Of a stretch of DNA of 64,000 nt, positions 1-64,000 are shown in pieces. Origin of the DNA: Mumia flava. GTDB taxonomy: Bacteria; Actinomycetota; Actinomycetes; Propionibacteriales; Nocardioidaceae. The DNA lies in the NCBI RefSeq assembly GCF_002797495.1, contig NZ_PGEZ01000002.1, forward strand, positions 124,001 to 188,000. The letters run 5' to 3'. The notes below the pieces were generated by a model, which ran no database searches, was not told the origin of the DNA, and was given only the letters and a program-made list of their open reading frames with translations. Position numbers and translations under genes: made by a program. Numbering within the stretch: position 1 is the stretch's first letter; each line of letters starts with the position of its first letter.

Positions 1-2
1 GG

Positions 3-461
3 GAGATCGTCCGTGCGCTGACCGCGCGCGGGACGACCGTGCTGCTGACGACGCAGTACCTCGACGAGGCCGACCAGCTGGCGGAGCGGATCGCGGTGAT
101 CGACTCGGGGCGGGTGATCGCCGAGGGCACGAGCAGCCAGCTCAAGGCCTCCGTGGGGTCCGGGTCGTTGCACGTCCATCTGCACGACCCCGGCGACCAG
201 GCCCGTGCGATCGACGTTCTGACCCGCGCGTTCGGCGAGGAGGTCTTCGCCGGGTCCGACCCGGCCGACGTGGTCGCCCGGGTGGACGACCGGACGAAGG
301 TTCCACCGGCGCTCGCGACGCTGTCGGCCGACGGCGTCGAGCTGGCCGGCTTCAGCTACGGACAGCCCACCCTCGACGAGGTGTTCCTCTCCCTGACCGG
401 ACGGTCGGCCGAGGACGCCGCCGAGGAGCCGGAAGCGGAGCACGAAGGAGTGCGAGCATGA
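3..461 (+). CDS. DrrA-type ABC transporter ATP-binding protein, 3' part
   Basis: The gene enters from the left edge; the frame is open from base 3, so the true start and the Walker A and signature motifs lie outside. The visible part starts at the end of the nucleotide-binding domain with TTQYLDEADQLAERIAVID, the D-loop/switch region typical of DrrA (daunorubicin-type) exporters, where the switch position is Gln after LTT. It is followed by the roughly 85-residue C-terminal extension of this subfamily and an acidic tail. The stop overlaps the start of the permease gene by 4 bases (ATGA), so the two subunits are translationally coupled. The cargo cannot be told from sequence; drugs or lipids are usual for the family. 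Confidence 0.9.
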   Translation, partial: EIVRALTARGTTVLLTTQYLDEADQLAERIAVIDSGRVIAEGTSSQLKASVGSGSLHVHLHDPGDQARAIDVLTRAFGEEVFAGSDPADVVARVDDRTKVPPALATLSADGVELAGFSYGQPTLDEVFLSLTGRSAEDAAEEPEAEHEGVRA

Positions 462-1291
462 CCACCACAGCGACACCGCAGACGACGGCGGACAAGCTCG
501 ACTCGGTCCTCGCGGCCGGTCCGCGACCCAGCAGGCCCGGCGGCGTCACCACCTCGCTCGCGTTCGGGTGGCGGGCGATCCTGCGGATCAAGCACGTGCC
601 GGAGCAGCTGTTCGACGTCACGCTGTTCCCGGTGATGTCCGTCCTGCTGTTCACCTACCTGTTCGGCGGCGCGATCGCCGGCTCCACCGACGCGTACCTC
701 CAGTACGTGCTGCCCGGGATCCTCGTGCAGACGATCGTGATGATCACGATGTACACCGGCGTCGCCTTGAACACCGACATCGAGAAGGGCGTGTACGACC
801 GCATCCGGACGCTGCCGGTGTGGCGTCCGTCGGCGCTGGTCGGTGCGCTGCTCGGAGACGCGGTTCGCTACACGCTGGCGTCGGTCTTCGTGGTCGTGCT
901 CGGTCTCGTGCTCGGCTACCGACCGGACGGTGGCCTGCCGGGCGTCGTGGCCGGCGTCGCGCTGCTCATGGTGTTCTGCTTCGGGTTCTCGTGGATCTGG
1001 ACGTTCCTCGGTCTGCTCGCCCGCAGTCCGCAGTCCGTGATGGGGATCAGCATGATGATCCTCTTCCCGGCGGCCTTCCTCAGCCCGGTCTTCGTGGACC
1101 CCGAGACGATGCCGGGGTGGCTGCAGGTGTTCGTCGAGATCAACCCGATCTCCCACGTCGTCTATGCCGTGCGCGGTCTGATGGCCGGCGACGCGGTCGG
1201 CGACGAGGTGATGTGGACGCTGGTCGCCGCCGCCGTGATCACAGCGATCTTCGCGCCGCTGACCATGAGCCGGTTCGGCAAGCGTCGCTGA
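458..1291 (+). CDS. DrrB-type ABC transporter permease
   Basis: This 277-residue integral membrane protein is the permease partner of the ATPase that ends at 461; the genes share ATGA. After a hydrophilic N-terminus of about 55 residues come six hydrophobic segments, including ones near residues 55-75, 85-105, 130-155, 160-185 and 250-270. The ABC-2 membrane family pattern is visible (RTLPVWRPSALVG in the cytoplasmic loop and SPVFVDPETMPGWLQ before the last helices). It probably exports a hydrophobic compound. It converges on prcA, leaving only 26 bases between the two stop codons. Confidence 0.9.
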   Translation: MTTTATPQTTADKLDSVLAAGPRPSRPGGVTTSLAFGWRAILRIKHVPEQLFDVTLFPVMSVLLFTYLFGGAIAGSTDAYLQYVLPGILVQTIVMITMYTGVALNTDIEKGVYDRIRTLPVWRPSALVGALLGDAVRYTLASVFVVVLGLVLGYRPDGGLPGVVAGVALLMVFCFGFSWIWTFLGLLARSPQSVMGISMMILFPAAFLSPVFVDPETMPGWLQVFVEINPISHVVYAVRGLMAGDAVGDEVMWTLVAAAVITAIFAPLTMSRFGKRR

Positions 1292-1313
1292 GGCCGGACG
1301 TACGGGCGAGGCC

Positions 1314-1354
1314 GACCTCAGGCTGCGAGCGCGTCGCGCACGCGGCCTGAGGTC
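1314..1354 (-). terminator. Hairpin spanning the prcA stop codon
   Basis: GACCTCAGGC (1314-1323) and GCCTGAGGTC (1345-1354) form a perfect 10-bp inverted repeat with a 21-base GC-rich loop. The prcA stop codon lies in one arm and the last prcA codons form the loop. There is no T-tract on either strand. It may act as a U-less terminator between the convergent exporter and proteasome operons; this is inference from position and structure. Confidence 0.4.
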
Positions 1355-2013
1355 AGGCGCTTGAACTTGCGCGGCAGCGCGCGCGTCCGGTCGAGGACCG
1401 CCACCTCGAGCGCGTCCGCATCGATCGTCCGCGGGGTGGTCTCGTCGTGGCCGAGGGCCTTCGCCGCCAGGGCGATCGCCGCGTCCAGGCCGAGACCGGT
1501 TTCGAAGTGCTCCGAGAGGTAGGCCTCCGTCGCCTCCGCCTGGCCACCCATCACCGCGTGACCCTGGATGTCGGCGACCGAGCCGTCGTAGGTCAATCGA
1601 TAGATCTGGTCCGCGTCTGCGGTCGCGCCGACCTCGGCGACGAAGATCTCGACCTCGTACGGCTTCTCCGCGCCCGACGAGAAGATCGTCCCGAGCGTCT
1701 GGGCGTACGCGTTGGCGAGGCCGCGGCCGGTGACGTCGCTGCGGTCGTAGGAGTAGCCACGCAGGTCCGCGAGCCGCACACCGGCGATCCGCAGGTTCTC
1801 GAACTCGTTGTACCGGCCGACGGCGGCGAAGGCGATCCGGTCGTAGATCTCGCTGATCTTGTGCAGTGCCTGCGACTGGTTCTCGGCGACGAACAGGATC
1901 CCGTCGGCGTACTGGACGACCACGACGCTGCGGCCGCGGGCGATCCCCTTCCGCGCGAAGTCCGCGCGGTCCTTCATCAGCTGCTCGGGCGAGACGTAGA
2001 ACCCTGCGCTCAA
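1318..2013 (-). CDS. prcA: Proteasome subunit alpha
   Basis: PrcA forms the outer heptameric rings of the 20S proteasome core and gates substrate entry; it has no catalytic threonine. The 231-residue protein starts with [27 protein letters not shown], i.e. the actinobacterial alpha N-terminal gate segment ([14 protein letters not shown]), and keeps [17 protein letters not shown] and [10 protein letters not shown]. The start codon is TTG at 2013, supported by GAGGAGAGG seven bases upstream. It follows prcB by 49 bases and is the last gene of the pup-prcB-prcA operon. It is slightly shorter than the roughly 250-residue mycobacterial protein because the variable C-terminal tail is short. Confidence 0.96.
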
Positions 2014-2062
2014 CGTCGATCCTCTCCTCGGCGGAACTGGTCGGGGTGCTGCACGTGCCGGG

Positions 2063-2878
2063 CTACTCGACCGGCGCGGACGGCCCGTCGGGTCGGGTCA
2101 TCCGGCCACCGATGACCCGGTCGGCGATCGCCGCAGTGGCGTCGTCGGAGTAGGCACGGTAGCCGTCGCCGGTGATCACGGCGACCATCGGGAAGATCCG
2201 GCGCGTCAGGTCCGGGCCGCCCGTGGCCGAGTCGTCGTCCGCCGCGTCGTAGAGGGCCTGGATGCAGGCGGTGACCGTGTCGTCCTCGGAGAGGTCGTCG
2301 CGGTAGAGCTTCTTCAGCGAGCCGCGCGCGAACGTCGAGCCCGATCCGACCGAGTGGAACGACCGCTCCTCGTTGCGGTTGCCGGTCACGTCGAAGACGA
2401 AGATCCGGCCCGCGCCGGCCTCGGTGTCGTACGCCGCGAACAGCGGGACGACCGCCAGTCCCTGCATCGCCATCGCGAGGTTGCCGCGGATCAGGGTCGC
2501 CAGGCGGTTGGCCTTGCCGTCGGTCGAGAGCGGGGTGCCCTCGATCTTCTCGTAGTGCTCCAGCTCGAGCTGGAACAACCGCGTCAGCTCGACTGCGATC
2601 CCGGCGGTGCCGGCGATGCCGACGGCCGAGAACTCGTCGGCGGGGAACACCTTCTGGATGTCGCGCTGGGCGATCACGTTGCCCATTGTCGCCCGGCGGT
2701 CACCGGCCATGACGACGCCGCCGGGAAACGTGGCCGCGACGATCGTCGTCGCATGCGCGACGTGGTCCGACAGCACGCCGTCGGCGAGCCGCGAGGACGG
2801 GAGCAGCTCCGGCTGGTGCCGGGCGAGGAACTCGGTGAACGAGGACGATCCTGCCGTCAGGAAGGCCTCTGGGAGCAT
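2063..2878 (-). CDS. prcB: Proteasome subunit beta
   Basis: PrcB is the catalytic subunit of the 20S core and degrades pupylated proteins in the cytosol. The 271-residue precursor has a 43-residue propeptide, after which the mature chain begins [19 protein letters not shown]. Catalytic Thr44 (mature Thr1), Asp60 (Asp17) and Lys76 (Lys33) are present, as are [11 protein letters not shown] and [15 protein letters not shown]. The residue before the cleavage site is Ala (HA/TT) where the M. tuberculosis enzyme has Gly. The ATG at 2878 shares one base with the pup stop (TGATG), so translation is coupled to pup. The reading frame continues upstream of 2878, but that part is antisense to the intergenic region and lies across pup. 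Confidence 0.96.
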
Positions 2879-3087
2879 CACTGCCCGCCCTTCTGCACGA
2901 AGCTGCGCACGAACTCCTCGGCGTTCTCCTCGAGGACGTCGTCGATCTCGTCGAGGATCGAGTCGATGTCGTCGTCGAGCTTCTCCTTGCGCTCGGCGAC
3001 CGATTCGTCGGGCTCGACCGCCGTCTCGTCGTCGGTCTCGCTGCTCTTGCGGGTGGTCTTGTGCTGCTGTCCGCCGTCGCGTGCCAT
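2878..3087 (-). CDS. pup: Prokaryotic ubiquitin-like protein Pup
   Basis: Pup is the small disordered tag joined through its C-terminus to lysines of target proteins, marking them for the proteasome. This 69-residue protein has the diagnostic features: a polar N-terminus ([16 protein letters not shown]), a central acidic coiled-coil segment that binds the Arc/Mpa coiled coil ([20 protein letters not shown]), and the ending FVQKGGQ. The terminal Gln means it must be deamidated by Dop to GGE before ligation. ATG at 3087 is preferred over GTG at 3090 because AGGAGG lies five bases before the ATG. The stop codon overlaps the prcB start. Confidence 0.97.
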
Positions 3088-3144
3088 CACAACCTCCTCG
3101 GTCGGACCCCCGGTGCTCCCGAGCGGGCGGGGGCCGTGGACCCG

Positions 3145-3152
3145 ACCCTATA
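3145..3152 (-). promoter_or_regulatory. Probable -10 element of the pup-prcB-prcA operon
   Basis: Read leftward the sequence is TATAGGGT, the best -10 match in the dop-pup gap. It gives an mRNA starting near 3138 with a leader of about 50 bases before pup, whose AGGAGG site is strong. No good -35 is visible at 16-18 bases, which is common for actinobacterial promoters. Confidence 0.45.
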
Positions 3153-3198
3153 CCGACGAGCCCGTCCGGCCACGCACGATGACGCGCCGTCACGAGTC

Positions 3199-3214
3199 GT
3201 TACGGCGCCGTAAC
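3199..3214. promoter_or_regulatory. 16-bp perfect palindrome upstream of pup
   Basis: GTTACGGCGCCGTAAC reads identically on both strands. It lies about 47 bases upstream of the proposed pup -10 element, a position suited to an activator or upstream repressor of the proteasome operon. The cognate protein is unknown. Confidence 0.35.
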
Positions 3215-3392
3215 CCGGGCGGCGCCCATCGGCCTCGTGCTGGTGCGGTCGGGGCTGATCCGGCCGGTAGAGCCCGCTCGGCGGCGTCCAAGGCCATCGA
3301 CGCCGAGGCGGAGCGCTGCTCGAGCCCCAGCTCGTCGACGTCGCACGCCACCGCCCTCGCGTCCAGGAGGTGGAACGGGACCTCGCACGCCG

Positions 3393-4910
3393 TCAACGAC
3401 CGGTCAGCGCGTCGAACAGACTCTGCGCGGAGTCGTGCTGGTCGAACAGCGACCCGACGTGCTCGCGCGTCCCGCGCAGCGGCTCCATCGTCGGGATCCG
3501 CTGGAGCGACTCGCGGCCCGGCAGGTCGAAGATCACGGAGTCCCAGGAGGCCGCGGCGACGGAGTCCGGGAAGTGCGCCAGGCACTGGCCGCGGAAGTAC
3601 GCGCGCGTGTCCTCGGGCGGCTGCGTGACGGCCCGCTCGATCTCGGTGTCGCTCAGCAGCCGCTTCATCCGACCCGAGCGGACGAGCCGGTGGTAGAGCC
3701 CTCGCTCCGGGCGCAGGTCCGCGTACTGGAGGTCGACCAGATGCAGCTTGGCGTCGTCCCAGTCGAGGCCGTCGCGCTGGCGGTACGACTCCAGCAGCGA
3801 CAGCTTCGCCACCCAGTCCAGCTCGTCGCGCAGGCTCATCGGGTCGTCGCCGAGCCTGGTGAGCACCGACTCCCAGCGGTCGAGCACGTCCTTGGTCTGC
3901 CCTGCGGTGAGGTCCTCACCGTCGTGCCCCGCCTCGATGAACGCCTGCGCGCGCTCGAGGTACGCCCACTGCAGGTCCAGACCGCTGAACCGCCGCCCGT
4001 CGGCCAGCTCCACCAGCGTGGCCAACGACGGGTCGTGCGAGATCGCGTGCAGCGCGCGGACCGGCTGCGCGAGCTCGAGGCCGGACTCCAGGAACCCGGC
4101 CTCGATCATCGCGAGCACGAGCGAGGTCGTCCCGAGCTTGAGGTACGCAGCGATCTCCGACATCGACGCGTCGCCGATGATCACGTGCAGACGGCGGTAC
4201 TTCGACGGGTCGGCGTGCGGCTCGTCGCGGGTGTTGATGATCGGCCGCTTGAGCGTCGTCTCCAGCCCGACGCCGACCTCGAAGTAGTCGGCGCGCTGGC
4301 TGATCTGGAAGCCGTGCTCCGACCCGTCCTGCTGGCGACCGACCCGGCCGGCGCCGCACACGACTTGCCGGGAGACGAAGAAGGGCGTGAGGTGCTCGAC
4401 GATCGCACCGAACGGCACGTCGCGTCGCATCAGGTAGTTCTCGTGGGCGCCGTACGACGCGCCCTTGTTGTCGACGTTGTTCTTGTAGAGCAGCAGGCCC
4501 GGAGCCCCCGGGATCTGGCTCGCGAGGTCGGCGCCGCGCTGCATCACGAGCTCGCCCGCCTTCTCCCACAGCACGACGTCGCGCGGGTTCGTGCACTCCG
4601 GCGTCGAGAACTCCGGGTGGGCGTGGTCGACGTAGAGCCGGGCGCCGTTCGTCAGGATGACGTTCGCGAGACCGAGGTCCTCGTCGGTCAGCTGCGTGGG
4701 ATCGGCCCGGTCGCGGCTCAGGTCGAACCCGCGCGCGTCGCGCAGAGGGTTCTCCTCCTCGAAGTCCCAGCGGGCTCGGCGGGTCAGGCCGTTCGCGCTC
4801 GCGTACGCGTTGACGACCTGCGTGGACGCGACCATCTGGTTGGCCGTCGGCTGTCCCTTGACGGAGATGCCGTACTCGACCTCGGACCCCATCACCCGTC
4901 GTACCGTCAT
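3393..4910 (-). CDS. dop: Pup deamidase/depupylase Dop
   Basis: Dop hydrolyses the C-terminal Gln of Pup to Glu so it can be ligated, and also removes Pup from targets. It is a glutamine-synthetase-fold enzyme of 505 residues. The ATP/Mg start motif MGSEVEYGI (residues 7-15) is present, and Asp95 in [17 protein letters not shown] matches the catalytic aspartate of Dop. Dop rather than the ligase PafA is indicated by GSEVEYG, by the insert at about residues 40-80, and by [19 protein letters not shown]. It lies directly upstream of pup, as in other actinobacteria. The ATG at 4910 has no Shine-Dalgarno sequence but TAGGGT lies six bases before it. PafA is not in the window. Confidence 0.96.
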
Positions 4911-4916
4911 GGGTTC

Positions 4917-4922
4917 ACCCTA
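4917..4922 (-). promoter_or_regulatory. Leaderless-type -10 of dop
   Basis: TAGGGT read leftward, six bases before the dop ATG. The spacing puts the transcription start at or next to the A of the start codon, and there is no ribosome-binding site. Confidence 0.55.
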
Positions 4923-4951
4923 GCCAGTGCGCCCGACGCTCCCCTGGCACG

Positions 4952-5473
4952 ATGATCGGCGTGGACGAGATCGTGGCGCTGTACGGGCCGGACGGCCGCC
5001 CTGCCGGGGAGGCTCCGCGCTCGCGGGTGCGGGCCGAGAACCTGCACCACGGCGCGACCGCGATCGTCGTGACGGACCCGGCCGGACGGGTCTACGTCCA
5101 CCGCCGGTCGGACACGAAGGACGTCTTCCCCGGGATGTACGACGTCTGCGCCGGCGGCGTCCTGCTCGCGGGCGAGGACCCAGGCGACGGCGCCGCGCGC
5201 GAGGTGGCCGAGGAGCTCGGCGTGATCGGCGCGGAGCTCGTGCCGGTCTTCACCAGCCGCTACACCGACGCCCACACGTCGTACGAGGCGTTCGGGTATC
5301 TCGTCGAGGGGTGGGACGGGCCGATCCGCTGGCAGCCGGAGGAGGTCGCGTGGGGCGACTGGATGCCGCTCGAGCGGGTCGTCGCGCTGCTCGACGACCC
5401 GCAGTGGCCGTGCGTGCCAGACTCCCGCGCGATCGCCGGCCCCTGGCTGCGGGAGCGCCTCGTCGGTCGCTGA
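4952..5473 (+). CDS. NUDIX hydrolase
   Basis: A 173-residue hydrolase of nucleoside-diphosphate-linked substrates. The NUDIX box is perfect at residues 69-91: G, five residues, E75, seven residues, R83-E84, then EELGV. The N-terminal segment APRSRVRAENLHHGATAIVV and VFPGMYDVCAGG place it with the YfcD/isopentenyl-diphosphate-isomerase-like group, but the substrate is not predictable. An alternative in-frame GTG at 4961 (MDEIVAL) fits relatives and has CACGAT seven bases upstream, so the mRNA may be leaderless. It is divergent from dop, and is the first of three rightward genes lying inside the otherwise leftward proteasome locus. Confidence 0.88.
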   Translation: MIGVDEIVALYGPDGRPAGEAPRSRVRAENLHHGATAIVVTDPAGRVYVHRRSDTKDVFPGMYDVCAGGVLLAGEDPGDGAAREVAEELGVIGAELVPVFTSRYTDAHTSYEAFGYLVEGWDGPIRWQPEEVAWGDWMPLERVVALLDDPQWPCVPDSRAIAGPWLRERLVGR

Positions 5474-5776
5474 GTTCAGCGCAGGCGCCTGCCGGGGAAG
5501 ACGGGGGCGGGTGAGTCGGCGTAGTAGCTGAACGAGCGAGCTGGGAACGGCGGGTCGCGCATACCGCAACCACGGCTCGCCGTGATCCCGGGTGCTACCC
5601 ACCGATCGATATCGCCGACTTGCCAGGTGCCCACGCAGTCGCTAATTTCTGTGACGCGCACCACATCTGGCGATTGGCCAGACTGTGGGCGGCCACCGAC
5701 TTGCTTCGTTCGGATCGAGCGGATTCGGCAGGCGGGCACTCCGTCGAGAGGATGGAATAGCCGTCCTCTCTTGGAG
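5474..5776. other. Gene-poor gap, possible gene remnant
   Basis: This stretch holds no convincing complete gene. GC drops here. On the minus strand about 5476-5630 can be read as a C-terminus including VGDIDRWVAPGIT and ARSFSYYADSPAPVF and ending at TGA 5478-5476, which looks more protein-like than chance. Upstream it runs into antisense of the next gene, so at most it is a truncated remnant. The rightward frame of the downstream gene is also open from 5582, but nothing there resembles a signal or a domain. Confidence 0.4.
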
Positions 5777-6625
5777 ATGAGGATCGAAGGAGTCAGATGG
5801 TGGAAGGTCGACGGATCGTCCTTGCAAGCAGTCTGTTGCGTCGCGCTGGTTGGTACCACTGCGGTGTCCCCAGCGTTGGCTGATTCGGGTTCCACACCCG
5901 GCTTCCCGAACGGGCATACCGACAAGGAATGGGCAGAACCGGCCACACTGCACGTCGAGTCGAGTGCGCCGACCGAGTCGGACACCATCTCGAGTGACGA
6001 GCCGGCGTACGACCCAGCGGAGGACGTCGTGCTGCCGGGCAGTTTCCAGAGGCCTGGTCTGCGTTCGTATGTCGAGAGCGGCGGCACCCCTGTGTACTTC
6101 GAGGCTCCGATCACCTACAGCCCACGGTCGAACGGCGGCGGCACGATGACCACAGCTGCCGCATCGGGCACGTGGTGGGACGGCGTCTGCACAAGTGGAG
6201 AGAGCCGCTACAGCGTGGTCAAGGACTATCCGCGAGCAAAGGCACACTCTCGTATGGAGCGCACCTACGCCCGCATGTACTGCGGCAAGAAGGATCGCGA
6301 GAGCATGAACCCCGTGTCGGAAGCCGCCTTCGGCATCCGGCATATCCGTGCGTACCACAAGTCCCAGTTCGCGAAGCTGGCGTCGTGGCAAGGATCGACG
6401 TGGGGTCATTGGATGCACTGGGCCATTCGGTGGGTGATGTCCGAACCCGGGAAGCGAACGGTGCAGAATGCCAATAGGTTCTGCTATCAGAAGCAGTTCA
6501 CGTTCGTTGACCTGTCGGGGAACACCGTCAAGCGGCGCGTGATCGTCATCCTCGGAAAGACGGGCGTCCGGATTATGACGTCGTTCCCCCGGAAGAGCGC
6601 CTACTGCTCGGGCGACGCGTTTTGA
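5777..6625 (+). CDS. Secreted basic protein with toxin-like C-terminal domain
   Basis: I do not recognise this 282-residue protein by name. From the ATG at 5777 it has a signal peptide (QAVCCVALVGTTAVSPALAD, cleavage near residue 35), an acidic Ser/Thr/Pro linker to about residue 130, and a basic domain of about 150 residues. That domain has four cysteines (138, 169, 236, 277), the pair R188-H189 and H194 in FGIRHIRAYHKS, and the ending VRIMTSFPRKSAYC. The pattern RHI-H-...-TsfP recalls secreted nuclease toxins of the BECR fold (EndoU/colicin-like); this is inference. The stop overlaps the next gene (TTGA). GC is about 58-62 percent in sampled lines against 73 percent nearby. The start is uncertain: GAAGGAG precedes an out-of-frame ATG at 5797, and a frameshift cannot be excluded. 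Confidence 0.6.
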   Translation: MRIEGVRWWKVDGSSLQAVCCVALVGTTAVSPALADSGSTPGFPNGHTDKEWAEPATLHVESSAPTESDTISSDEPAYDPAEDVVLPGSFQRPGLRSYVESGGTPVYFEAPITYSPRSNGGGTMTTAAASGTWWDGVCTSGESRYSVVKDYPRAKAHSRMERTYARMYCGKKDRESMNPVSEAAFGIRHIRAYHKSQFAKLASWQGSTWGHWMHWAIRWVMSEPGKRTVQNANRFCYQKQFTFVDLSGNTVKRRVIVILGKTGVRIMTSFPRKSAYCSGDAF

Positions 6626-7032
6626 GCGACTCGGGATCTGAGGGCGAACTGGCTGACCCGGATCGGTCGGTCGCACCAGCTGACGTGTTGTGGCAGGAGT
6701 TGCTGGCCGAGGTGCGTCGCTACGGCGTTGTGGACGCGATCGACGCCAACGGGTTCGATTTTCGCCAACCCGCGGAGAGCACCGGACGACGATTCCAGAT
6801 GTCTCCCGAACTCTTGCGGGATGGCTTCGTGAACGACATCGTGCGGACAGGCTCTGGAGCTGAGGTGCCTCACCTGCCGCAGTGGTTTCTCGACGAGGTC
6901 GTCGAATTCATCGGGTCAAACGAGGAACCGTACGACCATCGCTACGTGGTCCTGGCTGGAACCCGGCTCGTCCCCTCGCAGGATGGCCAGCACCCAGACT
7001 TCGGTTCGAGCGCGGCGCCGCCGTCGCGCTAG
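6622..7032 (+). CDS. Small acidic protein, candidate immunity protein
   Basis: A 136-residue protein with no family I can name. It starts at TTG 6622, which overlaps the preceding stop codon (TTGA), so it is expected to be translated by ribosomes finishing the secreted protein. It is acidic overall, has no signal peptide or membrane segment, and contains an amphipathic stretch VLWQELLAEVRRYGVVDAI and a motif LPQWFLDEVVEFIGS. A small acidic cytosolic protein coupled to a basic secreted protein is the usual arrangement of an immunity gene behind its toxin. Base composition is low-GC like its neighbour, which suggests joint transfer. The last 15 residues are low-complexity. Confidence 0.6.
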   Translation: MSDSGSEGELADPDRSVAPADVLWQELLAEVRRYGVVDAIDANGFDFRQPAESTGRRFQMSPELLRDGFVNDIVRTGSGAEVPHLPQWFLDEVVEFIGSNEEPYDHRYVVLAGTRLVPSQDGQHPDFGSSAAPPSR

Positions 7033-7086
7033 CCGCGACGGCGGCGTCTACTTGTTGCGAGCCACCCTCGGGAGTACTGGGCGTAG

Positions 7087-8847
7087 CTAGAGGTACTGAC
7101 CCGTGTTGGCGACCGTGTCGATCGACCGACCGGGCTCCGAGCCCTGCTTGCCGGAGACGAGCGTGCGGATGAACACGATCCGCTCGCCCTTCTTGCCGGA
7201 GATCCGGGCCCAGTCGTCCGGGTTCGTGGTGTTCGGGAGGTCCTCGTTCTCCTTGAACTCGTCCAGGCACGCCTGGAGCAGGTGCTGCACCCGCAGGCCG
7301 CGCTGCTGGGCGTCGAGGAAGTCCTTGATCGCCATCTTCTTCGCCCGGTCGACGATGTTCTGGATCATGGCGCCGGAGTTGAAGTCCTTGAAGTACAGGA
7401 CCTCCTTGTCGCCGTTGGCGTACGTGACCTCGAGGAAGCGGTTGTCCTCGGACTCGGCGTACATCCGCTCGACGGTCCGCTGGATCATCGCCGCCACGCA
7501 GGCGTCCTTGTCGCCGTTGAACTCCGACAGGTCGTCGGCGTGCAGCGGCAGGTTGGCCGTCAGGTACTTGCTGAAGATGTCCCGGGCGCCCTCGGCGTCG
7601 GGCCGCTCGATCTTGATCTTCACGTCCAGGCGGCCCGGGCGCAGGATCGCCGGGTCGATCATGTCCTCGCGGTTGGAGGCGCCGATCACCAGGACGTTCT
7701 CCAGGCCCTCCACGCCGTCGATCTCGCTCAGCAGCTGCGGGACGATGGTGTTCTCGACGTCGGACGACACGCCGGAGCCGCGGGTGCGGAACAGCGAGTC
7801 CATCTCGTCGAAGAACACGATCACCGGCGTGCCCTCGCTGGCCTTCTCCCGCGCCCGCTGGAACACCAGGCGGATGTGCCGCTCGGTCTCGCCGACGTAC
7901 TTGTTCAGGAGCTCGGGGCCCTTGATGTTGAGGAAGTACGAGCGGCCCTCCTCCCCCGTCTTGTCCGAGACCTTCTTCGCCAGCGAGCTCGCGACGGCCT
8001 TCGCGATCAGGGTCTTGCCGCAGCCCGGCGGGCCGTACAGGAGGACGCCCTTCGGGGGCTTGAGCTCGTGCTCGATGAAGATCTCCGGGTAGAGGTACGG
8101 GAGCTCGACCGCGTCGCGGATCGACTCGATCTGGCCCTGGAGACCACCGATGCTCAGGTAGTCGATGTCCGGGACCTCTTCGAGGATCAGCTCCTCGACC
8201 TCGCTCTTGGGCACCCGCTCGTACACGTAGCCGGCACGGGAGTCGAGCAGCAGCGAGTCGCCGGCCCGGATCTTCGTGTCGCGCAGCGAGTCGGCGATCC
8301 GGGCGATCCGCTCCTCGTCGGCGTTGCCGATCACGAGCACGCGGTCGCCGTCGGCCAGCACCTCCTTGAGCATCACGACCTCGCCGACCTGCTCGTACTC
8401 CAGGGCGGCGACGACGTTGAGGGCCTCGTTGAGGATCACCTCCTGGCCGCGCTGGAGATCCTCGACCTCGACCGTCGGGCTGACGTTGACCCGCAGCTTG
8501 CGGCCGCCGGTGAAGATGTCGACCGTGTCGTCGTCGTTGTGCTGGATGAAGGTGCCGAATCCCGTCGGCGGCTGCGCCAGCCGGTCGACCTCTTCCTTGA
8601 GGGAGACGATCTGGTCACGGGCCTCGCGGAGGGTGTCACCGAGCCGGGCGTTCTGGGCGCTGACGGCGGCGAGCCGCGACTCGGTCTCGGCGAGCCGGCG
8701 GTCGACCTCGGAGTCGGCGCCGGCGCCGGCCGTGCGACGGCGGAGGTGCTCGACCTCCGCGCGCAGGTAGTCGATCTCGGCCTGCTGCTGAAGGACGGTC
8801 TGCTCGGTCTCAGGCGGACGCCGGTCGGTCTGGTCGAAGTCGCTCAT
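7087..8847 (-). CDS. arc: Proteasome-associated ATPase ARC/Mpa
   Basis: This AAA hexamer binds pupylated proteins, unfolds them and threads them into the 20S core. The 586 residues show the family order: N-terminal coiled coil (about 14-90, heptads such as [20 protein letters not shown]) that captures Pup, two OB domains (about 95-235), then the AAA domain with Walker A GPPGCGKT (272-279), Walker B IVFFDEMD (343-350) and the pore and sensor motifs. The C-terminus is GQYL, the docking tail that inserts between PrcA subunits. GGGAGG lies before the ATG. It is usually adjacent to dop; here 2.2 kb of rightward genes separates them. Confidence 0.96.
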
Positions 8848-8934
8848 GTCGCACCTCCCGCGAAGGCCACCACACCCCTCGCCCGGTTGCCGACCGGTCT
8901 CGTGGTGCGGCGGCGTGTTGGCTCCTCATCAGTG

Positions 8935-8940
8935 ACCCTA
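8935..8940 (-). promoter_or_regulatory. Probable -10 element of arc
   Basis: TAGGGT read leftward in the 177-base gap between trmI and arc. It gives a leader of about 80 bases ending in a good ribosome-binding site, so arc can be transcribed separately from trmI. No clear -35 was found. Confidence 0.35.
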
Positions 8941-9024
8941 CCCGGACGGGGCGTCAGGTTGCCGGTGTCGCGGCGGGGTTATCGGAATGAGACCAGATCC
9001 ACGGCTCCGCCGCCGTGATCGCGC

Positions 9025-9921
9025 TCACTCCGTGAGATCGGCGGGGCGCGGTCCGGCGTAGTCCGGGCCGTACGCGCCGGGTGCCGGGCGACGCTTCTTG
9101 GCCAACGCGCGCTGGCCCGGCGCCATCCTGCGGGCGGTCACGAGGAAGGCCGTGTGGGCGTTCATCGAGTGCTCCGGACGGACTGCCAGACCCTCGAGGT
9201 GCCAGCCGCGCTGCATGGTCTCCCACGCCGCCGGCTCGGCGAACTCGCCGTGCGCCCGCAGCGTCTCGACCACGCGCGACATCTGCGTCGTGGTCGCCAC
9301 GTAGACGCACAGGATGCCGCCGGGGGCGAGCAGGCGCCCGGCCAGGTCGACGTGGACCCACGGGTCGACCATGTCGAGGACCATCCGGTCGACCTCCTCG
9401 TCCACGACCGCCTCGCCGAGCTCGCCGACGGTGAGCCGCCACGCCGGGTGCGGGCCGGAGAAGAACTGGTGCACGTTGCGCTCGGCGATCGCCGCGAAGT
9501 CCTCGCGCTGCTCGTAGGACGAGACGAGACCGCTCTCGCCGACCGCGCGCAGGAGGTACGTGGTGAGCGCACCCGACCCGGCACCGGCCTCCAGCACCCG
9601 CGCGCCCGGGAAGATGTCCGCGAAGGTCAGGATCTGAGCGGCGTCCTTGGGATAGATCACCGCGGCGCCGCGCGGCATCGACGAGGTGTACTCGAACATG
9701 AGCGGGCGGAACACCTGGTACTGCCCGCCGAGCGAGGACTCCACCACGATGCCCTCGGGGCTCCCGATCAGCTCGTCGTGGGCGATCTCCCCGAGCTTGG
9801 TGAAGAACTTCTTGCCCGGCTCCAGGCAGATGTTGTGCCGCCGGCCCTTGGCATCGGTCAGCCGGACCCAGTCGCCGGCCGCCATCGGCCCGCGGCGCAC
9901 GCCGGACAGCCGCTCGTCCAT
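9025..9921 (-). CDS. trmI: tRNA (adenine(58)-N1)-methyltransferase
   Basis: TrmI methylates N1 of A58 in the T-loop of tRNA using S-adenosylmethionine. The protein has 298 residues: an N-terminal beta domain (GDWVRLTDAKGRRHNICL) and a Rossmann methyltransferase domain with SAM motif VLEAGAGSGALT (109-120), the acidic ribose-binding YEQREDFAAIAERN and DMVDPWV. The start at ATG 9921 is supported by GAAGGG about seven bases upstream and by the family N-terminus; the frame itself continues further upstream. The gene precedes arc in most actinobacterial proteasome loci, as here. Confidence 0.95.
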   Translation of the reverse strand: MDERLSGVRRGPMAAGDWVRLTDAKGRRHNICLEPGKKFFTKLGEIAHDELIGSPEGIVVESSLGGQYQVFRPLMFEYTSSMPRGAAVIYPKDAAQILTFADIFPGARVLEAGAGSGALTTYLLRAVGESGLVSSYEQREDFAAIAERNVHQFFSGPHPAWRLTVGELGEAVVDEEVDRMVLDMVDPWVHVDLAGRLLAPGGILCVYVATTTQMSRVVETLRAHGEFAEPAAWETMQRGWHLEGLAVRPEHSMNAHTAFLVTARRMAPGQRALAKKRRPAPGAYGPDYAGPRPADLTE

Positions 9922-9991
9922 CTCTTGCCCTTCAGCTCGGTTCGGTACGGGTGCTCGTGCCGCAGGCGCCTCGTGTCGTACCCGGTCTCGT

Positions 9992-11128
9992 TCAACGTGT
10001 GGCCGCGAAGGCACGGTCGACGTCAGCGGTGACCAGCACGCCGTACGTGCGGTCGCCGTCGACGACGAGGTACTGCGGTGCCGGCGCGGCCTGCAGCGCC
10101 CGGATCAGGGCTTCCCCGCTGAGGTCGACCGGCAGCACCATCTGCGGTGTCAGGCTACGGGCCAGGCTGCCGATCGGCACCCACGGGCGTCGTTCCTCCG
10201 GCGTGGCGAGGACGGCACGCTCGTCGACCAGGCCGTCGACGCCGGTGCGGCCGATCACCGCGATGGCGCCGGCGCCGGCGAGCCGGGCCTCGTCGACCGC
10301 CCGCGCGACCGGTGTGTCGCGGGCCACCTCGACGACCCGGCGGGCCAGCCCGCGGGCGGTGAGCGCGGGCAGCCGGCGCCGGATCCGCGCCGCCATGATC
10401 GACTGCGACGCCCCGGTCCACAGGAACATCGCGACCACGAACGCGATCAGGTAGTCGAGGATGCTGATCTGCCAGCCGAGGAGCTCGCGGGCGATGAACG
10501 GGAACGCGAGGGCGAGCAGCGCGATCACCCGGCCGCCGAGCCCGGCGGCGAGGCTCCCCGTGTGCTCGTTGCCGGTGATCTTCCAGACGATCGCGCGGAA
10601 GACACGACCGCCGTCGAGCGGAAGGCCCGGGAGGAGGTTGAGGACGCCCACCACGCCGTTCGCGACGGCGAGCGCGACGAACGCGAAGAGCAGCAGCCCG
10701 TCGGGCATCACGAGCGAGGCCAGCCAGGCGGCCCCGCCGACGGCGAGCGAGGTGAGCGGCCCGACGATCGCGATCCAGAACTCCCGGCCGGGCGTGTCGG
10801 GCTCGCCGGCGATCTCGGTGACGCCGCCCAGGAAGTTCAGGGTGACCGAGCGCACGTCGTACCCGAACCGCTTCGCGGCGAGCGCGTGGGAGATCTCGTG
10901 CAGCAGCACCGAGAGGTAGAGGAGGATCGCGAAGGCGAGCCCGGCGACGTACGTGAGGATGCCCAGGCCGGGGGCGATCGTCTCGATCGTCGGGCCGAGC
11001 ACGAAGGCGATCAGCACCGCCACGAGCAGCCACGACGACCGCACGAGGACGTCGACGCCCCCGACCTCGCCGATCCGGAAGGTGCCGGGCGGGCGGGAGG
11101 GACGCGGCGGGGGCTCGGAGGCGCTCAC
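9992..11128 (-). CDS. Site-2 protease family metalloprotease with CBS domains
   Basis: A polytopic intramembrane zinc protease (M50 family) of about 378 residues. The zinc motif HEISH is at 77-81 and the third ligand lies in NLLPGLPLDGGRV (164-176); several membrane helices surround them. The C-terminal 120 residues form a pair of CBS domains (VARAVDEARLAGAGAIAVIG and QYLVVDGDRTYGVLV), which bind adenosyl ligands. The layout matches Rip3-type proteins of actinobacteria; the substrate, often an anti-sigma factor, is unknown. GTG at 11128 is chosen because TAGCGT lies seven bases before it; GTG 11137 is an alternative. It lies just upstream of trmI and is divergent from the RecB-like gene. Confidence 0.9.
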   Translation of the reverse strand: MSASEPPPRPSRPPGTFRIGEVGGVDVLVRSSWLLVAVLIAFVLGPTIETIAPGLGILTYVAGLAFAILLYLSVLLHEISHALAAKRFGYDVRSVTLNFLGGVTEIAGEPDTPGREFWIAIVGPLTSLAVGGAAWLASLVMPDGLLLFAFVALAVANGVVGVLNLLPGLPLDGGRVFRAIVWKITGNEHTGSLAAGLGGRVIALLALAFPFIARELLGWQISILDYLIAFVVAMFLWTGASQSIMAARIRRRLPALTARGLARRVVEVARDTPVARAVDEARLAGAGAIAVIGRTGVDGLVDERAVLATPEERRPWVPIGSLARSLTPQMVLPVDLSGEALIRALQAAPAPQYLVVDGDRTYGVLVTADVDRAFAATR

Positions 11129-11135
11129 GACGTCC

Positions 11136-11141
11136 ACGCTA
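11136..11141 (-). promoter_or_regulatory. Leaderless-type -10 of the site-2 protease gene
   Basis: TAGCGT read leftward, seven bases before GTG 11128, with no ribosome-binding site between. Confidence 0.45.
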
Positions 11142-11178
11142 TCGGGTCGCGTGCAACGGAATCGTCGGTGTCGGCCCC

Positions 11179-11184
11179 TAGGGT
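11179..11184 (+). promoter_or_regulatory. Leaderless-type -10 of the RecB-like nuclease gene
   Basis: TAGGGT lies eight bases before ATG 11193. With the opposing element at 11136-11141 it forms a compact divergent promoter pair of about 50 bases. Confidence 0.45.
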
Positions 11185-11192
11185 GGTGTGCC

Positions 11193-12086
11193 ATGAGGAC
11201 GGAGCAGATCGAGCGGACCGAGGTCGACGGCGTCGACGTGGTGGGTGCGCTGTCGCCGAGCAGGGCCGGCGACTTCATGACCTGCCCGCTGCTCTACCGC
11301 TTCCGCGTGATCGACCGGATCCCGGAGGAGCCGAGTCCCGCCGCGGTCCGAGGCACCCTGGTGCACGCCGTCCTCGAGGACCTGTACGACGTCCCGGCGG
11401 CGGAGCGGACGGTGGAGCGCGCCCGGGCGATGCTCGGCCCCGCGTGGGAGGACCTGCTCGTGTCCGAGCCGGAGCTGGCGGCGCTCTTCACCGGTGACGA
11501 GGCGCTGGCGGAGTGGTTGAGCAGCGCCGAGGGCCTCCTGGCGTCGTACTTCGCGCTCGAGGATCCGCGCCGGCTCGAGCCGGCCGAGCGCGAGCTGTAC
11601 GTCGAGACCGTGCTGGACGGCGGTCTCCTGCTGCGCGGCTTCGTGGACCGGGTCGACGTGGCTCCGGACGGTCGTGTCCGGGTCGTGGACTACAAGACCG
11701 GTCGTGCGCCGCGGGAGGTGTTCGAGGCCAAGGCGCTCTTCCAGATGAAGTTCTACGCGCTCGTGCTCTGGCGCACCCGCGGGGTGCTCCCGTCCCTCCT
11801 CCAGCTGATGTATCTCGGCAACGAGGAGATCCTCCGCTACGAGCCGGACGAAGCCGATCTGCGGGCGACGGAGCGCAAGCTGCGTGCCTTGTGGGATGCG
11901 ATCGCTCGTGCGGCCGAGACGGGCACGTGGCGGGCCTCGAAGGGGCCGCTCTGCGGTTGGTGCGACCATCAGGCGCGGTGTCCCGAGTGGGGCGGGACTC
12001 CCCCGCCGCTGCCCGAGGGCGCGGTCGGGCTGCCGATCGCGCCGGCGCCGGCGTCACCGGCGGAGAGCACGACCGACGTCGACTGA
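11193..12086 (+). CDS. RecB-family PD-(D/E)XK nuclease with four-cysteine Fe-S motif
   Basis: A stand-alone RecB/Cas4-like nuclease domain of 297 residues. The PD-(D/E)XK core is visible: RGTLVHAVLEDLY (His), GFVDRVD (Asp) and VVDYKTGRAP (Asp-Tyr-Lys). Four cysteines have the Cas4/AddB spacing: Cys31 in TCPLLYRF and Cys254, Cys257, Cys263 in LCGWCDHQARC, expected to hold a 4Fe-4S cluster that staples the fold. It acts on DNA ends; no helicase is fused. Family members are often annotated RecB family exonuclease in actinobacteria. ATG 11193 is preceded by a leaderless-type promoter. Confidence 0.9.
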   Translation: MRTEQIERTEVDGVDVVGALSPSRAGDFMTCPLLYRFRVIDRIPEEPSPAAVRGTLVHAVLEDLYDVPAAERTVERARAMLGPAWEDLLVSEPELAALFTGDEALAEWLSSAEGLLASYFALEDPRRLEPAERELYVETVLDGGLLLRGFVDRVDVAPDGRVRVVDYKTGRAPREVFEAKALFQMKFYALVLWRTRGVLPSLLQLMYLGNEEILRYEPDEADLRATERKLRALWDAIARAAETGTWRASKGPLCGWCDHQARCPEWGGTPPPLPEGAVGLPIAPAPASPAESTTDVD

Positions 12087-12101
12087 CCCTCGGCGTGAAG
12101 T

Positions 12102-12150
12102 CTTTGCAAAGGTTTCTTTGCAAAGGTTTCTTTGCAAAGAAGCCTTTGCA
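12102..12150. repeat. Four-copy 14-bp operator array
   Basis: CTTTGCA recurs at 12102, 12116, 12130 and 12144, exactly 14 bases apart. The first two units are identical (CTTTGCAAAGGTTT); the third keeps the palindrome CTTTGCAAAG and the fourth is partial. The array covers the -35 region of the next gene, an ArsR-type regulator, so it is probably its autoregulatory operator. Confidence 0.75.
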
Positions 12151-12160
12151 GTCGTACGGT
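12132..12160 (+). promoter_or_regulatory. Promoter of the ArsR-MFS operon
   Basis: TTGCAA (12132-12137) and TACGGT (12155-12160) are 17 bases apart. TACGGT is six bases from ATG 12167, indicating a leaderless mRNA. The -35 hexamer is part of the third operator repeat, so bound regulator would block RNA polymerase. Confidence 0.65.
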
Positions 12161-12166
12161 GGCGGC

Positions 12167-12745
12167 ATGAGCATGACGCCGATCGTTCTCGACGCCCGCA
12201 CTCTCAAGGCCCTCGCGCACCCCCTGCGCGTCCAGGTCGTCGGCACGCTGCGACGGTTCGGGCCCTCGACCGCGACCCAGCTCGCCGAGCGCCTGGGCGT
12301 CAGCTCCGCCGCCGTCAGCTACCACGTCCGCCAGCTGGCCGCCGCCGGCCTCGTCGTGGACGTACCCGAGCGGGGCAACGCCCGTGAACGCTGGTGGAAG
12401 GCCGCGCACGACGTCACCGTCGCCGACACCCGCACCTTGGACGAGGACGACCCCGACGCGCTCGACGCGTACCTCCGGTCGATCGCCACCGCCATCACGC
12501 TGCGGATCCAGCAGGTCCTCGGCGCCCGCTCGGCGATGCCGCCCGAGTGGCGCAGCGTGACCGACCTCAGCGACTTCCGCGCCCGCCTGACGCCGGCGCA
12601 GACCGAGGAGCTCACCGAGCGGCTGCACGCCGTCGCCGAGGAGTACGTGCGCCAGCACCCCGAGTCCGAGGCCGGACCGGACGCCGAGATGGTCTCGTTC
12701 GACCTCCAGGTCCTCCCCGACCTCGACGTGGGTGATCGGTCGTGA
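12167..12745 (+). CDS. ArsR-type helix-turn-helix transcriptional regulator
   Basis: A 192-residue regulator. Residues 9-65 form a winged helix of ArsR type (LKALAHPLRVQVVGTLRRFG, then TATQLAERLGVSSAAVSYHVRQL as the recognition helices). It has no obvious metal-binding cysteine motif. The C-terminal 110 residues are acidic and helical (LTPAQTEELTERLHAVAEEYV), probably for dimerisation or ligand sensing. The stop overlaps the GTG of the MFS transporter gene (GTGA), so it probably represses its own operon through the operator array 12102-12150 and responds to a transported compound. ATG 12173 is a possible alternative start. Confidence 0.9.
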   Translation: MSMTPIVLDARTLKALAHPLRVQVVGTLRRFGPSTATQLAERLGVSSAAVSYHVRQLAAAGLVVDVPERGNARERWWKAAHDVTVADTRTLDEDDPDALDAYLRSIATAITLRIQQVLGARSAMPPEWRSVTDLSDFRARLTPAQTEELTERLHAVAEEYVRQHPESEAGPDAEMVSFDLQVLPDLDVGDRS

Positions 12746-14061
12746 GCGAGCGGGTCGCTGCGCGGGCCGGCGCACCCCCGGGCCAGCACCGGCTGCCGAT
12801 GGTCGGGCTGCTGGTCGCGATGGCGGTCGCCCACACCGGCACGCGTGTGTCGGCGGTCGCACTCCCCTGGTTCGTCCTCAGCACGACGGGCAGCCCGACG
12901 AAGACCGGGCTGGTCGCGCTGTTCGAGCTGACGCCGTACGTCCTGGTCAAGGCGCTCGGCGGTCCCGTGATCGACCGGATCGGTGGTCGCCGGGTGTCCT
13001 GGACCACCGACCTCGTCAGCGCGCTCGCGGCGGCGGCGATCCCCGTGCTGCACGTCGCCGGCGGGCTGTCGTTCGGGCTGTTCCTGGGTCTCGTCGCCGT
13101 GGTCGGTGCCGCTCGGGGACCGGGCGACCTCGCCAAGGAGGTGATGGTCCCGGAGTCGGCCGACCGGGCCCACGTCCCGTTGGAGCGGGCGACCGGTCTG
13201 TCGGGCACGGTGGAGCGGCTCGCGAGCACTGTCGGTCCCGCGGTCGGCGGCGCCTTCATCGGCCTGTTCGGGCCGCTGGCCGGCCTGGGCGTCACCGCAG
13301 GCATGTTCGTGCTCGGCTCCGCGGTCGTCGCGCTCGCGCTCCCGAAGGGCATGGGCGGCCCGCAGCGGGGCGACGCCGAGGCCGCGGACCTCGCTCGTGC
13401 CGAGGCGGGATACCTGCGCCAGCTCGCCGAAGGCTTCGCCTTCCTGCGCAGCGACCGGCTCATCCTGGTGGTCGCCGCGCTCATCACGGTCACGAACCTC
13501 CTGGACGTCGGGTGGACCTCGGTGATCCTCCCCGTCTGGGCGTCCGACACGGGCGGCGGCGCGGCCGCCGTCGGTGCCGCGCTCACGACCATGGGCGCCG
13601 CTGCGGTCGTCGGCAGCATCCTGGCGGCGACGTTCGCCCATCGGATGCCGCGGCGCGAGGTGTTCCTGGTCGGGTTCCTGGTCGCCGGAGCGCCGCGGAT
13701 CGTCGTCCTGGCGTTCGACGTGCCGTTCGGCGTCGTGCTGGCGGTGATGGCGCTCGCCGGGTTCGGCGCCGGGTTCGTGAACCCGATCCTCTCGGCCGTG
13801 CTGTTCGAGCGCGTCCCCCGCCGGCTGTACGGCCGGGTCGGTGCGCTCGTGGACGCCTTGGCCTGGGCGGGCATGCCGGTCGGCGGCCTGGCAGCCGGGC
13901 TGGCGATCAGCGGCGTCGGGTTCGTCCCGACGGTGCTCGTGGCCGGCGGGGTGTACGCCGTGGCCACCCTGCTCGCCGGACTGAGGCCCGAGTGGCGGGA
14001 GATGGATCGCGCCCGTGCGAAGGCGCGGGCGAACGGGCCGACCTCCAGCGCCCGGGCCTAG
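12742..14061 (+). CDS. MFS transporter
   Basis: A 439-residue major facilitator with about 12 membrane helices. The N-terminal half has LLVAMAVAHTGTRVSAVALPWFVL and the loop GGPVIDRIGGRRVSW, a variant of the family's cytoplasmic loop 2-3 motif. It resembles drug or macrolide-type exporters (MFS_3 group). Coupled by GTGA to the ArsR-type regulator, it probably exports the compound sensed by that regulator. It converges on the HAD gene with six bases between the stop codons. Confidence 0.88.
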   Translation: MSERVAARAGAPPGQHRLPMVGLLVAMAVAHTGTRVSAVALPWFVLSTTGSPTKTGLVALFELTPYVLVKALGGPVIDRIGGRRVSWTTDLVSALAAAAIPVLHVAGGLSFGLFLGLVAVVGAARGPGDLAKEVMVPESADRAHVPLERATGLSGTVERLASTVGPAVGGAFIGLFGPLAGLGVTAGMFVLGSAVVALALPKGMGGPQRGDAEAADLARAEAGYLRQLAEGFAFLRSDRLILVVAALITVTNLLDVGWTSVILPVWASDTGGGAAAVGAALTTMGAAAVVGSILAATFAHRMPRREVFLVGFLVAGAPRIVVLAFDVPFGVVLAVMALAGFGAGFVNPILSAVLFERVPRRLYGRVGALVDALAWAGMPVGGLAAGLAISGVGFVPTVLVAGGVYAVATLLAGLRPEWREMDRARAKARANGPTSSARA

Positions 14062-14067
14062 CCGGAA

Positions 14068-14831
14068 TCAGTCCAGCGGGGGCGCGTCGGTCAGCCGGAG
14101 CAGGTCGTCGGGCGCGAGCCCGGCGAGCGTGTCGGTGAACGAGATCCGATCTCCCGGGGCGATCTCGACGTGGTTCGGCACGGCGAGCACCGCGCACCCC
14201 GCCGCAGCGGCGGAGCGCGTGCCGGTCGTGGAGTCCTCGATCGCCACGCAGGCCGTCGGGTCCACCCCGAGGGCACGCGCGGCGGCGAGGTACGGCTCCG
14301 GGTGCGGCTTGCCGTGGCTGACCTCGTCGCCGGTGATGACGGCGTCGAACGTGCCCGCGGGGAGCCGGTCGACGAGCCCGTCGGCGATCGAGCGGTACGA
14401 CATCGTGACGAGGCACTGCGGGACGCCGGCCTCGTGCAGTGCGGCGAGCAGCTCCGGTGCGCCCGGCCGCCAGGTGAGGCTTCCGCTGCGCATGTGCTCG
14501 GCGAGCTCCGCGACCAGCAGCACGACGATCTCCTCGGGCGACAGCTCCAGGCCCATCACCTGCTTGATCGCGCGCCCGGACTCGAGCAGGTCGTTGCCGA
14601 CCAGGGCGTACCCGTCCTCGTCCGTCCAGGTCGCGCCGTACCGGGCGGCCAGGGCGTGCTCGCTGGCCAGCCACACCGGCTCGGTGTCCACGATCGTCCC
14701 GTCGAGGTCCCACAGGACGGCCGCAGGCAGCCCACCCGCGACGGACGATGCATCCGGACCCGGTGCGGGTCGAGAGGCATCATCGTGCGTCGTAGGGGTG
14801 GGCGTGGAGGTGCAGGTCACGTCGTCCTCGC

Positions 14832-14835
<4 letters not shown>
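14068..14835 (-). CDS. HAD family hydrolase (beta-phosphoglucomutase-like)
   Basis: A 255-residue cytosolic phosphatase or phosphomutase. The HAD motifs are all present: LWDLDGTIVDTEP (Asp43 nucleophile, Asp45 acid/base), VTMSYRS (motif II), GKPHPEPYL (motif III Lys) and VAIEDSTTG (motif IV). A helical cap lies between motifs I and II. The first 35 residues are disordered and rich in Thr, Pro and Asp. It starts at GTG 14835, overlapping the metH stop by four bases (GTGA). HAD genes commonly follow metH in actinobacteria; the substrate is unknown. Confidence 0.9.
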
Positions 14836-18317
<3,482 letters not shown>

Positions 18318-18399
18318 GAGGCTCCTGGACGCCAGAGAAGGCGGGGACGACGGCGGTCTGCGGGACGCGACGAGTCTACGCGAGCGGACCCCCGGGACG

Positions 18400-18434
18400 C
18401 TCACGTCGTGAGACGACCAACCGCATCGTGAGAC
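18400..18434. promoter_or_regulatory. Repeated motif upstream of metH
   Basis: TCGTGAGAC occurs at 18406-18414 and 18426-18434, exactly 20 bases apart (about two helical turns). The first copy is part of the 13-bp palindrome CTCACGTCGTGAG (18400-18412). It lies 83-117 bases before the metH start, with TAGACT (read leftward, 18374-18379) as a possible -10 between. A regulator of methionine genes is plausible; its identity is unknown. Confidence 0.4.
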
Positions 18435-18468
18435 ATGGCGCACACGCGTCCGCGAGCAGGGCGGGGCG

Positions 18469-19323
18469 TCACGCGTCGTTGTCGCGCGAGCGCCGCTTCA
18501 GGTAGCGCTCGAACTCCCGCGCGATCGCGTCGCCGGACGCCTCCGGGAGCTCGGTGGTGTCACGCGCCTGCTCCAGCGACTCGACGTACGCCGCGATGTC
18601 GGCGTCGGACCCGGCCAGCTCCTCGACCCCGCGCTCCCAGGCCTGAGCGAGCTCCTGCAGGTCCCCCATCGGCAGGCTGGACTCGAGGACGTCCTCGAGG
18701 TAGCCGAGCAGTGCGAGCGTGGCCTTCGGGTTCGGCGGCTGCGCGACGTAGTGCGGCACCGCGGCCCACAGCGAGACGGTCGGGATGTCGGCGTGCCGGC
18801 AGACCTGCGCGAACACGCCGTTGATGCCGGTCGGCCCCTCGTACTGCGACTCCTCGAGATCGAGCCGCGTCTGGATCGTCGGGTCGTTGGTGGTCCCGGT
18901 GACCGGCACCGGCCGCGTGTGGGGCGTGTCGGCGAGCAGCGCGCCGAGCGTGACCACGACCTGGACGTCGAACGACTCCGTGATCGCCAGCAGCTCGGCA
19001 CAGAACCGCTTCCACTGCATGTTGGGCTCGAGACCCTGCACGATCACGACGTCGCGGTCCGAGCCGACGGGTCGCGCGACCCACACGCGGGTGGTCGGCC
19101 ACGTGATGCTCCGCTCGCCGGAGTCCTCGAGCGCGATGATCGGACGGTTCACCTGGAAGTCGTAGTAGTCGTCGGGGTCGAGCTCGACGACCAGCTCCGC
19201 GTCCCACCACTCGATCAGGTGGTCCACGACGTCCGAGGCGGCCTCGGCAGCGTCGTTCCAGCCCTCGAAGGCGACGATCATCCAGGGGTCGACCAGCTGC
19301 GGCATGTCGAAGTCGGCGCTCAC
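18469..19323 (-). CDS. PAC2 family protein
   Basis: A 284-residue member of the PAC2 family, related to eukaryotic proteasome assembly chaperones and common in actinobacteria; in Corynebacterium a structure is known but the function is not settled. Family segments include MIVAFEGWNDAAEAASDVVDHL near the start, RPIIAL, IVQGLEPNMQW and VTLGALLADTPHTRPVPVTG. A C-terminal helical region of about 60 charged residues follows. It starts at GTG 19323, seven bases after a TAGAGT element. It lies between mshC and metH, a neighbourhood conserved across actinobacteria. Confidence 0.9.
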   Translation of the reverse strand: MSADFDMPQLVDPWMIVAFEGWNDAAEAASDVVDHLIEWWDAELVVELDPDDYYDFQVNRPIIALEDSGERSITWPTTRVWVARPVGSDRDVVIVQGLEPNMQWKRFCAELLAITESFDVQVVVTLGALLADTPHTRPVPVTGTTNDPTIQTRLDLEESQYEGPTGINGVFAQVCRHADIPTVSLWAAVPHYVAQPPNPKATLALLGYLEDVLESSLPMGDLQELAQAWERGVEELAGSDADIAAYVESLEQARDTTELPEASGDAIAREFERYLKRRSRDNDA

Positions 19324-19330
19324 GCCTCTC

Positions 19331-19336
19331 ACTCTA
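19331..19336 (-). promoter_or_regulatory. Leaderless-type -10 of the PAC2 gene
   Basis: TAGAGT read leftward, seven bases before GTG 19323; no ribosome-binding site. Confidence 0.5.
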
Positions 19337-19378
19337 GGCGCCGCCGAAGCCCGGGTCAGCCAGGTGGGGGCCGTGGTC

Positions 19379-20602
19379 TCAGACGATGCCGAGCAGCGCG
19401 TCGACCGCCGTCGCCGCCTGCGCTCCCCCGTCGGGGTCGCCGGGTCCGCCCAGTGCCCGCTCGGACCAGGCGTCCACCGCGGCGAGGGCGCGCGGGGTGT
19501 CGAGGTCGTCGGTGAGGGACGTCCGCACCTCGTCGACGAGCGGACGTGCGGGAGCTCCGTGGGCGAACGCGTCCCGCCACCGGCCGAGCCGCTCGGTCGC
19601 GTCCTTGATGTCGCCGGCCTGCCACTCCCAGCCCACGTCGTAGCGGTGGTCGAGCACGGCGAGCCGGATCGCCATCGGGTCGTGGCCGTCGGCGCGGAGC
19701 TTCGAGACCAACACCAGGTTGCCGAGCGACTTCGACATCTTCTCGCCCTCGTAGGCCACCATCGCCTGGTGGACGTACGCCCGGGCGAACGGCTCCTCGG
19801 TCGCCACCTGCGCCTGGGACGCGGACATCTCGTGGTGCGGGAAGACCAGGTCGGTCCCCCCTCCCTGGACGTCGAAGTCGTGCCCGAGGGTCTCGAGCGC
19901 GATCGACGAGCACTCCACGTGCCAGCCCGGACGACCCCGGCCGTACGGGCTCTCCCACGACGGCTCGCCGTCACGCTCCGCGCGCCACAGCAGCGCGTCC
20001 AGCGGGTGCCGCTTGCCGGCGCGCTCCGGGTCGCCGCCGCGCTCGGCGAACAGCGGCCTCATCTCGTCGGTGCTGAGCCGGGAGACGTCACCGAAGGCGC
20101 GATCGCAGGTCACGTCGAAGTACAGGTCGTCGTCGACGCGGTAGACCGCGCCCGCCGCGTCGAGCCGCCCGATCAGAGCCGTCGCCAGATCGACCGACTC
20201 GACCGCACCGACGTAGTCGGTGGGCGCCAGCACCCGCAGCGCCGCCATGTCCTCCCGGAACAGCTCGATCTCACGCTCGGCCAGGTCCGTCCACTCAACC
20301 CCCGTCTCCGCCGCGCGCTCGAGCAGCGGGTCGTCGACGTCGGTGATGTTCTGGGTGTAGCGCACCTCCAGCCCGCGGTCGCGCCAGACGCGGTTGAGGA
20401 CGTCGAAGGTGAGGTACGTCGCCGCGTGCCCCAGGTGCGTCGCGTCGTACGGCGTGATCCCGCAGACGTACATCCGCGCGCGACCGTCAGGGTCGACGAC
20501 CTGCAGGCGACCGGTGCGGGTGTCGCGGACCTGGACCGGCGACCCGGTTCCGAGGCCGAGTCCGGCGAGGTCGGGGACGTCGGGTGAGGGCCAGGCGCGC
20601 AT
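19379..20602 (-). CDS. mshC: Mycothiol ligase MshC
   Basis: MshC joins cysteine to glucosaminyl-inositol using ATP, the penultimate step of mycothiol synthesis. It is a 407-residue class I cysteinyl-tRNA-synthetase homologue. The HIGH-type motif lies in [11 protein letters not shown] (50-60); TPYDATH distinguishes MshC from CysS. KMSKS is at 288-292. Zinc ligands Cys47, Cys231 and His256 are present. The C-terminal anticodon-binding domain of CysS is absent, as expected. ATG 20602 is preceded by TAGACT six bases upstream. Its presence shows the organism uses mycothiol. Confidence 0.95.
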
Positions 20603-20608
20603 GCGTCG

Positions 20609-20614
20609 AGTCTA
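20609..20614 (-). promoter_or_regulatory. Leaderless-type -10 of mshC
   Basis: TAGACT read leftward, six bases before ATG 20602; no ribosome-binding site. Confidence 0.55.
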
Positions 20615-20625
20615 GGCGGGCCCTC

Positions 20626-21483
20626 TCACAGGGGTGGCCAGGGGATGGCGGGGCGCATCGGGTCCGGCAGCGGCATCGAGCCCGTCGTGAGGAGGCGGTC
20701 GAGGCGCCTGCGCAGCGCCGTGAGCTCGTCGGGCGCCAGCAGGGGGTCGAGCTCCGCGCGGAGGGTGCCGTCGAGCGCGGCGTGCAGCCGTTGCAGGCGA
20801 TCGAGGTCGTCCGTGCCGAGCGGCTCACCCGCCCAGCCCCACAGGACGGTCCGCAGCTTGGGCTCGGTGTGGAAGGTCAGGCCGTGGTCGCACCCGAGCA
20901 CGGCGTACGGGTGGTCGCCGACCGGGAGGAGGTGAGCGCCCTTGCGGTCCGCGTTGTTCACCACCACGTCGAACACCGCGACGGACCGCAGGGCCGCGCT
21001 GTCGCGGTGGGCGAGCACGACCGGGTTGTCCTCGGCGTCCAGGGCGTCCAGCACGGGCATCCATCCCGGCACCTCGGTGTCGGCCGGGAGGACCGCGACC
21101 GGCGCCGCGGGCTCGGTCACCTCGACCCAGGCCTGGAGCATCCCCGCGCCGAGCGGGCCGTCTCCGAGCGTCGTCGGGGGCACCACGTGCCAGCCGCCCG
21201 CCTCGGAGACGAGGTACGAGGCGACCTCCCGGGCAGCCAGGGTGCCGTCCGGGAAGTCCCACAAGGGCCGCTCTCCCCGGACCGGCTTGTAGACGCAGGT
21301 CAGAGGAGCGGCGTCCCCGGCGCCCGGGATCTGCGCGACGAACGACGCGTTCGAGGCGTCCAGCAGGCGACCCGTCACCTCGAGGGTGCCGGAGCCCAGC
21401 CGGGCGAGGACGACCGACGGGTCGAGGGGCCGCGATCCCTCGGCGGCGGCGCCCGCCGGGTCGTCGGCGACCGGCTCAGTCAC
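20626..21483 (-). CDS. SCO1664 family protein
   Basis: A 285-residue cytosolic protein of the actinobacterial SCO1664 family, distantly related to the PI3/4-kinase fold. Recognisable segments are ASFVAQI, CVYKPVRGERPLWDFPDGTLAAREVASYLVS (a nucleotide-binding Lys region), VFDVVVNNADRKGAHLL and GCDHGLTFH; the last two resemble a catalytic Asn-Asp and an Asp-His loop of kinases. No substrate is known to me. GTG 21483 overlaps the 3' end of the DUF3090 gene by eight bases, so the two are coupled. It belongs to the conserved mshC neighbourhood. Confidence 0.88.
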   Translation of the reverse strand: MTEPVADDPAGAAAEGSRPLDPSVVLARLGSGTLEVTGRLLDASNASFVAQIPGAGDAAPLTCVYKPVRGERPLWDFPDGTLAAREVASYLVSEAGGWHVVPPTTLGDGPLGAGMLQAWVEVTEPAAPVAVLPADTEVPGWMPVLDALDAEDNPVVLAHRDSAALRSVAVFDVVVNNADRKGAHLLPVGDHPYAVLGCDHGLTFHTEPKLRTVLWGWAGEPLGTDDLDRLQRLHAALDGTLRAELDPLLAPDELTALRRRLDRLLTTGSMPLPDPMRPAIPWPPL

Positions 21484-22000
21484 GGGCGACCCGACGGAAG
21501 CCGTTCGCGCGGGGGCACAGGTGCCCGTCCGGCTCGACGACGCCGCCGCAGAACGGGCAGGACGGGCGGCCGGCCGCCACCACGCTGCGGGCACGCTCGG
21601 TGAACTCGTGAGCGATCTCGGGGGGCAGCGTGACCACGAGGACGTCGCTGGCCTCGGTGTCCTCGTCGTCGGTCGCCGCGAACGCCTCCACGACCACCTC
21701 GCCGCGGTCCGGCTCCCAGGCCAGCGTCATCGCGCCGACGCGGAACTCCTCCTCGATCGGCTGCTCCAGCGGCTCGAGGTCCACCGACCGCTCGACGGGC
21801 GCCCCGAGACCCGGACCCCCCTGGACCTCGACGAGCAGCGCTTCGAGCCGGTCCGCGAGGACGGCGACCTGCTCCTTCTCCAGCGCGACCGAGGTGACCC
21901 GCGAGCCGTCGGCGGCCTGCAGGAAGAAAGTCCGGTCCCCCGGCTCGCCGACCGTGCCGGCGACGAACCGGCGTGGCCGCTCGTAGCGATGGATGAGCAT
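21476..22000 (-). CDS. DUF3090 family protein
   Basis: A 174-residue protein of the actinobacterial DUF3090 family, function unknown. The typical N-terminus MLIHRYERPRRFVAGTVGEPG and the C-terminal four-cysteine or cysteine-histidine element CPFCGGVVEPDGHLCPRANG are present; the latter looks like a small zinc-binding knuckle. The ATG at 22000 is six bases after TAGGCT. It overlaps the downstream SCO1664-family gene, and both occur next to mshC in many genomes, so a shared process is likely but not known. Confidence 0.92.
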   Translation of the reverse strand: MLIHRYERPRRFVAGTVGEPGDRTFFLQAADGSRVTSVALEKEQVAVLADRLEALLVEVQGGPGLGAPVERSVDLEPLEQPIEEEFRVGAMTLAWEPDRGEVVVEAFAATDDEDTEASDVLVVTLPPEIAHEFTERARSVVAAGRPSCPFCGGVVEPDGHLCPRANGFRRVARD

Positions 22001-22006
22001 GGCTCG

Positions 22007-22012
22007 AGCCTA
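22007..22012 (-). promoter_or_regulatory. Leaderless-type -10 of the DUF3090 gene
   Basis: TAGGCT read leftward, six bases before ATG 22000; no ribosome-binding site. Confidence 0.5.
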
Positions 22013-22056
22013 GACAGCCCGGCGGCGCCGGGCGACCCCACCACCGGCCGCGGCCG

Positions 22057-22758
22057 TCACGCCCCGCCGCCGACCGGTGCGTCGCCGCTGCGCGGACCGT
22101 CGGTCCCGCTCGCGTCGGCGCGGCGACCGAACGGCGCCAGGTCCGAGCCGGAGTCGTTCATCAGCAGCACGGTCGGACGTCGCAGGCCGTAGGCGACCAC
22201 CGACACCGACCCCGGTGCGACGGCGATCCGCTGGAACGCGTCCAGGTGCATCCCCAGCGCGTCGGCGAGCACGGCCTTGATGACGTCGCCGTGGCTGACC
22301 GCGGCCCACAGGGCGTCGTCGCCGTGCCGCCGGGTCAGGGCGCGATCGGTGCGGCGTACGGTCTCGACCGCCCGGGCGGCCATCGCCGGCATCGACTCGC
22401 CGCCGGGGAAGGTCACCGCGCTCGGCTGCTCCTGGACCTGGCTCCACAGCGGCTCCTTCGCCAGGTCGGTCAGCTTGCGACCGGTCCAGCGGCCGTAGCC
22501 GCACTCCACGAGGCCCGGCTCCCGGCGCAGCGTGGGATCGCCCTTCTGCGCCGCCACGACCGCGCGGGCCGTCTGCATGGTGCGCTGCAGCGGGCTCGCG
22601 GCGACCAGCGCGAGGTCGACCGCGGCGAGGCGGGTGGCGGCCTGCTGCGCCTGGCGCTCACCGGTCGGGTCGAGCCCGACGCCGCGGCTGCGGCCCGCGA
22701 GCACGCCCGCCGTGTTCGCCGCGGTCCGGCCGTGTCGGACGAGGAACAAGGTCGGCAC
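22057..22758 (-). CDS. Histidine phosphatase family protein (MSMEG_4193 type)
   Basis: A 233-residue phosphatase of the phosphoglycerate-mutase-like group. The catalytic RHG motif is in FLVRHGRTAANT at the N-terminus; the second His is in WAAVSHGDVIKAVLADALG, and the acid Glu lies in GLVECGYGRWTGRKL. Length and neighbours fit the mycobacterial MSMEG_4193 type found next to DUF3090 and mshC. It starts at GTG 22758, seven bases after TACCCT. The C-terminal 30 residues are Asp/Gly-rich and disordered. It is divergent from corA. Confidence 0.9.
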   Translation of the reverse strand: MPTLFLVRHGRTAANTAGVLAGRSRGVGLDPTGERQAQQAATRLAAVDLALVAASPLQRTMQTARAVVAAQKGDPTLRREPGLVECGYGRWTGRKLTDLAKEPLWSQVQEQPSAVTFPGGESMPAMAARAVETVRRTDRALTRRHGDDALWAAVSHGDVIKAVLADALGMHLDAFQRIAVAPGSVSVVAYGLRRPTVLLMNDSGSDLAPFGRRADASGTDGPRSGDAPVGGGA

Positions 22759-22765
22759 GCACTCG

Positions 22766-22771
22766 AGGGTA
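22766..22771 (-). promoter_or_regulatory. Leaderless-type -10 of the histidine phosphatase gene
   Basis: TACCCT read leftward, seven bases before GTG 22758. Confidence 0.45.
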
Positions 22772-22796
22772 GTCGGACGATCCCGTTCGCGCGGGC

Positions 22797-22802
22797 CACA
22801 AT
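22797..22802 (+). promoter_or_regulatory. Leaderless-type -10 of corA
   Basis: CACAAT lies seven bases before GTG 22810. It favours that GTG over the in-frame ATG at 22801, which would overlap the promoter element. Confidence 0.4.
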
Positions 22803-22809
22803 GGGGTGC

Positions 22810-23793
22810 GTGATCGTCGAGAGCGCCGCGTACGTCGAGGGTTCGGCCGTGGCGACCACCCGCGAGGTGGCCGAGGTCCCCGCGCTGCTGGAGCATCTGC
22901 GGCACCGCGGCGACTTCGTCTGGGTCGGGCTCCAGGACCCGACGTTCGAGGAGTTCCAGGTCCTCCAGGATGCGTTCGGCCTGCACCCGCTCGCGGTCGA
23001 GGACGCGGTCGTCGCCCATCAGCGACCGAAGGTCGACCGCTACGGCGACGCGGCCTTCCTCGTTCTCAAGGCTCTGCGGTACGACGACCCGACCAGCCAG
23101 GTCGAGACCAGCGAGGTCTCCGCCTTCGTCGGACCGCGCTACCTCATCACCGTGCGCCACGGCACGTGGCCGTCGCTCACGGGCGTCCGCGACCGCGCGC
23201 ACGAGACGCCCGAGATGCTGCGGCACGGCCCGCTCGGCGCCGTCTACCACCTGGTCGACGCCGTGGTCGACCAGTACCAGTCCATCGCCGACGAGCTCGT
23301 GATCGACGTCGACCAGGTGGAGGCGTCGGTGTTCTCCGAGGAGCGCACCTCCGACTCGGGCCCGATCTACTTCCTCAAGCGTGAGCTCCAGGAGATGCGA
23401 CGGGCGGTGGTCCCGATCCAGAACCCGATCTCCGACGTCATGCACGGCAGCCGCGGCTACCGCCTCCCGGAGGAGCTGCGCCCGTACTACCGCGACGTCG
23501 CCGACCATCTCGTCCACGTCGCCGGCATCGTCGGAGACCTGGACCACCTGCTCGACAACGTGCTCCAGGCCCACGCCACCCAGATCTCGATGCAGCAGAA
23601 CGACGACATGCGCAAGCTCGCGGCGTACGCGGCGATGTTCGCCGGACCGACCCTGATCGCCGGCATCTACGGGATGAACTTCCGCGACATGCCCGAGCTG
23701 CACTGGGCGCTGGGCTACCCGCTCGCCCTGCTCGTGATGGCAGGCGTCGTGCTCGTGCTGTGGCGCGCGTTCAAGCGCTCCGGCTGGCTCTGA
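22810..23793 (+). CDS. corA: Magnesium/cobalt transporter CorA
   Basis: CorA forms pentameric Mg2+ channels in the membrane. The 327-residue protein has a large cytosolic N-terminal domain (VAHQRPKVDRYGDAAFLVLKAL is the family segment) and two C-terminal membrane helices; the first ends in the signature YGMNF, and the C-terminus is basic (RAFKRSGWL). GTG 22810 gives the family N-terminus MIVESAAYVEG. It is divergent from the histidine phosphatase gene and is followed by the repeat region 23794-24257. Confidence 0.93.
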   Translation: MIVESAAYVEGSAVATTREVAEVPALLEHLRHRGDFVWVGLQDPTFEEFQVLQDAFGLHPLAVEDAVVAHQRPKVDRYGDAAFLVLKALRYDDPTSQVETSEVSAFVGPRYLITVRHGTWPSLTGVRDRAHETPEMLRHGPLGAVYHLVDAVVDQYQSIADELVIDVDQVEASVFSEERTSDSGPIYFLKRELQEMRRAVVPIQNPISDVMHGSRGYRLPEELRPYYRDVADHLVHVAGIVGDLDHLLDNVLQAHATQISMQQNDDMRKLAAYAAMFAGPTLIAGIYGMNFRDMPELHWALGYPLALLVMAGVVLVLWRAFKRSGWL

Positions 23794-23821
23794 CGGGGTT
23801 CGTGGGCGCGAGGGACCATCC

Positions 23822-23892
23822 CCGCTGGTCGAGGCGCGAGCGGAGCCCTTCCCCGCTGGTCGAGGCGCGAGCGGAGCGAGCGATCGAGACCC
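23822..23892 (+). repeat. REP-like element, two forward copies
   Basis: A truncated copy at 23822-23846 and a full 40-bp copy at 23853-23892 share the core CCGCTGGTCGAGGCGCGAGC. The full copy ends ATCGAGACCC. They are inverted relative to the three copies at 24105-24250 and differ from them at one position. Similar elements are scattered in Nocardioidaceae chromosomes as far as I know. Confidence 0.75.
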
Positions 23893-23963
23893 CGACCCCG
23901 CGGCAGCCCTCACCGCGGAACAACACGGCGGTAGGCGCCTGCACACGGACCACGTCCGGTCAC

Positions 23964-24005
23964 GTGCCTGCGGTCTGACTCGGGGGTGGTGCGGAACGCA
24001 GGCAC
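23964..24005. repeat. Hairpin element, copy 1
   Basis: GTGCCTGCG (23964-23972) pairs with CGCAGGCAC (23997-24005) around a 24-base loop. The second copy lies 74 bases downstream. Confidence 0.55.
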
Positions 24006-24037
24006 ATGCGTGTGCGCGAGGGACCTCGGGACCGAAA

Positions 24038-24078
24038 TGCCTGCGGTACGACCGCGAGGTGGTACGGAGCGCAGGCAC
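24038..24078. repeat. Hairpin element, copy 2
   Basis: TGCCTGCG (24038-24045) pairs with CGCAGGCA (24070-24077). Length and the loop pattern with GAGGTGGTACGG resemble copy 1, so the element has been duplicated and has diverged in the loop. Confidence 0.55.
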
Positions 24079-24104
24079 GTCGGTGGTGTCGCGGGCGCGG
24101 TGGC

Positions 24105-24250
24105 GGGTCTCGATCACTCGCTCCGCTCGCGCCTCGACCAGCGGCAGGTCGGTCGGCGGGTCTCGATCACTCGCTCCGCTCGCGCCTCGACCAGCGGCAG
24201 GTCGGTCGGCGGGTCTCGATCACTCGCTCCGCTCGCGCCTCGACCAGCGG
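24105..24250 (-). repeat. REP-like element, three tandem reverse copies
   Basis: Three identical 40-bp copies at 24105-24144, 24158-24197 and 24211-24250 start GGGTCTCGATCACTCGCTCC and end CTCGACCAGCGG. They are separated by the same 13-base spacer CAGGTCGGTCGGC, giving a 53-bp period. The array abuts the 3' end of uppP. Spacers are identical, so it is not a CRISPR array. Confidence 0.8.
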
Positions 24251-24257
24251 TGCGCTG

Positions 24258-25082
24258 CTACGCCGCGATGACGCCGGTGGCGAGCAGCGCCAGCGTGAGA
24301 CCGCCGAGCGCGATCCGGTAGATCACGAACGGCGCGAACGAGTGCTTCGAGACGTAGCCGAGCAGCCAGTGGATCACGGCGATCCCCACGACGAAGCTGA
24401 CGACGGTCGCGAGGATCGTCGGACCCACGCCATACGGGTTGTCGCCGCCCGGGATCTCCTTCAGCTCGTACAGCCCCGCGCCCACGACGGCCGGGATCGC
24501 CAGCAGGAAGGCGTACCGGGTGGCCGCCGCCCGCTCGTAGCCGAGGAGCCGCCCCATGCTGATCGTGGCGCCCGAACGCGACACACCGGGGATCAGCGCC
24601 GCGGCCTGCGCCAGGCCGTAGAGCACGGCATGGGTCCAGGTGAGGTTCTCGATCGTGCGCTCCTGGCGACCGATCCGATCGGCGACACCGAGGACCACAC
24701 CGACCACCACGAGCATGGTCGCGATCACCCACAGGTTGCGGAAGTCGTTCTCGATCACCTCCTTCAGGGAGATGCCGAGGATCACGATCGGCAGCGACCC
24801 GATGATGATGAACCAGCCCATCCGCCACTCGTGCTCCTCGCGGGCCTCCGCGGAGAACAACCCGCGGACCCAGCCCGAGCCGATCGTCCAGATGTCGCGC
24901 CAGAAGTAGAGCACCACCGCGAGCTCGGTGCCGATCTGGATCACCGCGGTGAACGCGGCGCCGGGATCCTCCCAGCCGAAGAACGCCGGGTAGATCGCCA
25001 GGTGACCCGACGACGAGATCGGGAGGAACTCCGTCAGGCCCTGGATCAGCCCGAGGACGATCGCATGGAAGGTGTCCTGCAT
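24258..25082 (-). CDS. uppP: Undecaprenyl-diphosphatase
   Basis: UppP (BacA) is an integral membrane enzyme that dephosphorylates undecaprenyl diphosphate to recycle the lipid carrier of peptidoglycan synthesis, and can give bacitracin resistance. The 274-residue protein has about eight membrane helices, the catalytic motif GLTEFLPISSSGHL (15-28, with Glu18) and the second motif PGVSRSGATI. It starts at ATG 25082, which shares one base with the stop of the LLM oxidoreductase gene (TGATG), so the two are coupled. The 3' end runs into the repeat array. Confidence 0.95.
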   Translation of the reverse strand: MQDTFHAIVLGLIQGLTEFLPISSSGHLAIYPAFFGWEDPGAAFTAVIQIGTELAVVLYFWRDIWTIGSGWVRGLFSAEAREEHEWRMGWFIIIGSLPIVILGISLKEVIENDFRNLWVIATMLVVVGVVLGVADRIGRQERTIENLTWTHAVLYGLAQAAALIPGVSRSGATISMGRLLGYERAAATRYAFLLAIPAVVGAGLYELKEIPGGDNPYGVGPTILATVVSFVVGIAVIHWLLGYVSKHSFAPFVIYRIALGGLTLALLATGVIAA

Positions 25083-26134
25083 CAGTCACCGAGCCCGGAC
25101 GCGTCCAGGGCGTCGGCCACGGTGCTGAGGACGTCGGCGCGCTCGGCGTGGGTGGTCCCGAACGTCGACACGGCGAGCGTCGTCACGCCGGCGTCGGCGT
25201 AGGCGTGCAGGCGCTCGGCGATCCGCTCCTTCGGGCCGATCAGCGCGGTCTGGTCGACCAGCTCGAACGGCACCGCCGCGGCCGCCTCGGCCTGCTTCTT
25301 GTCCAGGTACAGGTCCTGGATCTCCTTCGCGGCGTCCTCGAACCCCATCCGGACGGCGAGGTTGTTGTAGAAGTTCTGCTTGCGGCTGCCCATGCCCCCG
25401 ACGTACAGCGCCGTGTAGGCGCGGACCATGTTCGCGCACTGCTCGAGGTCGTCACCGACCACCACGGGCACCGTGGGGACCACGTCGAAACCGTCCATGC
25501 TCTTGCCGGCCTTCTCCCGCCCCGCCCGGATCGGGTCGGTCGAGACCGCTGCCTGCTCGGGGTTGAAGAAGATCGCGAGCCAGCCGTCGGCGACCTCGCC
25601 GGCGAGCTCGAGGTTCTTCGGGCCCACAGCCGCGAGGTAGATCGGGATGTCGGGACGGTACGGGTGCAGCATGATCTTCAGGGGCTTGCCCGGTCCGTCG
25701 GGCAGCGGAAGGGTGAAGTGGTCGCCGGAGAAGTTCAGCGGCTCCTCGCGGGCCAGGATCGTGCGGACGATCTCGACGTACTCACGGGTGCGCGCCAGCG
25801 GCTTGTCGAACTTCACGCCGTGCCAGCCCTCGGACACCTGCGGCCCCGACACGCCCAGCCCGAGGCGGACCCGGCCCTCGGACAGCCGGTCCAGCGTCGC
25901 GGCCGTCATCGCCGTCATCGCGGGCGTGCGGCCCGGGATCTGCAGGATCGCGGTGCCCAGGTCCAGCTTCGTCGTCCGGGCACCGATCCACGACAGCAGC
26001 GTCGGCACGTCCGATCCGTACGCCTCCGCCGCCCACGCCGAGGAGAACCCGATCGACTCCGCGTACACCGCGGTCTCGACCCGCTCCGCGACGTCCGGTC
26101 CCGCGACGTACCCGACATTGACTCCCAGCCGCAT
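25082..26134 (-). CDS. LLM class F420-dependent oxidoreductase
   Basis: A 350-residue TIM-barrel protein of the luciferase-like monooxygenase family. The start MRLGVNVGYVAGPDVAERV, the segment TKLDLGTAILQIPGRTPAMTAM and LGLGVSGPQVSEGWHG are typical of the F420-dependent subgroup found in mycobacteria and nocardioforms. The substrate is unknown. The start at ATG 26134 fits the family; the open frame continues upstream but is antisense of the aldo/keto reductase gene. Its stop is coupled to uppP by TGATG. Confidence 0.9.
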   Translation of the reverse strand: MRLGVNVGYVAGPDVAERVETAVYAESIGFSSAWAAEAYGSDVPTLLSWIGARTTKLDLGTAILQIPGRTPAMTAMTAATLDRLSEGRVRLGLGVSGPQVSEGWHGVKFDKPLARTREYVEIVRTILAREEPLNFSGDHFTLPLPDGPGKPLKIMLHPYRPDIPIYLAAVGPKNLELAGEVADGWLAIFFNPEQAAVSTDPIRAGREKAGKSMDGFDVVPTVPVVVGDDLEQCANMVRAYTALYVGGMGSRKQNFYNNLAVRMGFEDAAKEIQDLYLDKKQAEAAAAVPFELVDQTALIGPKERIAERLHAYADAGVTTLAVSTFGTTHAERADVLSTVADALDASGLGD

Positions 26135-26263
26135 GGCTCGCTCCTCGTCCGATCGGTCGGCGTGCTCGCCGCGCTCGTGCGCAGGCGTGCGGGTGAGCCT
26201 AGCGCCCCTCGGTGGCGCGACTCGACTAGCCTTCTGGATCAACGACGCGGCACGAGGAGCAGG

Positions 26264-27211
26264 ATGCGAGAACGGTTCGTGGGGCGCAGCGGGCTGGCGG
26301 TCTCCGCCCTGGGCCTCGGCACGGCCTCGTGGGGCCGGGACGTCGACGAGCACGAGGCCCGCGACCTGCTCACGACCTTCCTCGACGCCGGGGGGACCCT
26401 GCTCGACACCGGCGCGTCGTACGGAGCCGGGACGGCGGAGTCCGTTCTCGGTGCCGTCCTCGCTGATATCCCCCGCGATGACGTGATCCTGGTCACGAAG
26501 GCCGGCGCGCCGACCCGCACGGGGCGGCCCGGGACCTCGCGCGGGGCCCTGCTCGGCACGCTGGACGCGTCGCTCGGGCGCCTCGGGGTCGACACCGTCG
26601 ACCTGTGGCTCGTGCAGCGCTGGGACCCGCAGGTCCCGTCCGAGGAGACGCTCGCGGCGATGGAGCACGCCGTCACGACCGGTCGGACCCGCTACGTCGG
26701 TGTCGCGAACCACAACGGCTGGCAGACCGCCTACGTCCACACCCGGCAGGCGATGCGGGAGACCGGGGCGCCGATCGTGGCCGACCAGGTCGAGTACTCG
26801 CTGGTCAACCGCACCGCCGAGGCCGAGGTCCTTCCAGCGGCCGATGCGCTCGGGTTCGGGGTGATCGCCTGGTCGGCGCTCGGCCGCGGCGTGCTCACCG
26901 GCAAGTACCGCCACGGCGTCGTGCCGTCCGACTCCCGCGCCGCCTCCGACCACCTGGCCGGTTTCGTCGAGCCGTACCTCCAAGGGTCGGCACCGTCGGT
27001 CGTCGAAGGGGTGTGCCGGGCCGCCGACGGGCTCGGGCTCAGCCCCGCGGAGGTCGCTCTGGCCTGGATCCGCGACCGGCCGGCCGTCGCGAGCGCCCTC
27101 GTCGGCCCCCGGACCGCTGCCCAGCTCAAGGGCCTGCTGACGGTCGAGGACGTGGTGCTGCCGGACGAGATCGTCTCGGCACTCGACGACGTGTCGGCGG
27201 AGGCGGGGTGA
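26264..27211 (+). CDS. Aldo/keto reductase family protein, catalytic His replaced
   Basis: A 315-residue (beta/alpha)8 NADPH oxidoreductase-type protein. Of the family tetrad, Asp48 and Tyr53 (LLDTGASYGAG) and Lys79 (ILVTKAG) are present, but the usual His in the HRxD motif is Gln118 (LWLVQRWD). The cofactor region ASALVGPRTAAQLKG is intact. Loss of that His is seen in some divergent members and may change catalysis. ATG 26264 follows GAGGAG closely. It is divergent from the LLM gene and coupled to the DUF5703 gene by GTGA. Confidence 0.88.
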   Translation: MRERFVGRSGLAVSALGLGTASWGRDVDEHEARDLLTTFLDAGGTLLDTGASYGAGTAESVLGAVLADIPRDDVILVTKAGAPTRTGRPGTSRGALLGTLDASLGRLGVDTVDLWLVQRWDPQVPSEETLAAMEHAVTTGRTRYVGVANHNGWQTAYVHTRQAMRETGAPIVADQVEYSLVNRTAEAEVLPAADALGFGVIAWSALGRGVLTGKYRHGVVPSDSRAASDHLAGFVEPYLQGSAPSVVEGVCRAADGLGLSPAEVALAWIRDRPAVASALVGPRTAAQLKGLLTVEDVVLPDEIVSALDDVSAEAG

Positions 27212-27405
27212 GCACGACGAGCGCAGAGTACGAGTTCCAGAGGTTCTGGCTTCCACGCACGGAGTCGCGCCAGTCCGTACGACGGCTGCTGACCGACGCC
27301 GCGGAGTACGAGGGCTGGGAGCTGGCGCGGCTGCGGTTGTTCCCCGACGGCAGGCGCCGGATCACCCTGCGCCGCCGGATCATCCGGGTCCGCCGCACGC
27401 TGTAG
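27208..27405 (+). CDS. DUF5703 family protein
   Basis: A 65-residue basic protein of the actinobacterial DUF5703 family, function unknown. Family features are EYEFQRFWLPRTESRQSVRRLL, the central EYEGWELARLRLFPDGRRRI and the Arg-rich tail. GTG 27208 overlaps the aldo/keto reductase stop (GTGA). It has no signal peptide or membrane helix. The high Arg content suggests nucleic-acid or membrane-surface contact, which is speculation. Confidence 0.88.
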   Translation: MSTTSAEYEFQRFWLPRTESRQSVRRLLTDAAEYEGWELARLRLFPDGRRRITLRRRIIRVRRTL

Positions 27406-27417
27406 CGGTGCTCGCCG

Positions 27418-27450
27418 GGAGGGTCTCCCCAGCCGGCTGGGGAAACCTCC
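27418..27450. terminator. Hairpin terminator between convergent genes
   Basis: The 16-bp palindrome CCCCAGCCGGCTGGGG (27427-27442) is flanked by GGAGG (27418-27422) and CCTCC (27446-27450), which extend the stem. It lies between the ends of the DUF5703 gene and the M20 peptidase gene. There is no T-tract. Confidence 0.5.
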
Positions 27451-27559
27451 ACCCGGCGACGACGGTTTCCGCAGCCAGGTGGTGCTCTGCGTTGCCAGGT
27501 GGACGGCCGAGGGCGGCGGACAGGCGTGACCGGAGACGGACGGGCTCGACCGGCGGCGC

Positions 27560-28909
27560 TCAGGCCAGGTCGAGGAAGCGGTGCAGCACCCGCGCGCCGA
27601 ACTCCAGCGCGTCGGTCGGGACCCGCTCGTCGATCCCGTGGAACAGCGCGGTGAAGTCCAGGTCCGACGGGAGCCGCAGCGGCGCGAAGCCGTACGACCG
27701 GATCCCGAGCCGGTCCCACGCCTTGGCGTCCGTGCCGCCCGACATGAGGTACGGCGCGACGGCCGCCTCGGGGTCCTCGGTGTGCAGCGACACGGTCATC
27801 GCGTCGACGAGGTCGCCCGCGAACGGGTACTCCAGGGCCGGCTGGACCGTGATCGGCTCGACCGTCACCCGCTCGCCGACGATCCGCTGCACCTCGGCGA
27901 CGAAGGTCTCCTGCTGTCCCGGCAGGTACCGACCGTCGACGGCGGCGCTCGCCTCCCCTGGCACGACGTTCACCTTGTAGCCCGCGTCGAGCATCGTCGG
28001 GTTGGTGATGTTGCGCAGACCCGCGCCGATCATCCGCGCCGCCGGGCCGATGTGTGCGAGCGTCGCGTCGTCGTCCGCGCCCGTATCCCCGGACAGCTCG
28101 CGGATCGTGTCGAGCAGCGTCCGCATCGACGGACCCGGGTCGGTCGGCCAGTCGTACGCCCCGATGGCCCGGACGGCCTCGGCGATCGCGGTGACCGGGT
28201 TGTCGGGCTGGATCATCGACCCGTGCCCGGCGGTGCCGACCGCGTGCAGCCGCATCCACGCGAGGCCCTTCTCCCCGGACTCGATCAGGTAGAGCCGACG
28301 GTCCCCCACGTACGTCGAGAACCCGCCGACCTCGCCCACCGCCTCCGTGACGCCCTCGAGCAGGTCGGGCCGCTCGGAGACGATCTGGTGCGCGCCGTGC
28401 AGGCTGCCGGCCTCCTCGTCGGCGGTGAACGCCAGCACGACCGTGCGCCGCGGGCGCATCCCGGCCCGCTGACGTGCCCGGACGACCGACAGCATCATCG
28501 CGTCGAAGTCCTTCATGTCGACCGCGCCGCGGCCGTGCAGGTAGCCGCCGTCGATCTCGCCGGAGAACGGGTCGTACCGCCAGTCCGACGCCTGCGCCGG
28601 CACCACGTCGAGGTGACCGTGCAGGAGCAGCGGCGGCAGCGACGGATCGGTGCCCTCCCACCGCGCCACCAGGTTCGTACGGCCCGGCGTGATCTCGACG
28701 ATCTCGGTCGCGATCCCGACCTCCTCGAGCAGCTCCGCGACGTACTCCGCCGCCTTGCGCTCCCCCGGGCCGGTGTCGTCGCCGACGTTCGTGGTGTCGA
28801 TCCGGATGAGGTTCCGGCAGATCTCGACGACCTCGGCCGCGACGTCGACCGGCTCCCCTCGGACGGAGGGGTTTCCGGTGGGCTCGTCGGCTGCGGTGTC
28901 ACGGCTCAT
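27560..28909 (-). CDS. M20 family metallopeptidase
   Basis: A 449-residue zinc-dependent aminoacylase or dipeptidase-like hydrolase. Metal ligands are visible in LLLHGHLDVVPA (His), GRGAVDMKDF (Asp) and FTADEEAGS (catalytic Glu-Glu); the dimerisation lid lies between about 200 and 330 (AVGTAGHGSMIQPDNP); the last ligand is His in ALFHGIDERV. It acts in the cytosol; the substrate is an N-acyl amino acid or peptide, not predictable. ATG 28909 is chosen; an in-frame ATG at 28918 adds three residues. It is divergent from tRNA-Leu. Confidence 0.9.
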   Translation of the reverse strand: MSRDTAADEPTGNPSVRGEPVDVAAEVVEICRNLIRIDTTNVGDDTGPGERKAAEYVAELLEEVGIATEIVEITPGRTNLVARWEGTDPSLPPLLLHGHLDVVPAQASDWRYDPFSGEIDGGYLHGRGAVDMKDFDAMMLSVVRARQRAGMRPRRTVVLAFTADEEAGSLHGAHQIVSERPDLLEGVTEAVGEVGGFSTYVGDRRLYLIESGEKGLAWMRLHAVGTAGHGSMIQPDNPVTAIAEAVRAIGAYDWPTDPGPSMRTLLDTIRELSGDTGADDDATLAHIGPAARMIGAGLRNITNPTMLDAGYKVNVVPGEASAAVDGRYLPGQQETFVAEVQRIVGERVTVEPITVQPALEYPFAGDLVDAMTVSLHTEDPEAAVAPYLMSGGTDAKAWDRLGIRSYGFAPLRLPSDLDFTALFHGIDERVPTDALEFGARVLHRFLDLA

Positions 28910-28995
28910 GTCCCCCATCCTGCCTGCCGCGCGACCGAAGGTCACCCGCTCCGCGTCGTGCGGGGTCGGCGTGGAGGCGCTCACCGGGGGTTTGC

Positions 28996-29001
28996 TAGAG
29001 T
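28996..29001 (+). promoter_or_regulatory. Probable -10 of the tRNA-Leu promoter
   Basis: TAGAGT lies 45 bases before the tRNA 5' end. A short hairpin, CGTGCC/GGCACG (29018-29033), lies in the leader and would be removed during maturation. Confidence 0.35.
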
Positions 29002-29046
29002 TCTTCTGCACGGTGAACGTGCCGCGAGGCACGCCATCGAGACCCT

Positions 29047-29132
29047 GTCCGGGTGGCGGAATAGGTAGACGCGCTAGCTTGAGGTGCTAGTGCCCGTATT
29101 AGGGCATGGGGGTTCAAGTCCCCCCTCGGACA
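29047..29132 (+). tRNA. tRNA-Leu (anticodon GAG)
   Basis: An 86-nt class II tRNA. The acceptor arms GTCCGGG and CTCGGAC pair in seven positions (one G-U), the D-arm contains TAGGTAGAC, the anticodon stem CTAGC/GCTAG frames loop TTGAGGT with anticodon GAG, the long variable arm is TGCCCGTATTAGGGCA, and the T-arm is GGGGGTTCAAGTCCCCC. The discriminator is A29132. The CCA end is not encoded. It reads CTC and CTT leucine codons. Confidence 0.97.
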
Positions 29133-29139
29133 CGCACAG

Positions 29140-29169
29140 AACCCCAGGGCGACCTGGGGTTTCTTGTTT
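29140..29169 (+). terminator. Intrinsic terminator of tRNA-Leu
   Basis: CCCCAGG (29142-29148), loop GCGA and CCTGGGG (29153-29159) are followed by TTTCTTGTTT. Two flanking A-T pairs extend the stem. This is the only classical U-tract terminator noticed in the window. Confidence 0.85.
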
Positions 29170-29249
29170 CCTGCGGCACTCGGGATGCATGTGCGCGTCG
29201 GCTCCGCCAGCATGAGGCGAGGACACCGCCTCTCGGGGCAGGAGCTGCC

Positions 29250-30701
29250 ATGAGCACGGAGACGGACCCGGCGCCGCGCACGGTCGCGAGGATGTCGCTC
29301 CCGACGCTGACCGCGATGGTCGTCGGCGGGATGGTGGGCGCGGGCGTGTTCTCGCTGCCCGCGCGCTTCGGTGTGGCGACGGGCATCCTCGGCTCCCTGA
29401 TCGCCTGGGCGATCGCCGGCACCGGCATGCTGATGCTCGCGTTCGTCTTCCAGAACCTCGCGATCCGCAAGCCGGACCTCGACTCCGGGGTCTACATCTA
29501 CGCGAAGGCCGGATTCGGGGACTACGCCGGCTTCAACTCGGCGATCGGCTTCTGGGCGAGCTCGATCGCCGGCAACACGTTCTACTGGGTCTTCATCACC
29601 GCGACGCTGGGCACGTTCTTCGACGGGTTCGGTGACGGCGACACGGTGCTCGCGGTGGCGCTGTCGACGGCGGGGGTCTGGGCCTTCCACACGATGATCG
29701 CCCGCGGCATCCGCGACGCCGCGATCATCAACCGGATCGTGACGGTCTTCAAGATCATCCCCATCCTCGTGTTCATCGTCGTGCTGTTCGTGAACTTCGA
29801 CGCGGAGGTGTTCGCCGACAACTGGACGGCCTACGACTACGGGGACCTGGGAGGTCTGAACGAGCAGGTCCGCAACACGATGCTGATCACGACGTTCGTG
29901 TTCATCGGGATCGAGGGCGCGAGCGTCTACTCCCGCTACGCGAAGCGGCGCAAGGACGTCGGTCGCGCGACGGTCCTGGGCTTCCTGAGCGTGCTGTCGA
30001 TCTTCGCCCTGGTGACCCTGTCGAGCTACTCGGTGGTCCCCCAGCCGGAGCTGGCGGACACGCGGCAGCCCTCGATGATCGGGGTCTTCGAGTCGGTGGT
30101 CGGAGAGTGGGGCGAGGTCTTCATCAGCGTCGCGGTGATCGTCTCGGTCCTGGGCGCGTACCTCGCGTGGACGCTGATGGCCGCCGAGGTGATGTACGTC
30201 CCGGCGCGCAGCGACGACTTCCCGGCGTTCCTGGGCCGCGAGAACGCCCACGGCACGCCGATCACCGCACTCGTCGTCACGTCGCTGGCCGTCCAGGGGC
30301 TGCTCGCAGCCACGCTGCTGCTGACCGATGCGTTGAACTTCATGCTCGACCTGAGCACGAGCCTGGCCCTCCTCCCGTACTTCCTGGCCGCTGCGTACGC
30401 GCTCAAGCTCGGGCTGACCGGGGAGGCGTACGACGGCGTCCCCGCCGCGGTGCGTCGCCGCGAGACGATCGTCGGCGGTGCCGCCACCGCCTACACGCTG
30501 TTCTTGTTCGACGCGGCCGGCCTGAAGTTCGTCCTGCTGATGACCGTGATCCTGGCGCCCGCGACGCTGCTCTACGTGAAGGCCCGCAGCGAGCGCGGGC
30601 AGCGGCTCTTCACCCCGACCGAGGTCGCCGTGTGCGCCGTGGTGGTGCTCGGCGGGCTGATCGGGGCGATCGGCCTGTGGACGGGCCGCATCACGATCTG
30701 A
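29250..30701 (+). CDS. arcD: Arginine/ornithine antiporter-type amino acid permease
   Basis: A 483-residue APC-superfamily transporter with about 12 membrane helices. The first helix carries the substrate-backbone motif [16 protein letters not shown], and [23 protein letters not shown] is typical of the basic amino acid antiporter (ArcD/YdgI) group. It precedes arginine deiminase by 46 bases on the same strand, so import of arginine in exchange for ornithine or citrulline is the likely role. ATG 29250 has GGAG at proper distance; upstream codons overlap tRNA and terminator and are not coding. Confidence 0.88.
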
Positions 30702-30747
30702 CCGCCGTGACCGCTCCCCCGTGCTCCGCAGAAGGAAGGATGACCCC

Positions 30748-31995
30748 ATGACCGTCTCTTCGACGTACGGCGTGCACTCCGAGGTGGGCCGGCTGCGCAA
30801 GGTCCTGGTCTGCCGTCCCGGTCTCGCGCACCGGCGGCTGACCCCCACGAACGCCGACGACCTCTTGTTCGACGACGTGATGTGGGTCGAGAACGCCCAG
30901 CGCGACCACGCCGACTTCGTGAACAAGCTGACGTCGCGGGGCGTCGAGGTGGTCGAGCTCCACGACCTGCTGGCCCGCACGGTGGCGGACCCGGCGGCGC
31001 GCGACTGGCTGCTCGACCGCAAGATCGTCGCCAACGAGGTCGGGTGGGGGCTGATGGACGGCACCCGGGCGTACCTCGAGTCGCTGGAGCCGACCCAGCT
31101 CGCGGATCTGCTGATCGGCGGGATGGCGACGACCGACCTCCCAGAGGACTTCCGCACCGACTTCCTGAGCATGGCCCGGGACTCGCCGGGCGTGCGCGAG
31201 TACCTGATGCCGCCGTTGCCGAACACGCTGTACACCCGCGACACGACCTGCTGGCTGTACGGCGGGCTGACGATGAATCCGCTGTTCTGGCCGGCGCGGC
31301 ACGACGAGACGCTGCTGATGAAGGCGATCTACACGTTCCACCCCGACTTCACGGGTTCGACGATCTGGTGGGGCGACCCGGAGCAGGAGTGGGGGCAGGC
31401 GACGTTCGAGGGCGGCGACATCATGCCGGTCGGCAACGGCGTGGTGCTGATGGGGATGAGCGAGCGGACGTCGCGGCAGGCGATCACGCAGGTCGCGAAG
31501 GCGCTGTTCGACCAGGGCGCCGCCGAGCAGGTGATCGTCGCCGGCATGCCGAAGCTGCGCGCCGCCATGCATCTCGACACCGTGTTCACCTTCGCCGACC
31601 GCGACGTCGTCACGCTCTACCCGCGGATCATGGACGCCGTCCGCACGTTCACCCTGCGACCCTCGGACACCGATCCCGGGATCGCCGTGACCGACGAGGA
31701 GGGCGAGCCCTTCACCGACGTGGTCGCCCGAGGACTGGGACTGGACAGCCTCCGGGTGATCGAGACCGGCGGTGACGTGTACGCGTCGGAACGCCAGCAG
31801 TGGGACTCCGGCAACAACGCCGTCGCGCTCGAGCCCGGGGTCGTGTTCACCTACGACCGCAACACGACGACCAACACCCTGCTGCGCAAGGCCGGCATCG
31901 AGGTCATCACGATCGTCGGGGCCGAGCTCGGTCGCGGCCGTGGCGGCGGTCACTGCATGACGTGCCCGATCGTGCGGGAGCCGGTCGCGTTCTGA
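30748..31995 (+). CDS. arcA: Arginine deiminase
   Basis: ArcA hydrolyses arginine to citrulline and ammonia. The 415-residue protein has the N-terminal family segment [18 protein letters not shown], the substrate-binding [17 protein letters not shown] and RTSRQA, the catalytic His in MHLDTVFTF, and the nucleophile Cys403 in [12 protein letters not shown], matching Cys406 of the Pseudomonas enzyme. ATG 30748 is preceded by GAAGGAAGG. It is co-transcribed with arcD. The usual arcB and arcC genes are not adjacent, so citrulline must be used elsewhere or excreted. Confidence 0.95.
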
Positions 31996-32004
31996 CGGCG
32001 CCGC

Positions 32005-32010
32005 TAGGGT
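32005..32010 (+). promoter_or_regulatory. Leaderless-type -10 of the FUSC gene
   Basis: TAGGGT lies six bases before ATG 32017, only ten bases after the arcA stop. Confidence 0.5.
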
Positions 32011-32016
32011 CGCCGG

Positions 32017-33114
32017 ATGAGCACGACCGAGGCCCCGAACGGCGCTCGACGGCCGCTGCGGGCCCTGGAGCGGTTCTGGGGGATGCATCCACGCCTGTCG
32101 ATGGCGATCAAGGGGGCCGTGGCTGCCGCGCTGGCCTGGTTCGTCGCGCACCTCCTCCCCGCACCGCTGTCCGACTACGCCTACTACGCACCGCTCGGCG
32201 CGGTGGTCGCGACGGCCTACACCGTCGTCGCGTCCGTCCGGGACTCGGTGCGCACCGTCGCCGCGATCGCCGTCGGAGCCGCGATCGCGCAGCTCGTCGA
32301 GGTCGCCGGTCTGCCGAGCGTGGTCGGCGTCGCCGTCGTGGTCGTCCTCGCGATCCTGGCCGCGGGGTGGCCGTGGTTCGCCGACGCGCGCGCCTGGGTG
32401 GTGACGTCCGCGCTGTTCGTCCTGATCCTGGGCCGCGCCGACGCCATCGGGTACGCGGGCTCGTACACCGCGCTCGTCGCTCTCGGAGCCGCGATCGGGA
32501 CCGCGGTGAACGCGGTGCTGCCGCCGCTCATGCTGCTCCCGACCAGCGCCGAGCTCGACCGGCTCCGGGACACCCTCGTCGACCAGCTCGACGACCTGAG
32601 GGACGGCCTCAGCGCCGACGAGGCACCGTCCCCGGACGAGTGGCGCGCACGCGAGCGCGAGATCCGTCCGGTCGCCGCGCGGGCCCGCCAGGCCGTCGAC
32701 TGGAGCCGCGACGCCGCCCGGGCGAACCCGCGGGCGCGACGCAACGCCCGCTGGGTCTCCTCGGTGACCGGTCGCGCCGACGCGCTGGAGACGTCGGCCG
32801 AGGTCGTGGACGACCTGACCCGCATGGTGGTCCGCTGGGAGAGCCGGGACCGGCACGACCTGGCGTTCGGGCAGGCGCTGCGCCCGCTGGTCGCGGACGC
32901 CTTGGACGCCTACGCGTCGGCCCTGCGCACGACCGACGACGCTACGGCGGACCCAGGCGCGCTCGACCGGCTGCAGGAGGCGACCGACGCCCTGCACCGC
33001 GCCGTGCGGGCCCGCCGCTCCGAGGTCGGTGCGGACACCTTCGTCGCCGGGACGGTCGTCCTCGCCCTCGGGCGCGCCGGGGCCGCCCTCGGGCGGCACG
33101 AACCCGCCCCGTGA
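32017..33114 (+). CDS. FUSC family membrane protein
   Basis: A 365-residue protein whose N-terminal half has about six hydrophobic segments (residues 30-50, 58-75, 80-95, 100-120, 125-145, 150-175), with LSMAIKGAVAAALAWFVAHLL and YYAPLGAVVATAYTV resembling the fusaric-acid-resistance/aromatic acid exporter fold. The C-terminal 180 residues are a charged helical domain. The substrate is not predictable. ATG 32017 lies six bases after TAGGGT, so it has its own leaderless promoter. It converges on the GyrI-like gene with nine bases between. Confidence 0.85.
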   Translation: MSTTEAPNGARRPLRALERFWGMHPRLSMAIKGAVAAALAWFVAHLLPAPLSDYAYYAPLGAVVATAYTVVASVRDSVRTVAAIAVGAAIAQLVEVAGLPSVVGVAVVVVLAILAAGWPWFADARAWVVTSALFVLILGRADAIGYAGSYTALVALGAAIGTAVNAVLPPLMLLPTSAELDRLRDTLVDQLDDLRDGLSADEAPSPDEWRAREREIRPVAARARQAVDWSRDAARANPRARRNARWVSSVTGRADALETSAEVVDDLTRMVVRWESRDRHDLAFGQALRPLVADALDAYASALRTTDDATADPGALDRLQEATDALHRAVRARRSEVGADTFVAGTVVLALGRAGAALGRHEPAP

Positions 33115-33123
33115 CGCCGCGGG

Positions 33124-33765
33124 CTACTCCCCCGGCCCGCGCGGGGTGGGCACCGGTCGTACGGGCTGGCGCAGGATCGTGCGTCGCTTCTCGACGGAGA
33201 CCCTGCGGAAGTCGCTGAGGTAGATCTCGTGGTGCTTGCCGGTCATCGCGAGACCCTCACCGGGGATGAACTCGTCGTGCATCCGGGCGAGCACGGCGCC
33301 CTCGTCGTCGAACGCCCCGACGTGCAGGGTCTGCACGCAGGTCCCCTCGTCCAGCGATTCCAGACGGACGTCGTCCAGCCGCGCCGCCGGACCCTTCGTC
33401 CGGGCGCGCTCCACCGCACCGGCGACCATGGCCGGACCGAGCCAGCCGGGAACCATGATCATCAGCGTCCAGTCCCAGCGGGACTTGTCCCGCGCCGTGG
33501 TGAAGGCAGCGGGGTCGTCGGCCCTCCACAGGCCCTCCAGCGGAGGGACGACATAGTCGCGTCCGAGGTCGTCCTTGCTCGCGAACTTCAGGGCGTACGC
33601 CACCGGGTAGAGCGCCTCGACCGCCGCGACGAACGCCGGAGTGTTCGGGTCTCCGTGGCCGTCGATCGCGAGGTACGTCTGAGGAGGGACGTCGAGGACC
33701 ACGAACCGTCCGCGGGGGGCCCGACAGGAGTCGAGAGATCGCTTGAAGTCGACCTTGTCCGCCAT
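33124..33765 (-). CDS. GyrI-like domain protein
   Basis: A 213-residue cytosolic protein of the GyrI-like small-molecule-binding family (relatives of SbmC and of the ligand domain of AraC/MerR regulators) without a DNA-binding domain. Typical segments are VLDVPPQTYLAIDGHGDPNTPAFVAAVEALY and the C-terminal KHHEIYLSDFRRVSVEKRRTILRQP, the latter common to the actinobacterial subgroup. Some members hydrolyse or sequester drugs; the role here is unknown. ATG 33765 has GAGGGG upstream. Confidence 0.88.
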   Translation of the reverse strand: MADKVDFKRSLDSCRAPRGRFVVLDVPPQTYLAIDGHGDPNTPAFVAAVEALYPVAYALKFASKDDLGRDYVVPPLEGLWRADDPAAFTTARDKSRWDWTLMIMVPGWLGPAMVAGAVERARTKGPAARLDDVRLESLDEGTCVQTLHVGAFDDEGAVLARMHDEFIPGEGLAMTGKHHEIYLSDFRRVSVEKRRTILRQPVRPVPTPRGPGE

Positions 33766-33788
33766 CGGGCCCCTCGCTGGACGTCGCT

Positions 33789-34556
33789 CTACCTGCGCTT
33801 CACCGCCATCGTGAACCGGTCCATCTTGAACGTCCGGGTCACGCCGCCGGTGGACACGATCTCGAAACCGTACCCGACCTGGCCGACGGTGACGCGCGGC
33901 GACAGCAGTCCCCGCCGCTTGGCGTCGCGGATCGTCGCGAGGACCTTCGTGGTGCCCTTCCTGTAGTTGCGCTTCGGCACGTACGCGATGTAGCTCGAGT
34001 CTCGCCGGCTGGTCGCCCAGACCGTCCAGGACCGTCCACCGATCTTCACGTTGCGCGCGCGGACCGAGCCCGCGGGACGCTGCCGACGGTTGTGGGTCCA
34101 GATCATCAGCTCGTGCTCGCCCGGGACGCCGTTGAGCCAGACGTCGTACGCGGCGTTGTAGATGCCGGCCTTCGGGGCACGGTGCTGGTGACGCGCCCGG
34201 ATCCTGGTGAACGTCTTGAGCCGGGGCTCGCGGCCGGTCGACCAGTTGTGCCAGTCGCGGTGCACGTTCGGGTACGTCTTGACGGCGCCGTCACCGCGCC
34301 GGTTGTCCATCCGCGCGCGGACCTTCCAGTTGCCCTTGCTGCAGACGAAGATCTTCTGACGGACGTTGTAGCCGCCGGCGTTCCAGCCGTTGTTGGCCAC
34401 GACGTACTTCCCGCGGAACCACATCGCGCTGAGATCGGTGGTGGTCCACTTCGCGTTCGCGCCGCAGGTGCTCGCGGCCGCGGACGACGTCGTCGCTGCG
34501 ACCAGTAGGGGGGCTGCCAGCGTGACGGCTGCCAGCCAGGCCAGGACTCGCTTCAT
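33789..34556 (-). CDS. Secreted GH12-like glycoside hydrolase
   Basis: A 255-residue exported protein. The signal peptide is MKRVLAWLAAVTLAAPLLV..., cleaved near residue 28. The mature part follows the GH12 beta-jelly-roll pattern: YVVANNGWNAGGY, NAAYDVWLNG, GEHELMIWTH with the nucleophile candidate Glu149, and VGYGFEIV with the acid/base candidate Glu232. GH12 enzymes cleave beta-1,4-glucans or xyloglucan. Two cysteines (31, 72) may form a disulfide. It is unusually basic for a GH12. The start ATG 34556 gives the best signal peptide; TTG 34568 is possible. It is divergent from glgP. Confidence 0.72.
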   Translation of the reverse strand: MKRVLAWLAAVTLAAPLLVAATTSSAAASTCGANAKWTTTDLSAMWFRGKYVVANNGWNAGGYNVRQKIFVCSKGNWKVRARMDNRRGDGAVKTYPNVHRDWHNWSTGREPRLKTFTRIRARHQHRAPKAGIYNAAYDVWLNGVPGEHELMIWTHNRRQRPAGSVRARNVKIGGRSWTVWATSRRDSSYIAYVPKRNYRKGTTKVLATIRDAKRRGLLSPRVTVGQVGYGFEIVSTGGVTRTFKMDRFTMAVKRR

Positions 34557-34716
34557 GTGAAAGATCAACTACCTTCCCGGTGTCGTGAGGGACGACGGTC
34601 ACCCGGGGGGTTGTGACACGACGATCGACTCCGGCGAGAGTACGTCGAAGATGCCGCTGTGGCGAGCCCCTCGGACCTGCAGCCCACGGGCGCCTGCCGA
34701 GGCCCGGCACGCGCAC

Positions 34717-34722
34717 TACAGT
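34717..34722 (+). promoter_or_regulatory. Leaderless-type -10 of glgP
   Basis: TACAGT lies seven bases before GTG 34730; no ribosome-binding site. Confidence 0.5.
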
Positions 34723-34729
34723 CGCAACC

Positions 34730-37312
34730 GTGAAGGCATGGCGTCGGTTCACCGTCCGTCCGCAGTTGCCCGAAGCACTCGGGGCGCTCGCGGAGCTGTC
34801 CACCAATCTGCGCTGGTCCTGGGACGCCCGCACCCAGGCCCTGTTCGCGCGGATCGACCCCGAGGCGTGGGAGCGCACGGGGCACGACCCGGTCGGTCTG
34901 CTCGGCGAGGTCGGGGCAGATCGGCTGGCCGAGCTCGAGCACGACGGCGACTTCCGTGCCGAGCTGGACGCGACGGCCGACGACCTCCGCAACTACCTCG
35001 CCAAGCCCCGGTGGTTCCAGCACCAGGAGGACGCCGGCGCTGCGCTGCCCGATCTGGTCGCCTACTTCTCGATGGAGTTCGGCGTCACCGAGGTCCTCCC
35101 GATCTACTCGGGCGGCCTCGGGATCCTCGCCGGCGACCACCTCAAGGCCGCCTCGGACCTCGGCGTCCCCCTGATCGGCGTGGGCCTGCTGTACCGCTCG
35201 GGCTACTTCCGCCAGTCCCTGGACCGCTCGGGCTGGCAGGTCGAGCGCTACCCGGCCCTCGACCCCCAGGGTCTCCCCCTGCGGCTGCTCGCCGACGACG
35301 ACGGGCCGGTCCACGTCGACGTCGCGATGCCGGGTGACCGCACCCTCACGGCCCGGGTCTGGGTCGCGCAGGTCGGCCGCGTCCCGTTGCTGCTGCTCGA
35401 CTCGGACATGCCGCAGAACGACGCCGAGCTGCGCGCGGTCACCGACCGGTTGTACGGAGGGGGCCAGGACCAGCGGATCCGGCAGGAGATCCTCGCGGGG
35501 ATCGGCGGTGTCCGAGCCGTCCGCGCCTACACCCGCATCCTCGGGACCGGCGATCCGACCGTGTTCCACATGAACGAGGGACACGCCGGCTTCCTCGGTC
35601 TCGAGCGGGTCCGCGAGCTGCTGTCCGACCCGGCGGTCGACGTCGACCTCGACACCGCCCTGGCCGCGGTCCGCGCCAGCACGGTGTTCACGACCCACAC
35701 GCCGGTCGACGCCGGCATCGACCGGTTCCCGGTCGACCTGGTCCGGCACTACTTCGGCGGCCCGGAGGGCGCCTCGACGCTGCTCGGGGGGATCCCGCTC
35801 GAGCGGATCCTGGCGCTCGGCGCGGAGGACGACCCCGGCGTGTTCAACATGGCGCACATGGGCCTGCGCCTGGGCGAGCGCTCCAACGGTGTCTCCCGGC
35901 TGCACGGCCACGTCAGCCGGGCGATGTTCAACGGGCTGTGGCCCGGCTTCGACGCCGAGGAGGTGCCGATCGGCTCGATCACGAACGGCGTGCACGCGCC
36001 GACGTGGGCGGCCCGACCGTGGTTCGAGCTCGCCGAGCGGATCGTGGAGCCTGAGCAGCTCGAGGAGGCTCGCGGCTGGGAGCGGATCCAGGACGTCGAC
36101 GTCGCCGAGCTGTGGCAGATCCGCAACGACCTGCGCGCCACGCTCGTCGAGGACGTCCGCGCCCGCGTCCGCCGGTCGTGGCTCGAGCGCGGGTCCAGCG
36201 AGGCCGAGCTGACGTGGGTCGAGGACGCGTTCGACCCCGGTGCTCTCACGATCGGCTTCGCGCGGCGCGTCCCGACGTACAAGCGACTGACGCTGATGCT
36301 GCGCGATCCCGAGCGTCTGCGCGCGATCCTGCTCGACGAGCAGCGACCGGTCCAGCTGATCGTCGCGGGCAAGGCGCACCCGAACGACCAGGGGGGCAAG
36401 GAGCTGATCCAGCAGATGGTGCACTTCGCCGACGAGGCCGACGTCCGGCACCGGATCGTGTTCCTGCCGGACTACGACATGTCGATGGCGCGCGAGCTCT
36501 ACGCCGGCTGCGACGTCTGGCTGAACAACCCGCAGCGCCCCCTGGAGGCCTGCGGCACGTCCGGAATGAAGTCGGCCCTGAACGGCGGGCTCAACCTGTC
36601 GATCATGGACGGCTGGTGGGACGAGTGGTACGACGGCGTGAACGGCTGGGCGATCCCCACGGCCGACGGCGTCGCCGACGACGACCGGCGTGACGATCTC
36701 GAGGCGTCCGCGCTGTACGACATCCTCGAGCGCGACGTCGTCCCGACGTTCTACGACCGCGACGCCGCCGGTGTCCCCCAGGCCTGGATGGCGCGGGTGC
36801 GGCACACCCTCGAGACCCTCGGTCCGAAGGTGCTGGCCTCGCGGATGGTGCACGACTACGTCACGACGCTCTACGCTCCCGCCGCGGCGGCCGGAGCGAC
36901 GGTGCGGGCGGACGACTTCGCCGGCGCTCGCGCCCTGGCGGACCACCGTACGAAGGTGCGCGACGCGTGGCCGTCGGTGCGGGTCCTGAACGTCGATGCG
37001 TCCGGGCTGCCGGACACGCCCGTGCTCGGTGCGCAGGTGACGGTGTCCGCCCAGGTGGATCTCGACGGGCTCGACCCGGCCGAGGTCGTCGTCCAGTGCG
37101 TCGTGGGGCGGGCCGACTCCGACGACGTGCTGCACGACCCGGCGGCCGTGTCGATGGATCGCACCGGCTCCGACGGCGCGCGCCACACCTACACCGTCGA
37201 CGTGGAGCTCCCGATGGCCGGATCGATCGGCTACACCGTGCGGGTCCTCCCCCACCATGCGCTCCTCGCCACCGACGCCGACGAGGGCCTGGTCAGCTAC
37301 CCCGCGCGGTGA
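34730..37312 (+). CDS. glgP: Alpha-glucan phosphorylase
   Basis: This PLP enzyme releases glucose-1-phosphate from glycogen or maltodextrins. The 860-residue protein belongs to the actinobacterial/archaeal-type group with an N-terminal DUF3417 domain (LAELSTNLRWSWDARTQ, about 1-120). The catalytic part has YFSMEFGVTEVLPIYSGGLGILAGD, NEGHAGFL and the PLP-lysine motif EACGTSGMK (Lys about 613). GTG 34730 follows TACAGT by seven bases. The last 20 bases overlap the 3' end of the convergent CPBP gene. A secreted GH12-like gene is divergent upstream, but no glycogen synthesis gene is adjacent. Confidence 0.94.
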   Translation: MKAWRRFTVRPQLPEALGALAELSTNLRWSWDARTQALFARIDPEAWERTGHDPVGLLGEVGADRLAELEHDGDFRAELDATADDLRNYLAKPRWFQHQEDAGAALPDLVAYFSMEFGVTEVLPIYSGGLGILAGDHLKAASDLGVPLIGVGLLYRSGYFRQSLDRSGWQVERYPALDPQGLPLRLLADDDGPVHVDVAMPGDRTLTARVWVAQVGRVPLLLLDSDMPQNDAELRAVTDRLYGGGQDQRIRQEILAGIGGVRAVRAYTRILGTGDPTVFHMNEGHAGFLGLERVRELLSDPAVDVDLDTALAAVRASTVFTTHTPVDAGIDRFPVDLVRHYFGGPEGASTLLGGIPLERILALGAEDDPGVFNMAHMGLRLGERSNGVSRLHGHVSRAMFNGLWPGFDAEEVPIGSITNGVHAPTWAARPWFELAERIVEPEQLEEARGWERIQDVDVAELWQIRNDLRATLVEDVRARVRRSWLERGSSEAELTWVEDAFDPGALTIGFARRVPTYKRLTLMLRDPERLRAILLDEQRPVQLIVAGKAHPNDQGGKELIQQMVHFADEADVRHRIVFLPDYDMSMARELYAGCDVWLNNPQRPLEACGTSGMKSALNGGLNLSIMDGWWDEWYDGVNGWAIPTADGVADDDRRDDLEASALYDILERDVVPTFYDRDAAGVPQAWMARVRHTLETLGPKVLASRMVHDYVTTLYAPAAAAGATVRADDFAGARALADHRTKVRDAWPSVRVLNVDASGLPDTPVLGAQVTVSAQVDLDGLDPAEVVVQCVVGRADSDDVLHDPAAVSMDRTGSDGARHTYTVDVELPMAGSIGYTVRVLPHHALLATDADEGLVSYPAR

Positions 37313-38030
37313 CGCCGGGCTCTCCGAACACCCGCGGCAGGTAGCGCAGGACGAGCACCGACCACGCCAGGTGCGTGAGCGCGGGGGCTTGGATGCCGCC
37401 CGTGGCGCGCCGCTGGAGCGCGAACAGCGTGCCCATCGCGGCTCCCGCCAGCGTCAGGGCCGGATTGCGGGTCGACGCGGTCGCCGCGGTGTAGGCGACG
37501 GTCGACCACAGCACCGGGCGGTTCTGCGCGACCGCCTCGTACAGCGCCCCGCGGAAGAACACCTCCTCGGCGACCCCGTTCGCCAGGGTCGTCAGCGTGA
37601 CCAGTCCCGCATCGCCCTCGTCGGCGAACCGCAGGACCCTCCGCACGGCGGCGTCGAGCACCGGGATCCGGCGGGCGACCACGGCGGCGCCCATCAGACC
37701 ACCGAACGCCGCGGCGCCGGTGAGCACCGGGACGACGACGGGCCGCCGGCGGTGCCCGGCGAGGGACTCGATCCACCCCTGGTGCAGAGGCCCCGACAGC
37801 AGGGCGCCGACCGTCCACACCCCCGCCGTGGTCAGGGTGAGCGTGTAGAACTGCGGGGATCCGGGACGGGTGGACAACGACGTCCCGAGCGTGGCGGCGC
37901 CCACCACCCCGACCAGGGTCACCCGGCGGCGGCGGCGTCGGATCACGTCGTCGGACTCGGGCACGCGGCCCGGCACCTCGTACGCGAGGCTGCGCGGGAG
38001 CCAGCCCTTCAGGCGCGATCCCAGGGTCAT
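37293..38030 (-). CDS. CPBP family intramembrane metalloprotease
   Basis: A 245-residue multi-pass membrane protein of the CPBP (Abi/CAAX protease-like) family. The catalytic motif EExxxR is intact in [16 protein letters not shown] (about residues 153-165). The second motif His is probably in [12 protein letters not shown]. An Arg-rich cytosolic segment ([12 protein letters not shown]) precedes the first helix. The substrate is unknown. The gene's 3' end overlaps glgP by 20 bases tail-to-tail; its ATG overlaps the stop of the epimerase-like gene (ATGA). Confidence 0.88.
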
Positions 38031-38950
38031 CGCGGCGGCCCGCCGTCGACGTCGGCGGGACGGCCCCGGTCGGCGTCGCGCTCGGCCAGCGCCCGGCGGA
38101 CCGCGTCGTCGTAGCCCATCGGCTCGAACGGGATCACCGTCCGCACCGTGTCGTCGCGCACGACCACCTCGTTGACCATCGAGTCGACCAGGGACCGTCC
38201 GGTCGCGGTGTCCACGTCGGTGACCAGGGCGAGCCAGCGCGAGGACAGGCCCGGGCTCAGCAGCGGCACCGGAACGATCGGGAGCGGCCGGCCCTCGATC
38301 CTGGCGACCCGGCGCATCATGTCGGCGTACGCGAGGACGTCCGGGCCGCCGATCTCGTACGCACGGTCCGATCCTTCCGGGAGCGTGAGAGCGGCGACGA
38401 GGTAGCGGATCACGTCCTGGACCGCGATCGGCTGGGTCCGCGTCATCACCCAGCGCGGGGTCACCATCGCCGGCAGGTGCTCGACCAGCTGGCGGGTGAT
38501 CTCCCAGGAGATCCCGCCGTGCCCGATCACGATTCCCGCGCGCAGCGTCGTGACGGGCACCCCGCCCGAGCCCAGAAGACCCTCGACCTGCCGGCGGCTG
38601 CGCAGGTGGTCGGACAGGTCGTCGTCGTCGTTCCCGAGACCGCCGAGGTAGACGATCCGCCGCAGACTGTGGGCGCCCGCTGCGACCCCGAACTCGGTCG
38701 CCGCCTCCGCGTCCCGGCGCACGAAGTCGTCCGAGCCCAGAGAGTGGACGAGGTAGTAGGCGGCCTCGACACCCTGGAGCGCACCGGCGAGCGACGCGGG
38801 GTCGGCGACGTCGCCGTGGACGGGCTCACCGGCTCCGGCGTAGGTCTCCGGGTGCCGGGTCATCGCGACGACCTCGTGTCCCTGCTCGACCAGAGCCGGG
38901 GCGAGCCGACGGCCGATGAAACCGGTCGCGCCGGTGACGAGCACACGCAT
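38027..38950 (-). CDS. NAD(P)-binding epimerase/reductase-like protein (extended SDR)
   Basis: A 307-residue protein with the Rossmann start [20 protein letters not shown] (GATGFIG at 7-13). It is of the atypical SDR type related to NmrA/NDUFA9 and to YwnB-like proteins: the active-site YxxxK is not evident, and segments [24 protein letters not shown] and [24 protein letters not shown] are characteristic. ATG 38950 has GGAGGAGG upstream. It is coupled to the CPBP gene. The substrate is unknown. Confidence 0.88.
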
Positions 38951-39041
38951 CGGGCCTCCTCCTTCGTCCTGATCACGATGATCCGGGTCCGCGTGCGATC
39001 GCGCAGGCCGCCGCGGCGGGTCGGTGTGAGAGGTTGGACGC

Positions 39042-39614
39042 ATGCGGTCCGCCCTCCTCGCCACACTCGCCGCGTCGGCGCTCGTCCTGACCGCCTGCGG
39101 GTCCGAGGGTGGCGACACGGCGGACCCGTCGACCTCGCCGCCGCGGTCGGCCGCCACGTCCGCGTCGGACACGGCCGAGCCCGAGACGGCGACCGAGCCC
39201 TCGTCCTCGCCGGACCTGCCGGACTCCCCCGCCACCGCTCGTCCCCCGGACTCCGACCCCGGGACGGTGATCACCACCGGCGGCAGCGAGTTCGGGCCGA
39301 TGCTGTTCGACGAGAACGACCAGGCGATCTACATGTGGGAGCGCGAGCCGACCTCGAAGCCGACCTGCTACGGCGACTGCGCGGACGCGTGGCCGCCCGT
39401 CCTCACCGATGGCGAGCCGGTCGCAGCCGGCAAGGTGAAGCCTCGGCTGCTCGGCACCACGAAGCGACGCGGCGGCCAGATCCAGGTCACCTACGGCGGC
39501 CACCCGCTGTACTACTACGTCGATGAGGGGCCCGGCGAGGTCCTGTGCCACAACGTCGCGACGCACGGCGGCCTGTGGTGGGTGGTGCAGCCGGACGGCG
39601 ATCCGGCCCCCTGA
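39042..39614 (+). CDS. Lipoprotein with COG4315-type repeats
   Basis: A 190-residue lipoprotein: signal peptide with lipobox LTAC (Cys19), a Thr/Ser/Pro/Asp-rich linker to about residue 75, then two copies of the secreted repeat typical of COG4315: [19 protein letters not shown] and [15 protein letters not shown], with [18 protein letters not shown] between. Members are surface lipoproteins of unknown function in actinobacteria, found near respiratory genes in some genomes. It converges on the sortase gene. Confidence 0.85.
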
Positions 39615-39642
39615 CCCCGAGACGCCCGCCCGACGGGCCGAG

Positions 39643-40428
39643 TCAGCGCGAGCGGGTCGCCACCAGCACCCCGATCTTGTCGATCCGGTGCTCAGGGTTG
39701 CCGAACCGGTCCGACCACAGGTTGCCCGCCGCTCGGTCCTCCGGGGTCGCGCAGGTCGACAGCGTGATGAAAGCGCGCCGCGGCTCGGCGCCGGGCCTGC
39801 CGGGCACGGCTGCACGCTGCGCGGCCAGGGACGCCGGTGAACGGAACGACGTCGACCGCGTCCGCACGATCTCGTACGTCCACCGGGTGCCGCCGGCGCG
39901 GACGTGCACGCGGTCCCCCCGCCGGAGCTCGGGAAGATCGAGGAACGCCTGGCTGGACGACAGGCGGTGGGCGGTCACCTGGTAGTTCCCCAGGCCACCG
40001 GGCCCGGCTCCGCCGCGCGGACCGTGCGGGCTCGCGGCGTCGCCGCCGTCCTGGATCCGCGTCCCGGCGGCGTCGTCGGTCCGACCGCGGTAGGCGATCA
40101 CCGCCAGCCCGCTGACGCCGATGGCAGGGATCGAGACGCGCGCGTCGCGCGGCGGTCGCCGCACCGCCACCGGCTCGGTCGCCACCGGCTCGGTCGCGGC
40201 CCCCTCCTCGGGCTCCTCGCTGGGCTGCGGGGTGGAACCCACGGCCGGCGGAGCGCCGGTGGCCGGCGTCCTCCGAGGAGCCGGCGGCTCGGAGCCGGCG
40301 TGCGGCGAGCCGGTCCCGGCCTCGCGGGGAGCAACCGACTCGGTCTCGGCGCGCGTCAGACCGGCGCAGCCGGAGAGTGCGAGCACCAGCGCGGCTGCTG
40401 CGACGGCGCCTCTGCCGACCTTCAGCAT
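39643..40428 (-). CDS. Class E/F-type sortase with lipoprotein signal
   Basis: A 261-residue sortase-fold transpeptidase. The catalytic Cys (about 224) is in ITLSTCATPEDRAAGN, the His (about 152) in VTAHRLSSSQAFLDLPEL, and the Arg in SDRFGNPEHR. The N-terminus has a lipobox LSGC (Cys21) rather than the usual membrane anchor, followed by a Pro/Glu/Thr linker to about residue 110. No sorting-signal substrate is seen next to it. ATG 40428 is six bases after TACAGT. Confidence 0.85.
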   Translation of the reverse strand: MLKVGRGAVAAAALVLALSGCAGLTRAETESVAPREAGTGSPHAGSEPPAPRRTPATGAPPAVGSTPQPSEEPEEGAATEPVATEPVAVRRPPRDARVSIPAIGVSGLAVIAYRGRTDDAAGTRIQDGGDAASPHGPRGGAGPGGLGNYQVTAHRLSSSQAFLDLPELRRGDRVHVRAGGTRWTYEIVRTRSTSFRSPASLAAQRAAVPGRPGAEPRRAFITLSTCATPEDRAAGNLWSDRFGNPEHRIDKIGVLVATRSR

Positions 40429-40434
40429 GCTCCG

Positions 40435-40440
40435 ACTGTA
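40435..40440 (-). promoter_or_regulatory. Leaderless-type -10 of the sortase gene
   Basis: TACAGT read leftward, six bases before ATG 40428. Confidence 0.5.
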
Positions 40441-40475
40441 GGTCGGACGAGCGGAGCAGCCCAGCAGCCGCGTCA

Positions 40476-40562
40476 GCACAGCGTCAGCGCCGGGCCGGCA
40501 CAGCGTCAGCGCCGGGCCGGCACCGCGTCAGCGCCGGGCCGGCACCGCGTCAGCGCGGGCCG
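40476..40562. repeat. 22-bp tandem repeat over the dipeptidase stop codon
   Basis: Units start at 40476, 40498, 40520 and 40542 with the core GCGTCAGCGCCGGGCC. The first two units are identical and the next has one change; the last is one base shorter and contains the real end of the dipeptidase gene (stop 40552-40550). Each unit repeats the stop codon and preceding codons of that gene, so it arose by tandem duplication of the gene's 3' end. Confidence 0.8.
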
Positions 40563-41764
40563 AGCACCTCGTCCATCACGCGCAGGACGTTGCCTCCCAT
40601 CACCGCGGCGATCTCGGCCTCCGTGTAGCCGCGGTCGGCGAGCTCCTGGGTGACGACCGCGATCTGCGACGCGTCCCAGCGCGTGGTCACCGAACCGTCG
40701 AAGTCGCTCCCGAGCCCGACGTGCTCGATCCCCACGAGGTCGCGGACGTGCGTGATCGCGTCGACGACGGCCTCGGCGCTCGTGTCGCAGATCGCGCCGT
40801 CCCAGTAGCCGATCCCGACCACGCCGCCGGTCGCGGCGATCCCGCGGATCTCGGCGTCACCGAGGTTGCGGTTCACGTCGCAGGTGGCCTGGACCCCGCC
40901 GTGGCTCGAGACCACCGGCGCCGTCGCCGACGCGAGGATCTCGGCGACCGCCGTGTGGCTGGAGTGGGCGACGTCGACGATCATCCCGAGCCGCTCCATC
41001 TCCGCGAGCACGTCGCGGCCGAGGTCGGTCAGGCCGCCCTTGTCCTCGCCGTGCATGGACCCGCCGACCTCGTTGTCGAAGAAGTGCGTGAAGCCGGCCA
41101 TCCGGTATCCCGCCTCGTACAGCGTCTCCAGGTTGCCGAGGTCGCCCTCGAGCGGCTGGAGGCCCTCGAGCGCCAGCATCCCGCCCGTGACGTCGTCCCC
41201 GGAGGCGCGGGCGTCCAGCAGCTCGGTCAGGTCCGTGGCCGAGCGGACCACGCGCAGCCGCCCCTCCGACCGCTCGGCCGCGTCGTCGAGCTTGTCGGCG
41301 TGGTACAGGGCACGCTCCAGCAGCGACGTCCACGTCCGCGGCGGCTGCAGCTGGACGACCGTGAGAAGGGTGATGTTGTCGGTGTCGGCGCTGTTGGAGT
41401 CGTAGTTCTGGTCCTTCGGGGACTTCGTCACCGACGAGAACACCTGGAGGGCGACGTTGCCGTCGTTGAGCCGGGGAAGGTCGACGTGCCCACGGTCGGA
41501 GCGGTCGAGCAGGTCGCGGTCCCACAGCAGCGTGTCGGAGTGCATGTCCACGACCGACAGCGAGTCGTGCAGCGCCTGCGTCTCGTCGCTCACCTCGGGG
41601 ACAGGCCCCGGGGTGACCTCGTTCATGCTGCGCTCCACGATGCCGGGGGCGAGCGCGAAGAACGCGATGGTCGCGACGACGAGAAGCCCGAGGATCACGA
41701 GGGCGGCGCGCCTCAGGATGCGACGCGAGCGGCGCGAGCGGGGCGGGGCGGGCGTGGACGACAA
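40550..41764 (-). CDS. M19 family membrane dipeptidase
   Basis: A 404-residue zinc dipeptidase of the renal-dipeptidase family. An N-terminal membrane anchor (ALVILGLLVVATIAFFAL, about 20-40) places the catalytic domain outside. Metal ligands are seen in VVDMHSDTL (His, Asp), GMLALEGLQPL (Glu), DVAHSSHTAV (His) and VVSSHGGVQA (His), and GLGSDFDG is family-typical. TTG 41764 is the start: AGGAGG (41772-41777 on the opposite strand notation) lies seven bases before it, inside the end of the helicase gene. The stop codon lies in a 22-bp tandem repeat. Confidence 0.9.
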   Translation of the reverse strand: MSSTPAPPRSRRSRRILRRAALVILGLLVVATIAFFALAPGIVERSMNEVTPGPVPEVSDETQALHDSLSVVDMHSDTLLWDRDLLDRSDRGHVDLPRLNDGNVALQVFSSVTKSPKDQNYDSNSADTDNITLLTVVQLQPPRTWTSLLERALYHADKLDDAAERSEGRLRVVRSATDLTELLDARASGDDVTGGMLALEGLQPLEGDLGNLETLYEAGYRMAGFTHFFDNEVGGSMHGEDKGGLTDLGRDVLAEMERLGMIVDVAHSSHTAVAEILASATAPVVSSHGGVQATCDVNRNLGDAEIRGIAATGGVVGIGYWDGAICDTSAEAVVDAITHVRDLVGIEHVGLGSDFDGSVTTRWDASQIAVVTQELADRGYTEAEIAAVMGGNVLRVMDEVLGPR

Positions 41765-41768
41765 CGAA

Positions 41769-44700
41769 CTACCTCCTGGTCGACCGCCCAACAGTAGCCT
41801 GCGTCAATCTGAGGAAGGCGCCCAGATCGAGCATCGCCTCCGGGGAGGCCGGGAGGTAGGCCGTGAGGTTCGGCGACCGGACGACGACGGCACGCCACTG
41901 CGCACGGGAGATTGCGACGTTGATCCGGTGGCGGTCCATCAGGAACGCCGCTCCCCGCGGGACGTCGCCTGCGGTGGACGCCGTCATCGACACGATCACC
42001 ACGGCTGCCTCCAGGCCCTGGAACCGGTCGACCGTGCCGACGCGCACCGACCCCAGCCCTGCGGCGGCCAACGTCCTGCGGAGGAGGTTGACCTGGGCGT
42101 TGTACGGGGCGACCACGAGCACGTCGCCCGTGTCCAGCGGACGGGGATCGTCCTCAGGTCCCGCGACCCACTCCCGGCCGAGCAGGCGCTCGACCTGAGC
42201 GACGATCGCCGCCGCCTCCTCCAGCGACGCGACCCGGTTGCCGGAGTGGGGAACCTGCACCGTGACGATGCCGGGCTCGACGCCGTCGAGCCGCCGGGCA
42301 AGGGTCTGCTCGGCGGCGTGGAGGCGGCCGGCGTACGCGAGCTCCGAGATGCCGTCGCAGACCCGCGGATGCAGGCGGTAGGACGTGGACAGCAGATAGC
42401 CGAGGTGCTCCGGCAGCGTGGCGGCACCGTCCATCACCCAGGACAACGCCGAGGAGTCCACCGGCTCGGCGTGGGTCCCCTGGCTGACCTGTGGGAGCTG
42501 GCGTGGGTCCCCGATCAGGAGCAGGCGGGTCGTGGCGACCGCGACGCCGATCGTCGGGGCGAGAGCGAACTGGCCGGCCTCCTCCACGACGACGAGATCG
42601 AGGCACGCGCGCGCGACACGGGTCTCGTTCGTCAAGGTCCAGGCGGTCGCGCCGAGGACCGCGCCGTCGTGCTCGGCGAGGAAGTCGGCCACCGCGCCGC
42701 CCGTGGTGGGAAGGGTGCGCCACGGCCGCTCCTCGGGCCCGGGGCGATCGGGCCCGGGGCGATCGGGCCCGGGGCGCTGCTCGGCCTTGCCGATCAGCTG
42801 CGGATCGAGCCCGGCCGAGCAGAGCGCGGCCAGGACGTTGTCGATCGCGGCGTGGGACTGGGCCACCACGCCCACCTGCCACCCGTCCTCCTCGACCAGG
42901 CGCTTGATCACGCGCGCGGCGGTATAGGTCTTGCCCGTCCCGGGCGGGCCCTGGACCGGGAGGTAGGAGTGGTCGAGCCTGCGCAGCGCGGACACGAGGT
43001 CGGCGACCGTGTCACCGGTGGCGGGCAACGCGCCGGACCCGCTGAGCCGCGGAGGCCGCCGTGAGAGCAGGTCGAGCGCCGGACCGGCACCGATGGCGCC
43101 GGCCTCCACCGCCGCCGACGCACTCGCGCGGATGGCACGGTCGATGCTCTCGGCTCGGGGCGGCGGGGCAGGCGTGAGCGCTGCCGGCAGCACGTCCGCG
43201 GGCGCCGCGGCCGACGCCGCACGCTCGACCACCCGGACCGTGTCCGGCGGCGTCGCACCGCCCTGCTGCGCGAGGGCGGGATCCTGCTCCGCACCGACCG
43301 TGAGGCGGTCGAGGCCGCTGCTCCAGGCACGGATCCCGTCGGTCGAACGGTGCGTGCCCTCCGGCGCCGGCTCGTCGTACAGCAGGTAGGCCTCCGACGT
43401 GTCGGCGACGGTGCTGCCGGGACCCCACGCGCCGCGGAGCCGGACGGTCCGCCTCGGCGTCCGCTGCCGGCCGACCGTGGCCCACGGCTCCTCGACGACG
43501 CCGTCGTCGACCACGAAGACGTCGCGGGTCCCGGCCCACTCGTCCAGCGGCGCGCGCAGCCGGTCGAAGTGCGACCACCAGAACGGAAGCGCCTCACGGC
43601 GGTAGTAGCCCACCGCTGCTGCGAGCATCGCCCACGTCTGCTCGTCCGCCGTGCGCCTGGTCCGGTCGGGCGGGCCCGAGCGCGCCGCCAGGGCCTCCAG
43701 GAGCGGCTGGTCCGGGTCCGCGTCCGCGTCGTGCTCGGGCGACTCGCTCCCGACGACGCCGTCGGTCCCCGCGGCTCCCCTCGCTCCGGTGCTGCCCACG
43801 ACGACCCCCGCCTCCGCGGCACGCCCGAGCAGCCAGTCGCGCAGCCGCAGCGTCGACAGACAGTCGTACCGGTTGTAGTCGGCGAGCTCGCGCAGCGCGC
43901 GATCGGCCTCCGCGTGCCGTCCGGCGTCGCGGAGCGCCCGGAACCGGTGGTACTCGACGATCGACTGGTCTCCGGCCGTCACGTCGCTCTCACGGAGCTC
44001 GTCGGCGTGCATGTACAAGGGCTCGAGCTTCTTGATCGAGTAGGACGGCTGGGACACCCGCACCGACCCCCGCACCACCTGGTAGAGGTCGACGAAGACG
44101 CCGTCGCGCAGCAGGGAGTCGAGCTCGGCCTCGCGGCTCCCGAAACGGGCCGCCATGCGCTTCAGAGCCGCCGTCTCGTACGGCGCGTAGTGGTAGACGT
44201 GCAGACCCGGGTGCGCACGCCGCCGCTGCACGAGGTCGTCCACGAACTGCTCGAACGCCTGCCGCTCCTCGGCGCGGGAGTGCGCCCACGTCGGGGTGAA
44301 ACGACCGTGCCGAGCCCCCGGCGCAGGCGCCTCCATCGAACCCCAGAGGTACTCGAGACCCCACTCCGTGAGATCCGACTCGACGTAGAGGGGGTCGCCC
44401 TCGAAGTCGAAGAACAGGTCGCCCGGCGACGGCGACGGCAGGGTCACGAGGTGGTCCGTGCCGACCAGCTCGTAGCGGACCTGGGGACGACCGTCGGGTC
44501 CGGGGCCGGCGTCGGCCTGGGCCGCCTGGAGCCGAGCCTGCGCCCGCAGCGACTCGAAGGTCCGTGCGGGCATGCCGGCCGGCGCCGAGGAGGCCCCCGC
44601 GAGGTCGGCGATCGTCAGGATGTCGGCATCACGCAGCCGCCGCCGCTGGTCGACCCGCAGCCCGGCGACGCCGAGCAGGTCGTCGCGCGCGGACAGGGCC

Positions 44701-45377
44701 GCAGCGCACGCGTCACAGCGGCCGCAGGCGACGAACCGCGGGTCGTCGACGTCGACGACGCCCCCCTCCGCGTCGTGGCGGCTCAGGATCGTCCGGAGCC
44801 GGTCGCGCCGCTCGACGAAGACCGGCATCAGCTCGGCGGCGGCGAACGACTCGCGACGGCCGTCGCCCAGGAGCAGCGTCGCCTCCGGTGCGACCTTCAG
44901 TCCGGCCTGCGCCAGCTGGTCGGCGTACGCAGCGAGCTGGAGCAGCGCCTTCGTCCGCACCTGCCGGGCCAGCTTGGCGTCGCAGACCGCCCAGCCCTGG
45001 TCGGTCCGCTCGAGGAAGTCGGCGTAGCCGTGGAACTCGCCGTCGAAGAACCCGGCCTGGCAGATCACGTCCGCGTCCGACGCGAGCACCTCGAGGGTGT
45101 GTTCGTGCAAGGCTCGCAGCGCGTCCGGGTCACCGGTGCCGACCCGCTCGACGCGCCGCAGCCGATCGCCGTGCAGCACGCTCAGGCGCTCCAGCTCTCG
45201 GCGCTCGTGCTCGTCGCCCAGCCACGCGACGTGCGTGAGCATCGGGTCGTCGGGCACGTCCAACCGCTCGGATCGTCCGCGGAGCACGTCGAGGCGCCGG
45301 AGCACGGCGTACTCGCACTCGGCCGCCGCGGTCAGGTCCGAGGCGCTCCAGCAGACACGACCCTCGAGCACGAACAC
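41769..45377 (-). CDS. TM0106-family RecB-like nuclease fused to SF1 helicase
   Basis: A 1202-residue protein of the TM0106 type. The N-terminal 250 residues form a RecB-like nuclease (AVCDAKLARQVRTKALLQLAAYA as the PD-(D/E)XK core; GRCDACAAAL as a possible Fe-S or zinc site). Next is an RNase H/DEDD-like region (DLFFDFEGDPLYV, about 325; YNRYDCLSTLRLRDW). The C-terminal 450 residues are a Dna2/UPF1-like SF1 helicase with Walker A GPPGTGKT (about 810), VVVEEAGQ (about 925), GDPRQLPQ and TVDRFQGLEA. It is probably involved in DNA or RNA processing. GGAGGAG precedes GTG 45377. It contains a five-residue repeat (GPDRP). Confidence 0.88.
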   Translation of the reverse strand: MFVLEGRVCWSASDLTAAAECEYAVLRRLDVLRGRSERLDVPDDPMLTHVAWLGDEHERRELERLSVLHGDRLRRVERVGTGDPDALRALHEHTLEVLASDADVICQAGFFDGEFHGYADFLERTDQGWAVCDAKLARQVRTKALLQLAAYADQLAQAGLKVAPEATLLLGDGRRESFAAAELMPVFVERRDRLRTILSRHDAEGGVVDVDDPRFVACGRCDACAAALSARDDLLGVAGLRVDQRRRLRDADILTIADLAGASSAPAGMPARTFESLRAQARLQAAQADAGPGPDGRPQVRYELVGTDHLVTLPSPSPGDLFFDFEGDPLYVESDLTEWGLEYLWGSMEAPAPGARHGRFTPTWAHSRAEERQAFEQFVDDLVQRRRAHPGLHVYHYAPYETAALKRMAARFGSREAELDSLLRDGVFVDLYQVVRGSVRVSQPSYSIKKLEPLYMHADELRESDVTAGDQSIVEYHRFRALRDAGRHAEADRALRELADYNRYDCLSTLRLRDWLLGRAAEAGVVVGSTGARGAAGTDGVVGSESPEHDADADPDQPLLEALAARSGPPDRTRRTADEQTWAMLAAAVGYYRREALPFWWSHFDRLRAPLDEWAGTRDVFVVDDGVVEEPWATVGRQRTPRRTVRLRGAWGPGSTVADTSEAYLLYDEPAPEGTHRSTDGIRAWSSGLDRLTVGAEQDPALAQQGGATPPDTVRVVERAASAAAPADVLPAALTPAPPPRAESIDRAIRASASAAVEAGAIGAGPALDLLSRRPPRLSGSGALPATGDTVADLVSALRRLDHSYLPVQGPPGTGKTYTAARVIKRLVEEDGWQVGVVAQSHAAIDNVLAALCSAGLDPQLIGKAEQRPGPDRPGPDRPGPEERPWRTLPTTGGAVADFLAEHDGAVLGATAWTLTNETRVARACLDLVVVEEAGQFALAPTIGVAVATTRLLLIGDPRQLPQVSQGTHAEPVDSSALSWVMDGAATLPEHLGYLLSTSYRLHPRVCDGISELAYAGRLHAAEQTLARRLDGVEPGIVTVQVPHSGNRVASLEEAAAIVAQVERLLGREWVAGPEDDPRPLDTGDVLVVAPYNAQVNLLRRTLAAAGLGSVRVGTVDRFQGLEAAVVIVSMTASTAGDVPRGAAFLMDRHRINVAISRAQWRAVVVRSPNLTAYLPASPEAMLDLGAFLRLTQATVGRSTRR
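42734..42776. repeat. 15-bp in-frame minisatellite in the helicase gene
   Basis: The unit CGGGCCCGGGGCGAT occurs almost three times (42734, 42749, 42764). It encodes RPGPDRPGPDRPGPEE in the helicase domain, between helicase motifs Ia and II. Copy number is likely variable between strains. Confidence 0.75.
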
Positions 45378-45425
45378 GACCCGCTCCTCCCGCCGACGAC
45401 CGGCACGCCGACGACGTTAGGGCAT

Positions 45426-45448
45426 GCCACCGACACTAGCCCGGTGGC
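45426..45448 (-). terminator. Hairpin bracketing the SRPBCC stop codon
   Basis: GCCACCG (45426-45432) pairs with CGGTGGC (45442-45448); the nine-base loop contains the stop codon of the SRPBCC gene. It may end the four-gene MoxR operon. There is no T-tract. Confidence 0.35.
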
Positions 45449-45879
45449 GGCCCCGCGGCGGCCGACGCGGCCAGGGCCGACACCTCGCGCTCCAGCACCA
45501 GCGCCTGGTGATGGCCGCCGAGCGCCCCCAGTGCTGCGGCGAGCGGTCCGTCCTGGGTGTACGTGGCCGTGAGCACCGAGCCGCTCCCGTCGGCCGCCAC
45601 GACGTACTCGACGACCGTCCGCGCACCGAGGACGCGGGCCTCCCACCTGAGCAGCCGACCTGGGTCGAGCGCGGTGACGGTCCAGGTCATCGCGCGGGTG
45701 CTCGGTCGGCGCAGGCGGTAGCGAGCACCGACCGTCGGCCTGTCCTCGTCGCGCGCGACGAGCACGTCGACCGTGTCGGTGCGCTCCGGCCACGTCGTCG
45801 GCGCCGCGACGACCGCCCAGACCGCCTCCGCGGCGGCCGGCGTCTCGGCCCGTGCCTGCGCGTGCACCGTGCTCCTCAC
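45436..45879 (-). CDS. SRPBCC family protein (CoxG/polyketide-cyclase-like)
   Basis: A 147-residue protein of the START-like SRPBCC fold. The start VHAQARAETPAAAEAVWAVVAAPTTWPERTDTV is the typical first strand-helix, and the end HHQALVLEREVSALAASAA is the long C-terminal helix that closes the lipid-binding cavity. GTG 45879 overlaps the VWA gene stop (GTGA). SRPBCC proteins next to MoxR and VWA genes recall coxG of carbon monoxide dehydrogenase loci, but no dehydrogenase genes are here. Confidence 0.85.
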   Translation of the reverse strand: MRSTVHAQARAETPAAAEAVWAVVAAPTTWPERTDTVDVLVARDEDRPTVGARYRLRRPSTRAMTWTVTALDPGRLLRWEARVLGARTVVEYVVAADGSGSVLTATYTQDGPLAAALGALGGHHQALVLEREVSALAASAAAGPPPG

Positions 45880-47351
45880 ACCGGCAGGAGCCGGCCCACG
45901 AGCCCCGACAGCTGCTCGATCGTCCGGCACTCGTGCATCTCGACCACGCGGGCGTACTCCGGTGCCGCCGAGTCGCCGAGCCCCCACCGGCTCGCGTGCT
46001 CCGGGTTCAGCCAGAACGACCGCCGCGCGCGGGCGGCGATCGTCCCCAGCGCCGGCAGGCCGGGATCGCCGTAGTTGTTCCGGGCGTCCCCGAGCACGAT
46101 CACGCTCGTCCGGGGGCCGATCACCGACGCGTACGACGACACGAAGGACGCGAACGCACGCCCGTAGTCCGACGACGGGTGCCACGGCGCGACGTTCGCG
46201 TGGGCCAGGATCCGCGCGGCGAGGGCGGCCGGATCCGTCCCCCCGGCGGTGATCAGCTCGGTCACCTCGTCGGTGTGGTTCACGAACGCGAAGACCCGGA
46301 CCTTGCTGAACTGGTCGCGCAGCGCCTGGACCAGCAGCATCGTGAAGCCGGCGAATCCGGCCACCGATCCCGACACGTCGCAGAGCAGGACCAGCTCCGG
46401 CCGCGCCTTGTGCCGGTGCTCGAAGGCGGGGCGCAGCGGAACTCCCCCGGTCGTCAGCGAGCGCCTCAAGGTGCGACGGACGTCGATCTGGCCGCGGTTC
46501 GCGTGGCGGCGTCGGGCGGAGAGACGGGTCGCGAGCCGGCGCGCGAGCGGCTGCACCCGCCTGCGCATCTCCAGCAGCTGCGCGCGGTCAGCCGAGAGGA
46601 ACTCGACCGCCTCCGCGTCCGGCCGCACCGCGTAGCGTGCGACGCGCTCGCGGCCACGGCCCTCGGCCGTGCGGCGGTTCGCCTCGGTCTGGACCAGCGC
46701 ACGGAACGCCTCCACGTCGCGCCGGACCTCCTCGCGGTCGAGCCGGGCGAGGAAGCCCGGGCTGCTCGCCCGCGCGGCCTGCGCGGCCGCGATCGTGGTC
46801 TGCGGTCGGAGCATCTCCAGGGTCTGGCGAGCGGAGTAGCCGGGAGCGGTGCCGCCCGGGCCGCTGCCGGGCACGGCCCCCAGGCCGTCCACGGCTGCCG
46901 CCGCGACCGCGTCCATCGCGCCGCGGCTCCCGCTCGCGAGCGCCTCGACCAACGCCTCACGGAGCCGACGCACGACGTCCTGCGGTGAGTCTCCGTCACC
47001 GGACGGTCTCCGGTCCCCGTCGTCCGCTCGACGGTCGCCGGAGCGGCCGACGTCGGAGGAGGTACGGACGGCCTCGCGCGCCCCGACTCCGAGCGGGAAG
47101 TACACGTCGAAGACGGAGTCGAAGACCCGACGCTGGCCGGACCGTCGCAGCAGGGCGGCCGCGAGCCCCTCGCGGAGCAGAGCGCGGTCCGCGAGCCCGA
47201 GCACCTCACCGGCCCGTGCCGCGTCGACGGTCTCGCTCGTGCCGACGACGAGCCCGTGCCCGCGCAGCGCCTCGACCATCGCGACGACCCGGGCGGTGGG
47301 CGTCGCCACCGTCGGCGCGACCGCGTCCTCGGCCGGCTCGCGCGGGCTCAC
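45876..47351 (-). CDS. VWA domain protein (CoxE-like)
   Basis: A 491-residue cytosolic protein with an N-terminal helical region, a charged linker (about 95-125), and a C-terminal von Willebrand factor A domain. The MIDAS metal site DVSGS is at 325-329 (VLLCDVSGSVAG), with the Thr/Asp region in NHTDEV and LGDARNNYGD. It is of the CoxE/COG3552 type. Such proteins work with MoxR ATPases to insert metal or remodel complexes. GTG 47351 overlaps the MoxR gene stop (GTGA), and its own stop overlaps the SRPBCC start. Confidence 0.9.
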   Translation of the reverse strand: MSPREPAEDAVAPTVATPTARVVAMVEALRGHGLVVGTSETVDAARAGEVLGLADRALLREGLAAALLRRSGQRRVFDSVFDVYFPLGVGAREAVRTSSDVGRSGDRRADDGDRRPSGDGDSPQDVVRRLREALVEALASGSRGAMDAVAAAAVDGLGAVPGSGPGGTAPGYSARQTLEMLRPQTTIAAAQAARASSPGFLARLDREEVRRDVEAFRALVQTEANRRTAEGRGRERVARYAVRPDAEAVEFLSADRAQLLEMRRRVQPLARRLATRLSARRRHANRGQIDVRRTLRRSLTTGGVPLRPAFEHRHKARPELVLLCDVSGSVAGFAGFTMLLVQALRDQFSKVRVFAFVNHTDEVTELITAGGTDPAALAARILAHANVAPWHPSSDYGRAFASFVSSYASVIGPRTSVIVLGDARNNYGDPGLPALGTIAARARRSFWLNPEHASRWGLGDSAAPEYARVVEMHECRTIEQLSGLVGRLLPV

Positions 47352-48223
47352 GACCGCTCGGCCCCGCTCAGCTCGAGGTGGGTGCGTGCCCGCGCGACGT
47401 CGTCGGTGTGCTTGAGGAGCACCCCGAGGGTCTCCTCGACCACGTGCTCGTCCAGCGTGTCCGCACCGAGGGCGAGGAGCGTACGGGCCCAGTCGATGGA
47501 CTCCGAGACCGCCGGGGCCTTGCGCAGGTCGATGCGGCGCAGCGCGTTCACCACCCGGACGAGGGACCGTGCGGCCTCCTCGTCGAGCCCCGGGACGCGG
47601 GTCCGGACGATCCGCTCCTCGAGGTCGGGCTCGGGGAAGTCGATGTGCAGGAACAGGCACCGCCGCCGCAGCGCCTCGCTGAGCTCGCGCGTGGCGTTCG
47701 AGGTGAGCACGGTGAAGGGCGGGTGGTGCGCCTCCAGCGTGCCCAGCTCGGGGACCGTGATCGCGTAGTCGCTGAGCACCTCCAGCAGCAGCCCCTCGAT
47801 CTCCTGGTCGGCCTTGTCGACCTCGTCGATCAGCAGCGTCGTCGGCGCGTCCGAGCGGATCGCGCGCAGCAGGGGCCGGGCCAGCAGGAACTCGTCGGTG
47901 AAGATGTCGTCGCGGGTCTCGTCCCAGGTCTCGCCGCGGCCCGCCGTGATCCGCAGCAGCTGCTTCGCGTGGTTCCACTCGTACAGCGCACGCGCCTCGT
48001 CCACGCCTTCGTAGCACTGGAGCCGGACGAGCTCGGTGCGCGTGACCGCGGCGACGGCGCGTGCGAGCTCGGTCTTGCCCACGCCGGCGGGGCCCTCGAC
48101 GAGCAGCGGCTTGTCCAGCCGGTCGGCGAGGTAGACGGTGGTGGCGACCGACGGCGACGCGAGATACCCGACCTCCGAGAGGCGGGCGGTGACGTCGTCG
48201 ACCGAACTGAAGCGCTCGCTCAT
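47348..48223 (-). CDS. MoxR family AAA ATPase
   Basis: A 291-residue AAA+ ATPase of the MoxR/CoxD group. Walker A is GPAGVGKT (44-51), Walker B is LLIDEVDKAD, sensor 1 lies in FTVLTSNATREL, and the arginine finger region is ALRRRCLFLHIDFPEP. MoxR proteins act as chaperones in complex or cofactor maturation with VWA partners, and the next gene is exactly such a partner. ATG 48223 overlaps the stop of the 484-residue protein gene (ATGA). Confidence 0.93.
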   Translation of the reverse strand: MSERFSSVDDVTARLSEVGYLASPSVATTVYLADRLDKPLLVEGPAGVGKTELARAVAAVTRTELVRLQCYEGVDEARALYEWNHAKQLLRITAGRGETWDETRDDIFTDEFLLARPLLRAIRSDAPTTLLIDEVDKADQEIEGLLLEVLSDYAITVPELGTLEAHHPPFTVLTSNATRELSEALRRRCLFLHIDFPEPDLEERIVRTRVPGLDEEAARSLVRVVNALRRIDLRKAPAVSESIDWARTLLALGADTLDEHVVEETLGVLLKHTDDVARARTHLELSGAERS

Positions 48224-49674
48224 CGCCCCAGTATGGCCGACGGCATTCCGCCGACTGCCGCGATCCCCAGCACCGACCGAGGCTCGTAGCCGACCCGCCA
48301 CAGTCCGCCGTGCGCGGCGGTGTCGCTGAACAGCTCCTCGGGGTGCGCGCGGGTGACCGCGTCCCGGTGCAGGTCGTGGACGAGCAGGGCGGCCATGAGC
48401 GTCCGGGAGGTGTCCGGTGCGAAGATCTCCACCCCGAAGCGCGGCGCCCCGGCGTACGCGGCCGCGAGGAGGCGGTTCTTCGTGACCGAGCGGGTCAGCG
48501 TCGCGGGCGCGACGTTGAACGAGACCCGCCGTCCCTGAGCCTCCGACGCGACACCACGCCAGCGCTGGAGCCGCTTGGCCATCGCGTAGCTCGGACCCTG
48601 CTGCGGGACGAGCACGTCCGCGACCGCGTCGGCGTCCTCGGGATAGTGCGGAGCGAACAGCGCGCCCCGGCTCGCCGCGCGCAACGGCGCCTGCAGGTGA
48701 CGGACGAGGCCGCGCGACGCCCACGCGCGGCGGCTGTGGGCCACCACGTCCGTTCCGACGAGGAATGCGTCGGTCGGTGTCGCGAGGTAGGCCAGCGCGG
48801 TGGCGGGGTCGTCGTCGAGCAGCGCGGTGGCGATCAGGTCGAAGGCCGCAGTGACCTGGACGTGGGCACCTCCGTCCGCGTAGGCGTACATCCCCAGGAC
48901 CGTCGGCAGACCCTCGGACGAGCGCCGCAGCCACTCCAGCAGTGCGGCGGTATGGCGGACCAGGTCGGCGCCGGCCACACCGTTCGGTGCGAGCGGGTAG
49001 CGGGTGGTGCCGGCACCCTCCCGGGCCAGCCGGTGCAACCGCTCGGAGACCGCCGGCACGGGGACGTCGACCGCCAGCACGTCGGCACCCCACGCGGTCA
49101 GCGGGCCGAGGGGACTCATCTCTGCGCCGGCGCCGAGCAGAGCCAGGCGTCGGCCCGGCACCGCCAGCCACTCCGGGTGCTCGACCACGGCTTCGATGGC
49201 GTCACGGAACCCGGGCTCCGCCAGGCCGCTGTCGACCCACCGGTCGACCTGCACGAGCAGCGTGTCGCCGGCCAGCTCGCGGCCGCGGTAGGGGACGCGC
49301 AGCTCGGGCACCGCGCGGGCGGCGCCGTCGACGGTCTCGGTGTGCAGGACCGGAGGGGATCCCAGCCCGGCGTCGGCGATCGGGACGTCGCCCTGCGGCC
49401 CGGCCAGCACCATCTGCGAACGCATCGACTCCAGGCCGGCGCGCGCGATCGCGACCGCGTGGCCGGCCGGCCCGGCGGAGGCCGCCGTCGCCCGGTGCAC
49501 GAGGTCCACGTAGTCCTTGCGCCACGACGAGCAGCGCGTGATCTCGGCGGCCAGCGCCGGATCGACGACCGCGACGGCGTCGGCCAGCACCGAGCGCGTC
49601 ACCGGAGTCGAGCCGCGTCGGCCGTCGACCTCGGGGAACGTCACCTCGGTCTCGGTCGTCGCGGAGGCGTTCAT
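48220..49674 (-). CDS. Uncharacterised 484-residue protein of the MoxR operon
   Basis: I cannot assign a function. It is a soluble protein with a Rossmann-like segment RLALLGAGAEMSPLGPLTAWGADVLAVDVP about residues 180-210, which suggests NAD or SAM binding. Further features are the tract HAVAIARAGLESMRSQMVLAG, FDLIATALLDDDPATALAYLATPTDAFLVG, and the C-terminal MAKRLQRWRGVASEAQGRRVSFNVAPATLTRSV. No signal peptide or membrane helix is apparent. ATG 49674 has GAGGA five bases upstream. It is the first gene of a tight operon with MoxR, VWA and SRPBCC genes and might be their client. Confidence 0.8.
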   Translation of the reverse strand: MNASATTETEVTFPEVDGRRGSTPVTRSVLADAVAVVDPALAAEITRCSSWRKDYVDLVHRATAASAGPAGHAVAIARAGLESMRSQMVLAGPQGDVPIADAGLGSPPVLHTETVDGAARAVPELRVPYRGRELAGDTLLVQVDRWVDSGLAEPGFRDAIEAVVEHPEWLAVPGRRLALLGAGAEMSPLGPLTAWGADVLAVDVPVPAVSERLHRLAREGAGTTRYPLAPNGVAGADLVRHTAALLEWLRRSSEGLPTVLGMYAYADGGAHVQVTAAFDLIATALLDDDPATALAYLATPTDAFLVGTDVVAHSRRAWASRGLVRHLQAPLRAASRGALFAPHYPEDADAVADVLVPQQGPSYAMAKRLQRWRGVASEAQGRRVSFNVAPATLTRSVTKNRLLAAAYAGAPRFGVEIFAPDTSRTLMAALLVHDLHRDAVTRAHPEELFSDTAAHGGLWRVGYEPRSVLGIAAVGGMPSAILGR

Positions 49675-49825
49675 CGGGTCCTCGGGCTGGGCGTCGGGGG
49701 CGTCCACGCGGCCCAGGATGCCAAACGAGGTGTGCTCGCGGACCACCCGTAGGACCAAACGCGAGGGTCACCTCACGTGACTCTGCCAGTGACGCACCGA
49801 TCGCGGGTCGGGACTCGACGGGTCG

Positions 49826-51103
49826 TCAGAGCAGCGAGGAGAACGCGTGGATCGTGACGCCGGCGAGCGCCCCGACGACGGTGCCGTTGATCCGGATGAA
49901 CTGGAGGTCGCGCCCGACGTGCAGCTCGATCCGCCGCGACGCCTCCCGGCCGTCCCAGCGGTTGACGGTCTCGGAGATCACCGTCGCGATCTCCGAGCCG
50001 TAGTTGCTCACCACGAAGGCGGCGGTGTCGCCGAGCAGACCGTCCAGACGCCGTTGAGCCGCAGGCTCGTCGGCGATCCGCCGCGCGGAGTCCTGCACGA
50101 TCTCGATCACCCGGGTCCGCAGCATCCCCTCCGCGTCCTCGAGCGACTCCAGCAGCGCCAGCCGCAGACCGCTCCACAGAGCGACCGCGACGTCGACCAC
50201 CCGCGGCTGGTCCAGGACACGCGTCTTCAGCGCCTCGGCGCGCGCACGGGTGGCCGGGTCGTGCTGGAGGTCCTCCGCCAGCGCCGCCAGGAACTCGTCG
50301 AGCGACGCGCGGACGCGGTGCTCGGGGTCCGAGCGCACGTCGGCCACCCAGTCCAGCGCCTCCTTGTAGAGGCGACCGGAGATCTTGTCGTCGACCCACT
50401 GCGGCGTCCACCACGGAGCACGGTCCACGACGATCTGCTCGACCGTGCCCTGGTTCTCCAGCAGCCAGCGGTGCAGCTCGTCCAGCCCGATGTCGACCAG
50501 GCCGTGGTGCGCGCCGTCGGCGACCACCTGCGCCAGCGCCTGGCCGGCCGCCGGGCTGAGCTCCTCGGCCTGCAGCCGCGGGACGATCACCTCGCGCACG
50601 ACGGCAGCCACGTCGTCGTCGCCGATCCGCGCGAGACCGTCGCGTGCGACCCGGGAGCCGATCTCCACGACCCGCTCGGCGTGCGCGGGCTCGGACAGCC
50701 ACCGCGAGACCCGCAGGCTCACGCGGGCCGCGTCGACGCGTTCGCGCACGACGTCCTCGCGCAGGAAGTTCTCCGCGACGAACTCCTCGAGGGAGGCGCC
50801 GAGCGACTCCTTGCGCTTCGGGATCAGCGCGGTGTGCGGGATCGGCAGACCCAGCGGGTGCTTGAACAGCGCCGTCACCGCGAACCAGTCGGCCAGAGCC
50901 CCGATCATCGCCGCCTCCGCGCCGGCGTTGACGTAGCCGAGGAACCCCTCGTCGCCGTGGGTCAGGCCGTAGGTCACCGCCGCGAGGACCAGCAGGGAGG
51001 TCGCGACCGTCCGCATCCGCCGCAGGCCGCGCCGCCGCTCGGCGTCGGACCCCCCGAAGGATTCCGGGACGGTGAATCCGAGGGTCGCCGGCACATCGCT
51101 CAC
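49826..51103 (-). CDS. DUF445 family protein
   Basis: A 425-residue protein of the DUF445 family, function unknown. Residues about 33-55 form a membrane helix, followed by the hallmark NAGAEAAMIGALADWFAVTALFKHPLGLPIPHTALIP. A long helical region with repeated charged segments follows, and a second hydrophobic helix ends the protein (VVGALAGVTIHAFSSLL). GTG 51103 is seven bases after TACAGT. It has its own promoter and lies downstream of the antiporter gene pair. Confidence 0.9.
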   Translation of the reverse strand: MSDVPATLGFTVPESFGGSDAERRRGLRRMRTVATSLLVLAAVTYGLTHGDEGFLGYVNAGAEAAMIGALADWFAVTALFKHPLGLPIPHTALIPKRKESLGASLEEFVAENFLREDVVRERVDAARVSLRVSRWLSEPAHAERVVEIGSRVARDGLARIGDDDVAAVVREVIVPRLQAEELSPAAGQALAQVVADGAHHGLVDIGLDELHRWLLENQGTVEQIVVDRAPWWTPQWVDDKISGRLYKEALDWVADVRSDPEHRVRASLDEFLAALAEDLQHDPATRARAEALKTRVLDQPRVVDVAVALWSGLRLALLESLEDAEGMLRTRVIEIVQDSARRIADEPAAQRRLDGLLGDTAAFVVSNYGSEIATVISETVNRWDGREASRRIELHVGRDLQFIRINGTVVGALAGVTIHAFSSLL

Positions 51104-51110
51104 CCGGTGA

Positions 51111-51116
51111 ACTGTA
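51111..51116 (-). promoter_or_regulatory. Leaderless-type -10 of the DUF445 gene
   Basis: TACAGT read leftward, seven bases before GTG 51103. Confidence 0.5.
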
Positions 51117-51132
51117 GCCGCGTCGGGCCCGT

Positions 51133-52320
51133 TCACGCGGTGACCGCCGCCACCCTGCGGCCGGGTGGTCCCCCGGGTCCTCCGACGCGGACCCACCCCG
51201 GCGCGTACCGCGTCAGCAGCGGCCCGGCGATCGCGAGGATCAGGACGTACGCCGCGACGAACGCGCCCAGCCGACCGTCGGACAACCCGACAAGGCCGAC
51301 GATCACCAGCGAGAACTCCCCGTGCGCCACCAGAGCCGTCCCGGCCCTGACCCGACCGCGCCGTGCCGCGCCCTCGCGCCCGGCGGCGTACCACCCGCTC
51401 GCCACCTTCGTCACCACCGAGACGGCCGCGAGGGCGAGCGCGGGCCCGAGCAGCGGCACGAGGGACTCGGGCTCGACGAAGAACCCGACCGCGATGAAGA
51501 AGATCGCCGCGAACAGGTCCCGCAGCGGCGACAGGACCTCACGCGCTCGCTGCGCAGCCTCCCCGCTCAGCGCAAGGCCGACGAGGAAGGCACCGACGGC
51601 CGCGGACACGTGCACCGCCTCCGCGAGCGCGGCCACGACGAGCGTCACGCCGAGCACCCGCAGCAGCAGCGGCTCGTCGTCGGGGTGCGTGAGGACGCGG
51701 CCCAGCTGGTGGCCCCACCGGTTGGACAGCACCAGCGCCAGCACGACGGCGCCGACCGCCAGCACCACCCCGAGCACCGCCTGCGCCCAGTCGCCGCCGG
51801 CCGCGACGACTGCCAGCAATGGCAGGAATCCTGCCATCGCGAAGTCCTCCAGGACGAGCACCGACAGCACGGCGGGCGTCTCGCGGTTGCCCAGCCTGCG
51901 CAGGTCCGTCAGCAGCCTCGCGACGATCCCGGACGAGGAGATGTAGGTGACGCCGGCGAGCGCCAGCACGCCGGACGCGTCCAGCCCCAGCATCCAGCCG
52001 GCGAGCGCCCCGGGAGCGGCGTTCAGCACCAGGTCCACCCACGCGGACGGCAGGTGCCGCCGCAGGCTCGCGGAGAACTCCGAGATCGTGAACTCCAGGC
52101 CGAGCACGAGCAGCAGGAGCACCATCCCGATCGTCGCCCCGGTCTCGACGAACTCGGCAGCCTCCGGCAGCTCGGCCACCCCGCCCTCCCCCACGGCGAG
52201 GCCCGCGAGCAGGTAGAGCGGGACCGGCGAGAGGGCGAACCGGCGGGCGAGAGCGCCGAGGACGCTCAGCACGACCAGGACGACGCCCAGCTCGAGCAGG
52301 AACCCGACGGAGACGTGCAC
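51133..52320 (-). CDS. CPA2-type cation/proton antiporter (KhtU-like)
   Basis: A 395-residue transporter with about 12 helices. Family segments are LARRFALSPVPLYLLAGLAVG, LLLLVLGLEFTISEF, GVTYISSSGIVARLL and VLVLEDFAM, with the last carrying the ion-translocating acidic residues of the CPA2 fold. It lacks the C-terminal RCK domain of KefB-type proteins; the RCK subunit is encoded by the preceding gene, six bases upstream, as in Bacillus KhtT-KhtU. GTG 52320 is the start. The system probably exports K+ in exchange for protons. Confidence 0.9.
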   Translation of the reverse strand: MHVSVGFLLELGVVLVVLSVLGALARRFALSPVPLYLLAGLAVGEGGVAELPEAAEFVETGATIGMVLLLLVLGLEFTISEFSASLRRHLPSAWVDLVLNAAPGALAGWMLGLDASGVLALAGVTYISSSGIVARLLTDLRRLGNRETPAVLSVLVLEDFAMAGFLPLLAVVAAGGDWAQAVLGVVLAVGAVVLALVLSNRWGHQLGRVLTHPDDEPLLLRVLGVTLVVAALAEAVHVSAAVGAFLVGLALSGEAAQRAREVLSPLRDLFAAIFFIAVGFFVEPESLVPLLGPALALAAVSVVTKVASGWYAAGREGAARRGRVRAGTALVAHGEFSLVIVGLVGLSDGRLGAFVAAYVLILAIAGPLLTRYAPGWVRVGGPGGPPGRRVAAVTA

Positions 52321-52325
52321 GCCGC

Positions 52326-52799
52326 TCAGCCCGCCACGAGACGCTCGACCGCCGCGATCCCGTCCGCCGTCCCGATCACCACGAGCACGTCGCCGGCGGC
52401 CAGGACGGTCTCCGGGCCGGGTGACGGGATCACCTCCTCGCCACGCACGATCGCCACGATCGAAGCACCCGTGAGCGTCCGGGCCCGGGTCTGGCCGAGC
52501 GGGCGGCCCCCGTACGGGCCCTCGGGGACCTCGACCTGCCCGGCCTGCAGACCCGGGACCTCGCGGGTCAGGTCCGCGAAGCGCTCGGCGATCCGCGGCG
52601 CACCGAGGATGCCGGCCAGCGCATCGGCCTCGTCCCGGCGCAGACGCAGCAGCGGACGTGGCTCGTCGGGGTCGTCGTCGGCCAGCATCAGCTCGAACTC
52701 GCCGTCACGCCGCGCCACCACACCGAGCAGTCCACCGTCCGCGACCGGGATCTCGTAGCGGAGCCCGACACCGGGGAGCAGCACCTCGTTCACGTCCAT
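52326..52799 (-). CDS. TrkA-C (RCK_C) regulatory subunit, KhtT-like
   Basis: A 157-residue cytosolic protein. The start MDVNEVLLPGVGLRYEIPVADGG is the KhtT/YhaT N-terminal domain; the C-terminal 80 residues form an RCK_C domain (ASIVAIVRGEEVIPSPGPETVLAAGDVLVVIG) that binds nucleotides and gates transport. It precedes and probably controls the CPA2 antiporter. ATG 52799 is chosen; in-frame ATGs at 52808 and 52811 are possible. Confidence 0.92.
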   Translation of the reverse strand: MDVNEVLLPGVGLRYEIPVADGGLLGVVARRDGEFELMLADDDPDEPRPLLRLRRDEADALAGILGAPRIAERFADLTREVPGLQAGQVEVPEGPYGGRPLGQTRARTLTGASIVAIVRGEEVIPSPGPETVLAAGDVLVVIGTADGIAAVERLVAG

Positions 52800-52817
52800 G
52801 CGTCCCATCATGGCGCC

Positions 52818-52823
52818 TAGACT
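52818..52823 (+). promoter_or_regulatory. Leaderless-type -10 of the CPBP gene at 52831
   Basis: TAGACT lies seven bases before ATG 52831. The gap to the divergent RCK gene is only about 30 bases, so the two promoters overlap. Confidence 0.5.
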
Positions 52824-52830
52824 CGCCCGC

Positions 52831-53607
52831 ATGACGTCCCGCGCCGCCGTGCCGCCTCCGGACGCGCGGGAGCGGCGCCTGCTCGGCGTCGAGATCTGGA
52901 TCGTCCTGCTGCTCTCCCTGCTCCAGTCCGGCGCGTACGCGCTGGTCTCCCTCGTCGCGAAGCTCACCCGCGGCCCGCTGGCGGACCAGACCGCGACCCT
53001 CAACGCCTCCCGCAGCGACCGCGCGTGGCTCGACCTCACGTACCAGCTGCTCGGGATCGGCTTCGCCCTCGTCCCCGTCCTCCTCGTCCTCTACCTGCTG
53101 GTGCGCTCGGGCGACTCCCCACGTGGGGTGCTCGGCCTCGGCCGTGGGAGCCGCTGGGGCGACGCGGGGTGGGGCATCGGCCTGGCCGCGCTGATCGGGC
53201 TCCCGGGTCTCGCGTTCTACTTCGCAGGTCGCGCGGTGGGGATCACCGCCACCATCGTCCCCAGCGCACTGGACGAGCACTGGTGGACGGTCCCGGTCCT
53301 GGTGCTGTCGGCCGTGGAGAACGCGGTGCTCGAGGAGGTGGTCGTGGTCGGCTACCTGATGTATCGGCTCACGCGCCTCGGCTGGGGTCCGTGGACCGTG
53401 CTCGCGACCAGCGCAGCGGTCCGCGCCTCGTACCACCTCTACCAGGGGATCGGGCCCGCGATCGGCAACGCGGTCATGGGTATCGTGTTCGGGTACTTCT
53501 ACCAGCGGACCGGGCGCGTGGTCCCGCTGATCGTCGCGCACACGATCCTCGACGTCGTGGCGTTCGTCGGCTACGCGCTGCTCAAGGACCCGCTCGGCCT
53601 CCCGTGA
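52831..53607 (+). CDS. CPBP family intramembrane protein, variant motif
   Basis: A 258-residue membrane protein with about seven helices. The CPBP motif region reads LEEVVVVGYLMYRL: the Glu-Glu pair is present but the Arg of EExxxR is Val. The second motif is ASYHLYQGIGPAIGNAVMG. This form is frequent in actinobacteria, so catalytic ability is uncertain. ATG 52831 lies seven bases after TAGACT. It is followed by hrpA after 49 bases. Confidence 0.88.
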   Translation: MTSRAAVPPPDARERRLLGVEIWIVLLLSLLQSGAYALVSLVAKLTRGPLADQTATLNASRSDRAWLDLTYQLLGIGFALVPVLLVLYLLVRSGDSPRGVLGLGRGSRWGDAGWGIGLAALIGLPGLAFYFAGRAVGITATIVPSALDEHWWTVPVLVLSAVENAVLEEVVVVGYLMYRLTRLGWGPWTVLATSAAVRASYHLYQGIGPAIGNAVMGIVFGYFYQRTGRVVPLIVAHTILDVVAFVGYALLKDPLGLP

Positions 53608-53656
53608 GCCCGACCCGACCCGTACCGCAGCGAGACCAGACCGTGAGGGACCCTGC

Positions 53657-56600
53657 ATGACCGTCGCCGACCTGAGGGCCCGGCTGCGCGACGTGACCCT
53701 GCGCGACGAGCGGAGGCTGCGGCGCCGCCTCGACCGGGCCGCCTCCCAGCGCGACCGCGGCCGCCGGGAGCGCGACCTCGCCGACGTCGAGCGCCAGATC
53801 GGCTCGGCCGAGCAACGACTGTCACGGCGCGCCGCATCCGTCCCCACCCTCGAGTACCCGGCCGAGCTGCCGGTCACGGACCGTCGCGAGGACATCGCCA
53901 CGGCGGTCGCCGACCACCAGGTCGTCGTGGTCGCGGGCGAGACCGGCTCGGGCAAGACGACCCAGATCCCGAAGATCCTGCTGGGACTCGGCTACGGCGT
54001 GCGCGGCACGATCGGGCACACCCAGCCGCGCCGGATCGCCGCCCGCAGCGTCGCTGCCCGGATCGCGGAGGAGACGAAGGCGACGCTCGGCGCCGCGGTC
54101 GGGTACGCGGTCCGCTTCGACGAGGTCGCGAGCGCCGACACGCTGGTCCGCGTGATGACCGACGGGATCCTGCTCGCCGAGATCCACGACGACCCACTGC
54201 TGCTGCGCTACGACGCGATCGTGATCGACGAGGCGCACGAGCGGTCCCTGACGATCGACTTCCTGCTGGGCTACCTGCGCCGGCTGCTGCCGCGGCGTCC
54301 GGACCTGAAGGTCGTGATCACCTCGGCGACGATCGATCCGGAGCGCTTCGCCGAGCACTTCGCGGGACCCGACGGCACCCCGGCGCCGATCGTCGAGGTG
54401 AGCGGACGCACGTACCCGGTCGAGGTCCGCTACCGGCCGGTCGCCGAGCGTGACGACGGTGACGTGCTGGCGGCGATCTCCGACGCGGTCGACGAGCTCG
54501 CCCGCGAGCCCGAGGGCGACGTCCTGGTGTTCCTGTCCGGCGAGCGCGAGATCCGCGACGCCGCCGACCTGCTGCGCGAGCGCACGCTGCGCCGCACCGA
54601 GATCCTCCCGCTGTACGGCCGGCTGTCCGCCGCCGAGCAGCACAAGGTCTTCGAGCCGCACACCGGCCGGCGGATCGTGCTCGCGACCAACGTCGCCGAG
54701 ACCTCGCTGACCGTGCCCGGCATCCGCTACGTGATCGACCCCGGCACGGCCCGGATCTCGCGCTACAGCCAGCGGCTCAAGGTCCAGCGGCTGCCGATCG
54801 AGCCGGTCTCCCAGGCCAGCGCGCAGCAGCGCGCGGGACGCTGCGGCCGGGTCGCGGACGGGATCTGCATCCGGCTGTATGCCGAGGAGGACTTCGAGGG
54901 CAGGCCCGCGTTCACCGACCCCGAGATCCTGCGGACCAACCTCGCCTCGGTGCTGCTGCAGATGGCCTCGCTCGACCTCGGCCCGGTCACCGAGTTCCCG
55001 TTCCTGGACGCGCCCGACACCCGGGCCGTACGCGACGGTGTCGCGCTCCTCACCGAGCTCGGCGCGCTCACCGATGATGCTTCGGGCCGGCGCAGCTCGC
55101 TGACCCAGGTCGGGCGCCGGATCTCGTCCCTGCCGCTCGACCCGCGGCTCGCGCGCATGCTGCTCGCGGCCTCGGACTACGGGTGCCTGCGCGAGATGCT
55201 CATCATCGTGTCCGGGCTGTCGATCCAGGACCCGCGCGAGCGTCCGCTCGAGCACCAGCAGGCCGCCGACGCCAAGCACGCGCGCTTCGCCGACCCCACG
55301 TCGGACTTCCTCGCCTACCTCAACCTCTGGAACCACCTGCGGGAGCGTCGCCGGGAGCTGTCCGGCAACGCGTACCGCCGCGAGGTCCGCGAGGACTTCC
55401 TGCACTTCCTGCGGATCCGCGAGTGGCAGGACGTGCACGCGCTGCTGCGCACCCAGGCCAAGGAGCTCGGGCTCGACCTCAACGACTCCCCCGGCGACGC
55501 CGACCGGATCCACCAGGCCGTGCTCGCCGGGATGCTGTCGCACGTCGGCCTGCGCGACGGCGAGACCCGCGAGTTCCTCGGCGCCCGCAACGCCCGGTTC
55601 ATGGTCTTCCCCGGGTCGGCGCTCGCGAAGAAGCCGCCGCGCTGGCTGGTCGCGTCCGAGCTGGTGGAGACGTCACGCCTGTGGGCGCGCACCGTCGCCC
55701 GGGTGGAGCCGGAGTGGATCGAGCGTGAGGGCGCGCACCTCCTCAAGCGCACGTACTCCGAGCCGCACTGGTCGCGGCGCCGTGGCGCGCCGATGGCCCA
55801 CGAGCGGGTCACCCTGTACGGCATCCCGGTGGTCGCGGACCGGCTCGTGCCGTACGGCCGGGTCGACGCCGAGGTGTCGCGCGAGCTGTTCATCCGGCAC
55901 GCGCTCGTGCAGGGCGAGTGGAGCACGCACCACGCGTTCGCCCGCCACAACGCCGAGGTGCTCGCGGAGGTGGAGGGTCTCGAGGACAGGGCGCGCCGCC
56001 GTGACATCCGGGTCGACGACGAGACGCTCTTCGCGTTCTACGACGCACGCGTCGGCTCGGGCGTCGTCTCGGTCCGGCACTTCGACTCGTGGTGGAAGAA
56101 GACCCGGCGCAAGCAGCCCGACCTGCTCGACCTCACCCCGGACGACCTGGTTCGTGACGACGCGTCGGACGTGAGCGAGCACGCGTACCCGACCACCTGG
56201 CAGTCCGAGGGGTACGACCTGCCGCTGTCGTACACGTTCGAGCCGACCAGCGAGATCGACGGCGTCACCGTGGACGTCCCGGTCGAGCGCCTCGGCGACC
56301 TCGACGCGACGTCGTTCATGTGGAGCGTGCCCGGCTACCGCGCCGAGCTCGTCACCGCGCTGATCCGCGCCCTGCCCAAGCAGCAGCGACGTCTCTTCGT
56401 CCCTGCACCCGACGTGGCACGACGGCTGCTCGAGGCGGGTCTGGACACCTCGGCGCCCGTCGGCGAGGCGATGGCGGACGGTCTGCGCCGGCTGACCGGC
56501 GAGCACGTCCGACCGGAGGCGTTCGACCCCGCCGCGGTGCCCGCCCACCTGCGCGCGACGTTCCGGGTGCTCGACGGTGAGACCGTGCTCGAGCAGGGCA

Positions 56601-57520
56601 AGGACCTGGACGACCTGCGTGAGCGTCTGCGCCCGCGGCTGCGCAGCACGCTCGCCCGCGCCTCGAGCGAGATCGAGCGCGACGGGATCACCAGCTGGGA
56701 CTTCGGGACGCTGCCGCAGCAGGTCACCGCGAGCAGCCGAGGCCACGACGTGACGGCGTTCCCGGCCCTGATCGACCGGGCCGACACCGTCGACATCCGG
56801 GTGCTGACCACACGGGCCGAGCAGCAGGCGGCGATGCGCACCGGAATCCGACGCCTCCTCGCACTCGCCATCAGCTCCCCGGCCGCCCAGGTCGCACGCG
56901 ACCTGTCGACGCGCAGCAAGCTGACGCTCGCCGGAGCCCCGTACCCGTCGACGTCCGCGCTGATCGCCGACTGCGTGCTGGCGGGCATCGACGCAGCGAG
57001 CGGGCGCGCGGTCGTCTACGACGCCGACGCGTTCGCCCTGCTGCGCGAGCAGGTCCGGTCCGAGCTGTACGAGCAGACCCGCGCCGCTGCCGCCGAGACC
57101 GAGCGGGTCGTGTCCGAGGTGGCGACGCTGCGCACCACGCTCGATCGCGTGCGGACGGCCAAGCCCGAGATCGTCCGCGACGTGGAGGTCCAGCTCTCGT
57201 GGCTGGTCTACGACGGGTTCGTCGCGGAGACGGGGCTGGACCAGCTCCGGCACGTTCCCCGATACGTACGGGCGGCCGTCCACCGGCTCGAGCACGCCGA
57301 CGAGGGCGCCGAGACCGACAAGCGGCTGACGGTGCAGGACCTCGAGGCGCGCTTCTACGAGATCGTCGAGCGGTCCGACGGGGCCACCCGTGCGTCCGAC
57401 GCCGTACGGGAGGCCCGGTGGGCGCTCGAGGAGCTGCGGGTCAGCCTCTTCGCCCAGCGGCTGCGCACGGCCACGACGGTGTCGGCGAAGCGGGTCGGCA
57501 AGCTTCTCGACGCGATCTGA
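53657..57520 (+). CDS. hrpA: ATP-dependent RNA helicase HrpA
   Basis: A 1287-residue DEAH-box RNA helicase involved in ribosome rescue and mRNA processing in other bacteria. Walker A GETGSGKT is at 94-101, DEAH at 191-194, motif III SAT in VITSATIDPERF, and motif VI in QRAGRCGRV. The helicase-associated and OB domains follow (about 430-650), and the long C-terminal HrpA-specific region (DUF3418) ends at VGKLLDAI. ATG 53657 has GAGGG six bases upstream. Length matches E. coli HrpA (about 1300). Confidence 0.96.
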   Translation: MTVADLRARLRDVTLRDERRLRRRLDRAASQRDRGRRERDLADVERQIGSAEQRLSRRAASVPTLEYPAELPVTDRREDIATAVADHQVVVVAGETGSGKTTQIPKILLGLGYGVRGTIGHTQPRRIAARSVAARIAEETKATLGAAVGYAVRFDEVASADTLVRVMTDGILLAEIHDDPLLLRYDAIVIDEAHERSLTIDFLLGYLRRLLPRRPDLKVVITSATIDPERFAEHFAGPDGTPAPIVEVSGRTYPVEVRYRPVAERDDGDVLAAISDAVDELAREPEGDVLVFLSGEREIRDAADLLRERTLRRTEILPLYGRLSAAEQHKVFEPHTGRRIVLATNVAETSLTVPGIRYVIDPGTARISRYSQRLKVQRLPIEPVSQASAQQRAGRCGRVADGICIRLYAEEDFEGRPAFTDPEILRTNLASVLLQMASLDLGPVTEFPFLDAPDTRAVRDGVALLTELGALTDDASGRRSSLTQVGRRISSLPLDPRLARMLLAASDYGCLREMLIIVSGLSIQDPRERPLEHQQAADAKHARFADPTSDFLAYLNLWNHLRERRRELSGNAYRREVREDFLHFLRIREWQDVHALLRTQAKELGLDLNDSPGDADRIHQAVLAGMLSHVGLRDGETREFLGARNARFMVFPGSALAKKPPRWLVASELVETSRLWARTVARVEPEWIEREGAHLLKRTYSEPHWSRRRGAPMAHERVTLYGIPVVADRLVPYGRVDAEVSRELFIRHALVQGEWSTHHAFARHNAEVLAEVEGLEDRARRRDIRVDDETLFAFYDARVGSGVVSVRHFDSWWKKTRRKQPDLLDLTPDDLVRDDASDVSEHAYPTTWQSEGYDLPLSYTFEPTSEIDGVTVDVPVERLGDLDATSFMWSVPGYRAELVTALIRALPKQQRRLFVPAPDVARRLLEAGLDTSAPVGEAMADGLRRLTGEHVRPEAFDPAAVPAHLRATFRVLDGETVLEQGKDLDDLRERLRPRLRSTLARASSEIERDGITSWDFGTLPQQVTASSRGHDVTAFPALIDRADTVDIRVLTTRAEQQAAMRTGIRRLLALAISSPAAQVARDLSTRSKLTLAGAPYPSTSALIADCVLAGIDAASGRAVVYDADAFALLREQVRSELYEQTRAAAAETERVVSEVATLRTTLDRVRTAKPEIVRDVEVQLSWLVYDGFVAETGLDQLRHVPRYVRAAVHRLEHADEGAETDKRLTVQDLEARFYEIVERSDGATRASDAVREARWALEELRVSLFAQRLRTATTVSAKRVGKLLDAI

Positions 57521-57541
57521 CCGGCCGCGCGGTCCAGCCGC

Positions 57542-58006
57542 TCACTCGCCGATCGGCAGCGACGCCTCCGAGAGCTCCGACACGACCGGCTGGAGCGAGC
57601 CGAGCGCCCCGTCGAGCGGCACGACCGTGGTCGCGTCGACCGCCGGCTCCGCGTCGCACCCGGCCGCTGCGCCCACGACCAGCGTGACCTGCGCCTCCGA
57701 GGACGTCCGGGTGACCGCGTAGCCGGCGAGACCCGAGCATGCCGGGTCGCCGCCGTCGTAGGTCACGTCGAGCGTCCTGCGGCCCGGCCCGCCGTCGACG
57801 CCCGTGACCACGGCCGTGCGGTAGGTCTCCCACTCCGTGTCGATCATCGTCAGGTCCGGCACCTCGCCGAGGCTGCCGAGCGTGACCTCGTCAGACACGG
57901 GGTCCGGCGCGGGCTGCTCCGTGCAGCCGGCGAGCGCGAACGGCACCGCGGCGGCCGCCAGCGCAGCGCATCCGCGGCGACGGCCCGAGCCTCGTCGCAT
58001 GCTCAC
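57542..58006 (-). CDS. Small lipoprotein of unknown function
   Basis: A 154-residue protein with lipoprotein signal: basic start MSMRRGSGRRRG, hydrophobic stretch and lipobox LAGC (Cys28). The mature part has an acidic N-terminus and a beta-rich domain with two cysteines (PACSG and AAGCDAE) that may pair. I do not recognise a family. GTG 58006 is seven bases after TACCGT, while ATG 58000 is the third codon. It converges on hrpA. Confidence 0.75.
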   Translation of the reverse strand: MSMRRGSGRRRGCAALAAAAVPFALAGCTEQPAPDPVSDEVTLGSLGEVPDLTMIDTEWETYRTAVVTGVDGGPGRRTLDVTYDGGDPACSGLAGYAVTRTSSEAQVTLVVGAAAGCDAEPAVDATTVVPLDGALGSLQPVVSELSEASLPIGE

Positions 58007-58013
58007 ACCGCCG

Positions 58014-58019
58014 ACGGTA
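58014..58019 (-). promoter_or_regulatory. Leaderless-type -10 of the lipoprotein gene
   Basis: TACCGT read leftward, seven bases before GTG 58006. Confidence 0.5.
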
Positions 58020-58070
58020 CCGGCGCACCCCGACGTTCCCCAGCGGGTCCCGTGCGTCGGACGCCGGACC

Positions 58071-58439
58071 TCAGCCGACGGCGAGCAGATCGATGACGAA
58101 GATCAGCGGCTCGCCGGACAGCGGGTGGCCGCCGCCGGCCGGGCCGTACGCCTTCGCCGGGGGGATCGTCAGCTGGCGCCGGCCGCCGACCTTCATGCCC
58201 GGAATGCCTTCCTGCCAGCCCTGGATCAGGCCGCGCAGCGGGAAGCGGATCGACTCTCCGCGGTTCCACGACGCGTCGAACTCGGCTCCGTCCCGGAACT
58301 TCACGCCCACGTAGTGAACGGTCACGTAGTCGCCGGGCTTCGCCTCGTCGCCCGTGCCGGCAACGATGTCCAGGATGTCGAGGTCGTCGGGCTCGGGGCC
58401 CTCGGGGAACTCGACGACAGGCTTCTCGAGGTTGCTCAT
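58071..58439 (-). CDS. FKBP-type peptidyl-prolyl isomerase
   Basis: A 122-residue single-domain FKBP that isomerises Xaa-Pro bonds, with no signal peptide and so cytosolic. Family residues are VTVHYVGVKFRDGAEFDASWNRG, FPLRGLIQGWQEGIPGMKVGGRRQLTIPP and AYGPAGGG; the active-site aromatic residues Tyr, Phe and Trp are present. ATG 58439 has GGGAGGGTGGAG upstream. It may be co-transcribed with the lipoprotein or MarR neighbours, which lie 64 and 83 bases away. Confidence 0.95.
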   Translation of the reverse strand: MSNLEKPVVEFPEGPEPDDLDILDIVAGTGDEAKPGDYVTVHYVGVKFRDGAEFDASWNRGESIRFPLRGLIQGWQEGIPGMKVGGRRQLTIPPAKAYGPAGGGHPLSGEPLIFVIDLLAVG

Positions 58440-58522
58440 GGCTCCACCCTCCCACGGCTCACGCCGAGCCGTGCGCCCAGGCACGACGCCCCGGTGACCC
58501 GCCGGTCGGCCCCTGGGTCGAC

Positions 58523-58990
58523 TCAGGCGGTGGGTGCGACCTCCTCCAGCGCGTCGTTCAGCCGGTCGAGCAGCCGCGCGAGCGCGTCGAGGTCCTCCTC
58601 GTCCCAGTCCGCGATCGCCTCGGCGAGGCGCGCGCGCCGGGCCGCCCGCACCGACGCCAGCCGGCTCGCAGCGGTCTCGGTCACCCGCACCAGGCGGGCG
58701 CGTCCGTCGCTGGGGTCGATCTCCCGCTCGACCAGTCCCAGGCGGTGCAGCTGCGACAGACCGCGACTGACCGTGGACTTGTGCACCCCGACCGCGTCGG
58801 CCAGCTCGGTCCCCCGAACACCGTCGCGCCCCTCGTTCGCGTCGTTGACCGCGAGCAGCAGCAGGTAGGCCGCGAAGTCGAGCTCCGGGTGGACCTGGCC
58901 GATGCTCTCCATGCCCCGCATCCGCGAGCGTCGCAGCAGGCGGGCGATCTGGTACTCGACGTCGTGGTCGACGCCGGTGGTCGAGGTCAT
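58523..58990 (-). CDS. MarR family transcriptional regulator
   Basis: A 155-residue regulator with a winged-helix domain: VRGTELADAVGVHKSTVSRGLSQLHRLGLVEREIDPSDGRARLVRVTE contains the recognition helix and wing. The flanking helices serve for dimerisation. ATG 58990 has GGAG eight bases upstream. It lies downstream of two acyl-CoA dehydrogenase genes on the same strand, separated by a hairpin; a regulatory link with them is possible but not shown. Confidence 0.92.
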   Translation of the reverse strand: MTSTTGVDHDVEYQIARLLRRSRMRGMESIGQVHPELDFAAYLLLLAVNDANEGRDGVRGTELADAVGVHKSTVSRGLSQLHRLGLVEREIDPSDGRARLVRVTETAASRLASVRAARRARLAEAIADWDEEDLDALARLLDRLNDALEEVAPTA

Positions 58991-59158
58991 AGCGAGAACT
59001 CCGGTCTGGTGCGAGAGTCGGGCCAGGTCCGCTGCGCGCGCGGCGATCGCGGTCAGGATCAGACTATCGGCGATGCAGACCACGCGGACCGCAATGTCGT
59101 TCGCGCGTTCCGCGGCGCGACGGTGACGCAGCACCGGCGCCGCTCGTCCGCACGTACC

Positions 59159-59195
59159 GCGGCCCGCGTCACCGGGGGTGGATGACGCGGGCCGC
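59159..59195 (-). terminator. 13-bp hairpin after the acyl-CoA dehydrogenase operon
   Basis: GCGGCCCGCGTCA (59159-59171) and TGACGCGGGCCGC (59183-59195) form a perfect stem with an 11-base loop. It starts 24 bases after the stop of the dehydrogenase gene on the minus strand. There is no U-tract, as is common in high-GC genomes. The gap 58991-59218 holds nothing else recognisable. Confidence 0.55.
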
Positions 59196-59218
59196 GGCCC
59201 GGTGGGGGCGAACCGGTC

Positions 59219-60427
59219 TCAGCGCAGCTCCGCCGACGTCAGCCCGAGCACGCGCCGGGCGACGATGAGCTGCTGGATCTGCTGGGTCCCCTCGAAGATG
59301 TCGAGGATCTTCGAGTCGCGGGCCCACTTCTCGAGGAGCTCGTCCTCGCCGTACCCGAGCGTGCCGGCGAGCTCCACGCAGCGCAGCGTGACGTCGTTGC
59401 AGGTCCGACCCGCCTTCGCCTTGGCCATCGACGCCTCGAGCGAGTTCGGCTGCCGGTTGTCCGCCATCCACGCCGCGCTGAGCGTGAGCAGCCGGGCCGC
59501 CTCCCAGTCGGACTCCAGCTGGAGGTACGTCGCGGCAGCCGCCGACTGCGCGAGCGCGGGACGGTCGTAGTCGATCTCGACCCCGGCGCTCTCGAGGATC
59601 TCGCGGGTGCGCTCGAGCGCGGCGCGCGCGCAGCCGATCGCCATCGCGGCCACCAGCGGACGGGTGTTGTCGAACGTCTGCATGACGCCGGCGAAGCCCT
59701 TGTCGACGTTCACCTCGGGGTCACCGAGCAGGTTCTCGGCCGGCACCCGGCAGTCGTCCAGCACGATCGTGGCGGTGTCGGACGCCTTGATCCCGAGCTT
59801 GTGCTCGAGCCGCTCGACCCGGATGCCGGGCAGGGACTTCGGGACCACGAACGACTTGATCGCCGCCCGGCCGAGGTTCTTGTCCAGCGTCGCCCACACG
59901 ACGACCGCGTCGGATCGCTCGCCGGAGGTGACGAAGATCTTCTCGCCGTTGAGGACGTACTCGTCGCCGTCCTTCACCGCCGTCGTCGTGATCGCGGCCG
60001 AGTCCGAGCCGCAGTCCGGCTCGGTGATCGCCATCGACGCCCACATGCCGTCGAAGCGGGCGAGCTGCTCGTCGGTGGCGACCGAGGCGATCGCGGAGTT
60101 GCCGAGCCCCTGGCGAGGCATCGACAACGTGAGGCCGACGTCCCCCCAGCAGGTCTCGGCGACCGACAGGACCGAGGCCATGTTGGAGCCGTTGCGGACG
60201 CCGCCGTCGCCGTCGTCGCTGCGCCGCACGCCGGTCGCGCCGGCGCCCTGCCCCTCTCCCGAGTCGGCGAGGCCGTCGATCAGCGAGGCGAGGAGGTCCA
60301 GCTCCTTGGGGTAGGCGTGCTCGGCGAGGTCGTACTTGCGGGAGTTCGCACGGAGGAACTCGGTGGCCACGCGGTTCGCCTGCTCGACGAAGGCGCGGAA
60401 CTTCTTGGGTGTCTCGAGGTTGATCAT
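59219..60427 (-). CDS. Acyl-CoA dehydrogenase (FadE23-like)
   Basis: A 402-residue FAD-dependent flavoenzyme of beta-oxidation type. Features are the FAD motif AITEPDCGSDSAAITTTA, VLNGEKIFVTSGERSDAVVVW, and the C-terminal catalytic Glu in ILDIFEGTQQIQQLIVAR. A disordered loop around residue 70 (GVRRSDDGDGG) is unusual. Size and gene order match mycobacterial FadE23, which follows FadE24; this pairing is inference. ATG 60427 has GGAAGGAAG upstream. It follows the 439-residue paralogue by 22 bases. Substrate chain length is unknown. Confidence 0.9.
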   Translation of the reverse strand: MINLETPKKFRAFVEQANRVATEFLRANSRKYDLAEHAYPKELDLLASLIDGLADSGEGQGAGATGVRRSDDGDGGVRNGSNMASVLSVAETCWGDVGLTLSMPRQGLGNSAIASVATDEQLARFDGMWASMAITEPDCGSDSAAITTTAVKDGDEYVLNGEKIFVTSGERSDAVVVWATLDKNLGRAAIKSFVVPKSLPGIRVERLEHKLGIKASDTATIVLDDCRVPAENLLGDPEVNVDKGFAGVMQTFDNTRPLVAAMAIGCARAALERTREILESAGVEIDYDRPALAQSAAAATYLQLESDWEAARLLTLSAAWMADNRQPNSLEASMAKAKAGRTCNDVTLRCVELAGTLGYGEDELLEKWARDSKILDIFEGTQQIQQLIVARRVLGLTSAELR

Positions 60428-60449
60428 CGTCTGCTTCCTTCCGGGCCCC

Positions 60450-61769
60450 TCAGACGAGGAGGCCACCCTCCATCACGCCGACCGACCGCAGGTCGCGGTA
60501 CCACCGCTCCACCGGGTGCTCCTTGGTGAACCCGTGGCCGCCGAGCAGCTGGACCCCGTCGGTCCCGGCCTTCATGCCGTACCGAGCGACGAGCTGGCGA
60601 GCGATCGCGGCCTCGCGCGCGAAGTCCTTGCCGAGATCGGCGCGCGAGGCCGCACGCAGGGTCGCGAGCCGCGCGCCCTCGAGCTCGATCGCGATGTCGG
60701 CCACCATGAACGCGACGGACTGCCGGTGCGCCACCGGCTCGCCGAACGCCTTGCGGTCCTTCACGTACGGCGTGACGTAGTCCAGCACGGCCTGCTGGGC
60801 GCCGAGGGCCAGGGCGCTCCAGCCCAGGCGCGAGAACCGCACCGCGTCCGCGTAGCCCTCGATGCTGTCGGCCAGCATCGCGGTGTCGGGCAGCATGACG
60901 TCCTCGAGCACCAGGCGCGAGAGCCCGGCGGCGCGCAGACCCATCGACGGGTCGGTCTCGATCGCGATCCGCGGCGTGCTGGACTCGATCACGAACAGCG
61001 CGGGCCGGCCGCTCTCCAGTGCGGCCGCGACCACGAACAGCTCCGCCGACGCGCCGCGGATCACGCCCGACTTCACGCCGTTGAGGACGTACCCGCCAGG
61101 CGTACGGCGCGCGGTGGTCTTGAGGCGGAACGGGTCGAACAGCGCACGCGGCTCGGCGATCGCCAGAGCGGCGGCGGGCACGTCGGACCCGGTGAACGCC
61201 GGGAGGTACGTCGCCTGCTGGTCGGCGCTCCCCCACAGCCCGATCGCGGTGGCCACCGCGCCCGGTGCGAGGAGCGCGGCCCCGATCCCCATGTCGCCGC
61301 GGCCGAGCGCCTCGGCGACCAGGACGCCCGTGGTCGCCGACCGCTCGGCGTTCAGGCCGCCGAGGTCCTCGGGCAGGCCCATCAGAGCCAGTCCGAGCTC
61401 GCTCGCCGCCGCCATGATGTCCGTCGGCGTGTCGAGCGACTCCTCGGCCTTCTCGACCGCCGGCCGGACGACCTCGGCGGCGAACTCGCCGACCAGGTCG
61501 ACCATCATCCGCTGGTCCTCGGTCGGGGTCAGGTCGAAGACCCCGGCCGACGAGACCGCCGCCGGACGCGTCGGCGCGCCCCGCCCCTGCGCCTTCGTGA
61601 ACGTCCGGCTGACCGCGGCCGCGGTCCGGAACCCCGTACGGGTGCCGTGGTAGACGATGCGCTCCGAGGGGCCGCGGAGGTTGAACCGGTCGAGGACCGG
61701 CAGCCCGGCGATCCGGTTGAGGACGGCGAGACCCCGGCTCATCGGGTCGCGGCGTGAGTGCGCTGCCAC
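60450..61769 (-). CDS. Acyl-CoA dehydrogenase (FadE24-like)
   Basis: A 439-residue acyl-CoA dehydrogenase family member. An N-terminal extension of about 80 residues (ERIVYHGTRTGFRTAAAVSRTFTK) precedes the helical domain; the C-terminus is HGFTKEHPVERWYRDLRSVGVMEGGLLV, with Glu in the catalytic position but ending immediately after, as in FadE24. GTG 61769 follows AGGAGG by four bases; ATG 61742 is an alternative. Upstream is a long palindrome (61789-61817). FadE24 and FadE23 probably act as a heteromer, as paired acyl-CoA dehydrogenases often do. Confidence 0.88.
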   Translation of the reverse strand: MAAHSRRDPMSRGLAVLNRIAGLPVLDRFNLRGPSERIVYHGTRTGFRTAAAVSRTFTKAQGRGAPTRPAAVSSAGVFDLTPTEDQRMMVDLVGEFAAEVVRPAVEKAEESLDTPTDIMAAASELGLALMGLPEDLGGLNAERSATTGVLVAEALGRGDMGIGAALLAPGAVATAIGLWGSADQQATYLPAFTGSDVPAAALAIAEPRALFDPFRLKTTARRTPGGYVLNGVKSGVIRGASAELFVVAAALESGRPALFVIESSTPRIAIETDPSMGLRAAGLSRLVLEDVMLPDTAMLADSIEGYADAVRFSRLGWSALALGAQQAVLDYVTPYVKDRKAFGEPVAHRQSVAFMVADIAIELEGARLATLRAASRADLGKDFAREAAIARQLVARYGMKAGTDGVQLLGGHGFTKEHPVERWYRDLRSVGVMEGGLLV

Positions 61770-61788
61770 AGCGCCTCCTGATCATGGG

Positions 61789-61817
61789 TACAGCACGGAT
61801 GGGACACCCGTACTGTA
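61789..61817. promoter_or_regulatory. 29-bp palindromic operator upstream of the acyl-CoA dehydrogenases
   Basis: TACAGCACGG (61789-61798) and CCGTACTGTA (61808-61817) are inverted with 9 of 10 matches around a nine-base centre. The right arm includes TACAGT read leftward, a possible -10. A TetR or MarR type repressor is the likely ligand. A looser pair TTTCACG/CGTGAAA lies at 61826-61867. Confidence 0.5.
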
Positions 61818-61956
61818 ACTGAGAGTTTCACGCGGATGCACCCACCTCGGATGATTTCTTCGTGAAATCGCCTCCGTTCCATCGTCGCTCGCGACCCGCT
61901 CGGACGCACGACGATCGACCGGCCCCGCGCGATGCGGCCCGGCGCACCCGGTCGGA

Positions 61957-61962
61957 TACGCT
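61957..61962 (+). promoter_or_regulatory. Possible -10 of the peptide deformylase gene
   Basis: TACGCT lies 48 bases before the TTG start, giving a short leader with a good ribosome-binding site. The rest of the gap 61818-61956 shows only the loose inverted repeat noted with the palindrome. Confidence 0.3.
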
Positions 61963-62010
61963 GGAGGCGCTGGGATCCGAGGCCCTCTGGGCCGCGCCGA
62001 AGGAGAACCG

Positions 62011-62604
62011 TTGACCGTCTCGCTGCCCACCGGAGGCACCGTCCGTCCGATCACCCGGTGGGGTGAGCCGGTCATGCACCGCAGGCTCACGCCCGTGACC
62101 GACTACGACGCGGACCTCGAGCAGCTGGTCGCCGACATGTTCGCCACCATGTACGCCGCCGACGGGGCGGGCCTGGCCGCGAACCAGATCGGCGTCGACC
62201 TCCAGGTGTTCGTGTTCGACTGCACCGACGGTGACCACCGACGGCAGGCCGGTGTCGTGTGCAACCCGGTGCTCACCCTGCCGGAGGGCGCAGACCGGAA
62301 CCTCGACGACAGCGAGGAGGGCTGCCTGTCCCTCCCCGGCGCTTACACGTACTGCGCACGACCGGACTGGTCCCGCGTGGAAGGGACCGACCACACCGGG
62401 GCGCCCGTCACCTACGTCGGCGAGGGCGGGACCCTGGCGCGCTGCCTCCAGCACGAGACCGACCACCTGATGGGCACCGTCTTCGGCGACCGGGTCCCGG
62501 CCCGCGCCCGCAAGAAGCTCTACAAGCAGGCCGAGTCGATCGCCGACGACTACCCGAAGGACTGGCCGGCCGCGCCGCGGACGAGCAGCGCACACGATCT
62601 CTGA
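62011..62604 (+). CDS. def: Peptide deformylase
   Basis: This metalloenzyme removes the formyl group from the N-terminal methionine of new proteins. The 197-residue protein has all three motifs: GAGLAANQIG (52-61), EEGCLS (metal ligand Cys105) and QHETDH (His148, Glu149, His152). The insert SLPGAYTYCARPDWSRVEGTDHTG is of the actinobacterial type. It starts at TTG 62011, with GAAGGAG at proper distance. A second copy elsewhere in the genome is possible, since actinobacteria often have several. Confidence 0.95.
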   Translation: MTVSLPTGGTVRPITRWGEPVMHRRLTPVTDYDADLEQLVADMFATMYAADGAGLAANQIGVDLQVFVFDCTDGDHRRQAGVVCNPVLTLPEGADRNLDDSEEGCLSLPGAYTYCARPDWSRVEGTDHTGAPVTYVGEGGTLARCLQHETDHLMGTVFGDRVPARARKKLYKQAESIADDYPKDWPAAPRTSSAHDL

Positions 62605-62631
62605 GTCCGACTCCCTGCCCGGCCCGGTCGA

Positions 62632-63447
62632 TCAGGCCCCGCCGAGCGCCCAGCAGGCAACCGCCGTCGCCGACGCGACATTCAGCGAGTCGATCGACGC
62701 CGCCAACGGGATCGTGACCCGGAGGTCCGCGGCCTTGGTCCACCGCGCCGAGAGCCCGTGGCCCTCGCCACCCACCATGAGCGCGAGACGGGAGTCCGTC
62801 CCACGATGCTGCGCCGCAACCTCACGGAGGTCGACCGCGTCCGGCGCGAGCGTCATCGCGAGGCTGGTGAACCCGTGCTCGCGCAGCAGGTCGGGGAACG
62901 CGTACCAGTCGGCCACCCGGGCGTACGGGAGCCAGAACACCGACCCCATCGAGACCTTGATCGCCCGTCGGTAGAGCGGGTCCGCGCACCGTGGCGACAG
63001 CACGACCGCGTCGAACCCCAGCGCCGCGGCCGCGCGGAACACGCTCCCGATGTTGGCGTGGTCCATCAGGTCCTCGGCGACCACGACCCGCCGCGCGCCG
63101 GCGAGCACCTCCGCGACGTCGGGCAACGGCGCCCGCTCGAGACTGGCGAGGGCGCCGCGGTGCACGTGGAACCCGGTCAGCCGCTCGACGGCGTCGTCCG
63201 CCATCACGTAGACCGGCGCGTCCGTGGTGTCGAGCAGGTCCGCGAGCGGGTCGAGCCAGCGCGGCGACATCAGGAACGACCGTGCGCGGTGCCCGGACTC
63301 CAGCGCCCGTCGAACCACCTTCTCCCCCTCGGCGATGAAGAGACCGCGCTCGGTCTCCAGCAGCTTGCGGAGCTGGACGTCGCGGAGGTCGACGTAGTCG
63401 CGCAGGCGCACGTCCGCGGGGTCACCGACCTCGATCAGCTCAGCCAT
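62632..63447 (-). CDS. TrmH family RNA 2'-O-methyltransferase
   Basis: A 271-residue SPOUT methyltransferase. The N-terminal substrate-binding domain (about 15-95, LFIAEGEKVVRRALESGHRARSFLM) is followed by the knotted catalytic domain with VVVAEDLMDHANIGSVFRAAAALGFDAVVLSP, ALMVGGEGHGLS and IPLAASIDSLNVASATAVACW, the three SPOUT motifs. It methylates ribose in rRNA or tRNA; the position is unknown. ATG 63447 gives the family N-terminus. It follows the siroheme gene by eight bases. Confidence 0.94.
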   Translation of the reverse strand: MAELIEVGDPADVRLRDYVDLRDVQLRKLLETERGLFIAEGEKVVRRALESGHRARSFLMSPRWLDPLADLLDTTDAPVYVMADDAVERLTGFHVHRGALASLERAPLPDVAEVLAGARRVVVAEDLMDHANIGSVFRAAAALGFDAVVLSPRCADPLYRRAIKVSMGSVFWLPYARVADWYAFPDLLREHGFTSLAMTLAPDAVDLREVAAQHRGTDSRLALMVGGEGHGLSARWTKAADLRVTIPLAASIDSLNVASATAVACWALGGA

Positions 63448-63455
63448 CGGACGGC

Positions 63456-63959
63456 TCAGCCCTCGTCCGGTCGGTGCTCCGGCTCCAGCTGGGACATCGC
63501 CCCCATCAGACGGTCCCGGGTCAGGGCCGAGTGCCGGGGATCGCGGTTGGACAGCACCGCGACGGTGGTCTCGCCCCAGCGCCCGGTCGCCGGGGTCCAC
63601 GCGGTGCCGAGCGGGGCGTCGTCCGCGCGGACGCAGAAGATCTGCCGGAGGGACGCCTCCTCGGCGATCGCCGCATTCACCGCCGGACGGTCCGTCGCGG
63701 CCATCGCGTACCACGCCCCTGCGAGGTCTCCCGACTCGTAGCCGCGCTCGAGCCACGCCACCTCACCGGCGGCGACCCGCTCGGCGATCCGGGCGTCGAG
63801 GGCGGGCGCCACGACCGTGACCGCGGCCCCGGCGTCCAGCAGCGTCGGGAGACGCCGTGCGGTGACCCGCCCGCCGCCCACGACGACGACGCGCCGCCCG
63901 GCCAGGATCAGACCGGCGACGTAGGGCGGATGGGACAGACCGGGACCGTGCTCGCTCAC
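63456..63959 (-). CDS. Precorrin-2 dehydrogenase / siroheme synthase N-terminal domain protein
   Basis: A 167-residue protein equal to the NAD-dependent N-terminal domain of CysG (Met8p/SirC-like). GLILAGRRVVVVGGGRVTARRLPTLLDAG contains the nucleotide-binding GGGRVTARR (about 29-37); TDRPAVNAAIAEEASLRQIFCV is the usual second segment. It oxidises precorrin-2 to sirohydrochlorin and may insert iron, for siroheme of sulfite and nitrite reductases. The chain is shorter than SirC, lacking part of the C-terminal helices. GTG 63959 is six bases after TAGCAT. Confidence 0.9.
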   Translation of the reverse strand: MSEHGPGLSHPPYVAGLILAGRRVVVVGGGRVTARRLPTLLDAGAAVTVVAPALDARIAERVAAGEVAWLERGYESGDLAGAWYAMAATDRPAVNAAIAEEASLRQIFCVRADDAPLGTAWTPATGRWGETTVAVLSNRDPRHSALTRDRLMGAMSQLEPEHRPDEG

Positions 63960-63965
63960 ACCCCG

Positions 63966-63971
63966 ATGCTA
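63966..63971 (-). promoter_or_regulatory. Leaderless-type -10 of the precorrin-2 dehydrogenase gene
   Basis: TAGCAT read leftward, six bases before GTG 63959, at the right edge of the window. Confidence 0.5.
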
Positions 63972-64000
63972 GCGAGGCACGCGCGCGGTAGCGTCCGGGT

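Follow-up and report, generated by a model that had tools for sequence, protein, structure and literature searches.

The window, a 64,000-nucleotide stretch of Mumia flava DNA, includes an actinobacterial proteasome region in which a 1.6-kb two-gene segment (5474..7086, no strand assigned) lies between genes for a NUDIX protein (4952-5473, + strand) and the proteasomal ATPase (7087-8847, - strand). A Pup-ligase family protein, Dop or PafA, is encoded at 3393-4910 (- strand), and all three of these assignments come from Pfam. According to the list of open reading frames, the first gene of the segment (5777..6625, + strand) encodes a putative toxin of 282 aa, and the second (6622..7032, + strand) encodes a putative immunity protein of 136 aa, here called the partner. 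The genes overlap by 4 nt (TTGA), with the TTG start of the partner placed within the toxin stop codon; both frames and the common TTGA are as the preliminary description of this DNA had given them. At local composition, a 282-codon open frame has a P value of ~3e-4. The two-gene unit ends in a terminator-like hairpin of 15 pairs (7014..7048, + strand), the sole hairpin in 5450-7150, for which shuffled sequence gave a mean of 1.0.

In the product of the toxin gene, a signal peptide is followed by an acidic linker and then by a C-terminal domain that we regard as a candidate BECR-like RNase. The signal peptide (residues 1-35; 5777..5881, + strand) was recognized by inspection and hydrophobicity: it starts with MRIEGVRWWK and has a hydrophobic stretch peaking at residues 18-34, followed by ALA/D, with cleavage expected after ALA. 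This export signal distinguishes the protein from the cytosolic toxins of type II toxin-antitoxin systems. The linker (residues 36-129; 5882..6163, + strand) has a charge of -9.3 and a pI of 4.25 over residues 37-129. The toxin domain (residues 130-282; 6164..6622, + strand) has a charge of +15.9, a pI of 10.2, cysteines at positions 138, 169, 236, and 277, and a candidate active site composed of H189, H194, and T268. All the parts proposed earlier, namely, a signal peptide, a linker, and a basic four-cysteine domain, are thus present in the 282-aa protein. No Pfam match of any kind, LXG and WXG domains of T7SS toxins included, was obtained at E 10 for its N-terminal half. The four relatives that have a complete domain and two cysteines only (L047, L049, L052, and L053) lack both C236 and C277, which suggests that C138 pairs with C169 and C236 with C277, and we suspect that the toxin contains these two disulfides. 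L054 fits this scheme poorly: its C236 column is occupied by a Cys, but its C277 column is not. The partner has a pI of 4.39, zero cysteines, and no strongly hydrophobic segment, and it looks cytosolic, as had been claimed for the acidic 136-residue product.

The GC content of the locus is 0.629, compared to a mean of 0.720 (sd 0.024) across segments of 1255 bases. Values as low as this occurred in 5/1255 sliding segments, with the minimum starting at ~5700, and the locus lies in the lowest-GC stretch of the window. Its earlier characterization as a low-GC insert therefore holds, and the GC counts given for three 60-base lines (61.7% at 6241, 58.3% at 6481, and 73.3% at 7621) were correct. The third codon positions follow the same trend: GC3 is 0.78 in the toxin gene and 0.75 in the partner gene versus 0.95-0.97 in the three flanking genes measured.

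In the five congeners examined, the same flanks enclose ~4.5 kb of other DNA that is alike among the five. Its open reading frames, as read in three of the five (L064, L066, and L068), encode a methionine synthase and an acetyltransferase-like protein; metH was confirmed by Pfam in L064, and the acetyltransferase was identified by reading. Since the congeners carry metH DNA at this site, the toxin pair replaces other genes rather than representing an insertion into a bare site. Although metH is absent from the site in the window, a 1203-aa methionine synthase is encoded ~8 kb beyond it (14832-18443, - strand). At E 1e-20, it is the genome's sole match to the congener metH, with 38% identity.

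The toxin domain has a patchy distribution. At the class level, it was detected in 15/394 genomes (profile search, E 0.01), and at the phylum level, a larger profile detected it in 3/396 genomes (E 0.001), with the genome of the window counted in both cases. Distant toxin domains were found across Actinomycetes, and most class-level members are, by reading, small proteins with a hydrophobic N terminus. The M. flava genome has one copy, its other match being due to chance (E 0.26). Because of the foreign GC3, the patchy occurrence, and the other DNA that occupies the site in the five congeners, lateral acquisition of the locus is supported on sequence grounds, in agreement with its earlier description as a transferred module.

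Relatives of the toxin occur in Nocardioides bruguierae (L038, 77% identity), Pimelobacter simplex (L039, 53-56%), and N. malaquae (L040, 55%), and each is followed by a relative of the 136-aa partner. A search for paired homologues had been suggested as a check; both members were found together at four loci, the window included. Between the window and L038, the toxin domain is 77% identical (117/152), with dN 0.17 and dS 2.1, and the partner is 42% identical (54/129), with dN 0.55 and dS 2.0. As judged from these comparisons, in which dS is saturated, both genes are under constraint, dN being well below dS. The signal peptide and linker (the aligned part of residues 1-129) are poorly conserved, with 33% identity (37/112).

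A total of 23 toxin loci (22 plus L075) were read, in which L039 and L031 are the same place. Reading showed a broken or cut toxin frame at L005, L037, L040, L075, L004, and L008 and, at L033, a domain frame without an in-frame signal peptide; these sequences were used as open pieces. A partner belonging to one of three families lies directly downstream of the toxin at 11 of the 23 loci, the window included. Family A is found at four toxin loci (the window, L038, L039, and L040), and its five members, which include a partner without toxin (L026), recover one another in leave-one-out profile searches at E 1.7e-10 to 8.3e-26, compared to an E of only 0.048 when the window and L039 partners are compared directly. 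Family C is found at five toxin loci (L047, L049, L050, L052, and L075; leave-one-out E ≤0.0007), and family B at two (L003 and L035; blastp E 3e-5, leave-one-out E 0.02-0.04). No homology among the three families was found, either between A and B or C by profile-profile comparison or between B and C. The 15 distinct partners measured are all acidic (pI 4.05-5.43).

The partner start is offset from the toxin stop by -4 in the window, -1 in L038, and -1 in L039, and the same tight spacing is seen at L033 (-4) and L005 (-1), where, as at L074, the stop-overlapping ORF is unassigned to families A, B, and C. The partner is uncertain at L008 and L004, and the genes downstream at L053 and L054 look unrelated. 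At L045, L046, and L048 there is no suitably placed ORF, L044 has an implausible ORF only, and L037 is truncated. Since 543/1074 control stops also have a downstream ORF of at least 75 aa in the same interval, the argument for a pair rests on the homology of the partners and not on the presence of an ORF.

The nature of the toxin domain was addressed with profile and structure searches. Neither the toxin nor the partner scores above the cutoff of any Pfam or NCBIfam model, and the window proteins have no PHROG match. When 19 members were compared to Pfam at E 1, three families were listed, none of them convincing and none a clade of the EndoU, Ntox35, or Ntox50 type; we take the named BECR clades (EndoU, Ntox35, Ntox50, and others) to be present in Pfam. 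PBECR1 was matched by one member at E 0.069, below the cutoff. Against PDB, the early profile A1 (9 rows) matched two DNA polymerase chains only (E 2.5) and did not find 7M5F, which is the structure of CdiA-CT/CdiI from Serratia marcescens BWH57, a BECR-fold toxin of contact-dependent inhibition (CDI) with its immunity protein. Profile A8 (19 rows) had 7M5F as its sole match at E ≤10 (E 0.074), as did A14 (12 rows; E 0.0064 over 39 residues). A14, which overlaps A8, is made of distant relatives with the window's subfamily left out; that subfamily forms A10, and the two were joined by hhalign with a probability of 99.4% (E 1.4e-21). These results point to a modest sequence relation between the toxin domain and a solved BECR enzyme.

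The aligned stretch contains an L-x-x-G...G-x-x-H-I-x3-H block and covers the proposed active-site histidines. In the published sections on 7M5F drawn on here (PMC8616854), the toxin has the BECR fold, and its candidate active site consists of H47, E51, H52, and R89. Positions 67, 71, and 72 of the 7M5F chain are H, E, and H in the aligned stretch and have the spacing of H47, E51, and H52 at an offset of 20; by this renumbering, we infer that H47 and H52 are equivalent to H189 and H194 of the M. flava toxin. With gaps set aside, conservation in A8 is high for G186 (16/16), H189 (16/16), H194 (16/17), W209 (18/18), P271 (18/19), and T268 (17/19, with S in one member and N in one). According to the portion of Zhang et al. 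2012 (PMC3482391) consulted, S/T is conserved in strand four of many BECR enzymes, and Ntox35 has two N-terminal histidines. A catalytic-type pattern of N-terminal histidines plus a C-terminal S/T is likewise present in the toxin family.

It could be argued that the toxin/immunity logic holds but that the domain, rather than being a BECR RNase, is another kind of small basic toxin, such as a DNase or a protein of unrelated fold. The missing Pfam, NCBIfam, and PHROG assignments and the failure of A1 to find 7M5F would fit such a view, as would the AlphaFold model of the toxin domain (four sequences), which is weak (pLDDT 57) and with which fold searches were uninformative. However, 7M5F was the sole PDB match of two overlapping later profiles, it spans the candidate histidines, and the order of elements in the weak model (hairpin, strand, helix, helix, and four strands) is compatible with BECR. 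We therefore consider a non-BECR toxin unlikely. The BECR-like assignment, offered at first as a guess from the sequence, has gained a link to a solved enzyme through A8 and A14, but the model is too weak to prove the fold. A model of the partner was better than that of the toxin, and a search with it for a solved relative gave no clear match.

The resemblance to the CdiA-CT/CdiI pair extends to charge: the toxin of 7M5F is electropositive and its immunity protein has a negatively charged patch, as stated in the parts of PMC8616854 drawn on here, and the M. flava toxin is basic and its partner acidic. The two systems differ in other respects. CdiA is a large exoprotein of CDI (CdiA/CdiB/CdiI) with a two-domain CT, whereas the M. 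flava toxin, at 282 aa, has a signal peptide, a short linker, and four cysteines, is not a large TpsA-type exoprotein, and has no Pfam domain above cutoff. The immediate neighbors are the NUDIX and proteasomal ATPase genes in place of a CdiB transporter, and, unlike CdiI, the partner has no detected PDB relative. Among the BECR clades in the consulted portion of Zhang et al. 2012 (EndoU, Ntox35, Tox-Barnase, and others; PMC3482391), Ntox35 resembles the toxin family in its two N-terminal histidines and last-strand S/T, although 0/19 members of the toxin family reach a Pfam cutoff.

The same domain was found behind a signal peptide and linker (window, L038, and L039) and on a repeat trunk (L003), where it forms the C terminus of a 688-aa repeat protein. 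This trunk was detected in 4/49 genomes of the genus of L003 (E 1e-25, with L003's own genome counted), and in the other three, the C termini differ, by reading, from the toxin domain. Trunks with exchanged C termini are polymorphic-toxin behavior as described in the sections of Zhang et al. 2012 (PMC3482391) used here. Two of the other C termini on L003-type trunks, in L079 (3301-3705) and L078 (721-1230, - strand), had no Pfam match at E 0.001. Judging by a motif, the L079 C terminus presumably reads as a small phospholipase A2.

Pfam identified mobile elements beside several members: L003 has a transposase HTH, L038 a DDE transposase, L008 IstB, L033 an ISL3 transposase, and L040 a phage-integrase domain. 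At the last of these, in N. malaquae (L040 3699-5164), the broken toxin gene and its partner are flanked by an integrase-like piece, recognized by reading without a Pfam match, and by the phage-integrase C-terminal domain, assigned by Pfam. Genome G331 has two toxin copies, one without an in-frame signal peptide (L033) and one cut short beside an IS21-like sequence identified by reading (L037); by reading, both are decaying.

Barnase is a small secreted RNase, and its inhibitor barstar is an acidic intracellular protein. The M. flava pair might similarly be a secreted housekeeping or scavenging ribonuclease and an intracellular inhibitor, with antagonism not its main use. A small Sec-secreted enzyme beside an acidic inhibitor-like neighbor would suit this role, and barnase is placed in the same superfamily in the consulted portion of Zhang et al. 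2012 (PMC3482391). There were, however, zero matches to Barstar among the 11 partners scanned, and several unrelated partner families occur where barnase has barstar. The patchy occurrence at the class and phylum levels fits conflict better, and the foreign GC3, the fusion to a trunk with exchanged C termini, and the mobile-element neighbors likewise argue against a housekeeping enzyme, making this explanation improbable.

The locus is probably an antagonism cassette of two genes that was acquired laterally and that encodes a Sec-exported BECR RNase toxin and its immunity protein. The recurrence of the pair, the exchange of trunks, and the link to a BECR sequence largely bear out the earlier reading of it as an antagonism module. 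We propose that the toxin would be exported by Sec, one of the export routes listed for polymorphic toxins in the sections of Zhang et al. 2012 (PMC3482391) used here, and that its signal peptide would then be removed. The acidic linker would carry or shield the basic domain, which, probably braced by disulfides, would act as a metal-independent BECR RNase using H189, H194, and T268. After entering a neighboring actinomycete, the toxin would cut RNA, probably tRNA or rRNA. Translational coupling would cause the partner to be made in step with the toxin, and the acidic cytosolic partner would bind the basic domain and protect the producer and its kin. A toxin directed at eukaryotic predators or hosts is very unlikely: export by signal peptide alone is silent on the target, but a partner that is tightly coupled, looks cytosolic, and changes fast is what one would expect for toxins reentering bacterial kin. 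Within the toxin family, L053 is acidic (pI 4.06), so some members may not be toxins.

More tentatively, the family may represent uncatalogued protein bacteriocins of actinomycetes: stand-alone, Sec-secreted, disulfide-braced BECR ribonucleases that do not require a dedicated delivery machine, are disseminated as two-gene cassettes, and repeatedly swap unrelated acidic immunity partners while retaining the toxin domain. We advance this wider idea as a speculation that may well prove wrong. To our knowledge, protein-based antagonism in the phylum is little mapped. No description of this toxin family was found in the titles and abstract openings of open-licence literature, and no Pfam or NCBIfam family describes it, consistent with the earlier statement that it was undescribed. 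The locus would thus add a new RNase-like toxin family and three putative immunity families without detectable mutual relation. If the toxin works from a signal peptide alone, how would a disulfide-bonded RNase cross the envelope of a Gram-positive neighbor? Having several unrelated partners for a single toxin fold would, in addition, make it possible to compare directly the ways in which immunity is reinvented.

Two further loci bear on the partners. A phylum-level member of the toxin family (L074 1255-2279, E 6e-8) has its own overlapping 137-aa ORF, which gave no convincing match to a partner family and one stray blastp match to L026 (E 0.043). In L026 (1186-1854), from a congener of the window organism, the family A relative makes up the C-terminal portion of an ORF that is longer; no toxin was recognized beside it within 3.3 kb, and it is possibly an orphan immunity gene.
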